Both the position numbers and the translations under genes were made by a program. Positions 1 through 64,000 of a stretch of DNA of 64,000 nt are shown here, piece by piece. How positions within the stretch are numbered: the first letter of the stretch is position 1; every line of letters begins with the position of its first letter. The notes beneath the pieces were generated by a model, which saw only the letters and a program-made list of their open reading frames with translations, had not been told where the DNA came from and made no database searches. Source of the DNA: Hymenobacter sp. DG25A. Lineage in GTDB: Bacteria; Bacteroidota; Bacteroidia; Cytophagales; Hymenobacteraceae. The stretch covers positions 1,116,001 through 1,180,000 of the forward strand of contig NZ_CP012623.1 in NCBI RefSeq assembly GCF_001280305.1, given 5' to 3'.

Positions 1-35
1 ATGGATAATTGAAATATCAGGACGAGAATTAGACT

Positions 36-134
36 GTCATGTCGAGCGAAGTCGAGACATCTCGCGTGCTGAGGTTGTGGTGCTAATCACTATTTACCAC
101 ACTAGCGAGATGTCTCGACTTCGCTCGACATGAC
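36..134. repeat. Long perfect inverted repeat (family A, copy 1)
   Basis: Two 30-nt arms (36-65 and 105-134) are perfect reverse complements and enclose a 39-nt loop. The ends read GTCATGTCGAGCG. The loop shares its ends (CTAGTGTG and ACCACAACCTCAGCAC, in opposite orientation) with the element at 8739-8836, so both belong to one intergenic repeat family. It lies just downstream of the sigma-factor operon, so the transcript could fold it into a strong hairpin. It has no ORF; a non-autonomous palindromic element (REP/MITE-like) is the likeliest explanation. Confidence 0.8.
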
Positions 135-162
135 GCCTTAATATTCATGTGTTTATAAAACC

Positions 163-672
163 TTAGCGCGGGGCTGCCATGTCGCCGGGGCGAGGGCCGC
201 CGCGGCGCTCATCCAGGCGGTGCAGTACCTCGCGGGTGAATTCCCGCTCGGCCAGATACAGCCGGCCCACCTGCCGGATGGACAGCACTTTCTGAAACTT
301 ATCGAAGTACTCCTTTTCCAGATTCACTTCCTGCTGGCGCATGGCAAAGGCCTGGGTCAGGTTGTCCTTGATTTGCTGGTCCGTGAGGCCTTCGGGGTCG
401 CTGGTGCGCAACTGGCGCTGGCGGCGGTTCAGGTCGCGGCGCTTATCGGTAAACTCATTGTAGAGGGGCCAGAAGCGTTGGGCCTGGTCCTGGGTGAGCG
501 TGAGCTTATCAGTGAGGAACGCAATTTTGGCGTTTTCCAGGCGGGAGAGGCGTTCCTGGCGGTCGGGTTTCTGGGCCCAGGCGGAGGTATGCAGCAGCAG
601 GCCGGCCAGCAGAAGGAATGCTGCCAGACCAGGCTTTTTTACCCGGAGGAGAGAGGAGAGAGTAAGGGACAT
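163..672 (-). CDS. Periplasmic protein of an ECF sigma operon
   Basis: Predicted secreted protein of about 169 residues with a hydrophobic segment ending in TSAWAQ (signal peptidase I-like site), followed by an alpha-helical, strongly charged mature part (LTLTQDQAQRFWPLYNEF). This resembles the Spy/CpxP-like or LTXXQ type of helical periplasmic proteins, but the match is by general appearance only. I chose the ATG at 672, five bases after the stop of the preceding gene; an ATG at 693 would add seven residues and overlap that gene. It is the third gene of an operon with a sigma factor and a membrane protein, so a role in envelope stress sensing is inferred. The tail is rich in Arg, Gly and Pro. 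Confidence 0.7.
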   Translation of the reverse strand: MSLTLSSLLRVKKPGLAAFLLLAGLLLHTSAWAQKPDRQERLSRLENAKIAFLTDKLTLTQDQAQRFWPLYNEFTDKRRDLNRRQRQLRTSDPEGLTDQQIKDNLTQAFAMRQQEVNLEKEYFDKFQKVLSIRQVGRLYLAEREFTREVLHRLDERRGGPRPGDMAAPR

Positions 673-676
673 CAGC

Positions 677-1150
677 TTATAAATAAAGGTCATCGGTGGG
701 TTGCTCGTCCAGGATATCCTGCACTTCGGCCGAAGAGGCCTGCAGGAAACTGTCCGTTACGGTTTGGTCGGCGGTGCCGGGGAGCTCGGCTAGGTCCGGG
801 AGGGTTACGCGCTGGTCGCTGGCCAGCAGGTACTGCACCATTTCTGTGCGCGGTACATTGGCCAGGGCCATTGCGGCAGTGGCCTCCGTCGCAGGCTGAT
901 GCGGAGAAACCACCTGTTGGCTTAGGAAAAACGAAGTGGCAAAACCACCCAGCAGAACGGCCGAGGCCAGGGCAGTGCGCATGGGCCGGGAAAGGGCCAG
1001 CAGCCAACCGGGCATAGCCCACTCCGCCGCCGGTGCCGGCTGCACGCGCTCCAGCACGCGGTGCGGAAGCCGCTCAAAGTAGCCATCCGGGGGCGGAGCC
1101 AAGGGTGATGTCCGGCGGGGGTGGTCGTCCAGACGAAACGGGGTTTTCAT
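677..1150 (-). CDS. Single-TM protein, candidate anti-sigma factor
   Basis: 157 residues with about 55 cytoplasmic residues, one membrane segment (near residues 58-75, SAVLLGGFATSFFLSQQVV) and a periplasmic tail rich in acidic residues. No zinc-binding HxxxCxxC anti-sigma motif is visible. Position decides the call: it starts 30 bases after the ECF sigma factor gene and ends almost against the next gene, the usual place of the anti-sigma factor. Function is inferred from this topology and context only. Confidence 0.65.
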   Translation of the reverse strand: MKTPFRLDDHPRRTSPLAPPPDGYFERLPHRVLERVQPAPAAEWAMPGWLLALSRPMRTALASAVLLGGFATSFFLSQQVVSPHQPATEATAAMALANVPRTEMVQYLLASDQRVTLPDLAELPGTADQTVTDSFLQASSAEVQDILDEQPTDDLYL

Positions 1151-1180
1151 ATCGGTTAGAAGCCGCTAGGGCCGTGAGGT

Positions 1181-1726
1181 TTAATCGGAGTGGGTATTGA
1201 TGTACTGTTCAATCTTTTTGGCGGCGTGGTGGTAGGAGGCTTTCAGCGCGCCTACGCTGGTGCCGGTTACTTCTGCCATTTGCTCATAGGGCATTTCATC
1301 ATAGTAGCGCAGGTTGAACACCAGGCGCTGCTTATCCGGCAGCTGCAGAATGGCTTTTTGCAGCTTCAGCTCTATTTCGTCGCCGGCAATGGCGGGGTCG
1401 GCCTCCACCTTGGCGGCCAGCTCAGCCCCCACATCATTCAGCGGCAGAAAGAACTTGCGCCGCTTGCTACTCAGGAAGTTCAGGCACTCGTTGGTGGCAA
1501 TGCGGTAAATCCAGGTGTAGAGGGAGGCATCCTGGCGGAAGTTCTCCAGGTGCTTCCACACTTTAATAAACACATCCTGCGTCAGGTCGTCGGCGTCCTC
1601 GTGGTCAATCACCATTTTGCGCACGTGCCAGTACACCTTCGTCTGGTATTTGCGCACCAGCTGGTTGAAGGCCACGTTGCGGGCGGCCGGGTCCTGAAAC
1701 TTGAGTAGTATTTCCTGGTCTTCCAA
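1181..1726 (-). CDS. RNA polymerase sigma factor, ECF subfamily
   Basis: 181 residues with the two ECF regions: sigma-70 region 2 (DADDLTQDVFIKVWKHLENF, about residues 44-63, with YTWIYRIATN following) and region 4 (LPDKQRLVFNLRYYDEMPYE with a helix-turn-helix around 130-165). It would direct core RNA polymerase to a dedicated promoter set, probably for envelope or stress genes, and be held back by the membrane protein encoded next. The reading frame has no ATG near its 5' end; the first plausible start is TTG at 1726, giving EDQEILLKFQDP, and an in-frame TAG lies further upstream. Confidence 0.93.
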   Translation of the reverse strand: MEDQEILLKFQDPAARNVAFNQLVRKYQTKVYWHVRKMVIDHEDADDLTQDVFIKVWKHLENFRQDASLYTWIYRIATNECLNFLSSKRRKFFLPLNDVGAELAAKVEADPAIAGDEIELKLQKAILQLPDKQRLVFNLRYYDEMPYEQMAEVTGTSVGALKASYHHAAKKIEQYINTHSD

Positions 1727-1960
1727 ACAGGGTGCGGAGAGAGGTGACGGCGGCTTAGAGGCAAAAAGGTAGCCCGGGTTTAAAAGCCCGTTCGTTCTTT
1801 CTGATTTGGTGTGCTGGGCCTAGCTCACATAAAGATGGTATTGATTTAAAAAGTGATGCGGTGTGAGGGTGATTACCCGGAAAATTAAAACAGATAAATA
1901 TTAATTTATAGGAGAATGATTCTTACTCCTATTTTTACCCCGAAATCTACCTTCTGCGCT

Positions 1961-2611
1961 ATGAGCAATCTGATACAATTTGTTGCCAACCACGACGACC
2001 TATCCACTGACAAAGGCTTTCAATTCAAGTTCTACTGCGACAAATGCCGCAACGGCCACATGTCGCGGTTCCTGCCCAACAAAGTAGGTATTGCCGGGGA
2101 GTTGCTGCGGGCGGCCGGCAGCCTGTTCGGCGGTAGTTTCTACGATGCCGGCAACGCGGCCTACCATGTGCAGCGCGCCATTGGCGGCAAAGCCCACGAC
2201 GAGGCCCTGGAAAAAGCCGTGGAGGAAGGCAAGGTGTATTTCAAGCAGTGCACCCGCTGCGGCCACTGGGTGTGCCCCGACGTATGCTGGAACCACAAAG
2301 CCGGCCTCTGCGAAGACTGCGCCCCCGATGAGCACGAAGAGCTGGCCTCGCAGCAGGCCCAGGCCACCAGCGAGCAGATTCGCGAAAAAACCCGCGCCCA
2401 GGACTATACCAAAGAGCTGGATTTCCTGAACCGGAGCGGTATTGTGCAGTGCAAAAGCTGCAGCGCCAAGCTAAACCCCGACCAGAAATTCTGCCCCGAG
2501 TGCGGCACACCCAATGTTATAGCCCAACAAAAAGACCGGTTCTGCACCGGCTGCGGCTCTGCCATGAAACCCGAGCAGAAGTTCTGTGCCGACTGCGGGG
2601 CAAAAAACTAG
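1961..2611 (+). CDS. Zinc-ribbon protein
   Basis: 216 residues from the ATG at 1961. Four metal-binding cysteine clusters are visible: CDKC near the start, CTRCGHWVCPDVCWNHKAGL in the middle, and two C-terminal zinc ribbons (CKSCSAKLNPDQKFCPECG and CTGCGSAMKPEQKFCADCG) that are near-duplicates of each other. A charged helical stretch separates the middle and C-terminal zinc sites. No enzyme motif is seen, so a protein- or nucleic-acid-binding adaptor is the safest view. An ATG at 1916 lies in frame, but the AGGAG before it is only one base away, so I prefer the later start. Confidence 0.8.
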   Translation: MSNLIQFVANHDDLSTDKGFQFKFYCDKCRNGHMSRFLPNKVGIAGELLRAAGSLFGGSFYDAGNAAYHVQRAIGGKAHDEALEKAVEEGKVYFKQCTRCGHWVCPDVCWNHKAGLCEDCAPDEHEELASQQAQATSEQIREKTRAQDYTKELDFLNRSGIVQCKSCSAKLNPDQKFCPECGTPNVIAQQKDRFCTGCGSAMKPEQKFCADCGAKN

Positions 2612-2723
2612 CGGCTGCTTTTGGGTAAGGTGCAGCGCAAGGAATCATGGCGGTAGTCTGCTTTGCCAGGGATTAACCAGGCATAGTTCTCCACGAAGCC
2701 ACACTTTTTAGCAGCAAAAGGGG

Positions 2724-4421
2724 ATGAAAACGACCACCGCATGTCTGTTAATTAGCTGCTTGTTCCTGGGCGTTTCCTGCAAGCAGAAAAGCGCTGCGCC
2801 TTCCCGCGAGGTTATCAATCAGATAAACCTAAAGCGCGGTCCGGTCCTCACTTGTCGTTCCGTTGATAGAAAGTTTGGGGAAGTTGACTTTGAAACCTCC
2901 TGTGGCCCCAATACCAAAGAAGATTTCAATCTGGCCCTGAAGCTGCTGCATTCTTTTGAGTACGATGAGGCTGAGAAGGTTTTTGCGAAGGTTATTGATA
3001 TAAACCCAGGCTGTGCCATGGCTTATTGGGGGGCGGCCATGGCCAATTTTCACCCGCTCTGGGCCCCACCCACGGAGCCGGAATTAAAGAAGGGGTTAAA
3101 AGCCATTCACGTAGCTCAGTCAATTAAGGGTAAAACCAAGAAAGAGGCAGCGTATATCAACGCTCTGGCAGCCTTTTATCAGAACTGGGAGCAAGTACCA
3201 CATCAGGCCCGCTGCCAGGCTTTTGAAAAAGCCATGGCATCCCTGCACACCTCCTTCCCGGCAGATAAGGAGGCCGCCATCTTCTACGCGCTGGCGTTAA
3301 CCGCCGCTGCCGAACCTGCCGACAAGCAATTCGTGAAGCAGAAAAAAGCCGGACGCTTGCTGAATACCCTGTATCCCGACGAGCCCAATCACCCGGGGAT
3401 TATTCACTACATCATCCACACCTATGATTACCCGGAGCTGGCCGCGTTAGCATTGCCCGCCGCGCGGAAATATGCTTCCGTAGCCCCGGCTTCCGCCCAT
3501 GCCCAGCACATGCCTTCTCACATCTTTACCCGATTAGGCCTGTGGGAAGAATGCATCCAATCCAACAAAGCCTCTATTGCGGCGGCCCAGTGCTACGCCG
3601 AGACGGTGGGCATGAAAGGGCATTGGGACGAAGAACTACACGGGCTGGATTATTTGGTGTATGCCTATTTGCAAAGAGGAGAAAACACCCTGGCTAAACA
3701 GCAGTGGGACTATTTAAAAGGGATGAAGGAGGTAACTCCCCAAAACTTTAAAGTGGTCTATGCTTATGCGGCCATTCCGGCCCGCTATGTCCTCGAAAAC
3801 AAACGCTGGCGGGAAGCGGCTACTTTACCGGTTACCCGAGCCGGCTTTTCCTGGGAGGAGTATCCCTGGCAAAAAGCCATTATTCATTTCACCCGTTTGC
3901 TGGGCTTGGTGCACACCGGAAACCAGGTATCAGCCACCGCCGAATTGACCGAACTAAAACAGCTACGGAGCAAGCTGCTGAGTCAGAAAGATGCTTACAA
4001 AGCCAATCAAGTTGAAATTCAGATAGTTGCCTCCGAAGCCTGGCTGTGCTGGGGAGCGGGCAGGAACAGCGAGGCCCTGGTCCTAATGAAGAAGGCAGCT
4101 GAATTGGAAGACAAAACCGAGAAACACCCGGTTACGCCTTCCGAAGTACTTCCCGCCCGGGAACTGCTGGGCGACATGCTCCTGCAAATGAACCAGCCCC
4201 AGCAGGCGTTGGCGGCCTACGAGGCGAATCTGCAGAAGCATCCCAACCGCTTCAACGGGCTTTATGGCGCAGGCCAGGCCGCAGAAAAGTCGGGCAATCT
4301 GGCTAAAGCGGAACAGTACTACCAGCAATTGCTTCAGATAGCGAATACCGCAAATTCCGACAGGCCTGAATTGAATACGGCTAAGCAATTCATACAAATC
4401 CGTAAGAGCGTCCAAAGCTGA
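2724..4421 (+). CDS. TPR-repeat lipoprotein
   Basis: 565 residues. The N-terminus has a lipoprotein signal with a lipobox ending GVSC (Cys19), so the protein is probably anchored in the envelope. The rest is helical with tetratricopeptide-type repeats, clearest near residues 90-110 (AMAYWGAAMANFHPLW) and 495-545 (ALAAYEANLQKHP then AKAEQYYQQLL). Such proteins usually act as protein-protein scaffolds. It stands alone, converging with the transketolase C-terminal gene across a shared terminator. No catalytic motif is visible. Confidence 0.85.
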   Translation: MKTTTACLLISCLFLGVSCKQKSAAPSREVINQINLKRGPVLTCRSVDRKFGEVDFETSCGPNTKEDFNLALKLLHSFEYDEAEKVFAKVIDINPGCAMAYWGAAMANFHPLWAPPTEPELKKGLKAIHVAQSIKGKTKKEAAYINALAAFYQNWEQVPHQARCQAFEKAMASLHTSFPADKEAAIFYALALTAAAEPADKQFVKQKKAGRLLNTLYPDEPNHPGIIHYIIHTYDYPELAALALPAARKYASVAPASAHAQHMPSHIFTRLGLWEECIQSNKASIAAAQCYAETVGMKGHWDEELHGLDYLVYAYLQRGENTLAKQQWDYLKGMKEVTPQNFKVVYAYAAIPARYVLENKRWREAATLPVTRAGFSWEEYPWQKAIIHFTRLLGLVHTGNQVSATAELTELKQLRSKLLSQKDAYKANQVEIQIVASEAWLCWGAGRNSEALVLMKKAAELEDKTEKHPVTPSEVLPARELLGDMLLQMNQPQQALAAYEANLQKHPNRFNGLYGAGQAAEKSGNLAKAEQYYQQLLQIANTANSDRPELNTAKQFIQIRKSVQS

Positions 4422-4457
4422 GAGCAGCTTGCATAATGCCAAAGCTTCTAAACGCAT

Positions 4458-4494
4458 AAAGCCCCCGCAACAATGGCTGCGGGGGCTTTTGTTT
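4458..4494. terminator. Bidirectional intrinsic terminator
   Basis: GC-rich hairpin (GCCCCCGC / GCGGGGGC) with an A-run on the left and a T-run on the right, between the converging TPR lipoprotein and transketolase genes. It can stop transcripts from both sides. Confidence 0.85.
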
Positions 4495-4509
4495 GGATAG
4501 CGGGCTGAA

Positions 4510-5466
4510 TTACTTCCGGCGTGCCATTACCTTCTCTACCGCTGCTACAATAGCCGCTTCGTTCAAGCCATATTTCTCCATCAGCTGATCGGGCGTGCCG
4601 GATTCACCGAAGGAGTCGTTCACGGCTACCATTTCCAGGGGCAGGGGCTCTTCGCGGGCCAGCAGCTGGGCCACTGAGTCGCCGAGGCCACCGTTCATCT
4701 GGTGCTCTTCAGCGGTAACCACGCAGCGCGTCTTGCGCGCCGACTCCAGAATCAGCTGCGCATCCAGGGGCTTGATGGTGTGGATGTTGATGATTTCGGC
4801 GTTGATACCTTTCTCAGCCAGCAGCTTGCCGGCCAGGATGGCCTTCCACACCAGGTGGCCCGTAGCGAAGATGCTCACATCGGTGCCTTCGTTCAGCATA
4901 ACACCTTTGCCAATTTCAAACTCTTGGTCAGCGGGGGTGAAGTTGGGTACAACGGGGCGGCCGAAGCGGAGGTACACCGGGCCTTCGTATTCAGCAATGG
5001 CCAGCGTGGCGGCTTTGGTCTGGTTGTAGTCGCAGGGGTTGATGACGCACATGTGGGGCAGCATTTTCATCATGCCCACGTCTTCCAGAATCTGGTGGGT
5101 GGCGCCGTCTTCGCCCAGCGTGAGGCCCGCGTGCGAAGCGCAGATCTTCACGTTTTTGCCGGAGTAGGCAATGCTCTGCCGGATCTGGTCGTACACGCGG
5201 CCCGTGCTGAAGTTGGCGAAGGTGCCCGTGAAGGGGATTTTACCCCCGATGGTGAGGCCGGCGGCCAGACCCATCATGTTGGCTTCGGCAATGCCCACCT
5301 GGAAAAACCGCTCGGGGAAGTCCTTCACAAAGGCATCCATTTTCAGGGAGCCGATGAGGTCGGCGCAGAGGGCTACTACGTTGGGGTTGGTTTTGCCCAG
5401 CTCGTGCAGGCCCGCCCCAAAGCCGGAGCGCGTGTCTTTCGATTCGGTGTAGGGGAAGTCTTTCAT
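4510..5466 (-). CDS. Transketolase, C-terminal half
   Basis: 318 residues covering the pyrimidine-binding and C-terminal domains of a split transketolase. Visible family features are VGIAEANMMGLAAGL (with the conserved Glu that activates thiamine diphosphate), RFGRPVVP and the GGLGDSVAQLL stretch. With the N-terminal half (7621-8508) it would transfer two-carbon units in the non-oxidative pentose phosphate pathway. The split form is known in Bacteroidota, but the halves are normally adjacent; here two unrelated genes on the same strand lie between them. Confidence 0.92.
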   Translation of the reverse strand: MKDFPYTESKDTRSGFGAGLHELGKTNPNVVALCADLIGSLKMDAFVKDFPERFFQVGIAEANMMGLAAGLTIGGKIPFTGTFANFSTGRVYDQIRQSIAYSGKNVKICASHAGLTLGEDGATHQILEDVGMMKMLPHMCVINPCDYNQTKAATLAIAEYEGPVYLRFGRPVVPNFTPADQEFEIGKGVMLNEGTDVSIFATGHLVWKAILAGKLLAEKGINAEIINIHTIKPLDAQLILESARKTRCVVTAEEHQMNGGLGDSVAQLLAREEPLPLEMVAVNDSFGESGTPDQLMEKYGLNEAAIVAAVEKVMARRK

Positions 5467-5487
5467 GTGGTAAGAAGAGTGAGAAGG

Positions 5488-6072
5488 TTACTTTTTAGAA
5501 GCGAACTGCTCCCTGCGGTAGGCATCAAGTTCGGCTTGGTAAGTTGTGTTGCCAGGATGTTGCTGCACGCGGTTCCATTTCTCCAGCAGCTGCGGATCGT
5601 TGCGATGAAACACATGGAAAAGGGTAGGCTTGGGTACAAGCCAGACTCCAGCACACAGGGCGGCAATAATGGTGCTGCGCCGAAAAACAAGGCTCCTGGC
5701 CGGGGCACCCGCCCGGCGGGAGGCTAAGAACAGGCCCAGCAGGATAGCCAGGCTGCCGACTAAACCAATTTGAAGATGAAATCTGAAACCAGACCAGAAC
5801 ATGAGCGTGCCCAGTATGCCGATTATGCCGATGGAAAAAAGGATGCCGCTCCAGATTTTAAGCGCAGTTCCCTCGGTTGCCGGGGCGCCGTCCGCATTAG
5901 CCGATTTGGATGGCCCCTGAAAATAGCCCCCTATGAAATACAGCATAGTCAAAAGCCCCAGACTGACTACCAGTAGAAAATCACCACCTGTCACAAAAGC
6001 AAGGCGCATCATAAGGCCTACCAGCGCCACTATTGCAAAAGTCGTTTCCAGGAGGATAAAGGCTTTTTTCAT
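5488..6072 (-). CDS. Multi-spanning membrane protein of unknown function
   Basis: 194 residues with about four to five hydrophobic segments (near 5-25, 33-52, 78-95, 103-118 and a weaker one near 130-147) and a charged C-terminal tail of about 45 residues (FHRNDPQLLEKWNRVQ). I do not recognise the family. It starts 8 bases after the end of the VWA gene and precedes the transketolase C-terminal half by 21 bases, so it is probably co-transcribed with both. Confidence 0.7.
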   Translation of the reverse strand: MKKAFILLETTFAIVALVGLMMRLAFVTGGDFLLVVSLGLLTMLYFIGGYFQGPSKSANADGAPATEGTALKIWSGILFSIGIIGILGTLMFWSGFRFHLQIGLVGSLAILLGLFLASRRAGAPARSLVFRRSTIIAALCAGVWLVPKPTLFHVFHRNDPQLLEKWNRVQQHPGNTTYQAELDAYRREQFASKK

Positions 6073-6080
6073 CAGCTAAA

Positions 6081-7490
6081 CTATTTCCCAAACAAGCTAA
6101 CGGACGTAGTCTGCCCCGATTTAATCGTGAAACTGCGGGCATCGGTGAATTTGCTGCCGGTGGCATTTTTGGAGCGAAACACCAGCCGGTAATTCCCAGG
6201 CTGCAGGGGCACGTTCATTTTGCTGCTGCCGCCTTCGGGTAGGCTGTAAATCCACGTCTGGGAGTCGTCCTGATTGAGGCGGTAAATGCTGCCGTAGCCT
6301 TTCAGATCGGTAATGATGTTCAGGGTACCGGGAGCTTCGTACGTCACTATCGTTTCCTGGCCCTGCCGAATGGTGATATGGCGGGTAATGCGCGGCAGCG
6401 TCAGAATTTCCACCTCATACTTGCCCGTGAGCAGCTTTTGCCGGTTGCCGAAGGTGCGCGCTACCAGCGTGGCCGGCTCTCCGGCCTGCCGGATGACGGC
6501 CTGCATGGTGCCATAAGGGTTGGGCGAAAGCTGCGGCGACTGCAGCCACAACGTGCCCCGCGGCGATTTAAACGTGAGTACATTGGCTTTGCCGGGTTTC
6601 ACCTGCAGGTTATTGGCGCGCAGGGCCGGCACCGTATTAATAACCAGGTCGTAGCTCTGCAGCGGGTCGATGTCGAGGGCGTCGGGTTTGCCCTTGTCGT
6701 CGCGGTAGTGCACGTAGTTGTATTCAATGGCCCCCGTGATGTTGTTGATGAACGTCAGGTTCACGTTCGATTCTACCGGCCGGCCGTCGGCATCCGTCAG
6801 GTTAATGGCCACGGTGGTTTTGGCCAGCGTTTGCGCAATAACGTCGTTGAGAATGGTGCGGAAGGTTTTTACATCGGCCGCGTTGTAGTACTGACCCAGG
6901 CATTCCAGCTGCTTGCCAAACTCGTGCTCGGCCCCAATGCCAATCACAAAGGGCTTCAGAAATATGCGCTTGCGCTGCAGGGCAATGGAGGTAGCGCAGG
7001 GGTCGCCCTTGCACGATTCCAGCCCGTCGGTAATCAAAATCAGGACGTTGCGGCTGTTCTTGTCGGTGGGAAAGTCGCCGGCCGACTGCATCAGCGAGTA
7101 CGTGATGGGTGTGTTGCCCTGCGGCGTTATCTGCTTGAGCTTGTCCTTGATGGCGCGGGCATTCTTGGCGGCAAACGGCACCTCCAGCCGCGAGTCCTCG
7201 CAGTTGTTCTCCGATTTATCGTGCAGGTGGCCATACACGCGCAGACCCAACTCCAGATTGGGGTAGGCGTTGAGGGAGTCGGCCATTTTCGCCAGCAGCC
7301 GCTTGGCCACCTCCATGCGCGGCTCACCCTCCCACGGCGCCAGCATAGAACCCGAGGCATCCAGCAAAAACAAAATGCGGGTAGTGCGGGCCCTGACGGA
7401 AGGCTGGTTCTGGGCATGCAGGCTACTGCTCCCTAGCAGCAGGGCGCATAAAACCAGGAAGTATCGCAGGAAAACCGGTGGATAGCGCAT
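6081..7490 (-). CDS. Secreted von Willebrand factor A domain protein
   Basis: 469 residues with a signal peptide ending near SSLHAQ. A VWA domain follows (about residues 36-220) with an intact MIDAS motif DASGS at 44-48 for a divalent metal, then TPIT (near 124) and an ITDG stretch. The C-terminal half consists of beta-rich repeats with an RxxGxxxxL-like look and ends in a predicted beta-domain. Such proteins bind partner proteins through the metal site in the periplasm or at the surface. It sits between the two halves of transketolase, which has no obvious functional link. Confidence 0.88.
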   Translation of the reverse strand: MRYPPVFLRYFLVLCALLLGSSSLHAQNQPSVRARTTRILFLLDASGSMLAPWEGEPRMEVAKRLLAKMADSLNAYPNLELGLRVYGHLHDKSENNCEDSRLEVPFAAKNARAIKDKLKQITPQGNTPITYSLMQSAGDFPTDKNSRNVLILITDGLESCKGDPCATSIALQRKRIFLKPFVIGIGAEHEFGKQLECLGQYYNAADVKTFRTILNDVIAQTLAKTTVAINLTDADGRPVESNVNLTFINNITGAIEYNYVHYRDDKGKPDALDIDPLQSYDLVINTVPALRANNLQVKPGKANVLTFKSPRGTLWLQSPQLSPNPYGTMQAVIRQAGEPATLVARTFGNRQKLLTGKYEVEILTLPRITRHITIRQGQETIVTYEAPGTLNIITDLKGYGSIYRLNQDDSQTWIYSLPEGGSSKMNVPLQPGNYRLVFRSKNATGSKFTDARSFTIKSGQTTSVSLFGK

Positions 7491-7513
7491 AGAACAAGCC
7501 CAAGCCCCCGAGT

Positions 7514-7536
7514 GGCCCGCCCTATGAAGGCGGGCC
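7514..7536. other. Intergenic hairpin
   Basis: Perfect 8-bp stem (GGCCCGCC / GGCGGGCC) with a 7-base loop, 24 bases upstream of the VWA start. There is no T-run on the minus strand, so it is not a standard terminator; it could separate or attenuate expression of the downstream genes from the transketolase N-terminal half. Confidence 0.4.
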
Positions 7537-7620
7537 GGTATCTCGGTTCAGTAATATACTAGCTGCTGAAGAAGAAACGGAAGGATTTCTGCCGCAGTAT
7601 TTGAATTACCGAAAAGGAGC

Positions 7621-8508
7621 TTAGTAGTCGCTGCCGTGCTCTACGATGAGCTGCTGCAGGGCAATTTCCAGCTGCTCGTTGTTGGGTGCCACGCCATGCC
7701 ATTTGTGCGAGCCCATCATGAAATCAACGCCGAAACCCATTTGGGTATCCATCAGCACCATCACGGGTTTGCCCTGGCCCAGCATAGACTGTGCTTCTTC
7801 AATAGAAGCTATCAGCTTTGTCAGGTCGTTGCCGTCGGTTTCCAGCACTAGCCAGTTGAAGGCTTCAAACTTGGCGCGCAGGTTGCCCAAGCTCATTACC
7901 TTTTCGGTGGGGCCGTCAATCTGCTGGCCGTTGCGGTCTACAAAGGCAATGAGGTTGTCTACTTTATGGTGCGGGGCGTACATGGCCGCTTCCCATACCT
8001 GGCCTTCTTCCAACTCGCCGTCGCCCATCAGCACAAATACAGTGCGGTTGTCGCTGTTCAGCTTTTTAGCCTGGGCCGCGCCCGTGGCTACGCTCAGGCC
8101 CTGGCCCAGGGAGCCGGATGCAATGCGAATGCCGGGCAGGTGCTCGTGGGTGGCCGGGTGGCCCTGCAAACGGGAATTCAGCTTGCGGAAAGTAGCCAGC
8201 TCGCTCACCGGGAAGTAGCCCGAGCGGGCCAGCACCGAGTAGAATACCGGTGAAATGTGCCCATTAGAAAGGAAAAACAGGTCTTCGCCTACGCCATTCA
8301 TGGAGAAGCTGGGGTCGTGCTTCATCACCCGGAAATAGAGGGCAACCAGCAAATCGGTGCAGCCGAGGGAGCCGCCGGGGTGGCCGGAGTTTACGGCGTG
8401 CACCATGCGCACAATGTCGCGGCGCACCTGAGCGGCAATCTGTTGCAGCTCAGCAATGGTTTTTGGGTTGGCGGTAGCCTGGGCGGCGAGGGAAGTATCC
8501 TGCGACAT
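7621..8508 (-). CDS. Transketolase, N-terminal half
   Basis: 295 residues from the ATG at 8508 (upstream codons in the frame read as a poor, low-complexity leader). It holds the thiamine-diphosphate-binding domain: HSGHPGGSLG near residue 40, the GDG...N cofactor motif (GDGELEEGQVWEA), and an intact DRNGQQIDG stretch. It partners with the C-terminal half at 4510-5466, which contributes the other cofactor-binding domain. The stop is followed by about 130 bases with a hairpin before the VWA gene. Confidence 0.92.
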   Translation of the reverse strand: MSQDTSLAAQATANPKTIAELQQIAAQVRRDIVRMVHAVNSGHPGGSLGCTDLLVALYFRVMKHDPSFSMNGVGEDLFFLSNGHISPVFYSVLARSGYFPVSELATFRKLNSRLQGHPATHEHLPGIRIASGSLGQGLSVATGAAQAKKLNSDNRTVFVLMGDGELEEGQVWEAAMYAPHHKVDNLIAFVDRNGQQIDGPTEKVMSLGNLRAKFEAFNWLVLETDGNDLTKLIASIEEAQSMLGQGKPVMVLMDTQMGFGVDFMMGSHKWHGVAPNNEQLEIALQQLIVEHGSDY

Positions 8509-8635
8509 GGGTACGGAAGGAGAAGGTGGTTGCTTGGGCAAAGGTAGCAAGCTTCGCCGGAGGCGGAAATCCTTCTTGGCATTGACCACCGAATTCCGAC
8601 GGTTTATCCCTTCAGACAGCTGATAGGGCATAAAA

Positions 8636-8672
8636 ATCCCCTGCCCGCTAGCAAGAGGAGCGGACAGGGGAA
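8636..8672 (-). terminator. Intrinsic terminator of the bcp-lipocalin unit
   Basis: Hairpin with arms CCCCTGCCCGCT and AGCGGACAGGGG (one base bulged). On the minus strand it is followed by TTTTT, so it would end the transcript coming from the peroxiredoxin gene. Confidence 0.7.
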
Positions 8673-8738
8673 TTGAGCACAGAAGCTGACCTGGGTTATG
8701 TGGTCAGTTCAGGTCAGCTTCCAGTCAAAAATCAGAAC

Positions 8739-8836
8739 GTCATACAGAGCGGGAGCGAAGCATCTCGCTAGTGTGCTAATCAGTAAGTGCCACCACAACC
8801 TCAGCACCAAGATGCTTCGCTAACGCTCTGCATGAC
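8739..8836. repeat. Inverted repeat (family A, copy 2)
   Basis: Arms 8739-8766 and 8809-8836 are 28 bases each with four mismatches (GTCATACAGAGCGGG versus GTCATGCAGAGCGTT). The loop shares CTAGTGTG and ACCACAACCTCAGCAC with the element at 36-134, inverted relative to it. The two arms differ in sequence from copy 1, so the family keeps the palindrome while the stem sequence changes. It fills most of the 354-base gap between the transketolase N-terminal half and the peroxiredoxin gene; nothing else is seen there apart from the terminator at 8636. Confidence 0.75.
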
Positions 8837-8862
8837 GGCCTTTTGCCAGCTCTAAAATTATT

Positions 8863-9309
8863 CTACAGCAGCTGGGCCGCGTGGTTTTTGGTGTCTACTT
8901 TGGTGATGACCTTTTCAATCAGGCCATTTTCATCGATGAGAAAAGTATAGCGCATGGTGCCCATGTACTTGCGGCCGTACATCGATTTTTCCTGCCATAC
9001 GCCGTAGTCCTGCACTATTTTCTTGTCTTCGTCTACCAGCAGGGGGAAGGGTAGGTCGTATTTGGTGGCGAACTTCTGGTGCGACTTCTCCCCGTCAATA
9101 CTAACGCCCAGCACCTGAATGCCGGCGCTGGTGAGGGCCTGCTGATTATCGCGCAGGTTGCAGGCCTGGGTCGTGCAGCCGCTGGTATCGTCTTTGGGGT
9201 AGAAATACAGCGCCACTTTGCGGCCGCGGTAGTCAGAGAGGCGGTGCAGAATGCCGTTCTGGTCAATGGCTTCGAAATCGGGGGCGGGGGAGCCGGGTTG
9301 TAGATCCAT
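8863..9309 (-). CDS. bcp: Thioredoxin-dependent peroxiredoxin (Bcp/PrxQ type)
   Basis: 148 residues, the usual length. The peroxidatic Cys45 and the second Cys50 (DDTSGCTTQAC, spaced four residues) are the hallmark of the Bcp/PrxQ subgroup, which reduces peroxides in the cytoplasm with thioredoxin. Additional family features are GSPAPDF near the start and YPKD before the active site. It follows the lipocalin gene with a 9-base gap, suggesting an operon, and probably ends at the terminator at 8636-8672. Confidence 0.92.
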   Translation of the reverse strand: MDLQPGSPAPDFEAIDQNGILHRLSDYRGRKVALYFYPKDDTSGCTTQACNLRDNQQALTSAGIQVLGVSIDGEKSHQKFATKYDLPFPLLVDEDKKIVQDYGVWQEKSMYGRKYMGTMRYTFLIDENGLIEKVITKVDTKNHAAQLL

Positions 9310-9318
9310 CAGGAAGGT

Positions 9319-9873
9319 TTAGGGGTTTTCGGAAACGGGCTGAGGCGTAAAAATCAGCTTTTCTACCGGAAAACCCAGGCTGCGCGCCTTGGCCACCAGC
9401 TTATCCCGAATGCTGCGCTCCAGATGCGGGTGCCGGCACAGAATCCAGAGGTTTTCCCGTTTGGGCTCGCCTACCAGCGCATACTGATAGTCGCCTTCCA
9501 GGTCCAGAATCCAGTAATCCCCGGTAAAGGGCCAGAAAAAGCTCACTTTCAGCTTGGCGTTGGTGCGGCGGTCTGCCACGCGGGCCGTGCCGGTGGCCGA
9601 TTCTTCGGGGCTGGTCAGGCTTTTGCGGCGGCAGGTGTTGCGCACGCGCATGGTGCCATCAGGCTGCAGGTGGTACTCCGCCGTTACGGCCTCGCAGTCC
9701 CGCTCGTAGCGGGTGGGCAGGCGCGCAATTTCATACCACAGGCCCGCGTAGCGTTTCAGATCTACGTGAGGCACTACGGGGAGCGGCGCCGTGCGGGTGC
9801 GTGAGTACACCACGGCGGCCGCACCCACTGCCGCGGCCGCAGCCGCAAACAGCACTGGACGACGAGTTTTCAT
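9319..9873 (-). CDS. Bacterial lipocalin (Blc-like)
   Basis: 184 residues with an Ala-rich hydrophobic N-terminal segment (no lipobox Cys visible). The lipocalin signature GLWYEIARLP near residue 46 and the closing R-containing strand WILCRHPHLERS identify the family. These proteins bind lipids or membrane-derived hydrophobic molecules; here probably inner-membrane or periplasmic. It is co-directional with and close to bcp, which would fit a role in lipid peroxide handling, an inference only. Confidence 0.88.
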   Translation of the reverse strand: MKTRRPVLFAAAAAAVGAAAVVYSRTRTAPLPVVPHVDLKRYAGLWYEIARLPTRYERDCEAVTAEYHLQPDGTMRVRNTCRRKSLTSPEESATGTARVADRRTNAKLKVSFFWPFTGDYWILDLEGDYQYALVGEPKRENLWILCRHPHLERSIRDKLVAKARSLGFPVEKLIFTPQPVSENP

Positions 9874-9927
9874 AGTAACGTTTCTGGTCAGAAGGTAAAG
9901 AAAGCAGCCTGCGTTGCTCTACGCGAA

Positions 9928-9967
9928 AAGGGCCGGCACAGTCGGAGAATTTCCGCTGGCCGGCCCT
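9928..9967 (-). terminator. Intrinsic terminator after the M23 peptidase
   Basis: Hairpin GGGCCGGC / GCCGGCCC separated by about 20 bases, followed on the minus strand by TTTT. It lies 32 bases after the stop of the M23 gene. Confidence 0.65.
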
Positions 9968-9998
9968 TGCCTGTACTTGGTTTGCTCCGCTATTGCGG

Positions 9999-11996
9999 TT
10001 AAATCGTGAATTTGATGACGCGCTGGTTGCCTGCCTGATCGGTAATGTGCAGCTCACCGGGTCCGCGCAATGGCACGGTGTGGTCCTGCGGATCGGTAAA
10101 CAGCGTGGCGTTCTTGTACTCGTATTTCAGCAGGCGCCACTGCCCGTTGATGTACAACTTATAGCTGGCCAGCCCCGACAGATTATCGCCCACCTGGAAC
10201 GTGAGCCCCTGCGCCGACTTGCGCACCAGGCGCGCCGAGGGCGGCAGCGTATCCGTCAGGATGCGGAACGAGCCGTAGGTTTTCACCGGCACCGAAATGG
10301 CATCATCCAGCCATTTGCCGCCCTGGTACAAACGGCCGCCGCGGGCATTGATCATGTACACCGCGGAGCGCTCTTTATCGGCAATGGGCTGCTCCGGCCG
10401 CAGCGTCACACGCAGGGGCTGATACAGCGGCTGCCGGGGGTTCTGTACCGTCCAGAGGCCTTCCTTATAGCTGGTTTGCAGGTACAGGGTATCAAACAGG
10501 GTTTGCGGCTTAAACTCCAGCTGCATGTTGCTGGTAGAGAAAGCAAACTCCTGCCCCGAGGGAATCAGGGCCTGCCGATCAAAGCGCCGCGTTACGGGGC
10601 CAAAGCGCATGGAATCCGGGCGGCCGGCGCGCAAATCGTAGAGGTACACGTTCTGGCTTTGCTCAGTGTAGCTGGGGCGCAGCTCCAGGAGGCGGTTGCC
10701 CCGGTACAGCGTGAGGTTGCCGCCCTGGCTTGCTGTGTCGGGGTCAGCGGCCACTACCTTCAGAATGTTGCGCGTAATCTCATAGCGCAGGGCCGGGCGC
10801 TTCACGGCGGCGCTACGGGTTTTGAAATACATGGGTTCCTGGCCCCGGATTACAAAGCTCAGCGGGGTGGTGTTGCCATAGGAGTCGCTCATGCGTACTT
10901 CCACGTTGTACAGCTTGCCGGGCTGCACGTTCAACAGGCCTTTGCTGGGGCCGGTGGTGTACATTTTCAGGCTGTTGCCATCATCTACAAACAGCTTTTC
11001 CAGGGTGCGGCCGTTGGTTTTCTGCCACTCATAGTCCACGTGCTGGTTGATTTCGCGGGAGCCTTCCGGGAAGGGCACACCATCTACCTCGTGGGTATAG
11101 TGCGGCTGTCCGTTCACTTTTACTTCTACGCGCTGCAGCCCGTTTTTATTCCAGGCATTGTCGTAGCGGTCGAAAGCCTGCAGCAGGATTCCCACGGTGC
11201 CATAAGCCGGAATCGTGTCTTTCCAAACGGTAGCCACACCGGGGCCAGGCAGCGGGTTTGGTACAAACACTGCTTTAGCAAAGCGGCCCTGCACGCGGGC
11301 ATTAATGCTGATCGGCTCCAGGGCAAAGGCTTGCAGAGAAGGTGCCACGTGGTCCTGAATCTCGGGGAAACCGCCCCACTGCAAAGGGTTCAACTGGTTG
11401 TCCTGCGCGTCGCGCACTTCCCAGTGCAGGTGCGGGCCACCCGAGCCGCCGGTGTTGCCGGACAGGGCCACGATGTCGCCGCGCTTTACCGGGAATTGGT
11501 CCTTCGTGAAAAACAGCTCTATCTCATAGGTCTGCTTCTGATACTGGCGGGCGCGCAGCGTATCCGCCACCGGCCCCAGGAAGCGGTTCAGGTGGCCGTA
11601 TACCGTCGTCAGGCCGTTGGGGTGGGTGATGTAGAGTACATTGCCGTAGCCAAACGACGACTGCTTGAGGCGGGAAATATAGCCATCGGCGGAGGCGTAG
11701 ACGGGCAGATCGGTGCGGCCATCGGTTTTAATATCCAGGCCCCCGTGGAAGTGGTTGGGGCGCAGCTCGCCCATGCTGCCCGCCAGGAAGTTGGGCTTGC
11801 CGGGCTTAATGGGAAACAGGAAGTAGCCCGGCTCCACTTTCACGCGGCCGGCTTCTTCCGGCGGCGTTTCAGCTGCCTTGCGGGAAACCTTTTCCGATTC
11901 CTTGTTGCCACAGGCGGCGGGCACCAGAGCGGCGGTGCTGAGCAGCAGGGCCAGCGCACCACCCGATAGTTGACGGAGGTTATTTAACAGCCACAT
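9999..11996 (-). CDS. M23-family metallopeptidase lipoprotein
   Basis: 665 residues. A lipobox VPAAC places the acylated Cys at residue 29. The peptidase M23 domain lies near residues 60-195, with the zinc ligands in HGGLDI (His84, Asp88) and HLHWE (about residue 190). Such enzymes cut peptide crosslinks in peptidoglycan. The remaining two thirds (about 200-665) are beta-rich and may bind a partner or substrate; I do not recognise that part. Its start overlaps the FAH gene end by 17 bases, so the two are probably co-transcribed. Confidence 0.9.
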   Translation of the reverse strand: MWLLNNLRQLSGGALALLLSTAALVPAACGNKESEKVSRKAAETPPEEAGRVKVEPGYFLFPIKPGKPNFLAGSMGELRPNHFHGGLDIKTDGRTDLPVYASADGYISRLKQSSFGYGNVLYITHPNGLTTVYGHLNRFLGPVADTLRARQYQKQTYEIELFFTKDQFPVKRGDIVALSGNTGGSGGPHLHWEVRDAQDNQLNPLQWGGFPEIQDHVAPSLQAFALEPISINARVQGRFAKAVFVPNPLPGPGVATVWKDTIPAYGTVGILLQAFDRYDNAWNKNGLQRVEVKVNGQPHYTHEVDGVPFPEGSREINQHVDYEWQKTNGRTLEKLFVDDGNSLKMYTTGPSKGLLNVQPGKLYNVEVRMSDSYGNTTPLSFVIRGQEPMYFKTRSAAVKRPALRYEITRNILKVVAADPDTASQGGNLTLYRGNRLLELRPSYTEQSQNVYLYDLRAGRPDSMRFGPVTRRFDRQALIPSGQEFAFSTSNMQLEFKPQTLFDTLYLQTSYKEGLWTVQNPRQPLYQPLRVTLRPEQPIADKERSAVYMINARGGRLYQGGKWLDDAISVPVKTYGSFRILTDTLPPSARLVRKSAQGLTFQVGDNLSGLASYKLYINGQWRLLKYEYKNATLFTDPQDHTVPLRGPGELHITDQAGNQRVIKFTI

Positions 11997-12594
11997 CCAG
12001 TACGCGCTCCTCTTCTATAAAACCCACTAACTGGTCGCCTACCTGCACCGGGCCTACGCCGCTGGGCGTGCCTGTAAAAATTAAGTCGCCCATTTTCAGG
12101 GTGATAAACCGGGAAATGTAGCTGATAATGTTATCGAAATTGTGCAGCATCAGGCCGGAGTTGCCACGCTGGCGCACCTCGCCGTTTACTTCCAGCCGGA
12201 AGTTGATGTTGTTCAGGTCGGCAAATTCGGCCACCGGCTTGAAGGAAGGGGAAAGCGGGGCGGAGCCATCGAAACCCTTGGCCAAGTCCCAGGGCAGGCC
12301 TTTGCTTTTGGCTTTGCTCTGCAGGTCGCGGGCCGTGAAGTCGATACCCAGGCCGATGGCATCAAAATAAGTGTGGGCGAATTTGGGGTCGATGTTCTTG
12401 CCGTTTTTGCTCACGCGCAGCACCAGCTCAATTTCATGATGAATGTCCTGCGAGAAATCGGGGTAGAAAAAGGGCATGTTGCGCTGCAACAGCGCGGTAT
12501 CGGGTTTCAGAAAAATGACGGGCTCGTCGGGTACTTCGTTGTGCAGTTCGGCAATATGTTCGGCGTAGTTGCGGCCAATGCAGAGTATCTTCAT
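11980..12594 (-). CDS. Fumarylacetoacetate hydrolase-family protein
   Basis: 204 residues from the ATG at 12594 (MKILCIGRNYAEH). The family core is clear: metal-binding Glu residues in HHEIELVLR, the GRDLQ-like segment DFTARDLQ, and the C-terminal FTGTPSGVGPVQVGD. Members include oxaloacetate decarboxylases, acylpyruvate hydrolases and isomerases, so substrate cannot be assigned. The short single-domain length matches the YcgM/FAHD1 group. It overlaps the M23 peptidase start. Confidence 0.9.
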   Translation of the reverse strand: MKILCIGRNYAEHIAELHNEVPDEPVIFLKPDTALLQRNMPFFYPDFSQDIHHEIELVLRVSKNGKNIDPKFAHTYFDAIGLGIDFTARDLQSKAKSKGLPWDLAKGFDGSAPLSPSFKPVAEFADLNNINFRLEVNGEVRQRGNSGLMLHNFDNIISYISRFITLKMGDLIFTGTPSGVGPVQVGDQLVGFIEEERVLDVAVK

Positions 12595-12901
12595 GAGGGA
12601 AGGCGAAAACAGGAGCAGGGCCCGAAGGCCGGTAAACAAGACCCCAAACGAGCAAAATCAGCCCTTCGGTATAGAGGCAGAAGCCGGGGAGTTGCCAAAA
12701 ATAAGGCTAATTCCCGGCCCGAAAAACGAAAATCCGGCCTTACGTGTGCGCCGGTTGCCGCGTTGCCCTGGCCCGAAGCAAACATTTTGCCGGCTACTCT
12801 GCGTATAGCAAGCGCTACAGAGAATTTTACTGTGGCCTAAAAATGGCAGCCCCAGCTGCTGCACTTATCTATTATCTCTCTTTCCCTAAATTCCGGTACT
12901 C
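12595..12901. promoter_or_regulatory. Divergent intergenic region with a candidate promoter
   Basis: 307-base gap between the minus-strand FAH gene and the plus-strand M48 lipoprotein gene. On the minus strand a perfect TAnnTTTG box, TATTTTTG, sits at 12696-12703, about 100 bases upstream of the FAH start. A clear -33 TTG is not seen at the right spacing. No plus-strand box was found for the M48 gene. No gene is seen in the gap. Confidence 0.35.
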
Positions 12902-13696
12902 ATGTTAAAGAAAATTGCATTGGCCTGCTGCCTTACCGTGGCCGCCGCCTGTTCCACTGTTCCAATCACCGGACGCCGGCAGCTTAGCCTGGTGTCTGAT
13001 GGCGAAATGCTCTCGTTAGGCGAGCAGCAGTATCGCGAAGTCATCGGCAAAAGCCGCCTTTCCAGCAACGCGCAGCAAACGGCCATGGTGCGCCGCGTAG
13101 GCCAGCGTATTCAGCAGGCCGTGGATTCCTATTTTCGCCAGCAGAACGCCTCCGAGCAGCTGGCCGGCTACCAGTGGGAGTTTAACCTGATTGACGACAA
13201 GCAGGAAAATGCCTGGTGTATGCCCGGCGGTAAAGTGGCCGTTTACACGGGTATTCTGCCTATTACGCAGGACGAAAATGGCCTGGCTGTGGTGATGGCA
13301 CACGAAATTGCTCATGCTGTAGCCAAGCACGGCAACGAGCGGATGAGCCAGGGCCTGGTGCAGCAGCTGGGCGGGCAGGCGCTTTCTGTAGCCCTGGCCA
13401 ATAACACCCAGGCTACGCAGCAGCTGGCGCTGCAGGCGTTTGGCGTAGGCAGCACCGTAGGCTTGCTTAAATATGGCCGCAATCAGGAATCGGAAGCTGA
13501 CCACCTGGGGCTTATCTTTATGGCCATTGCCGGCTACGACCCCAAGGGGGCTATTGCTTTCTGGCAGCGCATGGAAGCCCGCGACAACCAGGCCTCACCA
13601 CCCGAATTCCTTTCTACTCACCCCTCCAGCGGTACCCGTATTGCCGATATTCAGCGGGAGCTGCCCGAGGCACTCAAGTATTACAAACCCCGCTAA
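12902..13696 (+). CDS. M48-family metallopeptidase lipoprotein
   Basis: 264 residues. The signal ends in a lipobox VAAAC (Cys17), so it is probably an outer-membrane lipoprotein. The zinc motif HEIAH begins at His134, and the third ligand lies in NQESEADHLG. This is the BepA/LoiP-like arrangement, which degrades or aids damaged outer-membrane proteins, though the C-terminal TPR part of BepA is missing. A small lipoprotein follows 21 bases later. Confidence 0.9.
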   Translation: MLKKIALACCLTVAAACSTVPITGRRQLSLVSDGEMLSLGEQQYREVIGKSRLSSNAQQTAMVRRVGQRIQQAVDSYFRQQNASEQLAGYQWEFNLIDDKQENAWCMPGGKVAVYTGILPITQDENGLAVVMAHEIAHAVAKHGNERMSQGLVQQLGGQALSVALANNTQATQQLALQAFGVGSTVGLLKYGRNQESEADHLGLIFMAIAGYDPKGAIAFWQRMEARDNQASPPEFLSTHPSSGTRIADIQRELPEALKYYKPR

Positions 13697-13717
13697 TTTC
13701 TTCTGCTAACCCTATCC

Positions 13718-14281
13718 ATGCGTTTTTCCCGTCTTTCCGGTTTTTATATAGTTTTTGCTGCGGGGCTGCTGGCTGGCCTGAGCAGCTGTGAAACCACGCG
13801 CCGCCAGCAAATGCCCGAATTCAGCTCCCCTGCCAATGACCCTACCAAGATAGAGCAGCGGCAGATGGAAGCCGTAAGTAAGCTGGTAGCCGAAATATCG
13901 GAGGGAAAAATTGTGTATTCGGTGCCCAAAGACCAGCTCACCCGCGGCTTTATCCATCAGTTCAACGATGGTACTACGGTAGATAAAGTCACCATCCGAA
14001 AGGTGCAGGAAAGGCCCAAGGATAAGCCGGTGTACTACCTGGTGGGTCTGGGGCTGAAAGACGGCATGTTCCGCGGTATGGCCATTCCGTTGCAATACTC
14101 CACTGATAACAGCCTGTACCTGAGTTCTAACGCTGAGCGGTATGTAATTGAGGGTGTAGGCTGCACGTTCTGTTTCTTCAACTTTGAAGGCAACAAGATT
14201 GTGGGCACCACCTGTGAGGAAAACACCGGCGGCAGCAGCTGCGACCTGACCATCAAGGACAACAACACGTTCTTTAAATAA
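13718..14281 (+). CDS. Hypothetical lipoprotein
   Basis: 187 residues with a lipobox GLSSC at about residue 24. The mature part has no family I recognise; it contains a Cys cluster (GCTFCFF, TTCEEN, SSCDL) that might form disulfides in the periplasm. It starts 21 bases after the M48 lipoprotein and is likely in the same operon. Confidence 0.7.
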   Translation: MRFSRLSGFYIVFAAGLLAGLSSCETTRRQQMPEFSSPANDPTKIEQRQMEAVSKLVAEISEGKIVYSVPKDQLTRGFIHQFNDGTTVDKVTIRKVQERPKDKPVYYLVGLGLKDGMFRGMAIPLQYSTDNSLYLSSNAERYVIEGVGCTFCFFNFEGNKIVGTTCEENTGGSSCDLTIKDNNTFFK

Positions 14282-14301
14282 CCCTTGACTACGCCGGACT
14301 C

Positions 14302-14412
14302 ATGAGCAGCAAATGGATTTTACGTCTCACGCTCACGGCGCTGGCCCTGCTGGTTACCACCGACCGCAAAAGGCCCAATCCGGTGGTGCCGCCACCGCCT
14401 CCCCGGCCTTAA
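14302..14412 (+). CDS. Small proline-rich secreted or membrane peptide
   Basis: 36-residue ORF starting 20 bases after the previous gene. It has a hydrophobic stretch (residues 8-18, LRLTLTALALLV) and then a proline-rich tail (NPVVPPPPPRP). It ends just before the terminator, so it could be the last gene of the operon. Whether it is translated is uncertain. Confidence 0.4.
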   Translation: MSSKWILRLTLTALALLVTTDRKRPNPVVPPPPPRP

Positions 14413-14453
14413 ATAAAAAAGCCCGCTACAGTAGTAGCGGGCTTTTTTATTTA
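14411..14453. terminator. Bidirectional intrinsic terminator
   Basis: Hairpin AGCCCGCTAC / GTAGCGGGCT with A-run and T-run on opposite sides, between the plus-strand M48 unit and the minus-strand alpha/beta hydrolase. Confidence 0.85.
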
Positions 14454-14466
14454 AGGCCGGTTCAAG

Positions 14467-15164
14467 CTAATTCTGCTCCTCACTGAAACGAATAATGCGG
14501 CTGGCCAGCAAGTCCGGGTTTACCCGTTCCAGCGGGTGCGGCGTGTTCATAATCACTTCAAACGTACCGTGGGGCAAATAGGCAGCGTACTCCTGAGAAG
14601 CATCAACGCCGGCTGTTTTGTCCAGCTCGCCCACCAAAACCTGCACTGGAATAGCTATAGAAGCCAGCGCTTCGGGTGTCAGCAGTGGGGCATTGCCTAA
14701 TGCCTGCATCATATCTGCCGTGGCATTTAGCAGTTCCGGCAGAGGAGTAGGGGCGTGCAGTTGTTCCAGGTGAGCAGCAAACTGGGGTACTTTCTCCCGC
14801 ATGGTTTCTGCATTTAACAGGCGTGCTTCCGTGGCAACGGTGTCAGGAGCCCAGTTAAACTTGGTGCCCAGGGTGGTGATGGTTTTAATGCGCCCGGCCG
14901 ACGACAGCGCCGCCACCAAAGCCGCATAGCCCCCATGCTGTAACCAAACACATGTACAAACGGCAGGTCGCGGTCCTGAATAAACCGGAGCACTTCCTGC
15001 GCAAAATGCGGCATGGTAAACTCGGCCGGTACCAATGGCCGGCCGCCATGCCCGCTAAAGGAAAAAGTATGCACGCGGTAGAAGGCGCCCAGCTCCCGGG
15101 CCAGCGGTTTCAGCTGGGCTTCAGTAGCCAGGGCACCGTGCAGCAGGAGCAGGTTTGGTTTCAT
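14467..15164 (-). pseudogene. Alpha/beta hydrolase with a frameshift
   Basis: Two adjacent frames together give one complete alpha/beta hydrolase of about 230 residues. The N-terminal part (from 15164) carries the oxyanion-loop region LLHGAL and the nucleophile elbow GYSMG; the C-terminal part (to 14467) carries VLVGELDK and the final PHPLERVNP with the likely catalytic His. The frames change at a run of five C (14930-14934); six C would restore GYSMGGYAALVAAL. Hence one base is missing, either by mutation or by an assembly error in the homopolymer. Everything else looks intact, so the decay, if real, is recent. Confidence 0.8.
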
Positions 15165-15174
15165 GGGGCGCTGC

Positions 15175-16560
15175 TTATTTGGTCACCTCAGTAGCCAGGT
15201 TTACCAGGTCCAGCCCATCAAACGTGCCCGAGGACATCATGAGCAGGTTAGCATTCTGCCAGTCCTGCTGGTGCAGGAACTCAGCCAGCTGCTTGCTGTC
15301 GGTAAACACGCGTAGGTCGGGGCGCTGGAAGGCGGCTTGCACGGCTTCCGGAGGCAGGGCGGGCAGGCGCTTGTGCTCTAGTACCTGGGGGTTGAAATAC
15401 ACCACGGCCACATCCGGCGTATCAAAGGTGTGGGCGTACTGGGGCAGGAAGGCGGGGTTGAGGGAGCTGAAGGTGTGCAGCTCCAAGCAGGCCACCAACT
15501 TGCGCTTGGGGTACTGCTTTTTAAACGCGCCGGCCGTGGCCTTCAGTTTGCTGGGAGCGTGGGCAAAGTCCTTGTATACCACGGAATCCGTGCCTTCGCG
15601 CACCAGCTCCAGGCGGCGGGCCGCGCCTTTAAACGTGGCCAGCGCCTCGTAAAAATCCTTGCCTTTGATGCCCAGCTGCTTGCACACCTCTTTGGCGGCC
15701 GAGATGTTGCGCAGGTTGTGCTCGCCAAACACTTGTATCGGCACTTCCTCGTCTTTTTTGGTGATGAGGAAGGTTTTGCCCTTCCGGATAACATGCTCGT
15801 GCGGGCCGTAGCCGATGTAGGTCACATCGGGGCTGGATGGCACCGTCACCAGCTGCACCTGCTCATCGTCGCGGTCATAGATGAGCGTGCCGGCCTTGGG
15901 CGTCATGTCGGCAAAAATCCGGAACTGCTCGCGGTAGAATTCCTCGGTTGGAAACACGTTGATGTGGTCCCAGCTGATGCCGGAAATTACGCCAATGTGG
16001 TGTTGGTACAGGTGGAATTTCGGGCGCCGGTCGATGGGGGAGGACAGGTACTCGTCACCTTCAATAATAATGATAGGTGCGTCTTCCGTCAGCTGCACCA
16101 TCAGATCAAAGCCTTCCAGCTGGGCGCCCACGGCATAGTCAAACTTGCGGTTATGGTAGCGCAGCACGTGCAGAATGAGCGAGGTGATGCTGGTTTTGCC
16201 GTGCGAGCCGCCAATGACGATGCGCTGCTTGTCGCGGGAGGCTTCGTAGATAAACTCCGGGAAGGAATACACCCGCAGGCCCAGCTCCTGGGCGCGCAGC
16301 AGCTCGGGGTTGTCGGCACGGGCGTGCATGCCCACAATCACGGCATCCAGGTCAGCTGTTATCTTTTCCGGATACCAGCCTTCCTGGGCGGGCAGCAGGC
16401 CGGCGGCGGCCAGGCGGCTTTTGGCGGGCTCAAAGATTTCGTCGTCGGAGCCGGTCACCTGTGCGCCACGGCGGTGCAGTGCCAGGGCCAGGTTGTGCAT
16501 AATGCTGCCGCCTACGGCAATAAGGTGAAGACGCTGAAGCGAAGCGGGCGTAGTAGCCAT
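15175..16560 (-). CDS. UDP-N-acetylmuramate ligase of the Mpl type (peptidoglycan recycling)
   Basis: 461 residues from the ATG at 16560. Mur-ligase architecture: N-terminal Rossmann part, ATP-binding GGSHGKTSIT (117-126), metal-binding EGDEYLSS and the HINVFPT region, and a C-terminal domain. The wording GGSIMHNLAL near the start and the absence of a typical MurC N-terminus suit Mpl (UDP-MurNAc:L-Ala-gamma-D-Glu-mDAP ligase), which reuses cell wall tripeptide; assignment as MurC is possible. The gene is followed by the hydrolase remnant, 10 bases away. Confidence 0.85.
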   Translation of the reverse strand: MATTPASLQRLHLIAVGGSIMHNLALALHRRGAQVTGSDDEIFEPAKSRLAAAGLLPAQEGWYPEKITADLDAVIVGMHARADNPELLRAQELGLRVYSFPEFIYEASRDKQRIVIGGSHGKTSITSLILHVLRYHNRKFDYAVGAQLEGFDLMVQLTEDAPIIIIEGDEYLSSPIDRRPKFHLYQHHIGVISGISWDHINVFPTEEFYREQFRIFADMTPKAGTLIYDRDDEQVQLVTVPSSPDVTYIGYGPHEHVIRKGKTFLITKKDEEVPIQVFGEHNLRNISAAKEVCKQLGIKGKDFYEALATFKGAARRLELVREGTDSVVYKDFAHAPSKLKATAGAFKKQYPKRKLVACLELHTFSSLNPAFLPQYAHTFDTPDVAVVYFNPQVLEHKRLPALPPEAVQAAFQRPDLRVFTDSKQLAEFLHQQDWQNANLLMMSSGTFDGLDLVNLATEVTK

Positions 16561-16718
16561 GCAGAAAGGAATTGCGAAACAATCGGCAGAAAGCCAGGGC
16601 AAAGGTAAGCACAACTACCATTGTACCGCCCGAAAATGGCCTCTACGCGGGGCATGCTTCGGACAAAGTACCAAAAAGAAACTATTCTTTCGGCCCGTAA
16701 TTTCTACGGCTCAGCTAG

Positions 16719-16726
16719 TAGCTTTG
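16719..16726 (+). promoter_or_regulatory. Candidate -7 promoter box of dnaB
   Basis: TAGCTTTG matches the Bacteroidota -7 consensus TAnnTTTG, 36 bases before the dnaB start. A TTG-type -33 is not at the expected 19-21-base spacing, so confidence is modest. Confidence 0.4.
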
Positions 16727-16761
16727 TACCCCCCTTTGGGTTAGATTTGCTGAGTACGACG

Positions 16762-18378
16762 ATGAATGACCAAATGGATGACCGCCTGAAAATATCTGCC
16801 TCCCGCGCCAAAGCAGCCTGGAACTCGCGTCCGGCCCAGTTGCCCGCGGGTGGACCTTCAGGTAAGTTGCCGCCCCAGGCCCTGGAGCTGGAAGCCGCTG
16901 TGCTGGGGGCTCTTATGCTGGAAAAAGATGCCCTGACCACCGTTATTGATATTCTGAAAACCCAGAGTTTCTATAAGGAAGGGCACCAGCGCATTTTCAA
17001 GGCCATCCTCAATCTGTTCGATAAATCGGAGCCGATTGATATTCTCACCGTCACGCACGAGCTGCGCGAGATGGGCGAGCTGGAAGCAGCCGGGGGCGCG
17101 CACTACGTGGCCAACCTGACCTTTAAAGTCAACTCGGCGGCCAACATTGAGTACCACGCCCGCATCATCACGGAAAATGCCATTAAGCGCGAGCTGATTG
17201 GTATTGCCAGCACCATTCAGCGCGACGCCTTCGAGGATACCACCGACGTGTTTAACCTGCTGGATAGCACCGAGCAGGCCCTGTTTGAAGTATCGGAGTC
17301 GAACATTCGGAAGAACTTCGACGACATGCGCAGCCTGATGGGTAAGGCCATCAAAGAGCTGGAAGAAAAGAAAAACCAGAAAGACGGCCTCACCGGCGTG
17401 CCCAGCGGCTTTACGGCCTTGGACCGGGTAACCTCCGGCTGGCAGCCCTCTGACCTGGTGATTATTGCCGCCCGCCCGGGTATGGGTAAAACGGCTTTCG
17501 TGGTGTCGGCCATGCGCAACGCGGCCGTGGAGTTTAAGAAGCCGGTGGCCATTTTCTCGCTGGAAATGTCCTCGCTGCAGTTGGTAAATCGTCTGATTTC
17601 GGCGGAAGCAGAGCTGGATTCAGAGAAAATCAAGAAAGGCAACCTGGCCGACTACGAGTGGGCCCAGCTCAACCACAAGATTTCGGCACTGTCCTCGGCG
17701 CCCATCTTTATTGATGATACGCCGGGCCTGAGCATCCGGGAGCTGCGCACCAAGTGCCGCCGCCTCAAAGCCCACCACGACATTCAAATGATCATCATTG
17801 ACTATCTGCAGTTGATGAGCGGCAACACGGATGGCAAGGCAATGGGCAACCGCGAACAGGAAATTGCCTCTATTTCCCGGGCCCTGAAAGGCATTGCCAA
17901 AGAGCTGAACGTGCCGGTGCTGGCCCTGTCGCAGCTGTCCCGTTCCGTGGAAACCCGCGGCGGCGACAAGAAGCCGCAGCTGAGTGACCTTCGTGAATCC
18001 GGCTCCATCGAGCAGGACGCTGACATGGTTATCTTCCTGTACCGCCCCGAGTACTATAAGATTACGGAGGACGAAATGGGCAACCCCACCCAGGGCACCG
18101 GCGAGGTAATTATTGCCAAGCATCGGAACGGCTCCCTGGAAACCGTGCAGCTTAAGTTCATCGGCAAGTTCACCAAGTTTGCCGACCTCGACGGAGCCGG
18201 CGGCTTCGGGCTGGATGGTGCCAGCTACAACACCGGCGCTTTCCCCAGCAGCAACTTCGACGACGAGCCCAGCTTCACGCCCAATACCATTCGGCTGGGT
18301 AGCAAAATTAATGATGGCGGTCCGGGCCCGGTGCCGTTCCCGAAGAGCAATTTCGGGAATGAAGACCCGCCGTTTTAG
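16762..18378 (+). CDS. dnaB: Replicative DNA helicase DnaB
   Basis: 538 residues from the ATG at 16762. N-terminal DnaB domain (about 32-135, with PPQALELEAAVLGALM), then the RecA-like motor: Walker A RPGMGKT at about 237-243, Walker B IIIDYLQLM, and the DLRESGSIEQDADM motif. It unwinds DNA at the replication fork as a hexamer. The C-terminal 65 or so residues are a Gly/Pro/Asn-rich tail ending NEDPPF, which resembles the acidic-Pro-Phe tip of SSB. The last 143 bases of the gene are repeated at 24091-24224. Confidence 0.95.
   Translation: MNDQMDDRLKISASRAKAAWNSRPAQLPAGGPSGKLPPQALELEAAVLGALMLEKDALTTVIDILKTQSFYKEGHQRIFKAILNLFDKSEPIDILTVTHELREMGELEAAGGAHYVANLTFKVNSAANIEYHARIITENAIKRELIGIASTIQRDAFEDTTDVFNLLDSTEQALFEVSESNIRKNFDDMRSLMGKAIKELEEKKNQKDGLTGVPSGFTALDRVTSGWQPSDLVIIAARPGMGKTAFVVSAMRNAAVEFKKPVAIFSLEMSSLQLVNRLISAEAELDSEKIKKGNLADYEWAQLNHKISALSSAPIFIDDTPGLSIRELRTKCRRLKAHHDIQMIIIDYLQLMSGNTDGKAMGNREQEIASISRALKGIAKELNVPVLALSQLSRSVETRGGDKKPQLSDLRESGSIEQDADMVIFLYRPEYYKITEDEMGNPTQGTGEVIIAKHRNGSLETVQLKFIGKFTKFADLDGAGGFGLDGASYNTGAFPSSNFDDEPSFTPNTIRLGSKINDGGPGPVPFPKSNFGNEDPPF
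18236..18378 (+). repeat. dnaB 3'-end direct repeat, copy within dnaB
   Basis: The last 143 bases of dnaB match 24091-24224 in the same orientation. Up to a short variable linker the two copies differ at only a few positions, all third-codon synonymous (C to T type). The linker is GPGPVP here and SS in the other copy, so the frame is kept. See the finding on the inserted segment. Confidence 0.85.
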
Positions 18379-18389
18379 GACCAACAAAA

Positions 18390-18432
18390 TCAAAAAAAAT
18401 AGCCTGCTGGAATCAGCGGGCTATTTTTTTGT
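18390..18432 (+). terminator. Intrinsic terminator of dnaB
   Basis: Hairpin AGCCTGCTG / CAGCGGGCT with a following T-run. A homologous hairpin (AGCCCGCTG / CAGCGGGCT) follows the second copy of the dnaB end at 24236-24273. Confidence 0.8.
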
Positions 18433-18601
18433 GCATGGAATGCCTAGTTGCTACGGAATCAGCCGTTTCGATAGGGTAGGTTGATCTGAGTCGGCCTGCG
18501 GGCTAGGTCTAAATGGCTAGAAGTGAGCTTAGGAATGTAATTAGGCTGATATTACTCTATGCAGTGATTTAAAATATTATTTAATTATACATGAATCAAT
18601 A

Positions 18602-18609
18602 TAATTTTG
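18602..18609 (+). promoter_or_regulatory. Candidate -7 box of the molybdenum hydroxylase operon
   Basis: TAATTTTG fits TAnnTTTG and lies in an AT-rich stretch (18520-18640) 120 bases before the first gene. No clear -33 is seen, so this is tentative. The rest of the 18379-18728 gap holds only the dnaB terminator and AT-rich sequence. Confidence 0.3.
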
Positions 18610-18728
18610 CAGTGATTAACTAATTATTAGTTCATAACAAGCTTCGTGCTTCCAGCGTAAGGAAAAGCCATGTGCCTGCCGGAATGGTTTGGCCACTCAT
18701 TTCTATTCCTTCACCCTTTTCTTTTGCT

Positions 18729-19256
18729 ATGCACGAGCAACCTACCCATGCCGCTACTGGCGCGGTGGCCGCACCACCGCCCGTCGGCCCCGTTCGCCTC
18801 ATCATTAACGGCACTGCCCACGAGGTGGAGCTGGCGCCCTGGACTACCCTGCTCGATGCCCTGCGTGAGTATATGCAGCTTACGGGCACTAAAAAAGGTT
18901 GCGACCACGGCCAGTGCGGGGCCTGCACGGTACTCGTGAACGGCAAGCGCATCAATAGCTGCCTGACACTGGCTGTGATGCATGAAGGCGACGACATCAC
19001 TACTATAGAAGGCTTAGGCACCGTGGAGGCCCTGCACCCATTGCAACAGGCCTTCGTCGACCACGATGCTTTCCAGTGTGGCTACTGCACGCCTGGTCAG
19101 ATCTGCTCGGCCCAGGGCCTCCTCAACGAGGGCAAGGCCCACACCGAGGACGAAATCCGCGAGATGATGAGCGGCAACCTCTGTCGCTGCGGTGCTTACG
19201 TAGGCATTCTGGCCGCCGTAAAGGAAGTTGTTGATAAAGGGGAGAAGGTGAAATAG
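18729..19256 (+). CDS. Molybdenum hydroxylase 2Fe-2S subunit (PaoA-like)
   Basis: 175 residues from the ATG at 18729 (an in-frame ATG at 18672 would add 19). It has the plant-ferredoxin-like cluster GCDHGQCGACTVLVNG with the fourth Cys in NSC, then the second cluster FQCGYCTPGQ and LCRCGAY. It passes electrons between the molybdopterin and FAD subunits encoded next. No Tat signal RR motif is visible, unlike E. coli PaoA. Confidence 0.93.
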   Translation: MHEQPTHAATGAVAAPPPVGPVRLIINGTAHEVELAPWTTLLDALREYMQLTGTKKGCDHGQCGACTVLVNGKRINSCLTLAVMHEGDDITTIEGLGTVEALHPLQQAFVDHDAFQCGYCTPGQICSAQGLLNEGKAHTEDEIREMMSGNLCRCGAYVGILAAVKEVVDKGEKVK

Positions 19257-19359
19257 TGAAATGGCGATTTGATGACCGGCAGTGCAAATAACACCGCCGG
19301 TCCAAGCCTCAACTGCCGCTTTATCAGCCCTTGTAACGCACTATTTCACCTATCACCAC

Positions 19360-20382
19360 ATGAACTCATTTACATTTCACCGCGCAACGGACATTGACGA
19401 CGCTGTGCGGAATAATACTAGCCATGCGGGGGCGGCCTACATTGGCGGGGGCACCAACCTCATCGATTTGATGAAGGAAAACGTGATGCGCCCCGCTCAC
19501 CTCGTGAGTGTGGCTAAGTTGCCCCTGGCCGCCATTGAAGTTCTGCCCGACGGCGGGCTGCGCCTGGGTGCCATGGCCACCAACGCCGATACGGCCTGGA
19601 ACGAGGAAGTGAAAAACCGCTACCCGCTGCTGAATCAGGCCATTCTGGCCGGGGCCTCGCCCCAGCTGCGTAACGCGGCCACCAACGGCGGCAACCTCAT
19701 GCAGCGCACCCGTTGCCTGTATTTCTACGATCTGGCAACGCCCTGCAATAAGCGTGAGCCCGGCACGGGGTGCTCGGCCATTGGGGGCTTCAACCGCATT
19801 CACGCCATTCTGGGGGCCAGTGAGCACTGCATTGCCACGCACCCCTCGGATATGTGCGTGGCGCTGGCGGCCCTGGCCCCCACGGTGCGCGTGAGTGGGC
19901 CGGAGGGGGAGCGGAGCATTGCTTTTAACGACTTTCACCGCCTGCCCGGCGACCAGCCTGACAAGGACAATACCCTAAAGCCCGGGGAACTGATTCTCAG
20001 CCTTGACCTACCCAAAAAAGGCTTCAGCAAAAACTTCAGCTACCTCAAGCTGCGCGACCGGCAGAGCTACGCCTTTGCCCTGATTTCTGTAGCGGCGGGC
20101 CTTGAGCTGGACGGCAACACCATTACCGATGCCCGCCTGGCGCTGGGTGGTGTGGCCCACAAACCCTGGCGCGACCAGGCTGCCGAAAAGCTGCTCATTG
20201 GGCAGCCGGCTACCGCGGAAACCTTTGCCCGCGTGGCCGCCAAAGTGGTGGAAAACGCCCAGGGCCAGGGTGCCAATGACTTCAAGATTGAGTTGGCCCG
20301 CCGCGCCATTGTGCGGGCGCTCAAGCAGGCTGCCGAAGGCTCGCAAAAGGCAGCCGACGTATTCCAGAACTCCAATCCCTAA
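19360..20382 (+). CDS. Molybdenum hydroxylase FAD subunit (PaoB-like)
   Basis: 340 residues from the ATG at 19360. FAD-binding segments AYIGGGTNLIDLM and NAATNGGNLMQRT are present. An insertion holds four Cys (TRCLYF, TPCNKREPG, TGCSA, EHCIATHPSDM) that match the extra 4Fe-4S site of PaoB-type subunits. The gene overlaps nothing but is tightly spaced with the next (4 bases). Together the three subunits oxidise aldehydes or purines in the xanthine dehydrogenase family. Confidence 0.93.
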   Translation: MNSFTFHRATDIDDAVRNNTSHAGAAYIGGGTNLIDLMKENVMRPAHLVSVAKLPLAAIEVLPDGGLRLGAMATNADTAWNEEVKNRYPLLNQAILAGASPQLRNAATNGGNLMQRTRCLYFYDLATPCNKREPGTGCSAIGGFNRIHAILGASEHCIATHPSDMCVALAALAPTVRVSGPEGERSIAFNDFHRLPGDQPDKDNTLKPGELILSLDLPKKGFSKNFSYLKLRDRQSYAFALISVAAGLELDGNTITDARLALGGVAHKPWRDQAAEKLLIGQPATAETFARVAAKVVENAQGQGANDFKIELARRAIVRALKQAAEGSQKAADVFQNSNP

Positions 20383-20386
20383 CCGT

Positions 20387-22618
20387 ATGAGCACGACTAA
20401 CTATATCGGCAAAGCCACCAGCCGCGTCGATGGGCCGGCCAAGGTGACGGGCGCGGCCACGTATTCCGCTGAATTTCATTTGCCCAACCTGGCCTACGGC
20501 TACGTGGTAAGCAGCCCCATTGCCAAGGGAAAAATCACCAAAATTCACGCCGATGAAGTGCTGGCATTGCCCGGCGTCATTCAGGTGTTTTCACACGAAA
20601 ACGTGCCTTCGGTGGCTTGGCTCGATAAAAAGCACCAGGACCAGGTAGCACCTGGCGGTTCGCCGTTCCGGGCGTTGCAGGAGCCGGAAATTCTATTCAG
20701 TCAGCAGCCGGTGGCCTTGATAGTGGCCGAGAACTTTGAGCTGGCCCGCTATGCGGCTTCGGTGCTGCGCATTGAGTATGAAGTAGAGCAGCACGAAACA
20801 AACCTCGAAACCCAGCGCGCCAAGGGCTACGAGCCCGGCAAGGGCAAAACCGGCTTCCAGCCGCCGCCCGACCCACGCGGCAAACCCGATGAAGCCTGGG
20901 CTGAGGCTGAACACCGCACGGAGGCTGAGTATGTGCACGGCACCCAGCACCACAACCCCATGGAGCTATTTTCCACCACCGCGGAGTGGCGCGGCGAAGG
21001 CCAGATAACGGCCTACGATAAAACCCAGGGCGTTTTTAACGTGAAGAAATACCTCACGGGCGTGTTTGGTCTGAAGAAGGACGACGTGCGGGTAGTGAAT
21101 GAGTTTCTGGGGGGCGGTTTTGGCGCGGGGCTGCGACCCCAGTACTCGGTGTACCTGGCGGTACTGGCTGCCCTGGAACTGCGCCGCTCGGTGCGCCTCA
21201 CGCTCACGCGTCAGCAAATGTTCAGCTTCGGGCATCGGCCGCACGCCCTGCAAACCGTGAAGCTCGCTACCAACCCCGATGGCTCTTTGGCCGCTTTGCA
21301 CCACCACGCTCTTCACGAAACCTCTCAGTTTGAGGATTACACCGAGAACGTAGTGAACTGGAGCGGCATGCTCTACCAGTGCGAGAACGTGAAGCTGGGC
21401 TATGAGCTGGCCAAGCTTGATGTGTACACGCCCCTGGATATGCGCGCCCCCGGCGCGGCTTCCGGCAGCATTGCCCTGGAAATAGCCATGGACGAAATGG
21501 CCTACGCCGCCGGACTCGACCCCCTGGAGCTGCGCCTACGCAACTACGCCGACCGCGACCAGAACGCCGACAAGCCCTTTTCCAGCAAGAAGCTGCGCGA
21601 CTGCTACCACCAGGGCGCGGCCAAGTTTGGCTGGGAGAAGCGCACCCCGGAACCCCGCTCTATGCGCGAGGGCAACATGCTGGTGGGCTGGGGCATGGGC
21701 GGTGGTGTGTGGGATGCCACCCAGCAAAAAGCCGCCGCCGCCGCCAGCATCACAGCCGATGGCCACCTTACGGTCCGCAGCGGCTCGGGCGAAAACGGCG
21801 CGGGCACCTACACCATTATGACGCAGATTGCGGCCGAAACCCTGGGCCTGCCTCTGGAAGCCGTTACCTACCAGCTCGGCGACACCGACCAGCCCGAGGC
21901 CCCGCTCCAGGGCGGCTCCTGGACGGCCGCCTCCGTGGGCACTGCCATTCAGAGCGTGTGCCAGGACCTGGCCGGTAAAATTCTGAAGATGGCCCAGAAG
22001 CAGCCGGATTCTCCACTCAAGGATGCCAAATTTGAGGACGTGGAGTTTGTGAACGGCCAGATTAGGCTGCGCACCAACCACGGCCAGGCCGTGGTGCTGC
22101 GCGATGTGCTGCAAACCAGCGGCGAAGCCAAAATTGAGGCCGATGGCTCCACTATGCCCAACATGGCCAAGCAGAGCCAATACTCCCTGCACGCCCACAA
22201 CGCCGTGTTTGTGGAGGTGAAGGTAGACGAGGACCTTGGCACCGTGCACGTAACGCGGGTGGTAAATGCCATTGCCGCCGGCCGCATCCTTAACCTGAAA
22301 ACCGCCCGCTCCCAGGTGCTGGGCTCGGTGGTGTGGGGAATTGGGGCTGCCCTGATGGAGGAAACCGTGATGGACCATAAGTTCGGCCGCTACATGAACC
22401 ACAACTTCGCCGAGTACCACGTGCCCGTCAACGCTGACATTCACGACATTGAAGTGCTATTCGTGGACGAGGAAGACGACATTGTGAACCCGCTGGGCGT
22501 GAAGGGCATTGGCGAGGTAGGCATGCTGGGCGTGGCTGCCGCCGTGGCCAACGCCATCTACCACGCCACCGGCAAGCGCGTCCGCGAACTGCCGATTACG
22601 ATTGACAAGCTGCTGTAA
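20387..22618 (+). CDS. Molybdenum hydroxylase molybdopterin subunit (PaoC-like)
   Basis: 743 residues from the ATG at 20387. Family marks are TSRVDGPAKVTGAATY at the start, the GGGFGAGL loop for the cofactor, RAPGAASGS, GENGAGTYTI and the catalytic Glu in KGIGEVGM near the end. It binds molybdopterin cytosine dinucleotide-type cofactor and is the catalytic subunit. The operon has no XdhC/PaoD maturation gene in view; the substrate is probably an aldehyde, but xanthine cannot be excluded. Confidence 0.94.
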   Translation: MSTTNYIGKATSRVDGPAKVTGAATYSAEFHLPNLAYGYVVSSPIAKGKITKIHADEVLALPGVIQVFSHENVPSVAWLDKKHQDQVAPGGSPFRALQEPEILFSQQPVALIVAENFELARYAASVLRIEYEVEQHETNLETQRAKGYEPGKGKTGFQPPPDPRGKPDEAWAEAEHRTEAEYVHGTQHHNPMELFSTTAEWRGEGQITAYDKTQGVFNVKKYLTGVFGLKKDDVRVVNEFLGGGFGAGLRPQYSVYLAVLAALELRRSVRLTLTRQQMFSFGHRPHALQTVKLATNPDGSLAALHHHALHETSQFEDYTENVVNWSGMLYQCENVKLGYELAKLDVYTPLDMRAPGAASGSIALEIAMDEMAYAAGLDPLELRLRNYADRDQNADKPFSSKKLRDCYHQGAAKFGWEKRTPEPRSMREGNMLVGWGMGGGVWDATQQKAAAAASITADGHLTVRSGSGENGAGTYTIMTQIAAETLGLPLEAVTYQLGDTDQPEAPLQGGSWTAASVGTAIQSVCQDLAGKILKMAQKQPDSPLKDAKFEDVEFVNGQIRLRTNHGQAVVLRDVLQTSGEAKIEADGSTMPNMAKQSQYSLHAHNAVFVEVKVDEDLGTVHVTRVVNAIAAGRILNLKTARSQVLGSVVWGIGAALMEETVMDHKFGRYMNHNFAEYHVPVNADIHDIEVLFVDEEDDIVNPLGVKGIGEVGMLGVAAAVANAIYHATGKRVRELPITIDKLL

Positions 22619-22635
22619 CCTCTGCGGCCCGCCGT

Positions 22636-22681
22636 AACGCAAAGCGCCCCGAAACCTCACGGTTTCGGGGCGCTTTGCGTT
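22636..22681. terminator. Strong intrinsic hairpin after the molybdenum hydroxylase operon
   Basis: Near-perfect stem of about 20 bases (GCAAAGCGCCCCGAAACC and its complement) with a 4-base loop, 17 bases after the stop of the last subunit. There is no T-run worth the name, but a stem this long would be an effective stop. Confidence 0.65.
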
Positions 22682-22693
22682 ATTGTCTCTCTA

Positions 22694-22867
22694 TTAAAGA
22701 TTCGTAAAAAGGTAATTTCAGAAAATTACATCGTCGTGCTCGAACAGATCTTCTACTTCTCACAGTAATTCGAAGAGTTTGAAAACATCATCGACATTTA
22801 TGCTCATTAACTTATTAAATACGGCGTCCTTATATACTTTGAATTCGACCTTTTCGAATTTTTTGTT
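22694..22867 (-). pseudogene. AT-rich decayed gene remnant
   Basis: On the minus strand the frame from 22867 to 22694 reads like protein: NKKFEKVEFKVYKDAVFNKL, then MSINVDDVFKLFELL, stop, EVEDLFEHDDVIF, stop, NYLFTNL. Both internal stops are TGA, each explainable by one change from TGG (Trp). Acidic and aromatic residues and AT-rich codons contrast with the neighbours. It looks like the end of a foreign gene degraded in place, with no start visible. No family recognised; chance open frame is possible. Confidence 0.35.
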
Positions 22868-22903
22868 TTACCACTAATCGGCCACTGTACTGTGCGGGTG
22901 AAA

Positions 22904-23821
22904 TTAGTTGCGCGGGCTATTGGCTTTTATTTTATCGCCAATGAAATGCATGGCTTGGGCATAGGTTTCAATGCCGTGACCAACGTTGGGGAAAACGACA
23001 GTTTCCCGTAAATACTTCAGGTGCTTTTTGCCGTTCTCAAAGGAATTTTTCGTGGGAAATAACAGGTCTTTGTCACCCAGCAACAGGTATGTCTCGGCCT
23101 TTACCTCGTCCAGCTGCTGCTTCATGTAATACGGTTTCTGCGTCTTGTCCTGATAGCGGCTAATAGCAAAAACCTCGTAGTCGATGAGCATTTGCTCCGA
23201 AAATGCCGATAGTTGATGCGTTGGCTTAGCAAAAATGGCCCTGTCAAGAAACGTAGAAACGTTCCGCGAGGATGGGCTCACTAGGGGCAGTATATTGTAG
23301 TACAGGTTTTTAGGCGATATGGAAAAAGGCTGCAAACAGCCAGGGTTCAGCAAAAAGGCGGATTGAATCATTTCCGGGTTTGTAATGCCCAGCTTCATGC
23401 AAATTAACCCGCCGAAGGAGGCACCGGCAACGTAGGCTTTGGCAAGGCCGAGTTTGCGCATGACCTCCGCTGCCCATGTGCCATAATCCAGGGACTTAAT
23501 GTTGGGAGTAGCTCCGCTGCTCAGGTTAGGAAGGCCGTTGGTCTCCACCAGGAAAATTTTCATTCTGTGACGGAGGTTGTCGAGGCCTCGGTCAAAATCC
23601 CAGATGAGGGAAGTAGTTCTGGCACCCGGGAAAATCACCAGCGCATCGGCAAGATCTTCGTTTGTGTGCAGTCCCCACACGTGGGTGGTGCCCAGTGCGG
23701 TTTCAAGGGCATAGCGCTCATATTTTCTGCCGTTGTGCGCTTCCAGCCTGTCCACCCAGTTTTCAAAATAGGAACGGTCGGCTGATTCGTCCTTAAAAGA
23801 AGACCTGCTCTGAATATGCAT
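22904..23821 (-). CDS. Alpha/beta hydrolase
   Basis: 305 residues. The nucleophile elbow GASFGG holds Ser135, LLGDKDLL fits the acid position and VGHGIE the catalytic His. The oxyanion-hole region is unusual (VIFPGARTTS). Substrate unknown. It is inside the segment bounded by dnaB 3' repeats, on the opposite strand to the molybdenum hydroxylase operon. A palindrome lies 170 bases upstream of its start. Confidence 0.85.
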   Translation of the reverse strand: MHIQSRSSFKDESADRSYFENWVDRLEAHNGRKYERYALETALGTTHVWGLHTNEDLADALVIFPGARTTSLIWDFDRGLDNLRHRMKIFLVETNGLPNLSSGATPNIKSLDYGTWAAEVMRKLGLAKAYVAGASFGGLICMKLGITNPEMIQSAFLLNPGCLQPFSISPKNLYYNILPLVSPSSRNVSTFLDRAIFAKPTHQLSAFSEQMLIDYEVFAISRYQDKTQKPYYMKQQLDEVKAETYLLLGDKDLLFPTKNSFENGKKHLKYLRETVVFPNVGHGIETYAQAMHFIGDKIKANSPRN

Positions 23822-23989
23822 AAATGAAAGCTTAAAAGCAGTTGATGCTTATAAAATCGGCCGCAAGGTATAGCAGGAGCGAGAATAATGCAGCACCCTT
23901 TCTTGCCCGGGGCACAGCAAAACACAGGGCCTGCGCGGTTTATGAACTAACCATATTCCTATGCTGCGGTAAACCAATGCGGCAGAGTG

Positions 23990-24006
23990 GCCGAAACGGT
24001 TTCGGC
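23990..24006. promoter_or_regulatory. Palindrome resembling a LacI-type operator
   Basis: GCCGAAAC-G-GTTTCGGC, a perfect 8-bp inverted repeat with one central base, located 169 bases upstream of the alpha/beta hydrolase start. The shape resembles LacI-family operators with AAACG cores. No regulator gene is near it. Confidence 0.3.
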
Positions 24007-24074
24007 AGCAAAGGGCACATATCAGCCGACTGTGCTTAAACTGTGTTATGGACTTGTGAGCGAAATTAACGGGC

Positions 24075-24224
24075 ATGGAAGTTACCCGTTGCGCTTTCCC
24101 CAGCAGCAACTTCGACGACGAGCCCAGTTTCACGCCTAATACCATTCGGCTGGGTAGTAAAATTAATGATGGCGGGTCTTCATTCCCGAAAAGTAATTTC
24201 GGGAATGAAGACCCGCCGTTTTAA
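24075..24224 (+). pseudogene. Displaced dnaB 3' end with a 49-residue ORF
   Basis: An ORF of 49 codons (MEVTRCAF then the DnaB tail) opens at an ATG at 24075 and ends at TAA 24224. From 24091 it matches the last 143 bases of dnaB, with synonymous changes and a shorter linker (SS instead of GPGPVP) and the same tip, FGNEDPPF. It is followed by a terminator homologous to dnaB's. It has no helicase motor, so it is a remnant; expression as a tail-only peptide is not excluded. Confidence 0.8.
24091..24224 (+). repeat. dnaB 3'-end direct repeat, displaced copy
   Basis: 134 bases in direct orientation to 18236-18378. Differences from that copy are third-position changes (AGC/AGT, CCC/CCT, AAG/AAA), TAA instead of TAG and a 9-base shorter linker. 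The pattern of divergence under coding constraint means one copy came from another, related dnaB rather than drifting after a local duplication. Confidence 0.85.
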
Positions 24225-24235
24225 GAATCAGTTAA

Positions 24236-24273
24236 TAAAAAAAGCCCGCTGGAAGCAGCGGGCTTTTTTTATT
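24236..24273. terminator. Terminator paired with the dnaB fragment
   Basis: Hairpin AGCCCGCTGG / CAGCGGGCT with T-run, homologous to 18390-18432. It shows that the duplicated unit included the region just past the stop codon. The rest of 24225-24422 has nothing recognisable. Confidence 0.75.
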
Positions 24274-24422
24274 GGCGCGGCAGTAGATGGTAATGGAGGC
24301 TGGTATGTTGACCTACGAACTGGATACAGCAGGTTTTCTTCCAGTTTCCAGCTGATAGTTGTGAAACACTAAAGCAAGAATGAAAATGAATTAATTAAAA
24401 CAAAAGAAATGAACCGAATAAA

Positions 24423-25280
24423 TTATTTTTTGAAATAAAAGTGTCTGTTCATCTGTGATTTTTTATTATTTATATAAAAATTAGATTCTGAAATTGTTTT
24501 ATTTGAATTATAAGTATTTACTGATGTAAAACCAAATTTGTTAGAAGCAGAGTAATTTGTAAAGCTATTCGAATTGTTTATATTTTTTATGATTTGATTG
24601 TCATTGTTGTAAAATATTTCGCTTATTTTCTTCCTTCCGTCAGAATTTTCAAGATAAGTTATTTTTTTATTTAATAATTTATCGTAGTCGTAAGTATAAG
24701 TATAAATATTTTCTCTACTTATGTCAAACGATTCCGATTTTGATAATTTTCCATCATTGTTGTAATAATACTTGCTTGAGGTATAAAATTCATTATTATT
24801 TATCTTCTTCTGGAGTTGAATTAATTGATTTTTAGCATTGTATGTTTTATGATCTATTATTAACCTGGTTGTATCTTCATTGTAATCATACATATAAGTT
24901 TCATTTCCTTGATCATCATATCCATGTTCTTGAATGAATATTAATTTTAGTGTTTCTTTTTTTATAATTTCTTTTTTGGGTTTCTCTAAATTATTATAAG
25001 TTATTTGATATTTGGTTGTGTATTCCTGATGGGTTTTTTTATCAATTGATTTCTCTTCAATGACATCACCTGAAGGGTTATAGTAATAAACATTTACTAA
25101 AGTAGAGTCTTTTATTCCTTTTCTATAGAGTGTATAAGAGTAAACTTCTTCTTTAATAATCTTGTTGCTTTTTATTATTTCCTTTTCATTCCTTGTAAAT
25201 GAAAAAATTGTATTATTGGTTTGTGAAAAAGTTTCATAAATTATAAAGAATAAAAAAATACAAAAAACAAGGCGTTTCAT
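24423..25280 (-). CDS. AT-rich secreted YD-repeat-like protein
   Basis: 285 residues; a signal-like N-terminus (FCIFLFFIIYETFSQ) precedes many YYNNDG/YDYD/YNNxG-type strands (YYYNNDGKLSKSES, TYTYDYDKL, IFYNNDNQI), the look of RHS/YD-repeat beta wrapping. The gene is strongly AT-rich and uses codons unlike neighbours, so it was probably acquired. RHS-type toxins usually have a C-terminal effector; none is visible here. Unknown role; immunity or surface protein is possible. On the minus strand TATTTTTG at 25361-25368 is a candidate -7 box. Confidence 0.7.
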   Translation of the reverse strand: MKRLVFCIFLFFIIYETFSQTNNTIFSFTRNEKEIIKSNKIIKEEVYSYTLYRKGIKDSTLVNVYYYNPSGDVIEEKSIDKKTHQEYTTKYQITYNNLEKPKKEIIKKETLKLIFIQEHGYDDQGNETYMYDYNEDTTRLIIDHKTYNAKNQLIQLQKKINNNEFYTSSKYYYNNDGKLSKSESFDISRENIYTYTYDYDKLLNKKITYLENSDGRKKISEIFYNNDNQIIKNINNSNSFTNYSASNKFGFTSVNTYNSNKTISESNFYINNKKSQMNRHFYFKK

Positions 25281-25483
25281 TTAATTTTGTTTTAAGGGTT
25301 TTGGCTTAGATATAAGTAAAAGTAAGAAACAATACCTGCACGCCCATTAATTTGTCTTGACAAAAATAATGTCGTTGCTTGTATCGTCGAAACTGCCTAT
25401 GCCTTATAGCTAAGTAATGTGGCACGTTGCGGGCAGAATGTGCGAAACTAAAAAGCCAGCTTTCAGGCATCGTTAGTGCTTAT

Positions 25484-26677
25484 TTACCGCTCCACAAGCA
25501 TAACGGGTGTTGCTGGTTCTTCCCAGTTACGCAGCAAACCCACCAACCCCAGCGCAGGCCCAACAGCCAGCGTTAGAAACAGATAAGTAGGGTCGATATG
25601 TTGGGATAACCAACTCGTGAACTGAATGCTGGCAATAGTCAGAGCAAAGCCGAGGCAGTTCACAATAGTAAGAGAAGTGCCGCGCGAGGCTTCCGGGGCA
25701 TTCTGCGCTACCAGCGTGGAAAACAGCGGCGAATCGGCTACCACCACCATACCCCAGAACACCAGAAACACAACCAGCAGCGTAGGTGAGCTGCCCCGCA
25801 GCATCAGCGGCGACACCAGGCAGCATACCCCCGATAACGCCAGCGCGGTCGTGGCCACCGGGCGGGCACCTACCACCTGGGAGAGCAGCCCGCTGCCTAT
25901 ACAGGCCAGGCTTCCTGCGGCAATAATGAAAAAGGAGAGCATGGGCACGGGAAACCCCGCCGTGGGATGCGCGCGGTTGTAGGTAGCCAGGAGGATGGGC
26001 ACAAAGGCCCAGAAGGTATATAGCTCCCACATGTGGCCGAAGTAGCCAAAGGCCGCCGCCCGGAACCGGGGCCGCCGAAACCCGTCCAGAAAGGCCGTGA
26101 GCTGCAGATGCTGGCCGACTTTGCGAAAGGGGCCATCGGGCACGAGCAAAACCAGCGCTACCCCACCCAACACCGCCAGCGCCGAGGTGGCCAGCGTAAC
26201 ATAATGCCACGGCAGCTGGCCCGCAAGACCTTTGAGCAGGTGCGGGAAGGCCGTGCCCAGCACCAGCGCCCCCACCAGATACCCCAACGACTTCCCCAGC
26301 CCGGCCTGGTAATAATCGGAGGCTATTTTCATGCCCACCGGGTAAATGCCGGCCAGGAAAAACCCGGTCAGGAACCGGAAGGCCAGCAGGCCCCCTGTTC
26401 CGATGCCCCCGAGGTTGATGCCTAGGTTGCACACGGCCGCCACCAGGGCGCTGACAAAGAACACCCGGGAAGGGGAGAAGCGGTCGGCAATGGTAAGCAC
26501 CGCAAAGGTGAGCGTCCCGGTAATAAAGCCCAGCTGCACAGCGCTGGTCAGGTAGGCTACAAAGCCGGGCGGCAGGTGAAACTGAGCGGCTATATCCGGC
26601 GCAATGGCATTGCCGGCAAACCAGAGCGAGGTACAGAAAAACTGCGCCAGAACAATAACCGGTAGAATTCTCTGCAT
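25484..26677 (-). CDS. MFS transporter
   Basis: 397 residues from the ATG at 26677 (QRILPVIVLAQFFCTSLWFA). Twelve hydrophobic segments in two groups of six and an ADRFSPSRVF loop between TM2 and TM3 mark the major facilitator superfamily. Substrate is unknown. It is divergently transcribed from the DODA-type dioxygenase. Confidence 0.88.
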   Translation of the reverse strand: MQRILPVIVLAQFFCTSLWFAGNAIAPDIAAQFHLPPGFVAYLTSAVQLGFITGTLTFAVLTIADRFSPSRVFFVSALVAAVCNLGINLGGIGTGGLLAFRFLTGFFLAGIYPVGMKIASDYYQAGLGKSLGYLVGALVLGTAFPHLLKGLAGQLPWHYVTLATSALAVLGGVALVLLVPDGPFRKVGQHLQLTAFLDGFRRPRFRAAAFGYFGHMWELYTFWAFVPILLATYNRAHPTAGFPVPMLSFFIIAAGSLACIGSGLLSQVVGARPVATTALALSGVCCLVSPLMLRGSSPTLLVVFLVFWGMVVVADSPLFSTLVAQNAPEASRGTSLTIVNCLGFALTIASIQFTSWLSQHIDPTYLFLTLAVGPALGLVGLLRNWEEPATPVMLVER

Positions 26678-26695
26678 AAGGAAATGGCTGAGCAA

Positions 26696-26741
26696 CTCCG
26701 GTGTCCACGCAGGCGCCTCTCTGGGCCTGCGCCTACCGGAG
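26696..26741. other. Imperfect hairpin upstream of the MFS gene
   Basis: Two nested stems: CTCCGGT / ACCGGAG and CGCAGG / CCTGCG. On the minus strand this lies about 20 bases before the MFS start codon, so it may affect translation or be an operator. Low confidence. Confidence 0.3.
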
Positions 26742-26917
26742 AGGCAAAGTACCCAAATCCCGGCTGGCGGCATCTGCCCGGTTGATCATCCTGCGTAGCT
26801 TTCTTTCAACAGGTAAGGGACCGGTAAAGCCAGGGCGACGTATTATTGTTAGTATTCCAATCAGGAACCTGCTGCCCACTAGGAATTTTGCTGGCGGTGC
26901 GGCTTTTCTTCTCGGCT

Positions 26918-27751
26918 ATGAACTCCTTGCAAGACCTCCATAAAACTGCCTCTTCCTTCCAGCAAACAACCAAAATGCCAGTGCTCTTCGTGGGGCACGG
27001 CTCGCCGATGAATGCGCTGGCGGATAATGCCTTCACGAAGATGCTTCAGCAGCTGGGCCAGGACATGCGCAACCGGCAGCCGCCCCGCGCCATTCTGGTG
27101 GTATCGGCGCACTGGCTCACGCGCGGCTCCTTTGTTACCATGAATGAGCGGCCCGAAACCATTCATGATTTTGGCGGCTTTCCGCAGGAGCTGTTTGACA
27201 TGCAGTACCCCGCGCCCGGCGCGCCTGATGTAGCCCGGGAAGTGCTGGCGGCCCTGCCCGATGCGCAACCATCCGACGAATGGGGCCTCGACCACGGATC
27301 CTGGACCATTCTGCACCACCTGTTTCCGGAGGCTGATATTCCGGTGTTCCAGCTCAGCATCGACTATTATCAACCCCTCACGTTTCACGCGGAGCTTGCC
27401 CGGCAGCTGCAGTTTCTGCGCCGGCGCGGCGTGCTCATTATCGGCAGCGGCAACATTGTGCACAACCTGCGCCAGAGCATGCCCAAATTCATGGCCGATG
27501 ATGCCACACCCTATGCCTGGGCCGGGGAGTTTGATGCATGGGCGAAAGCTAAAATCGACCAGCGCGACCTGCACGCCCTGGCCCATTACCAGCAGGCCGG
27601 CGCCAGCGGTATGCTGGCCGTACCCACGCCGGACCACTACATCCCTATGCTCTACAGCCTGGCCCTGGCCGAACCGGACGAAGACATCCGGCACGCCTTC
27701 GAGGAGGTAAGCTACGGTGGCATGAGCATGCGCACCTTTGTAGTAGGGTAG
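26918..27751 (+). CDS. 4,5-DOPA dioxygenase extradiol-like (LigB family)
   Basis: 277 residues from the ATG at 26918. LigB-family features are GHGSPMNAL, SAHWLTRG, DHGSWTILHHLFPEAD and GSGNIVHNL, matching the YgiD/DODA group of ring-cleaving extradiol dioxygenases, which use a non-heme metal. An in-frame ATG at 26975 (PVLFVGHGSP) is also possible as the true start. Substrate is unknown. Confidence 0.88.
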   Translation: MNSLQDLHKTASSFQQTTKMPVLFVGHGSPMNALADNAFTKMLQQLGQDMRNRQPPRAILVVSAHWLTRGSFVTMNERPETIHDFGGFPQELFDMQYPAPGAPDVAREVLAALPDAQPSDEWGLDHGSWTILHHLFPEADIPVFQLSIDYYQPLTFHAELARQLQFLRRRGVLIIGSGNIVHNLRQSMPKFMADDATPYAWAGEFDAWAKAKIDQRDLHALAHYQQAGASGMLAVPTPDHYIPMLYSLALAEPDEDIRHAFEEVSYGGMSMRTFVVG

Positions 27752-27772
27752 CGGCTGAGCCTATTGAAGACG

Positions 27773-28012
27773 CTAGTTGCGGCTATTTGCCAGCCAGCGC
27801 AGCGTTGCGGCGGTTTCGGCGGGGCCCCGGAACACCAGCTTGCCTTCCTGCAGGTTGCCGGCATAAACTTCTACTTCCGCAGAGTTGGCGGGCACAAAAA
27901 CGCGCACATACTCGCGTGAGCCTGGCCGTACATAAGTAACTCCTTCCTGTTCGGCCTGGTTGGGCCATGCAATTTCATAAAAGCCCGCGTCCTTCAACTG
28001 CACGTTAATCAT
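27773..28012 (-). CDS. Small conserved-looking hypothetical protein
   Basis: 79 residues of mixed beta type (QLKDAGFYEIAWPNQ, then VRVFVPANSAEVEVYAG), without signal peptide or recognisable motif. Opens convergent to the dioxygenase gene by 21 bases. Function unknown. Confidence 0.6.
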   Translation of the reverse strand: MINVQLKDAGFYEIAWPNQAEQEGVTYVRPGSREYVRVFVPANSAEVEVYAGNLQEGKLVFRGPAETAATLRWLANSRN

Positions 28013-28126
28013 ATAGCTATTTTTCTATCTGTTCGGCTGCAAAAGCCAAATACGTCTTGGATAGTTCCAGGTTATGAAAATTTAATTAATAATAGAGTAA
28101 ATAGCACTGGTTAAGGAGGATAAAAA

Positions 28127-28144
28127 ATGGAAAAGTTGATTTGA
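28127..28144 (+). CDS. Leader ORF 1 (5 residues) with strong Shine-Dalgarno
   Basis: ATG GAA AAG TTG ATT TGA (MEKLI) is preceded by AAGGAGG at 28113-28119, seven bases before the ATG. A Shine-Dalgarno this good is unusual in this genome, where others are weak or absent. Its TGA overlaps the ATG of the next leader ORF (TGATG). Confidence 0.35.
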   Translation: MEKLI

Positions 28145-28209
28145 TGGAATCTTCTTCGGCCAGACAGAACGCCCTACCGTTAGCACACGTACTTGGCTGC
28201 TTAGCGTAA
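28144..28209 (+). CDS. Leader ORF 2 (21 residues), coupled
   Basis: Starts in the overlap TGATG and ends 9 bases before the glucosidase ATG. Reads MESSSARQNALPLAHVLGCL. Two overlapping short ORFs just ahead of a long gene would allow translational coupling or leader-peptide control. Could be coincidence. Confidence 0.35.
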   Translation: MESSSARQNALPLAHVLGCLA

Positions 28210-28218
28210 CCCGATACT

Positions 28219-30834
28219 ATGACGCAGGAACAACTACGCTTAACGGAAGCCAACGCGCAGACAGCCCACTGGAAGAAGTTTGGCCCTTACCTTACGGAGC
28301 GTCAATGGGGCACCGTGCGCGAGGACTACAGCCCCGATGGCAATGCCTGGGACTACCTGCCCCATGATATGGCCCGCAGCACCGCCTACCGCTGGGGCGA
28401 GGAAGGCATTGGCGGCATTTCCGACGATGAGCAGCTGCTCTGCTTTTCCGTAGGGCTGTGGAATGGCGTGGATGGCCAGCTGAAGGAGCGGCTGTTTGGC
28501 CTTACCAATGGCCAGGGCAACCACGGCGAGGACGTGAAGGAGTGCTACTATTACCTGGACAGCACGCCCACGCACTCCTACATGAAGATGCTGTATAAGT
28601 ATCCGCAGCGCGCCTTCCCATACCAGGAGCTGATAGAGGAAAACGCCCACCGCACCCGGCAGGAGCCGGAATATGAGCTGCTGGATACCGGCGTGTTCGA
28701 CGATGGCCGCTACTTTGACGTGTTTGTGGAGTATGCCAAAGCCGGGCCCGATGACATTATGGTGCAGCTGACGGTGCACAACCGCGGCCCGCGCCGCGCC
28801 CGCCTGCAGGTGCTGCCCCAGCTCTGGTTCCGCAACACCTGGAGCTGGGGCCACGATGACTACCGCCCCGAGATGCGCTACACGCGGGCCGGCAGCGTCC
28901 TCATCGACCATAAAACACTGGGCCAGTACCATTTTTACTGCGACCAGAAGCCGCCGCTGCTCTTCTGCGACAACGATACCAACACCCAACGCCGCGACGG
29001 CCAGCCCCGGGAAGGCCGCTACTTCAAGGACGGCATCAACGATTACGTGGTGCAGGGCGACAAAACGGCCATCAACCCGGAGCAGCACGGCACTAAGGTA
29101 GCGGCGCAGTATTCCTTCACGCTGGGGCCAGGGCAGCAGCAGGTCATGCGCCTGCGCCTGAGCAAAGCCGAGTGGGACGCACCCTTCGCCAACTTCGACC
29201 GCCATTTCAGCACCCGCCAACAGGAGGCCGATGAGTTCTACGACTGCGTGCAGGAGCAAATCACCGACCCCGATGCGCGCAACATTCAGCGCCAGGCATT
29301 TGCGGGCATGCTCTGGAGCAAGCAGTACTATTATTATGATGTAACGCAGTGGCTAGACGGTGACCCCGGCGGGAAAGAAACGGCGGCCAGCCGCCGCCGC
29401 GGGCGCAACAGCAACTGGCGGCACCTGTACAACGCCGACATCATTTCCATGCCCGATAAGTGGGAGTATCCCTGGTATGCGGCCTGGGACCTGGCTTTCC
29501 ACTGCATTCCGCTGGCCATGGTAGATGCCGAGTTTGCCAAAACCCAGCTGCGCCTGCTCACCAAGGATGGCTACATGCACCCCAGCGGCCAGCTGCCCGC
29601 CTACGAGTGGAACCTGAACGACGTGAACCCTCCCGTACACGCCTGGGCTACCTGGCGCGTGTACCAAATGGACAAAAAGCTGCACAACGGCCGCCCCGAT
29701 ACGCCTTTTCTGGAAGCCATCTTCCATAAGCTGGCCCTCAACTTTACCTGGTGGGTAAACCGCAAGGACAAAAGCGAGCGGAACATCTTTGAAGGCGGCT
29801 TCTTGGGGCTGGATAACATTGGCGTCTTCGACCGCTCGGCCCCGCTGCCCACCGGCGGCAAGATTGAGCAGAGCGACGGTACCAGCTGGATGGCCATGTT
29901 TGCCATGAACATGGTACGCATGGCCCTGGAGCTGGCCAAAACCAACCCCGTGTACCAGGAAATGGCCGGCAAATTCTTCGAGCACTTCCTCTACATTGCC
30001 GATGCCATGACCCGCGGCGGCGACGGGGCCTTTAACCTCTGGGATGAGGAGGATGGTTTCTACTACGATGTGCTGCACACCCCCGACGATGCCCGCACCA
30101 AGCTGAAAGTGCGCTCCATTGTGGGGCTGATTCCTTTGTTTGCCATTGAGGTGATAGACCAGGAGCTGCTGGATGCCCTGCCGGAATTCACCATGCGCGC
30201 CCGCTGGCTGATTGAAAACCGGCCCCATCTGGCCCAGCTCGTTTCCAAGTGGGAAACGCCCGGCAAAGCGGCCCGCCACAAGCTTTCCCTGTTGCGCCAG
30301 GACCGGCTGCGCAGCCTGCTCACGCGCATGCTCGATGAGGATGAGTTTCTCTCCGACTACGGCATTCGGGCTATGTCGCGCTACCACCTGGAGCACCCGT
30401 ATGTATTCAGCACCCCCGACGCCGACTTCTCCGTGGGCTATGTGCCGGGCGAGGCGGAATCCAGCATGTTCGGCGGCAATTCCAACTGGCGTGGCCCCAT
30501 CTGGTTTCCCATCAACTACCTGATTATCGAGTCTCTGCAGCGGTACCATTTCTACTACGGCGACAGTTTTCAGATTGAATTCCCCACGGGCTCCGGCAAC
30601 CTGCACACCCTGAAACAAGTGGCCGATGCCCTGTCAAAACGCCTTACGCGGTTGTTGATGAAAGACGAGAATGGCCGGCGCCCGGCGTTTGGCGATGCGG
30701 AGCTATTGCAAACCGACCCGCACTTCCGCGACTATCTCTACTTTCACGAGTACTTCCACGGCGACAACGGCCGTGGCATGGGCGCCAGCCACCAAACCGG
30801 CTGGACCGGCCTCATTGTGCGGCTTCTGCAGTAA
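28219..30834 (+). CDS. Glucosidase of the GH63-like (MGH1) family
   Basis: 871 residues. The N-terminal beta domain (EDYSPDGNAWDYLPHDMARS) and the large (alpha/alpha)6 barrel (WYAAWDLAFHCIPLAMVD, QLPAYEWNLNDVNPPVHAW, NSNWRGPIWFPINYLI) match MGH1-type glucosidases related to mannosyl-oligosaccharide glucosidase. No signal peptide is visible, so it probably acts in the cytoplasm, hydrolysing terminal glucose residues. It is preceded by two tiny coupled ORFs. Confidence 0.88.
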   Translation: MTQEQLRLTEANAQTAHWKKFGPYLTERQWGTVREDYSPDGNAWDYLPHDMARSTAYRWGEEGIGGISDDEQLLCFSVGLWNGVDGQLKERLFGLTNGQGNHGEDVKECYYYLDSTPTHSYMKMLYKYPQRAFPYQELIEENAHRTRQEPEYELLDTGVFDDGRYFDVFVEYAKAGPDDIMVQLTVHNRGPRRARLQVLPQLWFRNTWSWGHDDYRPEMRYTRAGSVLIDHKTLGQYHFYCDQKPPLLFCDNDTNTQRRDGQPREGRYFKDGINDYVVQGDKTAINPEQHGTKVAAQYSFTLGPGQQQVMRLRLSKAEWDAPFANFDRHFSTRQQEADEFYDCVQEQITDPDARNIQRQAFAGMLWSKQYYYYDVTQWLDGDPGGKETAASRRRGRNSNWRHLYNADIISMPDKWEYPWYAAWDLAFHCIPLAMVDAEFAKTQLRLLTKDGYMHPSGQLPAYEWNLNDVNPPVHAWATWRVYQMDKKLHNGRPDTPFLEAIFHKLALNFTWWVNRKDKSERNIFEGGFLGLDNIGVFDRSAPLPTGGKIEQSDGTSWMAMFAMNMVRMALELAKTNPVYQEMAGKFFEHFLYIADAMTRGGDGAFNLWDEEDGFYYDVLHTPDDARTKLKVRSIVGLIPLFAIEVIDQELLDALPEFTMRARWLIENRPHLAQLVSKWETPGKAARHKLSLLRQDRLRSLLTRMLDEDEFLSDYGIRAMSRYHLEHPYVFSTPDADFSVGYVPGEAESSMFGGNSNWRGPIWFPINYLIIESLQRYHFYYGDSFQIEFPTGSGNLHTLKQVADALSKRLTRLLMKDENGRRPAFGDAELLQTDPHFRDYLYFHEYFHGDNGRGMGASHQTGWTGLIVRLLQ

Positions 30835-30888
30835 GGAAGCGCCCCGGCGCTTTCCGTAAATTCTTTTTCGTCCTTTTCTCCCGTTCCT

Positions 30889-31248
30889 ATGAGCCTCGAT
30901 AGCGCCACCTTCTTTCTGCACGCCGCCCCCGATGAAAAAACCACCGTCTACGTCCAGAATGCCCAAAGTGAGTTTGAGGATGAGGAAGACAACCACGAAG
31001 GCCGCCGCTGCGACGCCCTGCTCATTGCCCAGACCTATGACCAGAAGCTGTTTGTAACCCTGGAAGAGCCCCGCCGCTACCTCACGCACACCCAGCTGGA
31101 TGAGCATTCTAAAGAAGTAGAAATAGATTTCCTGCGGGATTATGAGGAGGTGGAAGAAATTATGGAAGAGGCCGGGCTGGCGGGCATGTACAACGGCGCC
31201 GAAGGTATTCTCTACCACAATCTCCTGTTCCTGCTCATGAACCGCTAA
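30889..31248 (+). CDS. Acidic hypothetical protein
   Basis: 119 residues, acidic, rich in Glu and Asp (FEDEEDNHEGR, EEVEEIMEEAG). No signal peptide or recognisable domain. It follows the glucosidase by 54 bases and is probably co-transcribed. Confidence 0.6.
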   Translation: MSLDSATFFLHAAPDEKTTVYVQNAQSEFEDEEDNHEGRRCDALLIAQTYDQKLFVTLEEPRRYLTHTQLDEHSKEVEIDFLRDYEEVEEIMEEAGLAGMYNGAEGILYHNLLFLLMNR

Positions 31249-31382
31249 CCGTTGCCCAGGTGGTGCTGTACCCCCTGATTCCGGAGAAAACGGCCAAAAC
31301 CCCGGGCAACAGGATTCTGGCAATGGCTAAACCTTGCGGCCCGCTGGTCGTTTGCTTGCTACACTTACTTATCTGACCCCTT

Positions 31383-32090
31383 ATGAGCTACCCAAACGCC
31401 GTAACCCTCACTGCCCCCGATAACACCAAACTGCAGGCGTATACTGCCTTCCCCGATACGCAGGAGCCCCGCCCGGGCATCATTCTTTGCCAGGAAGCTT
31501 TTGGCGTGAATCACCATATCCGCAGCGTAGCCGACCGCCTGGCCCAGGCTGGCTACGTGGTCATCGCCCCCGAGATTTTTCATCGCACGGCCAAGCCAGG
31601 GCAGGAGTTTGCTTACGACAACTTTACCTCGGCTATTCCGCATTACGGCGCCATCACCAATGAAGGCCTCACCGCCGATTTGCAGGCCAGCTACGATTGG
31701 CTGCAGGCCCAGGACGGGGTAATAGCCGATAAAATTGGCAGCGTGGGCTTTTGCCTGGGGGGCCGGGTTTCGTTTCTGGCCAATGCCGTGTTGCCCTTGG
31801 CCGCCGGCGTGTCCTACTACGGGGGCGGCACCCACCAGCTCATACGCTACGCCGCCGACCTCTCCGCCCCGCACCTGTTTTTCTGGGGCGGGCTGGATGC
31901 GCACATCACCAAAGAGCAGGTTGCCCAGGTAATAGAGGCCGTAGAAGCCGCCGGCAAGCCCTACATCAACACCGTTATTTCCTACGCCGACCACGGCTTT
32001 AACTGCGACGAGCGGCCCAGCTACCACCCGCAGGCCGCGCAGGAAGCCTGGGCCCTTACCCTGGCCTTCTTCCAGGAAAAGCTACGGTAA
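31383..32090 (+). CDS. Dienelactone hydrolase-family enzyme
   Basis: 235 residues. Cys nucleophile in GFCLGGR (Cys124), acid in GGLDAH and the catalytic His in YADHGFN. Family members open lactones or hydrolyse other esters in the cytoplasm; substrate unknown. The minus-strand ankyrin gene ends convergent 124 bases later, with a terminator between. Confidence 0.88.
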   Translation: MSYPNAVTLTAPDNTKLQAYTAFPDTQEPRPGIILCQEAFGVNHHIRSVADRLAQAGYVVIAPEIFHRTAKPGQEFAYDNFTSAIPHYGAITNEGLTADLQASYDWLQAQDGVIADKIGSVGFCLGGRVSFLANAVLPLAAGVSYYGGGTHQLIRYAADLSAPHLFFWGGLDAHITKEQVAQVIEAVEAAGKPYINTVISYADHGFNCDERPSYHPQAAQEAWALTLAFFQEKLR

Positions 32091-32157
32091 GACAGCCGGC
32101 GCTGCGCCGCCCAAAGCTGAAAAAGGTGCTGCCAAATGCCGCGCAGCCAGACCCAAT

Positions 32158-32196
32158 AAAAAGGCCGGACCCGCTTGAGGGTCCGGCCTTTTTTGT
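32158..32196. terminator. Bidirectional intrinsic terminator
   Basis: Hairpin GGCCGGACCC / GGGTCCGGCC flanked by A-run and T-run, between the converging hydrolase and ankyrin genes. Confidence 0.85.
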
Positions 32197-32213
32197 GGCG
32201 ATAAGCAGAAGCG

Positions 32214-32666
32214 CTACTTCGACTTCGGCTCCAGCAGGGAAACCACCGCCGCGTTGCCGCTTTCTTTGGCGGCGGCCAGGGCATCTTTGCCGTCTTCGTC
32301 CTTGGCTTTGGCATCGGCGCCGTTGGCCAGCAGGAAGGTAACCGTCTCCAGATTGCCTTTTCCGGCCGCGGCCATCAGGGCGGTGGCTTTGAAGTTGTCG
32401 GTCTGGTTTACCTGGGCCTTATGCTGCACCAGCAGCTTCACAATTTCCAGGCGGTTGTTGCCGGCCGCCACAATCAGGCAGGTGGTGGGGAAGCCCGGAA
32501 TCATCTCTATAGTAGTATTGGGATTAGCCCCATTAGCCAGCAGCGTTTCCACATCGGCGGGTTTGTTTTTCAGCACGGCCGTGAACAGCTCTTTGGTAGT
32601 AGACTGCGCCGAAACGGTGCCGAGGACGCCCATAAATAAGGCGAAAAGGAGAAAGAATTTTCTCAT
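32214..32666 (-). CDS. Secreted ankyrin-repeat protein
   Basis: 150 residues from the ATG at 32666, with a signal peptide ending GTVSAQ. Three ankyrin repeats follow (ANPNTTIEM, IVKLLVQHKAQVNQTDN, VTFLLANGADAKAKD). Ankyrins mediate protein binding; likely periplasmic. Function unknown. Confidence 0.82.
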   Translation of the reverse strand: MRKFFLLFALFMGVLGTVSAQSTTKELFTAVLKNKPADVETLLANGANPNTTIEMIPGFPTTCLIVAAGNNRLEIVKLLVQHKAQVNQTDNFKATALMAAAGKGNLETVTFLLANGADAKAKDEDGKDALAAAKESGNAAVVSLLEPKSK

Positions 32667-32767
32667 GCCGGGAATAGGTGGTTTTTGGAATATAACAAGC
32701 CTCAAAAGTAGTTAAAAGGCCGTAAGTGAGGCATAGAGGCGTAATAAAAATTGCAGGATTGGCTTAT

Positions 32768-33781
32768 TCAGATAACCACTTCCTGCCGCGCCGCCCGTTG
32801 TGCCAGCACGCTGGCCGCCAGAATCTGCAGGGCATGATACAGCATAAGCGGCAGGAGCAGGGCGCCCGTGGCGGCCATGTTGGGAAACAGAATGGCGGCC
32901 ATCACGCTGCCATGCACCAGGGACTTCTTGGAGCCGCAAAACAAGGCAGTCAGCTGGTCGGGGTGGGGCAGGTGCAGGGCCCGGCTCAGGAGCCCAATGC
33001 CGCCAAACACCAGCAGGAAAAGGGCCAGCATGCCGGCGGCCAGTAGCAGCACATCCGTCAGCCCATAGCTGCGGAAAATACCCTGCGCAAACGACTCACT
33101 GAACGAGGTGAAAACCAGGAGCAGGATAATAATCTGGTCGGAGGTGCGCAGGCGCAGGCGGTTCCGCTCGGCAAAGGCCCCCAGCCAGCGGTGCAGCACA
33201 ACCCCCGCCAGCACTGGCAGCACCACCTGCACCAACAAGTCCAGGGCCAGGCCGCTGAGGGCAGCATTGCCGGTAGCAGTGTGTAGCACCAGCCCGGTCC
33301 AGAGAGGCGTGGCCACAATGCCCAGCAGCCCGGACAGGGTAGCGTTGAAAATGGCCGCCGGAATATTGCCTCCGGCCATAGACACCATTACCACGGAAGT
33401 AGACACTGTGGAAGGCAACGTGCACAGGAAGAAAATGCTTTGCCACAGCAGCTGGCTGGCTTCAGAAGCTCCAAACAAAGGGCGCACCGCCAGGGCCAGC
33501 AGCGGAAACACCAGAAACGTGGTGGCCTGAACAAGGATATGCAGCCGCCAGTTGCGCATGCCGGCCCGCAGCTTCTCGGGGCTGAGGCGCAGGCCGTAAA
33601 AAAAGAAAATCAGGCTGATGCCCACGGCGGTAATGCGGTGCCAGGGCAGAGGGCTGGCTTTGCTGCCCAGCTCCGGAAACGCATACGCCAGCGCCACGGC
33701 CCCCATCAGGCCTAGTAGAAACCAATCGATGCCCAGGCGGGCGAGCAGGCCACCCAGGCGGCCGGAAGTAAAAGCAGACAT
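32768..33781 (-). CDS. Bile acid:sodium symporter-family (SBF-like) permease
   Basis: 337 residues with about ten hydrophobic segments. The conserved patch FGGIGLLSRALHLPHPDQL and the crossing-helix region near LAGVVLHRWLGAF fit the SBF-like group. Substrate is unknown; the name is conventional. Confidence 0.82.
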   Translation of the reverse strand: MSAFTSGRLGGLLARLGIDWFLLGLMGAVALAYAFPELGSKASPLPWHRITAVGISLIFFFYGLRLSPEKLRAGMRNWRLHILVQATTFLVFPLLALAVRPLFGASEASQLLWQSIFFLCTLPSTVSTSVVMVSMAGGNIPAAIFNATLSGLLGIVATPLWTGLVLHTATGNAALSGLALDLLVQVVLPVLAGVVLHRWLGAFAERNRLRLRTSDQIIILLLVFTSFSESFAQGIFRSYGLTDVLLLAAGMLALFLLVFGGIGLLSRALHLPHPDQLTALFCGSKKSLVHGSVMAAILFPNMAATGALLLPLMLYHALQILAASVLAQRAARQEVVI

Positions 33782-33959
33782 AAGCAGGCAGCAACAGCCA
33801 GGGGAGCAGAGAAAATTCCCACCGGGCCGGCAAGCTACTCATGGTTTCTGCTTTTCGCCACCAGCGCTTCGGTCAGGCTCACAGAAAGCCACCTGGCCCG
33901 CTATCCGTGCGGACTTGCGCGCCGTACGGGCCTGCATAGGCAGTAAATAAGGTCAGTTG

Positions 33960-35000
33960 CTATTGGCCGGCCAGCATGTGCTGCACCGGGTTCAGCGCAA
34001 AAGCCTCGGCCAGCAGCTCATAAGAGCGAATCCGGTCCTCGTAGCTGTGCATAATGGATACTGCTACCACTTCCGGTACCTCGTAGGCCGCCGCTAACGC
34101 CGTAAGCTCTGCTTTTACCTTATCCGGGGTGCCGCTTACTATTCGGGTATGATGATACGCCAGGCGGGCCTGCAAATCAGCTGGTAAGCCCTTTGTATTT
34201 ATGGCTTCTACCGGACCGATGGGCGTAAACTGGCCGGTTTCAAGCTTCAGCATTTGCAGCGCCAGGTTGTCGGCTAAGGCCTGGGCCCGGCTTTCGGTTT
34301 CGGCGCAGGCCACAAATACGGCTACGTTGGCCTGCGGTGCCGCCAGCTCCGGCGAGGGCCGGAACCGCTCTCGGTACACCCGCACCATGTTTGGGCCGCC
34401 GTTGGGGTTGATGAAGTGCGCAAACGAAAAGGCGGCCCCTACGTGGGCGGCAAACAGGCCGCTCTGCCCACTGGAGCTCAGCAGCCACAGCTCCGGCACG
34501 GTATCCGTAAACGGCGCGGCTTTTACCTTGGCGTGAATGGTGTCTTCCACCACTTCATCGCGCAGGTAAGCCCGCAAGTCCATCAGCTGCTCGGCAAAGT
34601 CTTCGTCGCGGAAGGCGTTGTGCGGGTTGAGGGCGTGGGACGTAATCCGGTCGGTGCCGGGGGCGCGGCCAATGCCCAGATCAATACGGCCGGGGTACAG
34701 CGTTTCCAGCAGGCGAAAGGTTTCGGCCACTTTCAGGGCTGAGTAGTGCGGTAGCATTACGCCACCCGAGCCCAGCCGAATGCGTTTGGTTTCGGCGCCC
34801 AGGCGGGCCAGCAGTACTTCCGGGGCCGAGCCGGCCAGCGTGTTGGTATTATGATGCTCCGATACCCAGAAGCGGGTGTAGCCGAGGCGGTCGGCCAGCT
34901 GGGCCAGCTCAATGGTATGCAGCAAAGCCTCGCGCGGAGTACGCCCCTGCGGTACCGGCGACTGATCCAGAATACTCAGTTGGAGAGTGGAGGAAGACAT
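33960..35000 (-). CDS. LLM-class flavin-dependent oxidoreductase
   Basis: 346 residues with luciferase-like monooxygenase features: LSILDQSPVPQG at the start, YTRFWVSEHHNT, and RAPGTDRIT. The fold is a TIM barrel that uses reduced FMN or F420-type cofactor; reaction unknown. Lies opposite the TSUP gene, with about 145 bases between starts. Confidence 0.88.
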   Translation of the reverse strand: MSSSTLQLSILDQSPVPQGRTPREALLHTIELAQLADRLGYTRFWVSEHHNTNTLAGSAPEVLLARLGAETKRIRLGSGGVMLPHYSALKVAETFRLLETLYPGRIDLGIGRAPGTDRITSHALNPHNAFRDEDFAEQLMDLRAYLRDEVVEDTIHAKVKAAPFTDTVPELWLLSSSGQSGLFAAHVGAAFSFAHFINPNGGPNMVRVYRERFRPSPELAAPQANVAVFVACAETESRAQALADNLALQMLKLETGQFTPIGPVEAINTKGLPADLQARLAYHHTRIVSGTPDKVKAELTALAAAYEVPEVVAVSIMHSYEDRIRSYELLAEAFALNPVQHMLAGQ

Positions 35001-35144
35001 AAATCAGGTATTTGTCAGGTATAACCAACGGCCGGGCGGAGGGTTGGCCACCCGGCACCGGCCCATGGCGGAAGGCAGGTTTTTACCTTGGCCGCAACTT
35101 TTTATACGGCTGAAGGCATGGCGCCGCTATCTTCGTCTGCTAGT

Positions 35145-35909
35145 ATGACCTCGACGCTGATTGCCCTCTGCCTTTTTGCTTTTTTAGCTGGTTTTGTAGA
35201 CTCCGTAGTGGGCGGCGGCGGTCTTATTCAGCTGCCGGCCATGCTGCTGCTGCTTAAAGGCGTGCCGGTGCCCACCATATTAGGTACGGGTAAAGTATCG
35301 TCGTTAGCGGGTACGGCCGCCGCGCTGCGGCGCTATGCGGGGCGGGTGCCCATGCGGTGGCAGGCAGTAGGAGCTGCCGCGGCTACTGCGGCGGTATTCT
35401 CTTTTCTGGGGGCGCGGGTGGTCAGCCAGCTGCCGGCTGCCATGCTGCGGCCTCTCGTGCTGGGCATGCTGGTCGTTATCGGGATTTACACCTTCTGGCG
35501 GAAGGATTTCGGCGCTTTGCACGCCCCCCGGCTTTCTCCCCGACGCGAAGTACTGATGGGCCTGCTCATGGGCGTGTGCCTGGGTTTTTATGATGGTTTC
35601 TTCGGGCCCGGCACCGGCAGCTTTCTGCTATTCGGGTTTGTAGGGCTTTTTGGCTACGATTTCCTGTCGGCCTCCGCCTCGGCCAAGCTGGTAAACGTGG
35701 CCACCAACCTGGCCAGCCTGCTCTATTTCGCCTTCACCGACCAGATTCTCTACCAAGTGGCCCTGCCCATGGCGGCCTGCAATATGCTGGGCTCTACGCT
35801 GGGTGCCAAAGTAGCCCTGCAGCGCGGTACCGGGTTTGTGCGGGTACTGTTTCTGGTAGTAGTAAGCGGGATAATCCTGAAGCTGGGCTACGAAACCTGG
35901 CAGGGGTAA
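35145..35909 (+). CDS. TSUP-family (TauE/SafE) permease
   Basis: 254 residues from the ATG at 35145 (an in-frame ATG at 35118 is possible). About eight hydrophobic segments; family motifs VVGGGGLIQLPAML and YDGFFGPGTGSF are present. Members transport sulfonates, sulfite or other small anions; substrate not assigned. Confidence 0.86.
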   Translation: MTSTLIALCLFAFLAGFVDSVVGGGGLIQLPAMLLLLKGVPVPTILGTGKVSSLAGTAAALRRYAGRVPMRWQAVGAAAATAAVFSFLGARVVSQLPAAMLRPLVLGMLVVIGIYTFWRKDFGALHAPRLSPRREVLMGLLMGVCLGFYDGFFGPGTGSFLLFGFVGLFGYDFLSASASAKLVNVATNLASLLYFAFTDQILYQVALPMAACNMLGSTLGAKVALQRGTGFVRVLFLVVVSGIILKLGYETWQG

Positions 35910-35926
35910 GCGTGTTAAATGACATC

Positions 35927-35962
35927 AAAAAAGCCCCGGTACGAATATGCCGGGGCTTTTTT
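35927..35962. terminator. Bidirectional intrinsic terminator
   Basis: Hairpin AAAGCCCCGGTA / TGCCGGGGCTTT with A-run and T-run, between the converging TSUP gene and the minus-strand hypothetical gene. Confidence 0.85.
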
Positions 35963-35978
35963 AATAATGTTGGATTGA

Positions 35979-36479
35979 CTACTCTCCATCGTGGCCGGGC
36001 AGGCCGGGGGCGGGAGTGCCCTGGGTGCCGGTTACGTTAGGCACGCCCATTTTCTCTTCGCGCTTACGCTGATACCGGTCAAACTGCTGCGGAGTGAGTA
36101 CGTCTTTCAAAGAAGACAACCGGGACTGGCCGATATCATCAATGAGGGCGGCCATTTTGCGCAGGTCGTTGCGGTATTTCAGCCGCACGGTTTCCACGTT
36201 GCGCACGCTGTTCAGGTTTATCTGCTGTACTTTTTCCGTTTGCTGAGGGGTGAGGCCCAGCGCTTTTTGCATGTTGGCCGTGAGGGCCGTGGCGCGCTCC
36301 TCTACTTTAACTGACGGTGGCGCCGGGCGCGTAGCCACGGGCGCCGGAACGGTTTCCTTGGTTTTTGAAGTACCGGCAGCTGTTTTGACTTTGGTTTTAC
36401 TGCTCACCGTTTGTGCGCGCAGGCTTAGGGGAGCAGTAAAAAGGACAGCGGCAGAAAAGGCAACAAGAAGCTTATTCAT
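35979..36479 (-). CDS. Secreted Spy/LTXXQ-like protein
   Basis: 166 residues from the ATG at 36479, signal peptide ending SLRAQ. A Thr/Lys-rich linker leads to a helical region: LTPQQTEKVQQINLN and KDVLTPQQFDRYQRKREEK, an LTPQQ-type motif repeated as in Spy/CpxP-like chaperones. Compare the sigma-operon protein at 163. Role in envelope proteostasis inferred. Confidence 0.72.
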   Translation of the reverse strand: MNKLLVAFSAAVLFTAPLSLRAQTVSSKTKVKTAAGTSKTKETVPAPVATRPAPPSVKVEERATALTANMQKALGLTPQQTEKVQQINLNSVRNVETVRLKYRNDLRKMAALIDDIGQSRLSSLKDVLTPQQFDRYQRKREEKMGVPNVTGTQGTPAPGLPGHDGE

Positions 36480-36664
36480 AACAACAGAAGGCAGAAGTGA
36501 GAAGAGGAAGGCGCGAAAGCCCGGCCCTGATATATGGTACCGTAAATATGATGCCAGATATAAAACAATGGTCCTGTAACGCAGCAGGCCCACGAAGTTA
36601 GGTATCCTGCGGAAAAAAAGGCCTCGCCTGTAACCTTTGCCACGCGCTTCGCTTAGAAGATTAT

Positions 36665-37699
36665 ATGAAGCGAAAAACCCGAAACAACTGGCTGGCCGCT
36701 GCGGGAGCAGGTGTGCTGGTCGCTGCCGCCCTCTGGAGCAACCGCCGCGGCTCCTATGACCTTAGCGGCCGTGTGGTTTTGATTACGGGCGGCTCCCGCG
36801 GCCTGGGCCTGCTGCTGGCCCGCCAGGCCGTGGCCGAAGGTGCCAAAGTGGCCATTTGTGCCCGCGACCCCGACGAGCTGGAGCGCGCCCGCCAGGAGCT
36901 GGCCACCGACGGCGCCGAAGTTATGGCCCTGGTGCGCGACCTTTCCGAGCCGGCCGAGGTGCGCGCGTTGGTAGAAGAAGTGCAGCAGAAACTGGGCACC
37001 ATTGACGTCCTCATCAACAATGCCGGCATTATCACGGGCGGCCCCCTGGACCATATGGATGTCAGTGAGTACGAAGACTCCATGGATATCCATTTCTGGG
37101 CGCCCCTGCATGCCATGCAGGCCGTATTGCCGGCCATGCGCAGCCGGGGCGAAGGCCGCATCGTGAATATTGCCTCCGTGGGTGGTAAAGTAGCCGTGCC
37201 CCACCTGGCGCCCTACAGCGCCAGCAAGTTTGCGCTGGTGGGCCTTTCCGAAGGGTTCCGCTCGGAGCTGCTGCAATACGGCATCAAAGTAACCACCGTA
37301 TGCCCGGGCCTGATGCGCACGGGCAGCGCCCGCAATGCCCAGGTAAAAGGCCAGCACCAGAAGGAATTTGCCTGGTTTATTGTTGCCGATTCGTTGCCGG
37401 TGCTTTCTATGGATGCCACCATGGCGGCCCGCCAGATCTGGAACGCCTGCCGCCGCGGCGACGCCGAAGTGATACTGGGCTTGCCGGCCAAGCTCCTGTC
37501 GGCGGTGCACGGCCTGTTTCCCGGCACTACCGCCGATGTGCTGAGCTGGGTGAACCGCACCTTGCCCGGTCCCGCGGAAGAAGCCGGGGATGAGCGCCGC
37601 ATGGGCTACGAAAGCGAATCAGCAGTCAGCCGGTCCTGGATTACCTCGCTCACGCAAAAGGCCGCCCGGCAAAACAACGAAACGACCCCGGCGTCTTAG
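36665..37699 (+). CDS. Short-chain dehydrogenase/reductase with membrane anchor
   Basis: 344 residues. An N-terminal hydrophobic segment (10-24) suggests membrane attachment. Rossmann cofactor motif TGGSRGLG at 41-48, NNAG near 118, and catalytic YSASK with Tyr184 and Lys188. NAD(P)-dependent reduction or oxidation of an unknown alcohol/ketone; a C-terminal extension of about 90 residues follows. Confidence 0.88.
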   Translation: MKRKTRNNWLAAAGAGVLVAAALWSNRRGSYDLSGRVVLITGGSRGLGLLLARQAVAEGAKVAICARDPDELERARQELATDGAEVMALVRDLSEPAEVRALVEEVQQKLGTIDVLINNAGIITGGPLDHMDVSEYEDSMDIHFWAPLHAMQAVLPAMRSRGEGRIVNIASVGGKVAVPHLAPYSASKFALVGLSEGFRSELLQYGIKVTTVCPGLMRTGSARNAQVKGQHQKEFAWFIVADSLPVLSMDATMAARQIWNACRRGDAEVILGLPAKLLSAVHGLFPGTTADVLSWVNRTLPGPAEEAGDERRMGYESESAVSRSWITSLTQKAARQNNETTPAS

Positions 37700-37737
37700 G
37701 CTTACCTAGGTCCAGTGTTCCGGCTATTTTTATACGA

Positions 37738-37771
37738 AAAACGCCCAGCCACTACGGCTGGGCGTTTTGCT
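37738..37771. terminator. Intrinsic terminator
   Basis: Hairpin AACGCCCAGCC / GGCTGGGCGTT with flanking A and T runs, between the SDR gene and the convergent lipoprotein gene. Confidence 0.85.
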
Positions 37772-37804
37772 TACCTGGTTATGAGAACCGGCAAAAATGA
37801 CAGA

Positions 37805-38308
37805 TTAGCGGGAAAATACCGAAGTAGTGGTAACGGAGGCTCCCTGGGGAATGCTTTGCGTGGTGCGCAGGCGCAAAGAATTGGCAGTTAGCTCAGTAAC
37901 GGCGTAGCTACGGGCGCTCTGGCCAATGCTGATGGTAAGCGAATCACCTTTTTCGTTCAGCTTCCAACTGCCCGTGCTCTGCTGGGGAGCATCTTCGTCC
38001 TGCTTCAGCTGGCCTTCATTTTCAATGTACTGGCCACCCTCCTGGTATTGGATCTGGTTGTCGCGCAGGCTGGGCTTCAGGCGGGCAAACATGCTGGTGT
38101 TAGAAACCTCATTGGAGCCGGGTAATACAACACTGGACGTCATGTCGGTCAGGCGCCAGGTGCCGCCGGGCAGGGCCGCATTCTGCGAAGTAGCGGCGGC
38201 AACGGCCTTATTCTGAGCGGGATTCTCTACTTCAACAATTTCTTTCTCACAGGATGCCAGGGAGATAAGGCCCATGGCCAGGCTCAGGAAAAGGGGCAAT
38301 TTCTTCAT
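37805..38308 (-). CDS. Lipocalin-like lipoprotein
   Basis: 167 residues, lipobox GLISLASC with the Cys near residue 20. The mature part starts GTWRLTDM and is all-beta (QYIENEGQLKQDED, GSWKLNEKGDSLTISIG), as in bacterial lipocalin-like/DUF5004-type domains. Function unknown. Confidence 0.72.
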   Translation of the reverse strand: MKKLPLFLSLAMGLISLASCEKEIVEVENPAQNKAVAAATSQNAALPGGTWRLTDMTSSVVLPGSNEVSNTSMFARLKPSLRDNQIQYQEGGQYIENEGQLKQDEDAPQQSTGSWKLNEKGDSLTISIGQSARSYAVTELTANSLRLRTTQSIPQGASVTTTSVFSR

Positions 38309-38604
38309 GTACAGTAAGCTTTGGTAAGTAATGAATTAAGTGACAGTGCGCGATGGTAGCGGGGCTACCTATTCAACAACTACATTTCAACCTCAAACGC
38401 GGCAAAGTCCACATCCTTAGCTGTGTTGCCTGTCACAAATGTAAAGACAATATTTTGATTGATATCGGTAAAAGACAATAATTGAAAGATTATATTTGGA
38501 AAATTACAAACAGGGTAATATTGTATTTATCAGTGCATTAGGGCAGTATTTTATGGGCTAAATGCGCTAAATCACCCTTTTTTGAGACATAATTTTACAC
38601 TATT
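38309..38604. promoter_or_regulatory. AT-rich region with a -7 box for the lipoprotein
   Basis: 296 bases between the lipoprotein and the end of the glycosylase gene. Minus strand: TACATTTG (38436-38443) matches TAnnTTTG, 128 bases before the lipoprotein ATG, without a clear -33. Otherwise nothing seen. Confidence 0.3.
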
Positions 38605-39429
38605 CTAGTGGTTGTAGGGAGGCTGACAGACCGGGCAAGTGTAGGTAGCTCTGCCACCAACATAGGTTTTATCTATAATGGTATCAGAATGAATAGGACA
38701 ATTCAGATGATTTGTAGTTTCCGGTGTAGAAGAAATATCCCATTCCCTGGCATGTATTAAAAAGGAAGCCGGGAAGTAGCGGTATACCGCTTCATGCTCA
38801 ATGGCGGTGGTAAGTACCAGCTGAACAGCGTTATACAAGGCATTGAAATGTTCAATAGATAAGGAATTGGCCGGTCGCTCCGGATGAATACGAGCCTGGA
38901 ATAGTACCTCATCCACAATCCAGTTGCCTAAGCCCGCCGTAATGGCCTGATCCAGCAACAGCGGCTTAATGGCCTGCTTCCGCTTACTGAGCGCCTGCTG
39001 CAGCTGGGCCGCTGTAATAGCCAGGGCATCGGGCCCCAGCTTTTTGGCCTTGCTGAACTCCTCCTGGCTGGCTGCCAGCCGGATACGGCCGAATTTGCGC
39101 GGGTCGATAAAGGCTACGCGCAGGCCGTTGCTCAGGTGAAAGGCCACCCGGGTAAAGCGTGGCCGGTCGTGGTCGTGGCGGTAGGCGCCTACGTCGCCGG
39201 TCATGCCAAAGTGTAGGGCCAGCACCTGCCCGGTAGAAAGCTCCAGAAAGCAGTTTTTACCCAGCCGGCGGGTGCCCGTTACGGTAGTGCCCACCAGCGC
39301 ATGGCGCAGCTCGTCTTCGGGCGTAGCCAGCACGTGCGCATCCAGCACTTCAAAAGCCACCAGCGTTTGGGGCACCAGCAATTCATCCAGTAAACGGCGG
39401 TAGGTTTCAACTTCGGGTAATTCCGGCAT
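38605..39429 (-). CDS. mutM: Fpg/Nei-family DNA glycosylase
   Basis: 274 residues, the family length. It begins PELPEVETYRR (catalytic Pro2 and Glu3), with Lys58 in LGKNC, the DNA-binding KKLGPDAL region, and a C-terminal zinc finger. Removes oxidised purines and nicks the DNA. The finger reads CPIH (normally CxxC) then GRATYTCPVC, so the fourth ligand is a His instead of Cys. Confidence 0.9.
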   Translation of the reverse strand: MPELPEVETYRRLLDELLVPQTLVAFEVLDAHVLATPEDELRHALVGTTVTGTRRLGKNCFLELSTGQVLALHFGMTGDVGAYRHDHDRPRFTRVAFHLSNGLRVAFIDPRKFGRIRLAASQEEFSKAKKLGPDALAITAAQLQQALSKRKQAIKPLLLDQAITAGLGNWIVDEVLFQARIHPERPANSLSIEHFNALYNAVQLVLTTAIEHEAVYRYFPASFLIHAREWDISSTPETTNHLNCPIHSDTIIDKTYVGGRATYTCPVCQPPYNH

Positions 39430-39503
39430 GTTAGGGAGAGCTAGAAAGGGAGGAAGACGGGGAATAGAGAACCCGCCATGATTTAGCGGATTCAGCCGAT
39501 ACG

Positions 39504-39542
39504 AAAAAAGCCGGCCCTCTTACTAGGGGGCCGGCTTTTTTA
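39504..39542. terminator. Intrinsic terminator of the M48 peptidase gene
   Basis: Hairpin AAGCCGGCCCTC / GGGGGCCGGCTT with A-run and T-run; about 15 bases beyond the minus-strand stop at 39559. Confidence 0.8.
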
Positions 39543-39558
39543 TGTTTGAAATAGTAGG

Positions 39559-40437
39559 CTAGGAGGGGTCAGAAACCATGCCCACCTGCTGCCCGCGGGC
39601 GTTGTAAATACGGCCGGTGTCGCTGATGTACAGGCGGCGCTGCTGGCCATCTACCAGCACAAAGGGAAAGTCGTGGCTGTCAGAGCGGGTCAGGCGGCCA
39701 ATAACCTCGGGCGTATTGCTTTGGCCTACCCGAATGACGTTCAGACGGTTGGTCACGTAAAAGGGCTCCGTCGGATTATCCCGGAAGGTAATGCGGCCTA
39801 CCACACTAACCGGGGCAGCAGTAGCGCGCGGCTGTGGGGTCGGGCGGCTGGCCAGCATGGCTGGCCGGGCCGAGGGGGCACTGGTGCGGGTGCTGGCCGC
39901 AATTTGCTGGTTGGCCCGCTGCCAGCCTTCACCAATGGAGCGCAGTCGGCTGTTGCGGCCGGGGTGCGTTACAGAAGGCGCATCCTCCGCCAATACGGCC
40001 ATGGCGGCTTGCGCTTCGGCCAGGCTGGCGCCCATCTTACGCAGCACAAAGCCCGAGAATTCATCGGCCTCCAGCTCATCGGCCGGTTGGGAGCCCCCGG
40101 CCCGCAGGGTGTGCCCATTCAGGTGGTGGCCAATTTCGTGGGCCAGAATACTGATGCCGGCCCAGTCTGTGCGGCCGGCGCGGTTTACGGCGGCCACAAA
40201 CTGCGGATTATAGAGCAGCAAGCGGTGCCCATTGTACACCACGGCGGCGGCGTTCTGCACCTCGCTGGTAGCGCGCAAATCAAAGCGCGGCTTCAGGCCC
40301 ACCACGTCCGTGATTTCCTGCAGGATATTGCGCTGGCCTCCTGCCTCCGCCGACTGAGCGTTGGCAGCAGAAGCCAGCAGAAGCCAGCCGGCCAGCCATA
40401 AGCCAGCAAAGCGGCGGAAGAAGGGGAGTTGGTTCAT
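39559..40437 (-). CDS. Secreted M48-like metallopeptidase
   Basis: 292 residues with a signal peptide ending ASAANAQ. Zinc motif HEIGHH starts at His100, and ELEADEFSG supplies the third ligand. The remaining C-terminal part (about 190-292) contains a beta domain with DSHDFPFVLVDGQQ. A periplasmic protease or protein-quality factor is likely. Confidence 0.86.
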   Translation of the reverse strand: MNQLPFFRRFAGLWLAGWLLLASAANAQSAEAGGQRNILQEITDVVGLKPRFDLRATSEVQNAAAVVYNGHRLLLYNPQFVAAVNRAGRTDWAGISILAHEIGHHLNGHTLRAGGSQPADELEADEFSGFVLRKMGASLAEAQAAMAVLAEDAPSVTHPGRNSRLRSIGEGWQRANQQIAASTRTSAPSARPAMLASRPTPQPRATAAPVSVVGRITFRDNPTEPFYVTNRLNVIRVGQSNTPEVIGRLTRSDSHDFPFVLVDGQQRRLYISDTGRIYNARGQQVGMVSDPS

Positions 40438-40566
40438 GAAGAATATCCTTTCGTTTGGCCCGGGTAAGTCAAGAATCCTGCCGAAATCTTATTTCAACAG
40501 ACTTTATAGTAAGGAGCTTAACGCACGGATAAGTTCACTTAGTACAGCTCCCGGGCCACCTTCTTC

Positions 40567-42360
40567 CTATACTTTCTGCAGCCGGGCGGCGGGCTGCGCC
40601 GGGGCGGGGCGCTCCCCAATCTGCTGCCGCCACATGGCGTAATACAGGCCTTTCTGCATGAGCAGCTCTTCGTGCCGTCCCTGCTCGGCAATAATGCCGC
40701 GCTCCAGCACAAAAATGCGGTCGGCGTGCAGAATGGTGCTCAGGCGGTGGGCAATGAGGATGGTGATGTGCTGGCGCGAGCCGGAAAGCTCCCGCACCGT
40801 CTGACTGATTTCCTCTTCCGTGAGGGAGTCTAGGGCCGAAGTGGCTTCATCAAACACCAGCAGGGTAGGGTGGCGCAGCAAAGCCCGGGCAATGCTCAGG
40901 CGCTGCTTTTCGCCGCCGGATACCTTCACGCCGCCTTCGCCAATAACGGTGTCCAGGCCCTGCGGGGCGCGGGCCAGCAAAGAGTCTGCCGCGGCCTGGT
41001 GCAGGGCGTGCAGGCACTCGGCATCGGTGGCGTGAGGCGCCACAAAGCGCAGGTTCTCCCGAATGGTGCCCGCAAACAGCTGCGTGTCCTGGGTTACAAA
41101 ACCAATCTGTTCCCGCAGCGTGTCCAGGTCCAGCTCCGGGCCGGGAATGCCATTGTAGAGAATGCGCCCGGCCGCCGGCGGGTACAAACCCACCAGCAGC
41201 TTCACCAGCGTGGTTTTGCCCGAGCCCGACGGACCCACAAAGGCAATGGTCTCGCCCAGCTTCGTGCTAAAAGAAATACCATCCAGGGCGGGTGCCGTGG
41301 CTGAGAGGTGCTTAAAGCGCACATCATCAAAAGCCAGCGTTTCAATCTGCTGAATCACCTTGGGGTGCAGGGGCTTCACATCCTTGGGCGTATCCAGAAT
41401 CAGCTGGAAGTTGGCCAGGGAGGCCTCCGTTTCGCGGTACACGTTTATGATGCTGCCGATTTCCTGCAGCGGCCCGAAAATGGCAAACGAGTAGATAAAG
41501 AAGGAGAAGAACTCACCTACCGTAATAATCTGCTGCACTACCAGGTACAGCAGCATCAGCAGAATAACGTTGCGCATCAGGTTCACAAACGTGCCCTGCA
41601 CAAAGGACAAGGAGCGCAGGTAGCGCACCTTTTTCAGCTCCAGCTTCAGGATTTTATCCGTGGTAGCATTCAGGCGCTCAGTTTCCTGCTGCGCCAGCCC
41701 CAGGCTTTTGATCAGCTCAATGTTGCGCAGGCTTTCGGTGGTAGAGCCGGCCAGGGCTGTGGTTTCGGCCACAATGGTTTTCTGAATGACTTTGATGCGG
41801 CGGCTCAACACCAGACTCAGGGAGCCCAGCAGCGGAATGGTGAGGAAATAGACCGCCGCAATGGGCCAGTACACGCTAACGGCATACCACATTACGAATA
41901 TGATGCCCACCAGCGAGATGAAAAGCACATTCACGAAGCTCTGAATGAGCTTCTCCACATCGGAGCGCACCTTTTGGAGCTTGCCCAGGGTTTCGCCGGA
42001 GCGCTGGTCTTCAAACACCTGGTAGGGCAGCTCCAGGGAGTGGCGCAAGCCATCGGAGTACAGCTGCGCACCCAGCCGCTGGGTAATGACGTTAACGTAG
42101 TAGTCCTGGAAGTTTTTGGCGATGCGCGACACCATGGCCACGCCCATGGCCTTCAAGATCAAAATGCCAGCCCCGCCGCCCAGAAACGCCCAAAAGGACA
42201 GATTGTGCAGCGTGCCGTTTTGCTTTACCACGTGCCGGTCAATGATTTGCCGGAAGATATAGGGGTCGAGGAGGGAGAATACTTGGTTGATGGCCGCCAG
42301 CAACAGGGCCAGGGCCAGCAGGCCCCAATATTGCCGGAGGTATCCGTAAAGAAGTTTCAT
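40567..42360 (-). CDS. ABC exporter, membrane and ATPase fused
   Basis: 597 residues. N-terminal membrane domain with about six helices (to about 310); ATPase with Walker A GPSGSGKTT (about 374-382), ABC signature VSGGEKQRLS, Walker B LLVFDEATSALD and the H-loop IAHRL. A homodimeric half-transporter of the MsbA/lipid- or drug-exporter type. Substrate unknown. Confidence 0.92.
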   Translation of the reverse strand: MKLLYGYLRQYWGLLALALLLAAINQVFSLLDPYIFRQIIDRHVVKQNGTLHNLSFWAFLGGGAGILILKAMGVAMVSRIAKNFQDYYVNVITQRLGAQLYSDGLRHSLELPYQVFEDQRSGETLGKLQKVRSDVEKLIQSFVNVLFISLVGIIFVMWYAVSVYWPIAAVYFLTIPLLGSLSLVLSRRIKVIQKTIVAETTALAGSTTESLRNIELIKSLGLAQQETERLNATTDKILKLELKKVRYLRSLSFVQGTFVNLMRNVILLMLLYLVVQQIITVGEFFSFFIYSFAIFGPLQEIGSIINVYRETEASLANFQLILDTPKDVKPLHPKVIQQIETLAFDDVRFKHLSATAPALDGISFSTKLGETIAFVGPSGSGKTTLVKLLVGLYPPAAGRILYNGIPGPELDLDTLREQIGFVTQDTQLFAGTIRENLRFVAPHATDAECLHALHQAAADSLLARAPQGLDTVIGEGGVKVSGGEKQRLSIARALLRHPTLLVFDEATSALDSLTEEEISQTVRELSGSRQHITILIAHRLSTILHADRIFVLERGIIAEQGRHEELLMQKGLYYAMWRQQIGERPAPAQPAARLQKV

Positions 42361-42418
42361 GCGGGAGTAAGCGCATTAATGTGCGCGAGGTAAGATACCA
42401 ACTGTACCCGGGAATAGT

Positions 42419-43909
42419 TTAGCGCGGCGGCATCTGAGTTGCCACCGGCACCTCGGCAAAGAAAGCCGCCAGCAGGGGTGCATCCAGCCCATATACATCC
42501 GGATAGTGCCGCAACAGCCCATTGGCGGCGGCTTCGCAGGTGTAGTAGCGCACGTGCACGGGCCAGGCGCGGGGCAGATCAATGCGCTTCGTCCAGGACT
42601 GGGCGGCGGCCTGCTCCAGCCGTTTGGCCCTGTCCGGGGTGCCGCTGCGGCGCAGCAGAAAAGCCGCCAGCTCTACCGATTGCTCCACCCGCACGCACCC
42701 GTGGCTAAAGGCCCGCTGGGGCTGGGCAAACAGCTTGCGCGCCGGCGTATCGTGCAGGAAAACGGTGTAATCATTGGGCATATAGTAGGATACATTACCT
42801 AGGGAGTTATCGGGGCCAGGCATTTGCCGGATGGTGTAGGGGAAGTTTTCCGGCGTAATGGTTTTCCATTTGATGCGGTAGGGATTCATGGACTGGCCCT
42901 GTCGGTTATAGATATGGTACTGGTGCCGGTAGAGGTAGCCCGGGTCGCGGCGGAGCTGGGGCAGTATTTCCTGAATGGCAATGCTGGAAGGCACGCGCCA
43001 TTCGGGGGCCGTCGTGAAAAAGTACAAGCGGGCATCAAACTGCGGGGTAGGTTGGGCGGGTTTGCCCACCACCACCCGGTGGCTGCGCAGCACCCGCCCC
43101 TGTCCCACCACATCCAGACGGTAAGCCGGAATATTTACCAGCAGATACGCCGTGTCCGGTTTGGCTTGGGCGTACCAGCGGTTCCGCTCCAGGTTAATGG
43201 CCACGCTTCTGAACTCGGCTTGCTGGGAGGCATCTAATACGGCTACCGAGTCGGGGCTTTTCATGTTTATACGGGTGTGCCAGGCTGCCAGCAGGCGTTG
43301 GTAGGCCTTCCCGGTGGGCTGGCAGCTTAGAAAAGCCTGTGCAAAATCCGGCGCTGCTAAGGCTGCCTGCAGGTGCTGCGCCGCCTGCAGGGTAGCGGCC
43401 GAATCGTACACCTGCGGTTGCAGCGTAGCGGCTTGCAGGCGCCCATAGCGCAGGTGCAGGGCATAGCGCAGCAGCGCATCGGTCAGGGTAAGCTCATATG
43501 CCGCCAGCAACGGGGCGTGGGCGGCCGGTTGCGTACGCGCCAGGGTATCGGCCAGGGCCTGTAGCTGGGCCCACTTATATTCCTGGGGGCTGAGGCCATA
43601 AGCAGGCGCCGCCGCCAGTACCCGCAGGGCCTGGGTAGCCGGCCTGGACCAGCCGGTACTGGTAGTCCAGACCGGTTGAAAAGCCTGCTGCGCATAAAAT
43701 TGGCGCACCCCCCGGCCGGCGCGCAGTTCCAGCCGTTCAAAAGTCAGCGTGGCCTGGTTACTGGTGGTATCCAGCAACTCCCGGAGGTAATTTTCGGAGG
43801 AAGTCAGCGCGGTGGGTATGGGTACACTTAGTGGGTTTGCCAGGCAAATTCCTGCCGGCAAGCTCATCAGCAATATTACCCACCTCAGGCACAGTAGAAA
43901 ATGCATCAT
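42419..43909 (-). CDS. L,D-transpeptidase (YcbB-like)
   Basis: 496 residues with a signal-like start. The catalytic motif SHGCVRV holds the nucleophile Cys405 after the FLHDTP His region. A helical N-terminal domain precedes it (YcbB-like). Such enzymes form 3-3 crosslinks in peptidoglycan. The gene is divergent from the GH15 gene. Confidence 0.9.
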   Translation of the reverse strand: MMHFLLCLRWVILLMSLPAGICLANPLSVPIPTALTSSENYLRELLDTTSNQATLTFERLELRAGRGVRQFYAQQAFQPVWTTSTGWSRPATQALRVLAAAPAYGLSPQEYKWAQLQALADTLARTQPAAHAPLLAAYELTLTDALLRYALHLRYGRLQAATLQPQVYDSAATLQAAQHLQAALAAPDFAQAFLSCQPTGKAYQRLLAAWHTRINMKSPDSVAVLDASQQAEFRSVAINLERNRWYAQAKPDTAYLLVNIPAYRLDVVGQGRVLRSHRVVVGKPAQPTPQFDARLYFFTTAPEWRVPSSIAIQEILPQLRRDPGYLYRHQYHIYNRQGQSMNPYRIKWKTITPENFPYTIRQMPGPDNSLGNVSYYMPNDYTVFLHDTPARKLFAQPQRAFSHGCVRVEQSVELAAFLLRRSGTPDRAKRLEQAAAQSWTKRIDLPRAWPVHVRYYTCEAAANGLLRHYPDVYGLDAPLLAAFFAEVPVATQMPPR

Positions 43910-44144
43910 ACAGTAGAATGAAGTGGGACCTTACAAGCACAATCGGAATTATTGAAGATAATTAAATATTAAAATAATTCAAAATAAAGGACAGCCTATT
44001 TATTTCCTTATCTGGCAATTCCTACGGTCAGATATCAGCCAAATAAAGCCCGGAGACAACCCCAAAGGCGGGGGGCTAGTACAACCTGAACCGGTTTATG
44101 AGCTGGCTTTTGCGGTAAAAGCCAGATTATTACCCCGATACCTT

Positions 44145-45929
44145 ATGGCAAAACATACCTATGAGATGGGTCTGATTGGCAATTGCGCCTTTCTGGCCCT
44201 TATTCGCAAAGACACTTCGGTGGCCTGGATGTGCTGGCCGCGCTTTGACAGCAGCTTTGTCTTTGGCGATTTGCTGGATAAAGACAAAGGCGGCGAGTAC
44301 AGCGTGCTGCCGGCAACTTCCGGCGAGTACCACTCGCGGCAGTATTATCTGCAAAACACCAATGTGCTTTGCACTGAAATTGAAACCGAGGATGGCCGCT
44401 ACCGCGTGACGGATTTTGCTCCGCGCTTCCCCCAGTACGAGCGGTACTACAAACCCCTGATGCTGATCCGGAAGCTGGAGCCTTTGGCTGGCTCTCCCCG
44501 GGTGCGGGTGCGCTGCAACCCCGTGGGCAACTACGGCCAGACGCAGCTCAACCGTCGGCGCAGCTCCAACCACATTGCCTTCCTGGGCCTCGATGAAGAA
44601 ATCCGCCTCACCACCGATATTCCCCTGACTTATATTCTGGAGGGTGAGGATTTTGTGCTGAATGAGCCCCGTTACCTGGTCCTGACCTACGGGGCACCTC
44701 TGGAGGCCGCCCTGGAAAGCACTGCCGAGCGGTTTCTGCGCAGCACCATAGAGTACTGGCGCAAATGGGTGAAGAGCACCAGCATCAGCAATTTTCACCA
44801 GGAAGCCGTTATCCGGTCGGCCATGGCCCTCAAACTGCACCAGTACGAGGACACCGGCGCAATTATAGCGGCCAGCACCACCTCCCTGCCCGAGGCCCCC
44901 GGCAGCACCCGCAACTGGGACTACCGCTACTGCTGGATGCGCGACACTTACTACACGCTCACGTCCTTCAACAACATCGGTCACTTTGAGGAGATGGAGC
45001 GGTATTTCCACTACATCGCCAACATCTCCACCAAAGTCAAAGACAAGTACCAGCCGCTCTACGGTATCAGCGGGGCCTCCGAGCTAACGGAGCAGGAGCT
45101 GCCGCTGGCGGGCTACCTCGGCAACCAGCCCGTGCGCATTGGCAATGATGCCTATACCCACATTCAGAACGACGTGTACGGGCAGGTGCTGGTGGCCCTT
45201 CTGCCGCTGTACGTCGACTGCCGCTTTATCGACCCGGAGCGGACCAACCCTTCCCGGCTGGTGTATGAGGCCCTGCACCGTATAGAAGCTACCATGGACC
45301 AGCCCGATGCCGGCCTCTGGGAGTTCCGCCACATTGCGCAGTATCACTGCTATACCTATCTGTTTCACTGGGCCGGGAGCAACGCGGCCCGCAAGGTGGC
45401 AAAAGCCCTGGGTAATGCCGATATGGAAGCCCTGGCTACCGATCTGATGCATAAAGCAGCCGACCGGATAGAGCAGTGCTATGATGCGAAGCGGGGCGTA
45501 TATACCAATGCCATTGGCTCGCCGCACCTGGATGCCAGCACCCTGCAGCTGATTATGATGGGCTACCTCGACCCTAATTCCGAGCGGGCCCACACCCACC
45601 TGCGTGCTCTGGAAGCCGAGCTGATGACGCCTGAAGGCCTGTTCTACCGCTACCGCCACCCCGATGACTTCGGCACGCCCGAAACTACCTTTCTTATCTG
45701 CTCTTTCTGGTACGTGGAAACCCTGGCCTGCGTAGGCCGCACCGAGGATGCTATCCGGGAGTTTGAAAAGCTCATCACCTACACCAACCACCTGGGCCTA
45801 CTCAGCGAGGACGTAGACGCCCGCACCGGCTCCCAGTGGGGCAACTTCCCGCAGGCCTACAGTCACGTGGGCCTGGTAAATGCCGCGTATCGCATTGCCA
45901 AAAAGCTGGATCAGCCCAATTTCCTGTAA
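44145..45929 (+). CDS. Glycoside hydrolase family 15 enzyme
   Basis: 594 residues. GH15 features: the N-terminal MGLIGNCAFLALI and CWPRFDSS, the barrel motif NWDYRYCWMRDTYYTLTSF, and WEFRHIAQYHCYTYLFHWAG with an acidic residue in the active-site region. No signal peptide. In other bacteria this type lies beside otsAB and can be a trehalase or glucoamylase-like enzyme; here otsAB is one gene away, so trehalose breakdown is a reasonable inference. Confidence 0.88.
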   Translation: MAKHTYEMGLIGNCAFLALIRKDTSVAWMCWPRFDSSFVFGDLLDKDKGGEYSVLPATSGEYHSRQYYLQNTNVLCTEIETEDGRYRVTDFAPRFPQYERYYKPLMLIRKLEPLAGSPRVRVRCNPVGNYGQTQLNRRRSSNHIAFLGLDEEIRLTTDIPLTYILEGEDFVLNEPRYLVLTYGAPLEAALESTAERFLRSTIEYWRKWVKSTSISNFHQEAVIRSAMALKLHQYEDTGAIIAASTTSLPEAPGSTRNWDYRYCWMRDTYYTLTSFNNIGHFEEMERYFHYIANISTKVKDKYQPLYGISGASELTEQELPLAGYLGNQPVRIGNDAYTHIQNDVYGQVLVALLPLYVDCRFIDPERTNPSRLVYEALHRIEATMDQPDAGLWEFRHIAQYHCYTYLFHWAGSNAARKVAKALGNADMEALATDLMHKAADRIEQCYDAKRGVYTNAIGSPHLDASTLQLIMMGYLDPNSERAHTHLRALEAELMTPEGLFYRYRHPDDFGTPETTFLICSFWYVETLACVGRTEDAIREFEKLITYTNHLGLLSEDVDARTGSQWGNFPQAYSHVGLVNAAYRIAKKLDQPNFL

Positions 45930-45960
45930 ATGCGCCTGATGGCGTTTCCCATTAAGTACT

Positions 45961-46058
45961 TGTCATCCTGACGCAGGAAGGACCTTCTCACAGCTAAACG
46001 ATAATCGCAACAACGACTCGTTTCAGCGTGAGAAGGTCCTTCCTGCGTCAGGATGACA
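45961..46058. repeat. Perfect inverted repeat (family B)
   Basis: 31-base perfect arms (45961-45991 and 46028-46058) with a 36-base loop that itself contains a partial inner palindrome (GCTAAACG / CGTTTCAGC). Ends TGTCATCCTGACGCAGG. It is a different sequence from family A but has a similar layout and occupies the gap between the GH15 and YgjP genes. No ORF. Confidence 0.8.
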
Positions 46059-46156
46059 GGAGAAGTGGCAACGGCAGCTAACAGGTTGTCTTCGCCTCTG
46101 ACTTGATGAGCCACAAGCTCGGCATGGCATTTTTCGCCTTGCTAAAACTCTCACGG

Positions 46157-46879
46157 TTAGCACTCATCCGCGCCGGGGTTGTTCCGGAGGTGTACCCGGT
46201 TCAGCTCTGCTTTGTGCTGCCGCCAGTTGGGCATAAACGTATCCATCAGTCCCCAGAAACGGGCGTTGTGGTAGCGCTCATGCAAGTGCGTCAGCTCGTG
46301 CACCACCACATATTCCAGGCAGGGGAGGGGGCGCTTGATGAGCTCCAGGTTCAGCCAGATACGCTTTGCCTGGATATTGCAGGTGCCCCAGCGGGTTTTC
46401 ATTTGTTTTATGGCCCAGGCACTGGCCTGCGCGCCTACCACCGGCTGCCACTTTTCCAGCAGTGCCGGGAGCTGTTCGCGCAGGCGCTGGCGGTACCAGG
46501 CGGCCAGCACCAGGGCGCGCTGTTCCGTGGTGCTGTCTGGCCGCACATATAAGTTCAGAAACTGCTGATCCTGTAGCACCACCCGCGCCGGACCGGTGCT
46601 GGTGTGTACGCGCAGCTCGTAGGACTGGCCCTGGTAGGCATGCCGCTCGCCGGAAACGTAGGTTAACTGCCGGGGCTGCTCACGGGCGGCAAAGTTGGTC
46701 TGGTGCTTCTGAATCCAGGCGCGGCGGGCCGTTACCAGCTCCCGAATGGCAGCCTCCGTAGTACGCAAAGGCACGGAAACCCGCACACGGCCATCGGGCA
46801 TGTGCACGCTCAGCCGCAGGGTCCGGATGTTCTTGCGCACCACTTCCACCTGCAAGTCGTCTATCTGAAGTTGGGGCAT
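46157..46879 (-). CDS. YgjP-like (M48-related) metallopeptidase
   Basis: 240 residues. The zinc motif HELTHLHERYHNARFW carries the two His and a Glu, in the DUF45/YgjP family of SprT-type peptidases, with an N-terminal beta domain. Cytoplasmic. Function in DNA-protein crosslink or protein turnover is inferred from relatives. Confidence 0.85.
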   Translation of the reverse strand: MPQLQIDDLQVEVVRKNIRTLRLSVHMPDGRVRVSVPLRTTEAAIRELVTARRAWIQKHQTNFAAREQPRQLTYVSGERHAYQGQSYELRVHTSTGPARVVLQDQQFLNLYVRPDSTTEQRALVLAAWYRQRLREQLPALLEKWQPVVGAQASAWAIKQMKTRWGTCNIQAKRIWLNLELIKRPLPCLEYVVVHELTHLHERYHNARFWGLMDTFMPNWRQHKAELNRVHLRNNPGADEC

Positions 46880-46957
46880 GCGTAGTTGGGGCCTGATAAA
46901 TGTCGCAAGCTACGGCAAAACCCCGCCAGGCGGAATAGCTTCTACGGCTGGGGGCAC

Positions 46958-47005
46958 ACAAAAACGGGCGCGCTACTCACCATGGGGAGTAAACGCGCCT
47001 GTTCC
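46958..47005 (-). terminator. Terminator of otsAB
   Basis: Hairpin with arms GGCGCG.. and ..CGCGCC around an inner ACTC/GAGT pair; on the minus strand it is followed by TTTTT, 16 bases past the otsAB stop. Confidence 0.7.
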
Positions 47006-47020
47006 GGGAATTACCAGCTA

Positions 47021-49195
47021 TTAAAGAAGACTGCGCAGCAGCTTCCGCACATCCAGCGTAGAGCGCACGTGAAAGCGCGCTTTAGAGCGCCCGCCGGCCC
47101 CAACTTTAATGGTATAGGCCTGGGAGGGCATAGCCCCGAAGGTATCCTCATCGGTGCGGTCATCTCCCACCGCCATAATAAAGGTGGGCTGCTCCGGGGA
47201 AAGCCAGCGGGCAGCGGCAGTGCCTTTATTGATGCCGGCATTTTTGATTTCGACCACTTTATTGCCTTCCAGCACCTGCAAATCGGTGTTGCTGGTCATG
47301 AATGACAAGTGGCTGAGCAGCTCCCGGGCCCGCATGGCGCCCAAATCATTGTCGGCGCGGCGGAAGTGCCACACCAGCGAATAGTCTTTATCCTCAATGA
47401 AGGAGCCGGTGGTGCGGTTGACGTACAGCTCCAGCACGGGGCGTATTTCGCGCTTCCAGTCGTTGCGCAGGGGCTGGAACAGGCTCCAGTCGTCGCCGGT
47501 GCGGCGCAGCCACACGCCATGCTCGGCAATAAAATCAATGGGTAGATACCCCAGCCACTTCTGTAGCGTGGTCTTGTCGCGGCCGCTGATGATGACCACG
47601 CGGTTTTTGGGATTGTCGCTCAGGGCCCGCAGCAACAGGTGAGTTTCCTGGTCGGGCTCGGCCCGCTGTGGGTCGGGGTGGAAGGGGGCCAGCGTACCAT
47701 CATAATCCAGCAGCAGCAGGCGCTGATCCGAAGCCTGATAGTCCTGCAGAAGCTGTTCCGAGGCACTGTTATCCAGCATTTCGGTGGCCAGGGTTTTCTG
47801 CTTGATTTTGCTGTAACTCAAGCGGCCCATAAATAGCTTGGTCCAGGAAAATACATTGTATTGGCGCACCAGCGCCTGCATAGACGTCATGCGCTGCTTT
47901 TGCTCCTCCTCCGGCATTACCAGCGCATCATGCATGGCCTCGGCCAGCTGCCCCACATCGGTGGGGTTGATGATGATGGCATCGGAAAGCTCCCGGGCGG
48001 CGCCGGCCCGCTCGCTCAGAATCAGTACGCCGCACTGATCGGCCTTGCTGGCTACAAACTCTTTGGCTACCAGATTCATGCCGTCGCGCATGGGGGTTAC
48101 CAGCGCCACTTCGGCCAGGCGGTACAGGGAGGCCAGCTCTTCCAGCGGGAACGAGCGGTAGAAGTAATGAATGGGGTTCCAGGTAATGGTGCGGTACTGG
48201 GCGTTTATGCGGCCCACCAGCTCATCAATTTCTTCTTTTAAGGAAGCATATTGCGGCACCTGGTCGCGGGAGGGTACTACCACCATAATCAGGCTTACCT
48301 GCTCGCGCCACTCCGGGTAGCGCTGCAGCAGCAGCTCGAAGGCGCGCAGGCGCTGGGCAATGCCCTTGGTGTAGTCCAGCCGGTCGATAGATAGAATAAC
48401 ACGCACCTCCTGCAGGGCTTGTCGGTAAGCAGCTTCATGCTCCTTTGCAACTTTGGAGGCCGCCGCGCGGGAGTAGCGCTTGTAGTCAATGCCCATGGGG
48501 AAGGCATCGACGAGCACGGCCCGGGAGGGCGTGTCAATCTGCCCGTTCTGGGAGGAATACCCCAGCAGCTGCGACACCGCGCTGAGGAAATGCCGCATGT
48601 AGCCGAACGTGTGGAAGCCAATCAGATCAGCACCCAGCATACCCTGCAGCAGCTCATTCCGCCAGGGCAGCACCCGAATCAGCTCATAGGAGGGGAAGGG
48701 GATATGCAGGAAAAAGCCAATGGTAGCATCGGGGCGGGCGCGCCGCAGCATTTCCGGCAGCAGCAGCAACTGGTAATCGTGCACCCAGATGGTATCGAGC
48801 GGGCCGGCCTGCTCCAGCACGGCCTGACAGAATTTTTCATTCACGGCCACATAGGCCTCCCAGTGCTGCTGCTCATAAGTGGCATACTGAGTAAAGTAGT
48901 GAAAGGTGGGCCAGAGCGTGGAGTTGCTGAAGCCTTCGTAGAAATCCCGGATTTCTGCTTCCGTCAGGAATACCGGCGCCATGCTGTCGGGCTTGAGCTG
49001 CTCCCGCACATATTCCTCTTCCAAGTCATCCTGCACTTCTATGCCGGGCCAGCCTACCCACACGTTGCCATCCCGCTTATAAATAGAGCCCAGGCCGGTA
49101 GCCAGCCCGCCCTCACTGGGCTGGAAGGTTAAGCCGTCTTCGGTACGCTGTACTTTGGTAGGAAGGCGGTTAGAAACAATAATGGTTCTGGACAT
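47021..49195 (-). CDS. Fused trehalose-6-phosphate synthase and phosphatase (OtsA-OtsB)
   Basis: 724 residues. The GT20 synthase (1-470) has [48 protein letters not shown] and [11 protein letters not shown]. The HAD phosphatase (about 490-724) has [11 protein letters not shown] and [14 protein letters not shown]. Together they make trehalose from UDP-glucose and glucose-6-phosphate, for osmotic and desiccation tolerance. Confidence 0.95.
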
Positions 49196-49232
49196 ACGCT
49201 ACTGGATAAAGGGTAAACATCCCTATAGCGTA
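49195..49232 (-). promoter_or_regulatory. Hairpin at the otsAB start codon
   Basis: Arms TACGCTA (49195-49201) and TAGCGTA (49226-49232), inner pair AGGG/CCCT. In the mRNA the A of the ATG is the last base of the stem, so the fold could hide the translation start. Speculative. Confidence 0.35.
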
Positions 49233-49347
49233 CGGGAAAAGCGGCGGTAAGTCGGAAAAAAAGGCTTTTGGCGGGTTATATTACTGTTTCTTGAAGTACT
49301 TCGGTCAACTATGGCAGGGGTACCAATTACGGAGTTAAGATGCTCTT

Positions 49348-50535
49348 CTATTTCCAGAAGGAGGGTCGGGTGGTGGTGCCGCGCACCCGGCAGTCGGCGC
49401 ACTCCACGGGGTAAGAGGTATAGCCAGTTACGCCTCCCCCGGCATTATATAGAGGCTTGATTGGGAGGTGCTTGCCGCCTCCAAACTGAGCATCCAATGT
49501 TTCTTTAAAAGGGATATAAGGAATGGGTACAATTGTATCGGGGGCGCCACAGTCCTCATTCCCAGTCTTGAAATTCCAGGCGCCCGGCAACTGATCTGCA
49601 GAAATAAAGATACGTTTTTGAGTCACGGAGCCGACGCCGACAAAGCCGAGCACAGGCTCCTGCGGCTGGTTGAGGTTGCGCACATTGCCCGTGGACTGGG
49701 AAGGCAGCGGGTCAAACAAGGAGCCAATGGTTTCCGTGTTCTTCTTCAAAGCTTCCCAGTAGGCGTACTCCTCGGCTCCCATGGTGTACTGGCGCACCAG
49801 TACGCTGTACTTATAGCGCAAACGGGTATCGCCGGCAGGAAACTCAAGGAGGGGAAACTCCGTCACCCGGTCCTCACTCAAACGTTTGGTGCTCGTCAGC
49901 TTGATGGTCGGACTATGTACCGTTTGCCAGCAGCGATAAATCTCCTCAGTGCGGGGCTCCATCTGCCCATTTACATATTGTAGCCTGGACTGCGCAAACG
50001 AAGTAAACTCCCAGGTTTCGGTGTAGTCCCAGCGGTAATAGCGGGAGTTGCCGGTGGCATCGAAGGTGTTGGCGTAGAGCTCCAGGCCGCGCGGCACCAC
50101 TTTCCAGGTCAAAGCATCAATGGGCGGGCTGGTCTTGACCGGCAGATAAGCCGAAGCATACTGGCCCAGCAGCTGCTGGCGGCTGTCGCGGGTGCGGAAG
50201 AACAGGCGGTACTGAGTACCCGGATTTAAGATCAGGCTGTCGGAGACATAGGTACCACTCTTTACCTCACGCAATAGGTACTCCTCCCCGCTGCCTTCTC
50301 CCTGAATCAGAACCTGGGCTTTATCCACGGTCAGCGGCCCGGCCGTGGAGGCCAGGTCATAAGTGCGGGAGAGCTTGATGGTAGTGCGTCCATTGCTGTT
50401 GATAAAGCCATCTACCACCAGGGCTTTGGTGGCCTGCACCGGCACTTCCGGCTCAAACGGCTCGATGCAACCGCTCAACCCCAGCAGCGCCCCGCTTAAA
50501 ACGATGAAACAAAAGCGCAGAAGAGACCGTGGCAT
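49348..50535 (-). CDS. DUF4249 lipoprotein, copy 1
   Basis: 395 residues; lipobox GLSGC (Cys22). Member of DUF4249, a Bacteroidota family of unknown function commonly next to TonB-dependent receptors. The 330-base core is almost identical to copies 2 and 3; the N-terminal half is nearly identical to copy 3, while the region after residue 305 is unique (NFKTGNEDCGAPDTIV). All end ..SYPVECADCRVRG...W. Last gene of the operon. Confidence 0.88.
   Translation of the reverse strand: MPRSLLRFCFIVLSGALLGLSGCIEPFEPEVPVQATKALVVDGFINSNGRTTIKLSRTYDLASTAGPLTVDKAQVLIQGEGSGEEYLLREVKSGTYVSDSLILNPGTQYRLFFRTRDSRQQLLGQYASAYLPVKTSPPIDALTWKVVPRGLELYANTFDATGNSRYYRWDYTETWEFTSFAQSRLQYVNGQMEPRTEEIYRCWQTVHSPTIKLTSTKRLSEDRVTEFPLLEFPAGDTRLRYKYSVLVRQYTMGAEEYAYWEALKKNTETIGSLFDPLPSQSTGNVRNLNQPQEPVLGFVGVGSVTQKRIFISADQLPGAWNFKTGNEDCGAPDTIVPIPYIPFKETLDAQFGGGKHLPIKPLYNAGGGVTGYTSYPVECADCRVRGTTTRPSFWK
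49604..49933 (-). repeat. DUF4249 core repeat, copy 1
   Basis: 330-base block nearly identical to 50831-51160 and 54544-54873 (fewer than ten differences in sum, concentrated at the block ends), encoding CWQTVHSP to KRIFI. The central 240 bases are identical. Confidence 0.85.
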
Positions 50536-50595
50536 ATCACGAAGTAACTAAGGGAATAAAATCAATTAGAAATTCCGGTTTAAATGCCACCCAAA

Positions 50596-51768
50596 TTAAT
50601 CCCAGAAAGGGGGACGAACCTTAGAGCCACGCACCCGGCAGTCGGCGCACTCCACGGGGTAAGACCTAAAGATTAGACCGTACTCTTCGTGGTCATACAG
50701 ATACATCGGAATGTTTTCGCCACTGCCGAACATTTCTTCCAGCGAAACAGGCGGAGCTACATCTTCGGGCAGGTACCCACAGCTTTCATACCCAGAGGTA
50801 AATGACCACTGGGGTAATTCCCGCGCTACGATAAAGATTCGTTTTTGGGTCACGGAGCCGACGCCGACAAAGCCGAGCACGGGCTCCTGCGGCTGGTTGA
50901 GGTTGCGCACATTGCCCGTGGACTGGGAAGGCAGCGGGTCAAACAAGGAGCCAATGGTTTCCGTGTTCTTCTTCAAAGCTTCCCAGTAGGCGTACTCCTC
51001 GGCTCCCATGGTGTACTGGCGCACCAGTACGCTGTACTTATAGCGCAAACGGGTATCGCCGGCAGGAAACTCAAGGAGGGGAAACTCCGTCACCCGGTCC
51101 TCGCTCAAACGTTTGGTGCTCGTCAGCTTAATAGTCGGGCTATGCACCGTCTGCCAGCAGGTATAAATATCTTCCTCGGCCCGCCGCCGCCGCATCTTGT
51201 GGTTTTCGTACACGAAATAAGATTGCCCGGCAGAGGTGAATTCCCAGGTTTCCGTGTAGTCCCAGCGGTAGTAAATGGACTGGCCGGTCGCATCGAAAGT
51301 GTTGGCGTAGAGCTCTAGGCCGCGGGGTACCACCTTCCAAGTCAGGGCCTCAATCGGCGGGCTGGTCTTGACAGCTTCGTAGCTGGAAGCATATTGCCCC
51401 GTGAACTGCTTGCGGCTATTCCTGGTGCGGAAGAACAGGCGGTACTGAGTAGCTGGGTTCAACACCAGGCTATCGGAGACATAGGTGCCGAGCTTCACTT
51501 CGCGCAATAAGTACTCCTCCCCGCTGCCTTCTCCCTGAATCAGAACCTGGGCTTTGTCTTCCGTAACTGGTCCGTTGGTGGAGGCCAGGTCATAAGTATG
51601 GGAGAGCTTGATGGTGGTGCGCCCGTTGCTATTAATGAAGCCATCAACCACCAGGGCCTTGGAAGCCTGTGGCTTTACTTCCGGCTCGAACGGATCAATA
51701 CACCCGTTCAAACCCAGCAGCAAACAATAACAGGCTATAATCGGCAAATAAAGTCTTGGATATTGCAC
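50596..51768 (-). CDS. DUF4249 lipoprotein, copy 2
   Basis: 390 residues, lipobox LNGC. Starts with GTG at 51768, directly after an in-frame TAA, so no earlier start is possible. The N-terminal half diverges from copies 1 and 3 (QFTGQYASSYEAV instead of QLLGQYASAYLPV); the core block is shared; the C-terminal tail is unique (FTSGYESCGYLPEDV). A gap of 32 bases follows the macroglobulin-like gene upstream. Confidence 0.88.
   Translation of the reverse strand: MQYPRLYLPIIACYCLLLGLNGCIDPFEPEVKPQASKALVVDGFINSNGRTTIKLSHTYDLASTNGPVTEDKAQVLIQGEGSGEEYLLREVKLGTYVSDSLVLNPATQYRLFFRTRNSRKQFTGQYASSYEAVKTSPPIEALTWKVVPRGLELYANTFDATGQSIYYRWDYTETWEFTSAGQSYFVYENHKMRRRRAEEDIYTCWQTVHSPTIKLTSTKRLSEDRVTEFPLLEFPAGDTRLRYKYSVLVRQYTMGAEEYAYWEALKKNTETIGSLFDPLPSQSTGNVRNLNQPQEPVLGFVGVGSVTQKRIFIVARELPQWSFTSGYESCGYLPEDVAPPVSLEEMFGSGENIPMYLYDHEEYGLIFRSYPVECADCRVRGSKVRPPFWD
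50831..51160 (-). repeat. DUF4249 core repeat, copy 2
   Basis: 330-base block; see copy 1. Confidence 0.85.
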
Positions 51769-51800
51769 TTAAACGTAGCATTTATAGGTAAGCACCCCCT

Positions 51801-54284
51801 TTAGGATTTTGGCGTAGGCTTCACTTCAATATCAAAGCTGGCATGCCCTGCAGACCCATCGGTGGCCAAGCCTTGAATTACCACGGTATACTTACCTGCC
51901 TGATCAGATGTATAAAACTCCAGCGGCTTGTTGCCTGCTGATGAGGTAGTTACGTTTGGATTCCAATAGAGTAACGTACGGAAATCGGGCAGACGGCTGG
52001 CTTGGTCCTGAGTGGTTTCGAAGCTCGGTGCATAAAACTCGCGGTGGTACTGCAAGCCTTCATACTCCTGCATCAGCACGTTGGAACTAAGCGGAAAGCC
52101 AGCCAGGTCACCTTTGTATGTGGTATAGCTCACCAGACCATCAAACATCAGCTGACCTACAAAATAGTGCCGGGTAAACACGTCTAATTTCTGCACTTTC
52201 AGTGGATCAAATGCCATGATCTTATTGATGTTAAAGACCGGCACACCATCCAGCAGCACTAGTGGATTAGACACGAAGACGGTTTTGAGAGGCTCATTGA
52301 TAACCAGGAAGTGAAAACCGTCTTTCCGCCGCCGAAGGGCCACTCCTGGCACATACTCTCGCATGATGTCTTCCATCGTTGGGAAGCGTATGAAATCATC
52401 TAGATTATAGTGCTCATCCGGTTTGCCCACGTATTGTAGCGTGTCTAGAGCGGGGAAGGTGTACTGGTTGTTATAGCGTTTAAAATACACCTTCTGCAAC
52501 TGGGTTTGCAGGTAACGCTGGGTTATAGCATCCTTATATCGCACCGTAAGAGGCAGCGGAGCTAGCAGAGGGCCTGCCTTGGAGTAGGCTACGGAATAGG
52601 GGTTAAGAATCTCTACACGGCTCGTGCTGTCCATGAGGTGATTGGGCTGCACCACAATGTCTTTTGCCCCGAAAAAGTCTTTCACTTCAAACAGAAGGGT
52701 TCCATCTGGCCGGCTCACAGCACTAAACAGGCGTCCCTGCCGATTTGGCGAAGTAAGATATGCGTGTACGTTAGGTACAGGAGCCCCTGTGGTACTATTC
52801 ACCATCCGCCCCCGAATAAGATGCCCATTCATTTCAGGCAAAAATTCGAATACCGGGGCCTTCCCCGTTTGCACTTCTTCCCACCGGAAACGGCTCCAGC
52901 CCTGCGTCAGCATCAGGTTATCAGCCGCCTGTCGGGCATCAGTGTCAGAGCTAGTGAGGTAGTAGCTGGGATTTTCTATGGTGCCCTTGATATCAGAGGT
53001 GAGCCACAGATAACTTAGGATGTCTGTTGAAGGGGTAGTGCCCAGGGAATCCTGCCGGAATACGGCTACCGACAAATTGGCCGGAGCCAGTGGCATGGAG
53101 CTGGTTGCAGTGCCCAGTTGTAGCCTTACCTTGTCGCGGGTGCTGTACTGGGTTTTATCAGTTGTAGCCGTAATGCGTAGTAAGTGTGCGGGGCGGCGAA
53201 AGTACAGCCGCTCGCATACGGGCTGCTGGCGGCTGTTAAACAAGGTAAAGTGGGAAATTCCATCGGGCAGATCCTGCTTTTTTACCTGAAAAACGGCTTG
53301 CCCATTATTTAAAGTGGCTGTAGCGGCTACCGTTACTTTTTGGCGGGCATGGCCCAGTAAATACACCGGCTCCAGGGTTTGTCCGGTGCCCATGGCCGAT
53401 ATGTGGATGTTCAGCTCATCGGCGGTGCCTTCCTCCACATGGAGAACCATGCCTTGCTCTGCTACGGCAGGTAACCGGCGCGTTAGCAGGCGGCCATTGG
53501 GCAGCTTAACCGATGCCGTATATGTTGTACCAGATAGCTCCGGAGTGAAGCTGAATGAGCCCAGACCAAATTTCAGGGTGCGGAAACGTGCTACAACCGC
53601 TCCTTTTTCATTCTGTACGGTACCCTCGGCATCCAGGCTTCGCCCTTTCCGGTCGGCAATTTTAAAGCCTACTTTGCTATTGATGCTGCGCACCAGATTG
53701 CCTCCCTCCGGGAAAAACTGAATGTCGTAGGCAAGCGTGTCTTTGGCAGTAGACTGGGAAGACGCCGCTGCCGGATTCAGTACCGTAATAGAGGTCTGAT
53801 AATAAAAGTCCGGGCTGAAATTCTTCATCCAGCTTGTGTAAGCCCGCACGGTGTAGGTACCTGATGCCAGCGAGGGCGGCAGCAGGAAAGAGCCCTGACC
53901 CATTGCTTGCTGCAGCGGAATCTTGCTTTGCATGACCGGCCGCTGCGCTTTGTCCAGCACTTCCACATAAGCCACCTTGCTCATAGGCAATGGCTTGTGG
54001 TAAGTGCCATCTACGGCATACACCTTAAACCAAAGCACCTCGCCGCACAGATAAGTGGGGCGGTCTACGTGCAGAAACACCTTTTCATGCAGACCATGCA
54101 GCGCATAGCGCTGAAACTGATTCTTCAGCGAATCGACCGGGGCCTGTGCCTGGGCAGTACTTCCCGCTACTGTGGCTAACAGCAGGAAAGCGCTGGCCAC
54201 CAGCTTGCTTATTTGGATCGGAAACGCCTGTAAAGTAGAAGTAGAATTCAGACGTTTGCTCACGGAGGTAGATAGGAGGGACAT
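51801..54284 (-). CDS. Macroglobulin-like secreted protein
   Basis: 827 residues from the ATG at 54284, five bases after the upstream DUF4249 stop. Signal-like segment ends STAQAQ. Domains: MG2-like strand with YLCGEVLWFKV and the LASGTYTVRAYTSW repeat (60-190), more beta domains (200-420), a small TonB-plug-like region (VLLDGVPVFNINKIMAFDPL, near 680) and a C-terminal beta domain. No thioester motif and no beta-barrel, so not a receptor itself. Likely an envelope protein that binds the neighbouring lipoproteins or receptor. Confidence 0.75.
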   Translation of the reverse strand: MSLLSTSVSKRLNSTSTLQAFPIQISKLVASAFLLLATVAGSTAQAQAPVDSLKNQFQRYALHGLHEKVFLHVDRPTYLCGEVLWFKVYAVDGTYHKPLPMSKVAYVEVLDKAQRPVMQSKIPLQQAMGQGSFLLPPSLASGTYTVRAYTSWMKNFSPDFYYQTSITVLNPAAASSQSTAKDTLAYDIQFFPEGGNLVRSINSKVGFKIADRKGRSLDAEGTVQNEKGAVVARFRTLKFGLGSFSFTPELSGTTYTASVKLPNGRLLTRRLPAVAEQGMVLHVEEGTADELNIHISAMGTGQTLEPVYLLGHARQKVTVAATATLNNGQAVFQVKKQDLPDGISHFTLFNSRQQPVCERLYFRRPAHLLRITATTDKTQYSTRDKVRLQLGTATSSMPLAPANLSVAVFRQDSLGTTPSTDILSYLWLTSDIKGTIENPSYYLTSSDTDARQAADNLMLTQGWSRFRWEEVQTGKAPVFEFLPEMNGHLIRGRMVNSTTGAPVPNVHAYLTSPNRQGRLFSAVSRPDGTLLFEVKDFFGAKDIVVQPNHLMDSTSRVEILNPYSVAYSKAGPLLAPLPLTVRYKDAITQRYLQTQLQKVYFKRYNNQYTFPALDTLQYVGKPDEHYNLDDFIRFPTMEDIMREYVPGVALRRRKDGFHFLVINEPLKTVFVSNPLVLLDGVPVFNINKIMAFDPLKVQKLDVFTRHYFVGQLMFDGLVSYTTYKGDLAGFPLSSNVLMQEYEGLQYHREFYAPSFETTQDQASRLPDFRTLLYWNPNVTTSSAGNKPLEFYTSDQAGKYTVVIQGLATDGSAGHASFDIEVKPTPKS

Positions 54285-54288
54285 GTAG

Positions 54289-55479
54289 CTATTGCCAGAA
54301 AGTTGGTCGGGTAGTCGTGCCGCGCAGCCGGCAGTCAGCGCATTCCTCCGGATAAGAGGTATAAATGTTTCCGTATTCACTATTGTAATATTGATAAATA
54401 GGGATATTATCTCCGGAGCTGAAGGTTTCAGACAGCACTTCTGAATAAGCAACTCCCTTTAAAGGCAACACATCTACCGGAAGAAGGCCACAGTCTTCAT
54501 AGCCGGTTTTGAAAGTCCAGGCGCCCGGCAATTCTTTCTTGGAAATAAAGATTCGTTTTTGAGTCACGGAGCCGACGCCGACAAAGCCGAGCACGGGCTC
54601 CTGCGGCTGGTTGAGGTTGCGCACATTGCCCGTGGACTGGGAAGGCAGCGGGTCAAACAAGGAGCCAATGGTTTCCGTGTTCTTCTTCAAAGCTTCCCAG
54701 TAGGCGTACTCCTCGGCTCCCATGGTGTACTGGCGCACCAGTACGCTGTACTTATAGCGCAAACGGGTATCGCCGGCAGGAAACTCAAGGAGGGGAAACT
54801 CCGTCACCCGGTCCTCGCTCAAACGTTTGGTGCTCGTCAGCTTAATAGTCGGGCTATGTACCGTTTGCCAGCATTGGTAGATTTGCTCATCGGCCCGCCG
54901 CCGCCGCATCTGTTGATTTTCATACACGTGCTGGGATTCCCCGGCAGAGGTGAATTCCCAGGTTTCGGTATAGTCCCAGCGGTAGTAGCGGGAGTTGCCG
55001 GTGGCATCGAAGGTGTTGGCATACAGCTCCAGGCCGCGCGGCACCACTTTCCAGGTCAGGGCCTCAATCGGTGGGCTGGTCTTGACCGGCAGATAAGCCG
55101 AAGCATACTGGCCCAGCAGCTGCTGGCGGCTGTCGCGGGTGCGGAAGAACAGGCGGTACTGAGTACCCGGATTTAAGATCAGGCTGTCGGAGACATAGGT
55201 ACCACTCTTTACCTCACGCAATAGGTACTCCTCCCCGCTGCCTTCTCCCTGAATCAGGACCTGAGCTTTATCCACGGTCAGCGGCCCGGCCGTGGAGGCC
55301 AGGTCATAAGTGCGGGAGAGCTTGATGGTAGTGCGTCCATTGCTGTTGATAAAGCCATCTACCACCAGGGCTTTGGTGGCCTGCACCGGCACTTCCGGCT
55401 CGAACGGCTCGATGCAACCGCTCAACCCCAGTAGCAGGATGCATAGTCCATTCACTAGTAAGTTTCGGAATACAGCCAT
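54289..55479 (-). CDS. DUF4249 lipoprotein, copy 3
   Basis: 396 residues, lipobox GLSGC. Begins one base after the TonB receptor stop (55480), so translational coupling is likely. Its N-terminal half matches copy 1 and its middle (VYENQQMRRRRADEQIYQCW) matches copy 2, a mosaic. Unique C-terminus (FSSGDNIPIYQYYNSEY), then SYPEECADCRLRG. Confidence 0.88.
   Translation of the reverse strand: MAVFRNLLVNGLCILLLGLSGCIEPFEPEVPVQATKALVVDGFINSNGRTTIKLSRTYDLASTAGPLTVDKAQVLIQGEGSGEEYLLREVKSGTYVSDSLILNPGTQYRLFFRTRDSRQQLLGQYASAYLPVKTSPPIEALTWKVVPRGLELYANTFDATGNSRYYRWDYTETWEFTSAGESQHVYENQQMRRRRADEQIYQCWQTVHSPTIKLTSTKRLSEDRVTEFPLLEFPAGDTRLRYKYSVLVRQYTMGAEEYAYWEALKKNTETIGSLFDPLPSQSTGNVRNLNQPQEPVLGFVGVGSVTQKRIFISKKELPGAWTFKTGYEDCGLLPVDVLPLKGVAYSEVLSETFSSGDNIPIYQYYNSEYGNIYTSYPEECADCRLRGTTTRPTFWQ
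54544..54873 (-). repeat. DUF4249 core repeat, copy 3
   Basis: 330-base block; see copy 1. Confidence 0.85.
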
Positions 55480-58242
55480 CTAGAATTTGAAGTTATAAGT
55501 GACAGTAGGAATAGGCGTACCAAAAATGGCCAGCTTGTAACCCTTGATCTGACCATTCTCCGACTTGAAATACACGGAAAATGGATTACGGCGCCCGGTT
55601 AAGTTATACACGCCCACCGTCCAGGAGCTGTGCGCAACCTTTTTTGCTTTATGGTTGCCCTCAATATTGAGCGAGAAGTCAGTGCGGAAGTAGTCGGGCA
55701 CGCGGTAGGCATTCCGCGCCGAGTAGTACACGCGCACGGTATTGCCCACCTGGTATTTCGCCAGAGGCAGCGTTATAGGTCGCCCGGTGCTATAGTTCAT
55801 GTTGAATGAGGTGCTAAAGCGGCGGCTGAACCGGTAGTTCGAAACCAGCATAAAGTCATGCGGCTTATCGAAGTTGCTGGGATAAAATTTGCCGCCATTC
55901 ACGATGTCGCCGGTAGTTACATTATTTACTTGCACCAACGAGCGGGAGTATGTGTAACTAACCCAGCCATTGAGTTTGCCCGAAAGCTTTTTCAGCATCA
56001 TTTCTACCCCGTAAGCCTTTCCCTTGGCATTTACCACATCGGTTTCAATATGATGATTCAGCAGGAGGGTAGCGCCGCTTTTGTAGTCCACAAAGTCGCG
56101 CATGTTTTTGTAGTAGGCCTCCACAGAGGTTTCCACAGTATTATTCTTATAGTTGCGATAGTACCCAATAGAATACTGGTCGCCTAGCTGCGGGCGCACG
56201 TTGGGGTCACTCAGCTTCCAGATATCCGTTGGCGACATGGAAGCCGTATTTGACAGCATATGGATATACTGCCGCATCTGGGTATAGCTCACTTTTACAG
56301 ACGAATTCTCCGTTACCGCATACTTGGCAGAAAGGCGTAATTCGGGCCCTTGGTAGGTGCCCATTACCTTGCCGGAAGCATAGGAAATAGTGTCGGTAAT
56401 GGAGCTTTCTGATTTAGAAGCACCAGCCAGATACTGGTAAATATCCCGGGGGCCTAGGGCCGCATATAGGGAGAAGCGTATGCCCGCATACACGGAAAAT
56501 CTGTTAGAAATATCAATCTTATCGGAGATATAAAGGGCATTTTCCAGACCCCGCTCCCGTGGCAGCACGTCTGGCTCCATCAGAGACTCGCCGCCCAGTG
56601 GTGTAAGACTACCCGGCGAAATATTGTAAAGCAGGGAACTTGCCCCAAAATCAATGGTATGCTTGGAGCTTGGAAAGAAGCTGAAGTCCAGTTGGCCACC
56701 TGTCTGGTCAATGCCATACGTGAGGCGAGCGGAGGTACTGGGGTTTCGCTGACTGGCTACATCATAGGCATAGTGACTATAAGTGCCCGTAAACACGCCG
56801 TAGAGCTTATTGCCGAAAACGTGTTTGAATTTAAGTGTAGCGTTCTGGTTCTGGTAGCGGTAAGTAGTGTCGCTGGCCAGGCGAAACTTGTCGCTGCTGC
56901 TGTAGCCGGTCAGGTACAGGGTATTCTTGCTGTTGAAATCGTGGGTGATGTGTGCATTTACATCATAAAAGAAAGCCGAGCTTTCCTGGTAGCTCTTATT
57001 GGGAATCTGCTTGAGCAGCCAATCAGAATAGCTGCTGCGCCCGCTAATAATGAACGAGCTTTTGTCTTTGATAATAGGGCCTTCCAGCATTAGGCGGCTG
57101 GTGAGTGGCCCGATGCCGCCGGCCCCGGCAAACTTCTTTTTATTGCCGTCGCGGGTGCTGATATCCAGCACCGAGGACAGCCGCCCGCCATACTTGGCTG
57201 GAATGGCGCTTTTAAATAGTTCTACTGACTTGATGATATCGGGGTTGAAGGCAGAGAAGAAACCGAATAAGTGAGCCGGGTTATACACCGTGGCATCATT
57301 AAACAGAATCAGGTTCTGGTCGGCCGCGCCGCCTCGCACGTTCATGCCCGTGGTTCCTTCACTCACTGACTTCACACCAGGCAGGGTAAGCACTACCCGC
57401 AGTATATCCGTTTCGCCAAACGTAGTAGGTACCTGGCGCATGGTTTTGATATCGAGCTTCTCCACGCCCATCTGCATGCCCGCCACATTCCGGTCCTTTT
57501 CAGCCTCAATAATGACTTCACGCAGGCGGGCAATATCTTCTTCCACTTCAATATTAAGCTTGCCATCAGAATGCAGCGCAATCTGGCGTTTGGAATTTTT
57601 AATCCCGATGCCTCTGATTTTTAACTCATATCGGCCCGTTGGTAAGGTGAGAGAGTAAAATCCAAATTGGTCAGTAGCAGTACCAATGGAGGGCTTTTCA
57701 ATATATATGGAAGCGCCGATAATAGGCTCTCCGCTTTTGTTGTCGCGCACGTACCCCGCCAGCGTGGCTTTACTGCCAGCAGCATCTCCCCGGTCTATGC
57801 CGATTTCATACAGCTTCAGTTCTGAGGTATTCTGGCGCTGACTTTTCTCCTGTGGTTCGGGCTCTGGCTCCGCAGCAAATATGGTACCGGCAGCATCTGG
57901 CTGAAAAAAGCTGTCGGGCAGTTGAGTTTGAATTAGAGTGCCCGAAGTAACAAAGACATGCTTCTCCCCATCAATTGCAAACTTAAGTGGGGTGCCGTTC
58001 AGGGCCTCAGTAAGTACAGTAGCAAGGGGCTTACCAGTGGCCTTTAGCGTTACTGAAAGGCTGTCTACATCGGTGGGAAGAAAATAAAAGTGGTAGGCCG
58101 TCTGGCTCTCCAGCTCCTTCACAAAATCAGGGAAGGGCGTTTTGTTGAAGCTTCCGGTAACAAGTGCAGAGTCAGCCTGCTGGGCAACACTCACAAGGGA
58201 TAAACTCAACAGCAGTATAAGCAGCGTAAGACGTTGCAGCAT
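55480..58242 (-). CDS. TonB-dependent receptor with STN and carboxypeptidase-like domains
   Basis: 920 residues. Signal peptide (1-20), STN domain (about 30-110), a linker, carboxypeptidase-regulatory-like domain (about 163-245, GYVRDNKSGEPIIGASIYIE), plug (about 265-365, GMNVRGGAADQNLILFND), and a 22-strand type barrel ending in F (YNFKF). The STN domain implies signalling through a partner FecR-type anti-sigma factor, not seen nearby. Substrate unknown. Starts the DUF4249 operon. Confidence 0.93.
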   Translation of the reverse strand: MLQRLTLLILLLSLSLVSVAQQADSALVTGSFNKTPFPDFVKELESQTAYHFYFLPTDVDSLSVTLKATGKPLATVLTEALNGTPLKFAIDGEKHVFVTSGTLIQTQLPDSFFQPDAAGTIFAAEPEPEPQEKSQRQNTSELKLYEIGIDRGDAAGSKATLAGYVRDNKSGEPIIGASIYIEKPSIGTATDQFGFYSLTLPTGRYELKIRGIGIKNSKRQIALHSDGKLNIEVEEDIARLREVIIEAEKDRNVAGMQMGVEKLDIKTMRQVPTTFGETDILRVVLTLPGVKSVSEGTTGMNVRGGAADQNLILFNDATVYNPAHLFGFFSAFNPDIIKSVELFKSAIPAKYGGRLSSVLDISTRDGNKKKFAGAGGIGPLTSRLMLEGPIIKDKSSFIISGRSSYSDWLLKQIPNKSYQESSAFFYDVNAHITHDFNSKNTLYLTGYSSSDKFRLASDTTYRYQNQNATLKFKHVFGNKLYGVFTGTYSHYAYDVASQRNPSTSARLTYGIDQTGGQLDFSFFPSSKHTIDFGASSLLYNISPGSLTPLGGESLMEPDVLPRERGLENALYISDKIDISNRFSVYAGIRFSLYAALGPRDIYQYLAGASKSESSITDTISYASGKVMGTYQGPELRLSAKYAVTENSSVKVSYTQMRQYIHMLSNTASMSPTDIWKLSDPNVRPQLGDQYSIGYYRNYKNNTVETSVEAYYKNMRDFVDYKSGATLLLNHHIETDVVNAKGKAYGVEMMLKKLSGKLNGWVSYTYSRSLVQVNNVTTGDIVNGGKFYPSNFDKPHDFMLVSNYRFSRRFSTSFNMNYSTGRPITLPLAKYQVGNTVRVYYSARNAYRVPDYFRTDFSLNIEGNHKAKKVAHSSWTVGVYNLTGRRNPFSVYFKSENGQIKGYKLAIFGTPIPTVTYNFKF

Positions 58243-58301
58243 GTAGAAATGTATTAATTCTGAAAAGGCTAATACAAAGAATCGTACTTCTTAAACAGGC
58301 A

Positions 58302-59048
58302 CTATTTCCGTAAGGAAACATAGTGCTCTACCAGCTGCAAAAAAGCTGCTTCACGGCTGTCTTTCTGAAATGAAAGCTTCTGCTCCCGGGCAAATTGTTG
58401 CAGCTCCCGGCGTTTATCACGCAGAACTTTCAGGACAGATTGCTTGGACTGAATAGGATATAGCAGATTATCCTTTTGCAGGAAAAACTTATCTGTTTCT
58501 GTAAACTCAACTTCTACCCCTTCTTTTTTGGGGTGCTCCTGCATGCGTTTGCTCCGGTGTGCTAACAGCCGTATGTTATTGTCAAATATTACATCATAAA
58601 AGCCGACAGGGGCTATAGTAGCCGAAGCTGAGTCGGGCGTCAAATAGATAAAATAATGGTTGGCATAAGTAAAGTTCTGTACCAATGAGCGGTTTAGGCG
58701 CACGTTCATAGGATTATTGGGCAGAGTAGTAATTATCTGATCCAGGCGGGTATCATACAATAAGGGTACCCGGTCGTATTGTACCCCATCGTACAAAATG
58801 CCACCTATCTGTTGCTGCTGGCTTAGGAAATACTGATGTCCTTCCCGCTTGCTATAGATCTTTGTGTAGTCTAGATACTCCGGACCTGTGTAAAGGCTGG
58901 CATTGTTGGTAAGTGCTTGGGTGTAGCGCTTAGATAGGACCTGTTGAGCCTGCGCCAAATAAACAGTGTCAGTAGGAGTAGACTGGGCAAGTAAAGCACA
59001 GCCGCCATTCATCCCTAAAAAGGCAATGAAGAGAAAAAGTATTTTCAT
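58302..59048 (-). CDS. Secreted hypothetical protein at the operon head
   Basis: 248 residues from the ATG at 59048; signal peptide ending GCALLAQ. The mature part is of mixed helix and strand (KIYSKREGHQYFLSQQQQIGG, LLAHRSKRMQEHPKKEG) with a basic C-terminal helix. Unrecognised. It lies 59 bases upstream of the TonB receptor gene, so is probably co-transcribed. Confidence 0.7.
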   Translation of the reverse strand: MKILFLFIAFLGMNGGCALLAQSTPTDTVYLAQAQQVLSKRYTQALTNNASLYTGPEYLDYTKIYSKREGHQYFLSQQQQIGGILYDGVQYDRVPLLYDTRLDQIITTLPNNPMNVRLNRSLVQNFTYANHYFIYLTPDSASATIAPVGFYDVIFDNNIRLLAHRSKRMQEHPKKEGVEVEFTETDKFFLQKDNLLYPIQSKQSVLKVLRDKRRELQQFAREQKLSFQKDSREAAFLQLVEHYVSLRK

Positions 59049-59260
59049 GTAAAAAAAACGATAGAATAAGCTCTTTTTTCCCCGCACTCCCTTCGGCTCA
59101 TGCGCTCAGTTCCCAATTCAGACGCTCAAGATAGATGGTTTTCTTGGACGTGGACTAAGGAGTTTCCTGGGGTATCTACAAGCGGACTCCTAGAGGGTGT
59201 AATTCGTTGCATCACTCCTCAAAGAAAAAATGGAGTATGCTGATGCAAAGGGATACAAAG

Positions 59261-59301
59261 CAAAAAAGCCAATTGCTCTTTCGGAACAATTGGCTTTTTG
59301 C
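59261..59301. terminator. Terminator after tRNA-Glu (copy 1)
   Basis: Hairpin AAGCCAATTG / CAATTGGCTT with A-run and T-run, 15 bases beyond the tRNA on its downstream side. Confidence 0.75.
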
Positions 59302-59315
59302 AAAACGACGGGAAG

Positions 59316-59387
59316 TAGTCCGTAGGGGAATCGAACCCCTGTTGGTAGAATGAAAATCTACTGTCCTAACCCCTAGACGAACGGACC
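59316..59387 (-). tRNA. tRNA-Glu (UUC), copy 1
   Basis: 72 nt on the minus strand: acceptor GGTCCGT / ACGGACT, anticodon stem GTAGA / TCTAC with loop TTTTCAT (anticodon TTC), T arm GGGGTTCGATTCCCC. No encoded CCA. Identical to copy 2 over its whole length. Confidence 0.95.
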
Positions 59388-59471
59388 AGGTTATGTGCTA
59401 TTTCCGTCGTTTCAAGTAAAAAGAGCCGAAAAAACATATCCGCCGGTTGCGGTCTGTATTCTCGGTTCGGA

Positions 59472-59509
59472 TAAAAAAACCGCCCTGGGGTAAACCAGCG
59501 CGGTTTTTA
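59472..59509. terminator. Terminator between the tRNA-Glu copies
   Basis: Hairpin AAAAACCGC / GCGGTTTTT with flanking A and T runs, downstream of copy 2 on the minus strand. Confidence 0.7.
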
Positions 59510-59534
59510 AACCAATGCCAAAGCGGAAGGCGAG

Positions 59535-59606
59535 TAGTCCGTAGGGGAATCGAACCCCTGTTGGTAGAATGAAAATCTACTGTCCTAACCCCTAGACGAA
59601 CGGACC
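59535..59606 (-). tRNA. tRNA-Glu (UUC), copy 2
   Basis: 72 nt, identical to copy 1; first in transcription order. Its promoter is visible just upstream. Confidence 0.95.
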
Positions 59607-59637
59607 AGATATGAAGGCCTTTTCCGATTTGGTGCTG

Positions 59638-59667
59638 CAAAGATAGAAGACGAATCTTTGAGCGCAA
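59638..59667 (-). promoter_or_regulatory. Bacteroidota promoter of the tRNA-Glu genes
   Basis: Minus strand: -33 TTG (59665-59667) and -7 TATCTTTG (59638-59645), separated by 19 bases, a perfect consensus. Transcription would begin about 25 bases before tRNA copy 2. Confidence 0.75.
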
Positions 59668-59844
59668 TAGCCGGCTGCAAGAAAAATGATGTTTCAGCAG
59701 AAAAACGGCTGATTCTCAGGGTGGAATTTTTCAAAACCCGGCAACCCCAGCCGCTGTTTATCCCGTTTACAAGCCCGGCAGCAGGTGACAGACGGTACCG
59801 AAAGCGAAAATTCGCCTGCCATTTTAGACATGGTGCGCAAATCA

Positions 59845-59876
59845 TTTGGCGAAGTTACCGGGGCCCTGTACCTTCG
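59845..59876 (+). promoter_or_regulatory. gap: Candidate promoter of gap
   Basis: -33 TTTG (59845-59848) and a near-consensus -7 TACCTTCG (59869-59876), spaced by 20 bases, 57 bases before the gap ATG. The rest of the 59607-59932 gap contains the tRNA promoter and no gene. Confidence 0.45.
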
Positions 59877-59914
59877 CTCCGCGTTTGCATCAGGCCCCGT
59901 TGCGGGGCCGTTAA

Positions 59915-60940
<1,026 letters not shown>

Positions 60941-60965
60941 GCAGTTCTGCTTCCTGAAATCCCTG

Positions 60966-60994
60966 GAAAGCCTGCCCGTTAGGGCGGGCTTTCT
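60966..60994. terminator. Intrinsic terminator of gap
   Basis: Hairpin AAGCCTGCCC / GGGCGGGCTTTC followed by a T-rich stretch, 26 bases after the gap stop. Confidence 0.75.
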
Positions 60995-61054
60995 TATGTT
61001 TGAGGCTGTGCGCAGTCTGGCTTTTCCATCTCTATCGTCTGCCCGTTGTTTTTT

Positions 61055-61933
61055 ATGCCTGCCAAGCCGCGCATCTGCTTTATTCTGAACCCGGCCTCCG
61101 GTACCAACCGCCGCCAGGATGTGCCCGCCTTGCTGGCCCGCTATCTACACCCGGATGCGGTAGACTATGAGGTACTGCACACGGAGTATGCCGGCCACGC
61201 CGTGCAGCTGGCCCGCCAGGCGGCCAACAGCGGCTGCCGCATTGTGGTAGCCGTGGGCGGCGACGGTACCGTGAACGAAGTGGGCCGCGGCTTGGTGGGT
61301 ACGCAAGCGGCTCTGGGCATTCTGCCGCGCGGCTCCGGCAACGGCCTGGCCCGCCACCTGCACATTCCGCTGGGGCTGGGCGCCGCCATTCAGCGCCTGA
61401 ACGAGCCCGAGTTTCAGCGCATGGATGTGGGCCGCATCAATGGCCGGGAGTTCTTCTGCACGGCGGGCCTGGGGTTTGATGCGCACGTGAGCAAATGCTT
61501 TGCGGAGGCCGGCACGCGCGGGCTGGCCACCTACGTGCAGGTAGCCCTGCGTGAGTATCGCCGCTTTCAGCCCGTGCCCGTGCAGGTGCACTTCAACGAA
61601 AAAATACTCACCACCGACTGCTACGTGCTGGCATTTGCCAATGCGGCCCAGTACGGCAACAACGCCTACATCGCCCCCCTGGCCGATATCCGGGACGGAC
61701 TGCTGGATTTGTGTCTGATTGATGCCTTGCCGCTGATGCGGGCGGTGCGCGTCGGCTTGGGCCTCGCCCTCGGCGACCTGCCCACGTCCGGGGCCGCGGC
61801 CTTTCACACGGCCAGTAAGGTGCGGGTAACCGCCGCCACCGCGCTGGGCTTTCACGTAGATGGCGACTATGTGGGCGAGAACACCGAATTTGAGGTAGAG
61901 CTGCTGCCGCTGGCCCTGGAAGTAGCTGTTTAA
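61055..61933 (+). CDS. Diacylglycerol kinase-family (YegS-like) lipid kinase
   Basis: 292 residues from the ATG at 61055 (a TTG at 61046 in frame is also possible). NPASGTNRR, VAVGGDGTVNEVG and PRGSGNGLARHL are the signature nucleotide-binding loops. Phosphorylates lipid such as diacylglycerol or sphingoid base; substrate not assigned. Confidence 0.9.
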   Translation: MPAKPRICFILNPASGTNRRQDVPALLARYLHPDAVDYEVLHTEYAGHAVQLARQAANSGCRIVVAVGGDGTVNEVGRGLVGTQAALGILPRGSGNGLARHLHIPLGLGAAIQRLNEPEFQRMDVGRINGREFFCTAGLGFDAHVSKCFAEAGTRGLATYVQVALREYRRFQPVPVQVHFNEKILTTDCYVLAFANAAQYGNNAYIAPLADIRDGLLDLCLIDALPLMRAVRVGLGLALGDLPTSGAAAFHTASKVRVTAATALGFHVDGDYVGENTEFEVELLPLALEVAV

Positions 61934-61980
61934 AACGAACCCCCATTGTTACTCCGCAGCAACACCCATAATAATGACCG

Positions 61981-62331
61981 ATGAAAAACGATAAAAACCG
62001 GCGCGAAAGGGACGGAATCGTCTACTCCACCAGCTCCGACTTTGAGTACCAGTACAACCAGGATGAGGAAGTCACTACGCTGCCCCCCCAGCAGCAGAAC
62101 CTGCGCGTGCAGCTGGATAAAAAGTCCCGGGGCGGCAAGCAGGTCACGCTCATTACTGGCTTTGTAGGCAAAGACGAGGATTTGCAGACCCTGGCCAAGC
62201 TGCTCAAAACCAAGTGCGGCGTAGGCGGCAACGCCAAAGACGGCGAAATCCTGATTCAGGGCGACTTCCGGGAGAAAATAATGGCCGTGCTGACGGATCT
62301 GCGCTACAAGGTGAAAAAGATAGGCGGGTAA
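61981..62331 (+). CDS. eIF1/SUI1-like (YciH family) protein
   Basis: 116 residues. Core SUI1 fold with [12 protein letters not shown] and [18 protein letters not shown]. Related YciH proteins affect translation-initiation fidelity in bacteria. Cytoplasmic. Confidence 0.86.
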
Positions 62332-62477
62332 TTCAGCCGAGTATCGGTTGCGCTTGTGCTTAGAAATCAAAAGCTCGGCGAGGCCTAGAATGGCTGTGCA
62401 GTTAGGAAAACCGTAGGGGAATTTGTCGGGCTGGAATACCAATAGTTTTGTTGCCTCAATCCACTATTCAAACTGCT

Positions 62478-62912
62478 ATGCTGCTACTGGAGCCCGTTAC
62501 CATTCATACCCTGGCCGAAGACTGGATAATTAATGCCGTGCAGTGGCTGAAGCTCAGCATTGAAACCATAGGCGCCTTTATTATTGGCCTGGGGATTCTG
62601 GTCGCGGGGCGACTGTTTTTGCTGGCGCTGTGGCAACGGCGCACGGCTAACTTTACGTCCATCCGGCTGGTTCTGGCCCGGTACCTGGCGCTGGCCCTGG
62701 AGTTTCAGCTGGGTGCCGATATCCTGACCACGGCCATTGCGCCCTCGTGGGAGCAAATCGGGAAGCTGGGTGCCGTAGCCGTCATTCGTACTGCCCTCAA
62801 CTTCTTCCTCTCCAAAGAGATGCGCGATGAGCGGAATATCACAGACGAGCAGCACGTAACCAGGCAAGCCGATAACCCTTCTGAGGCTAGTGCGGAGGCT
62901 CCGGCTGGCTAG
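62478..62912 (+). CDS. DUF1622-like membrane protein
   Basis: 144 residues from the ATG at 62478 (TTG at 62448 would add ten). Three hydrophobic segments (near 22-44, 58-74, 95-112), the first with IGAFIIGLGILVAGRLFLL. Matches the length and layout of DUF1622 proteins. Function unknown; ends with a short charged tail. Confidence 0.75.
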   Translation: MLLLEPVTIHTLAEDWIINAVQWLKLSIETIGAFIIGLGILVAGRLFLLALWQRRTANFTSIRLVLARYLALALEFQLGADILTTAIAPSWEQIGKLGAVAVIRTALNFFLSKEMRDERNITDEQHVTRQADNPSEASAEAPAG

Positions 62913-62918
62913 CGTCGG

Positions 62919-63677
62919 CTACTGAGGCAAGGCTTGCGCTAGAAACTGTCGGGCCCGCACTACATCTTCCGGCGTATCAATACCAATGGTTTCCAGCTCG
63001 GTTTCGGCCGTAAGAATGCGGTAGCCATTCTCCAGCCACCGCAGCTGCTCCAGAGATTCGGCCAGCTCCAAAGGGGAGGGAGGCAGCCGCGTAATGTGGG
63101 CCAGCACATTGGGGCGGTAGGCGTAGAGGCCGATGTGGCGCAGGTATCGGTGATGCGCCAGCCAGTGCTCCTGCGGGTGCTGGCGCTGGTACGGCACGGG
63201 GTGGCGGCTGAAGTACAAGGCATGGCCCTGCGCATCCAGCACCACTTTGGGCAGGTGGGGGCTGAACAGTTCTTCCTCATTCAGCACCGGCTTTACCAGC
63301 GTGGCCAGCTGGGGGCGAGGCTCGGCGGCAAAAAGCTGCACCAGCGCATTTATCTGGCTGGGATGTATGAACGGCTCATCCCCCTGAATATTAATAATGC
63401 AGTCGGCCCCAGTATTCAGCTGTTGATAGGCTTCGAAAACCCGGTCGGTGCCGCTGGGGTGGTCTGGGGAGGTCAGGACGGCTTCCCCGCCAAAATCCAG
63501 CACATGGCGCAGAATCCGCTCATCATCCGTAGCTACCACCACCCGGCTCAGCTGCGCTTGCCGGGCCTGCTCCACCACCCTTTGAATCATGGATTTGCCG
63601 CCCAGATCCACCAGCGGCTTGGCCGGCAAACGGGTAGAGGCATAGCGGGCGGGAATTATTCCAATGGCATTCAGCAT
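62919..63677 (-). CDS. kdsB: 3-deoxy-manno-octulosonate cytidylyltransferase
   Basis: 252 residues from the ATG at 63677. IPARYASTRLPAKPL at the start, VVVATDDERI, and the IQGDEPFI nucleotide-sugar motif identify KdsB, which activates Kdo as CMP-Kdo for lipopolysaccharide. Cytoplasmic. Confidence 0.95.
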   Translation of the reverse strand: MLNAIGIIPARYASTRLPAKPLVDLGGKSMIQRVVEQARQAQLSRVVVATDDERILRHVLDFGGEAVLTSPDHPSGTDRVFEAYQQLNTGADCIINIQGDEPFIHPSQINALVQLFAAEPRPQLATLVKPVLNEEELFSPHLPKVVLDAQGHALYFSRHPVPYQRQHPQEHWLAHHRYLRHIGLYAYRPNVLAHITRLPPSPLELAESLEQLRWLENGYRILTAETELETIGIDTPEDVVRARQFLAQALPQ

Positions 63678-63890
63678 ATACAAAGAAGCGTAGCGTGGCG
63701 GGGGCATAAAGGTAAATGAACCGGCCCGCAGATCAGCACTTCTAAAAACGGGCTTTTAGACGGTTATTTCATCGAAAACAGGGGCATTCTGGTACTTGAG
63801 CAGGATAATGTTTTATCTTTCGGCAATGTTTATGCTAGAGGCCCGGCGTCCTCGTTGCATTTTTACTTTTCGTTTTCTCACGAACCGCTC

Positions 63891-64000
63891 ATGATTCGTT
63901 TTTGGTTGCCGTTCGCCGCGTTCGTACTCGCTGGTTTTTCCGCCTCTGCTACTTCCTTCCCGGTATTGCCTGCTGACTCCATTGGGGTGGAGTATCAGAA
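63891..64000 (+). CDS. Partial: secreted protein, probably LysM
   Basis: Only the first 36 codons are in the window. A signal peptide (FAAFVLAGFSASA) is followed by ADSIGVEYQ, which is how many Bacteroidota LysM peptidoglycan-binding proteins begin. The domain itself is cut off. Upstream TATCTTTC is a weak -7-like box. Confidence 0.5.
   Translation, partial: MIRFWLPFAAFVLAGFSASATSFPVLPADSIGVEYQ

Follow-up and report, generated by a model that had tools for sequence, protein, structure and literature searches.

The window, a 64,000-nucleotide stretch of the Hymenobacter sp. DG25A genome (assembly GCF_001280305.1, contig NZ_CP012623.1, positions 1,116,001 to 1,180,000), contains a whole gene for the replicative helicase, dnaB, at 16762..18378 (Pfam DnaB and DnaB_C; features lie on the plus strand unless stated otherwise). 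The last 72 residues of DnaB are the same (100% match) in the source genome and in the two closest relatives compared, G015 and G041. The final 143 bp of the gene (copy 1, 18236-18378) are repeated in direct orientation at 24091..24224 (copy 2), as the initial annotation had proposed, and both the alignment and a search of the genome itself returned the same coordinates. Besides copy 1 and copy 2, that search, with the dnaB end as query, found only a 21-bp inverted piece within copy 2. The two copies match exactly over the first 37 bp and then differ by single C>T changes and by one stretch that is nine bases shorter in copy 2. The match continues, at 83% over 193 bp, through the terminator behind each copy, which confirms that a related terminator follows each dnaB end: T1, an imperfect hairpin at 18393..18430, and T2 at 24234..24273. 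Rfam returned no match at the gathering score between 16000 and 27000.

Between the two dnaB ends lies a molybdenum hydroxylase operon encoding a PaoA-like 2Fe-2S subunit (18729..19256; Pfam Fer2/Fer2_2, with PaoA as the best NCBIfam model, under its cut-off), an FAD subunit (19360..20382; Pfam FAD_binding_5 and CO_deh_flav_C, read from 19282) and a PaoC-like large Mo-binding subunit (20387..22618; Pfam MoCoBD_1/2), with a perfect, terminator-like 22-bp hairpin on its 3' side (22635..22682). The large subunit has solved relatives in 5y6q and in PaoC 5g5h, and shares 91% identity with G002, 90% with G137 and 89% with H. piscis; against the PaoC model it scores 614 bits, below the curated cut-off of 1180, and its sequence marks it as a PaoABC-like relative that we do not assign as PaoC. 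The leader at 18431-18735 found no match, as to its source, in 119 other genomes of the genus. The operon is followed by an alpha/beta hydrolase gene (22904..23821, minus strand), whose best named relatives (66-70%) are mostly in other Bacteroidota, with same-genus matches of at most 51% among 36 genomes searched. The operon had been taken for exotic cargo, which was not borne out, since 16 of 60 other Hymenobacter genomes also have it downstream of dnaB, no more than 25 kb away; this count was drawn from those genomes instead of the 44 mapped dnaB loci, a biased set in which 11 had been picked because the operon was known nearby. Foreign metabolic cargo was dropped as an explanation of the operon's address and retained for the alpha/beta hydrolase. 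The operon tree, in which the inserted operon groups with those of G002, G137 and H. piscis, is in conflict with the rpoB tree, and the trees point to a history of sideways transfer. G002 itself takes conflicting positions in the two trees, so they do not settle which way the transfer went. In a second operon tree, from which the long-branched G155 row was left out, the clade tested had been named after the first operon tree was seen, and an AU test (12 rows, p 0.001) was set aside as evidence since the tested group included the misplaced G002.

Immediately before copy 2, positions 24037..24090 belong to an insertion sequence (IS) of the IS5 family, of which a truncated left end is present, with its TA target, the terminal inverted repeat and the first transposase codons (start codon at 24075). 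Intact copies of about 859 bp with inverted ends are present in G003 and G130, and the intact G003 element agrees with the window at 84% over the element's first 85 bases (24037-24121 of the window). The transposase of this intact relative scores 198 bits against NF033580 (cut-off 110) and carries Pfam DUF4096 and DDE_Tnp_1, and of the window's own transposase only the first codons are left. The remaining approximately 770 bp, including the second inverted end, were not found in the window, so that the element, on its sequence, is a stump and no working IS. Similar IS ends occur at scattered sites in 10 of the 119 other genomes of the genus. The joint between stump and dnaB can be read directly: at 24091..24104 the transposase start (GCGCTTACCCCAGC) and the dnaB tail (GCGCTTTCCCCAGC) agree at 13 of 14 bases, the window having the dnaB base at 24097, and the base-by-base comparison places the switch from IS to dnaB at the common GCGCTT, six bases that are exact. 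When the IS end, taken as 120 bp of the G130 copy, is compared with the final 300 bp of dnaB, this 14-mer match ranks first, and it was reached by 11 of 2,000 shuffles of the dnaB stretch, with the length of 14 picked after the match had been seen.

Past copy 2 and T2 follow an AT-rich orphan gene (24423..25280, minus strand, 23% GC) and two native flank genes, for an MFS transporter (25484..26773, minus strand) and a LigB/4,5-DOPA dioxygenase (26921..27751). The orphan has 12 relatives at 42-54%; no family was assigned, and outside the genus one weak match only was obtained. It had been counted as an AT-rich remnant within the cargo; its position beyond copy 2 makes it part of the flank instead. 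Comparison with relatives bore out the expectation that the cargo is missing where a single dnaB end adjoins this flank: in G015 and G041 one dnaB end leads to an AT-rich orphan, different in each genome, at the same spot and then to the flank (MFS transporter and dioxygenase in G041, dioxygenase alone in G015), with no operon. Since these genomes have one dnaB end and then this flank, copy 2 and T2 look like the displaced native dnaB end. The terminators are partly in line with this. T2 is nearest to the G015 dnaB terminator (alignment score 37.5, versus 29 for T1-T2 and 26 for T1-G015), and is no closer than T1 to that of G041 (25 versus 27.5). In the comparison of T1 across dnaB loci, G015 and G041 each score 29.5 and the other 42 loci at most 21; T1 and the DnaB tail are thus typical of the clade. 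A local duplication of the dnaB end within one genome, followed by drift, would account for two bases (GAG, ATT) that are common to both copies and differ in G015 and G041, but we give it hardly any credence: the G015 terminator is more like T2 than T1, the flank past copy 2 is of the type found after dnaB in relatives, and the IS stump at the joint is not predicted.

The in-frame linker change of copy 2 had been read as a sign of coding constraint, an interpretation that we reject because the altered bases complete a perfect inverted repeat of 21 bp around a 5-base loop (24171-24217), the mark of a template switch. In quasipalindrome template switching, as far as described in the sections consulted of PMC7202029 and PMC8794818, one arm of an imperfect hairpin is replaced by the exact complement of its partner arm. 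The same is seen here: copy 1, copy 2 and G015 all have the arm TTTCGGGAATGAAGACCCGCC, from which G041 departs by one base, and the changed arm of copy 2 is the complement of this arm. On this comparison we read the linker change as having arisen in one step by template switching, and a switch during replication would have rewritten the arm either before or after the insertion; unlike the published examples, it is a single natural event within present or former coding sequence. Thus, 'coding-like' differences between repeats can be produced by one template switch. The remaining four coding differences between the copies are all synonymous C>T changes (chance of about 0.013 if any transition is allowed and of about 0.057 for C>T only, (21/43)^4); the linker change itself says little about coding constraint.

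The locus is probably best explained by homology-facilitated illegitimate recombination (HFIR), with dnaB homology as the anchor on the left and the IS/dnaB microhomology as the joint on the right. The donor would have been a linear molecule running from the 3' part of dnaB through T1, the operon and the alpha/beta hydrolase gene to the IS5 element, and the recipient chromosome would have carried dnaB, T2, AT-rich orphan, MFS transporter and dioxygenase. On the left, the donor would pair with the recipient dnaB through ordinary homology; on the right, without such homology, the transposase start would have been joined to the recipient dnaB tail over the 14-base near-match. This would yield an intact recombinant dnaB followed by the inserted genes and 54 bp of the IS, with the native dnaB end and T2 displaced behind them; we infer the linear donor and the direction, order and date of the event. 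The comparison with G015 and G041 supports the earlier proposal of a whole recombinant dnaB, an insert and a displaced native end. Extended homology at one end is present, with dnaB and the terminator type matching clade members over the whole gene, although windowed identity along dnaB against G015 and G041 showed no step and the left crossover was not located. The downstream layout of G015 and G041, which is of the copy 2 type (terminator, AT-rich orphan, MFS transporter and/or dioxygenase), the closeness of T2 to the G015 terminator and the conflict between operon and rpoB trees all count in favor of HFIR. Against this account, no donor genome with dnaB, T1, operon, hydrolase and IS in this order was found, T2 is no closer than T1 to the G041 terminator, and no deletion matching the insert is seen: relative to G041, no flank gene is lost apart from the differing orphan. 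A donor with the T1 and DnaB tail of this clade would also have to be an unsampled near relative whose own operon groups with G002, G137 and H. piscis, a history of two steps.

An older event would fit most of the same facts. The junction may have formed before the source genome, G015 and G041 split, after which recombination between the dnaB ends would have removed the operon, the hydrolase gene and the IS stump from G015 and G041. A loop-out of this kind would leave a single dnaB followed by a terminator resembling T2, which is what G015 shows; the operon has the same address in the 16 genomes mentioned above, and copy 1 differs from copy 2 by as many substitutions outside the hairpin change as from G015 (four each). 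However, two losses are required versus one gain, and a copy 2 that had long been non-coding should show non-synonymous changes, yet its four other differences are all synonymous, a weak argument. We consider this sequence of events unlikely, while taking it more seriously than the others weighed against HFIR.

The initial annotation had favored Campbell-type integration by a single crossover, in which the incoming circle would bear a dnaB end. Homologous recombination at dnaB without an integrase is supported, none being present among the scanned proteins, and a single crossover predicts the same final order; incoming DNA that is ligated into circles and so integrated is reported in the parts consulted of PMC3240628. 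A plain crossover, however, leaves the right joint unexplained, as the donor circle must already carry the IS-dnaB fusion, and this fusion lies at the best microhomology of both sequences, which end-to-end ligation would not predict, making the scenario quite improbable. Integrative elements that restore a gene end exist, and the layout resembles them. A site-specific element with its attachment site in the dnaB 3' end, and its recombinase since lost, nevertheless seems very improbable: no recombinase was found among the seven window proteins scanned, the gaps between them within the insert (<360 bp) are too short for one, there is no tRNA nearby, and the IS5/dnaB microhomology already accounts for the junction. 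In addition, among the matches in 60 other Hymenobacter genomes (at most seven candidate places scored per genome, and G028 without any match) the dnaB tail occurred nowhere but at dnaB itself, bar a weak 36-bp match in G006.

HFIR, a RecA-dependent process that acts on linear incoming DNA, is known from Streptococcus pneumoniae, Acinetobacter baylyi, Pseudomonas stutzeri and E. coli conjugation. According to the portions consulted of PMC3240628, it is rare in the laboratory and has been suspected in genomes where an insertion goes together with a deletion, the deleted and inserted lengths are usually similar, and the junctions mostly show 3-10 bp of microhomology. The dnaB locus shares the homology anchor at one end, the microhomology joint at the other and the gain of foreign DNA. 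It differs in being a natural fossil and not a laboratory event, in a longer near-match with an IS transposase start as one partner, and in a joint within the anchor gene's own tail, so that the gene end is duplicated instead of about 1 kb being deleted. An HFIR-like mechanism has also been proposed, in the excerpts consulted of PMC5361080, for 'orphaned' 3' ends at type VI secretion and Rhs loci of Vibrio cholerae, where, as here, an insertion anchored in a conserved gene moves the old 3' sequence downstream; unlike those, the present locus has a housekeeping anchor gene, metabolic cargo and an illegitimate joint readable to the base. Our literature searches returned no close match on dnaB as an integration target, on HFIR with an insertion sequence and microhomology or on additive integration, and matches on Hymenobacter genomic islands appear unrelated. 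We regard the mechanism as already known and rare, and the locus as, on the best explanation, a new example with an unusually readable scar, in which a housekeeping gene would serve as anchor and a transposon/gene near-match would close the other side. In this manner, genes could settle beside an essential gene that stays intact, with no dedicated enzyme needed.

The junction is also in frame. From the transposase start codon at 24075, the reading frame runs through the dnaB tail to a TAA at 24222-24224, a predicted fusion ORF of 49 residues (MEVTRC- followed by the DnaB C-terminal tail). It is a very slim prospect that the fusion is expressed as a micro-protein which would imitate the C-terminal tail of DnaB and compete with that tail for a partner. 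The copy 2 differences preserve the fusion frame and, the shortened linker aside, its residues.

The gene dnaB ends at position 18378, and alignment showed that its final 143 bases (18236-18378, copy 1) recur in direct orientation at 24091-24224 (copy 2), the similarity extending through the terminators that follow each copy (T1 and T2). A search of the genome (G000; 3.78 Mb, one contig) returned these two dnaB ends only. The direct repeat described in the initial annotation was confirmed, terminator likeness included. The concern that the second copy could be an assembly artefact was also addressed: such an error is unlikely, given that the copies are 87% identical and the genome is a single contig.

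Copy 2 is directly preceded by the truncated left end of an IS5-family insertion sequence (IS; 24037-24090). Matches to the segment 24034-24095 are dispersed through 10 of the 119 other genomes of the genus, with at most three per genome, and no second match was found in a search of G000. In G003 and in G130, an element of ~859 bp, bounded by inverted ends, has its left end at this match, and its protein is an IS5-family transposase. Bases 1-85 of the G003 element correspond to window positions 24037-24121 (84%), the last part being already dnaB-like. Read base by base, the window follows the IS through 24088, agrees with neither sequence at 24089-24090 and with both at 24091-24096, and is dnaB-like from 24097 on. 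At 24091-24104 the IS and dnaB have 13 of 14 bases in common, their best 14-mer match, which was reached in 11 of 2000 shuffles with the word length set after the match was known. The opposite inverted end of the IS matches the same place in the window as the left end; apart from it, no further IS pieces were found in the window, other matches being weak and at chance level. Transposition would not be expected to stop within the transposase gene at a word resembling dnaB, an outcome that recombination across microhomology can produce.

The closest genomes at dnaB among 60 others of the genus are G015 (93%) and G041 (92%), in agreement with rpoB (96.6% and 95.7%), and no closer relative was found in 119 genus genomes. 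In the rpoB tree, the three form a clade (support 100/100) with a weak internal branching order (85/63). The cargo was expected to be missing where a single dnaB end meets the flank, and this is what both sister species present: one dnaB end each and no orthologue found of the molybdenum hydroxylase operon (18729-22618), with a paralogue at 44-45% only. Downstream of dnaB, G041 has a short AT-rich orphan, an MFS transporter and a dioxygenase, and G015 a different AT-rich orphan and the dioxygenase; copy 2 is followed by a third AT-rich orphan (23% GC; 24423-25280, minus strand), the MFS transporter (25484-26773, minus strand) and the dioxygenase (26921-27751, plus strand). From this shared order, copy 2 and its flank represent the plan found after dnaB in the sister species. 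The orphan directly 3' of the terminator differs in each of the three species, and this site is a variable spot. Terminator alignment scores were 37.5 for T2-G015, 26 for T1-G015 and 29 for T1-T2; the G041 terminator is non-decisive, since T2 (25) does not score above T1 (27.5). At the equivalent of window position 17488/17489, the G041 dnaB (L120:15660-18443) is interrupted in frame by a segment containing intein and homing-endonuclease domains (Hom_end_hint, Hom_end, LAGLIDADG_3); the window dnaB lacks such an insert, and dnaB ORFs similar in length to that of G041 (~880 aa) are numerous elsewhere in the genus.

In the mechanism that we propose, long homology within dnaB would have acted on the left side and microhomology would have joined the IS to the dnaB tail on the right, with the insert gained and the native tail pushed downstream; the footprint suggests a linear donor DNA. 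The left crossover could not be located within dnaB, as windowed identity against G015 and G041 shows no step. Homology on the left, microhomology on the right and gain of DNA match homology-facilitated illegitimate recombination (HFIR) as set out in PMC3240628. PMC5361080 proposes an HFIR-like mechanism for displaced 3' ends elsewhere, a parallel to the displaced dnaB tail here. The dnaB insertion scar is real, well resolved and of a kind already known; its value lies in an illegitimate joint legible in the sequence and in a corrected reading of coding constraint.

The initial annotation had both copies evolving under coding constraint, partly because of an in-frame linker change. The copy 2 linker is the derived state, since the GPGPVPFP linker of copy 1 is also present in ten other loci, including G015 and G041. 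In copy 2 the 5' arm has become GGCGGGTCTTCATTCCCGAAA, which exactly complements the 3' arm; the latter is the same in copy 1 and G015. One template switch would jointly yield the 9-base loss, the adjacent substitutions and the AAG>AAA change. The linker argument is thereby replaced by a template switch, and what stands hints only weakly at a coding role for copy 2 during divergence: the four C>T changes left outside the switch region are all synonymous (chance ~0.013 for any transition; 0.057, (21/43)^4, for C>T only). The AGC>AGT change in the hairpin loop of copy 2 occurs in G041 too.

The large subunit of the operon was found at a threshold of at least 60% in 54 of 60 other genus genomes and was missing at that level in G010, G012, G015, G036, G041 and G053. 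With respect to dnaB, the operon is on the same strand and downstream at a distance of at most 25 kb in 16 of the 60 (G002, G003, G006, G007, G009, G013, G017, G018, G023, G031, G035, G039, G054, G055, G056 and G057), a count in which many remaining genomes are drafts with dnaB and operon on separate contigs, and G028 has no dnaB match. It is also near dnaB in 6 of 14 further genomes, picked by their dnaB. A map of 44 other dnaB loci, biased toward operon-bearing ones, shows it in 20, and in 12 of these the MFS transporter and/or the dioxygenase lies beyond the operon. Thus, this address recurs in the genus without being universal.

In the large-subunit tree, the copy in the window clusters with that of H. 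piscis (99/98) and with those of G002 and G137 (100/100). Holding the other 25 genomes of the wider group together without these four was rejected (p-AU 1.9e-16; two trees compared, the group having been named after a first tree), and for the rpoB region, placing G000, G015 and G041 inside the group that matches, as far as sampled, was also rejected (p-AU 0.003). Given this conflict, the operon was likely moved by transfer, in either direction; G002, which rpoB places with G055 and G006, is itself misplaced. The Mo-hydroxylase at the G002 locus (L073), distant from those of G055 and G006 and grouping with G137, was probably acquired there in an independent replacement.

The alpha/beta hydrolase (22904-23821, minus strand) is probably a newcomer, as relatives at ~70% occur in Saprospiraceae and other groups (among the best 120 of 1388 matches), and those in 36 other genus genomes searched reach at most 51%. 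Among the same best 120 of 1388, P0002, a 272-aa protein encoded on a contig of 2,013 bp, is 99% identical and possibly derives from another strain of the same species.

Elsewhere in the window, three close paralogues (49348-50535, 50596-51768 and 54289-55479, minus strand), with 84-92% DNA identity over ~900 bp, adjoin a large receptor-like ORF. A perfect 27-bp inverted repeat with a 4-base loop (14403-14460), the longest found within the window, lies between convergent ORFs, and two tRNA-Glu (ttc) genes stand in tandem at 59315-59387 and 59534-59606.
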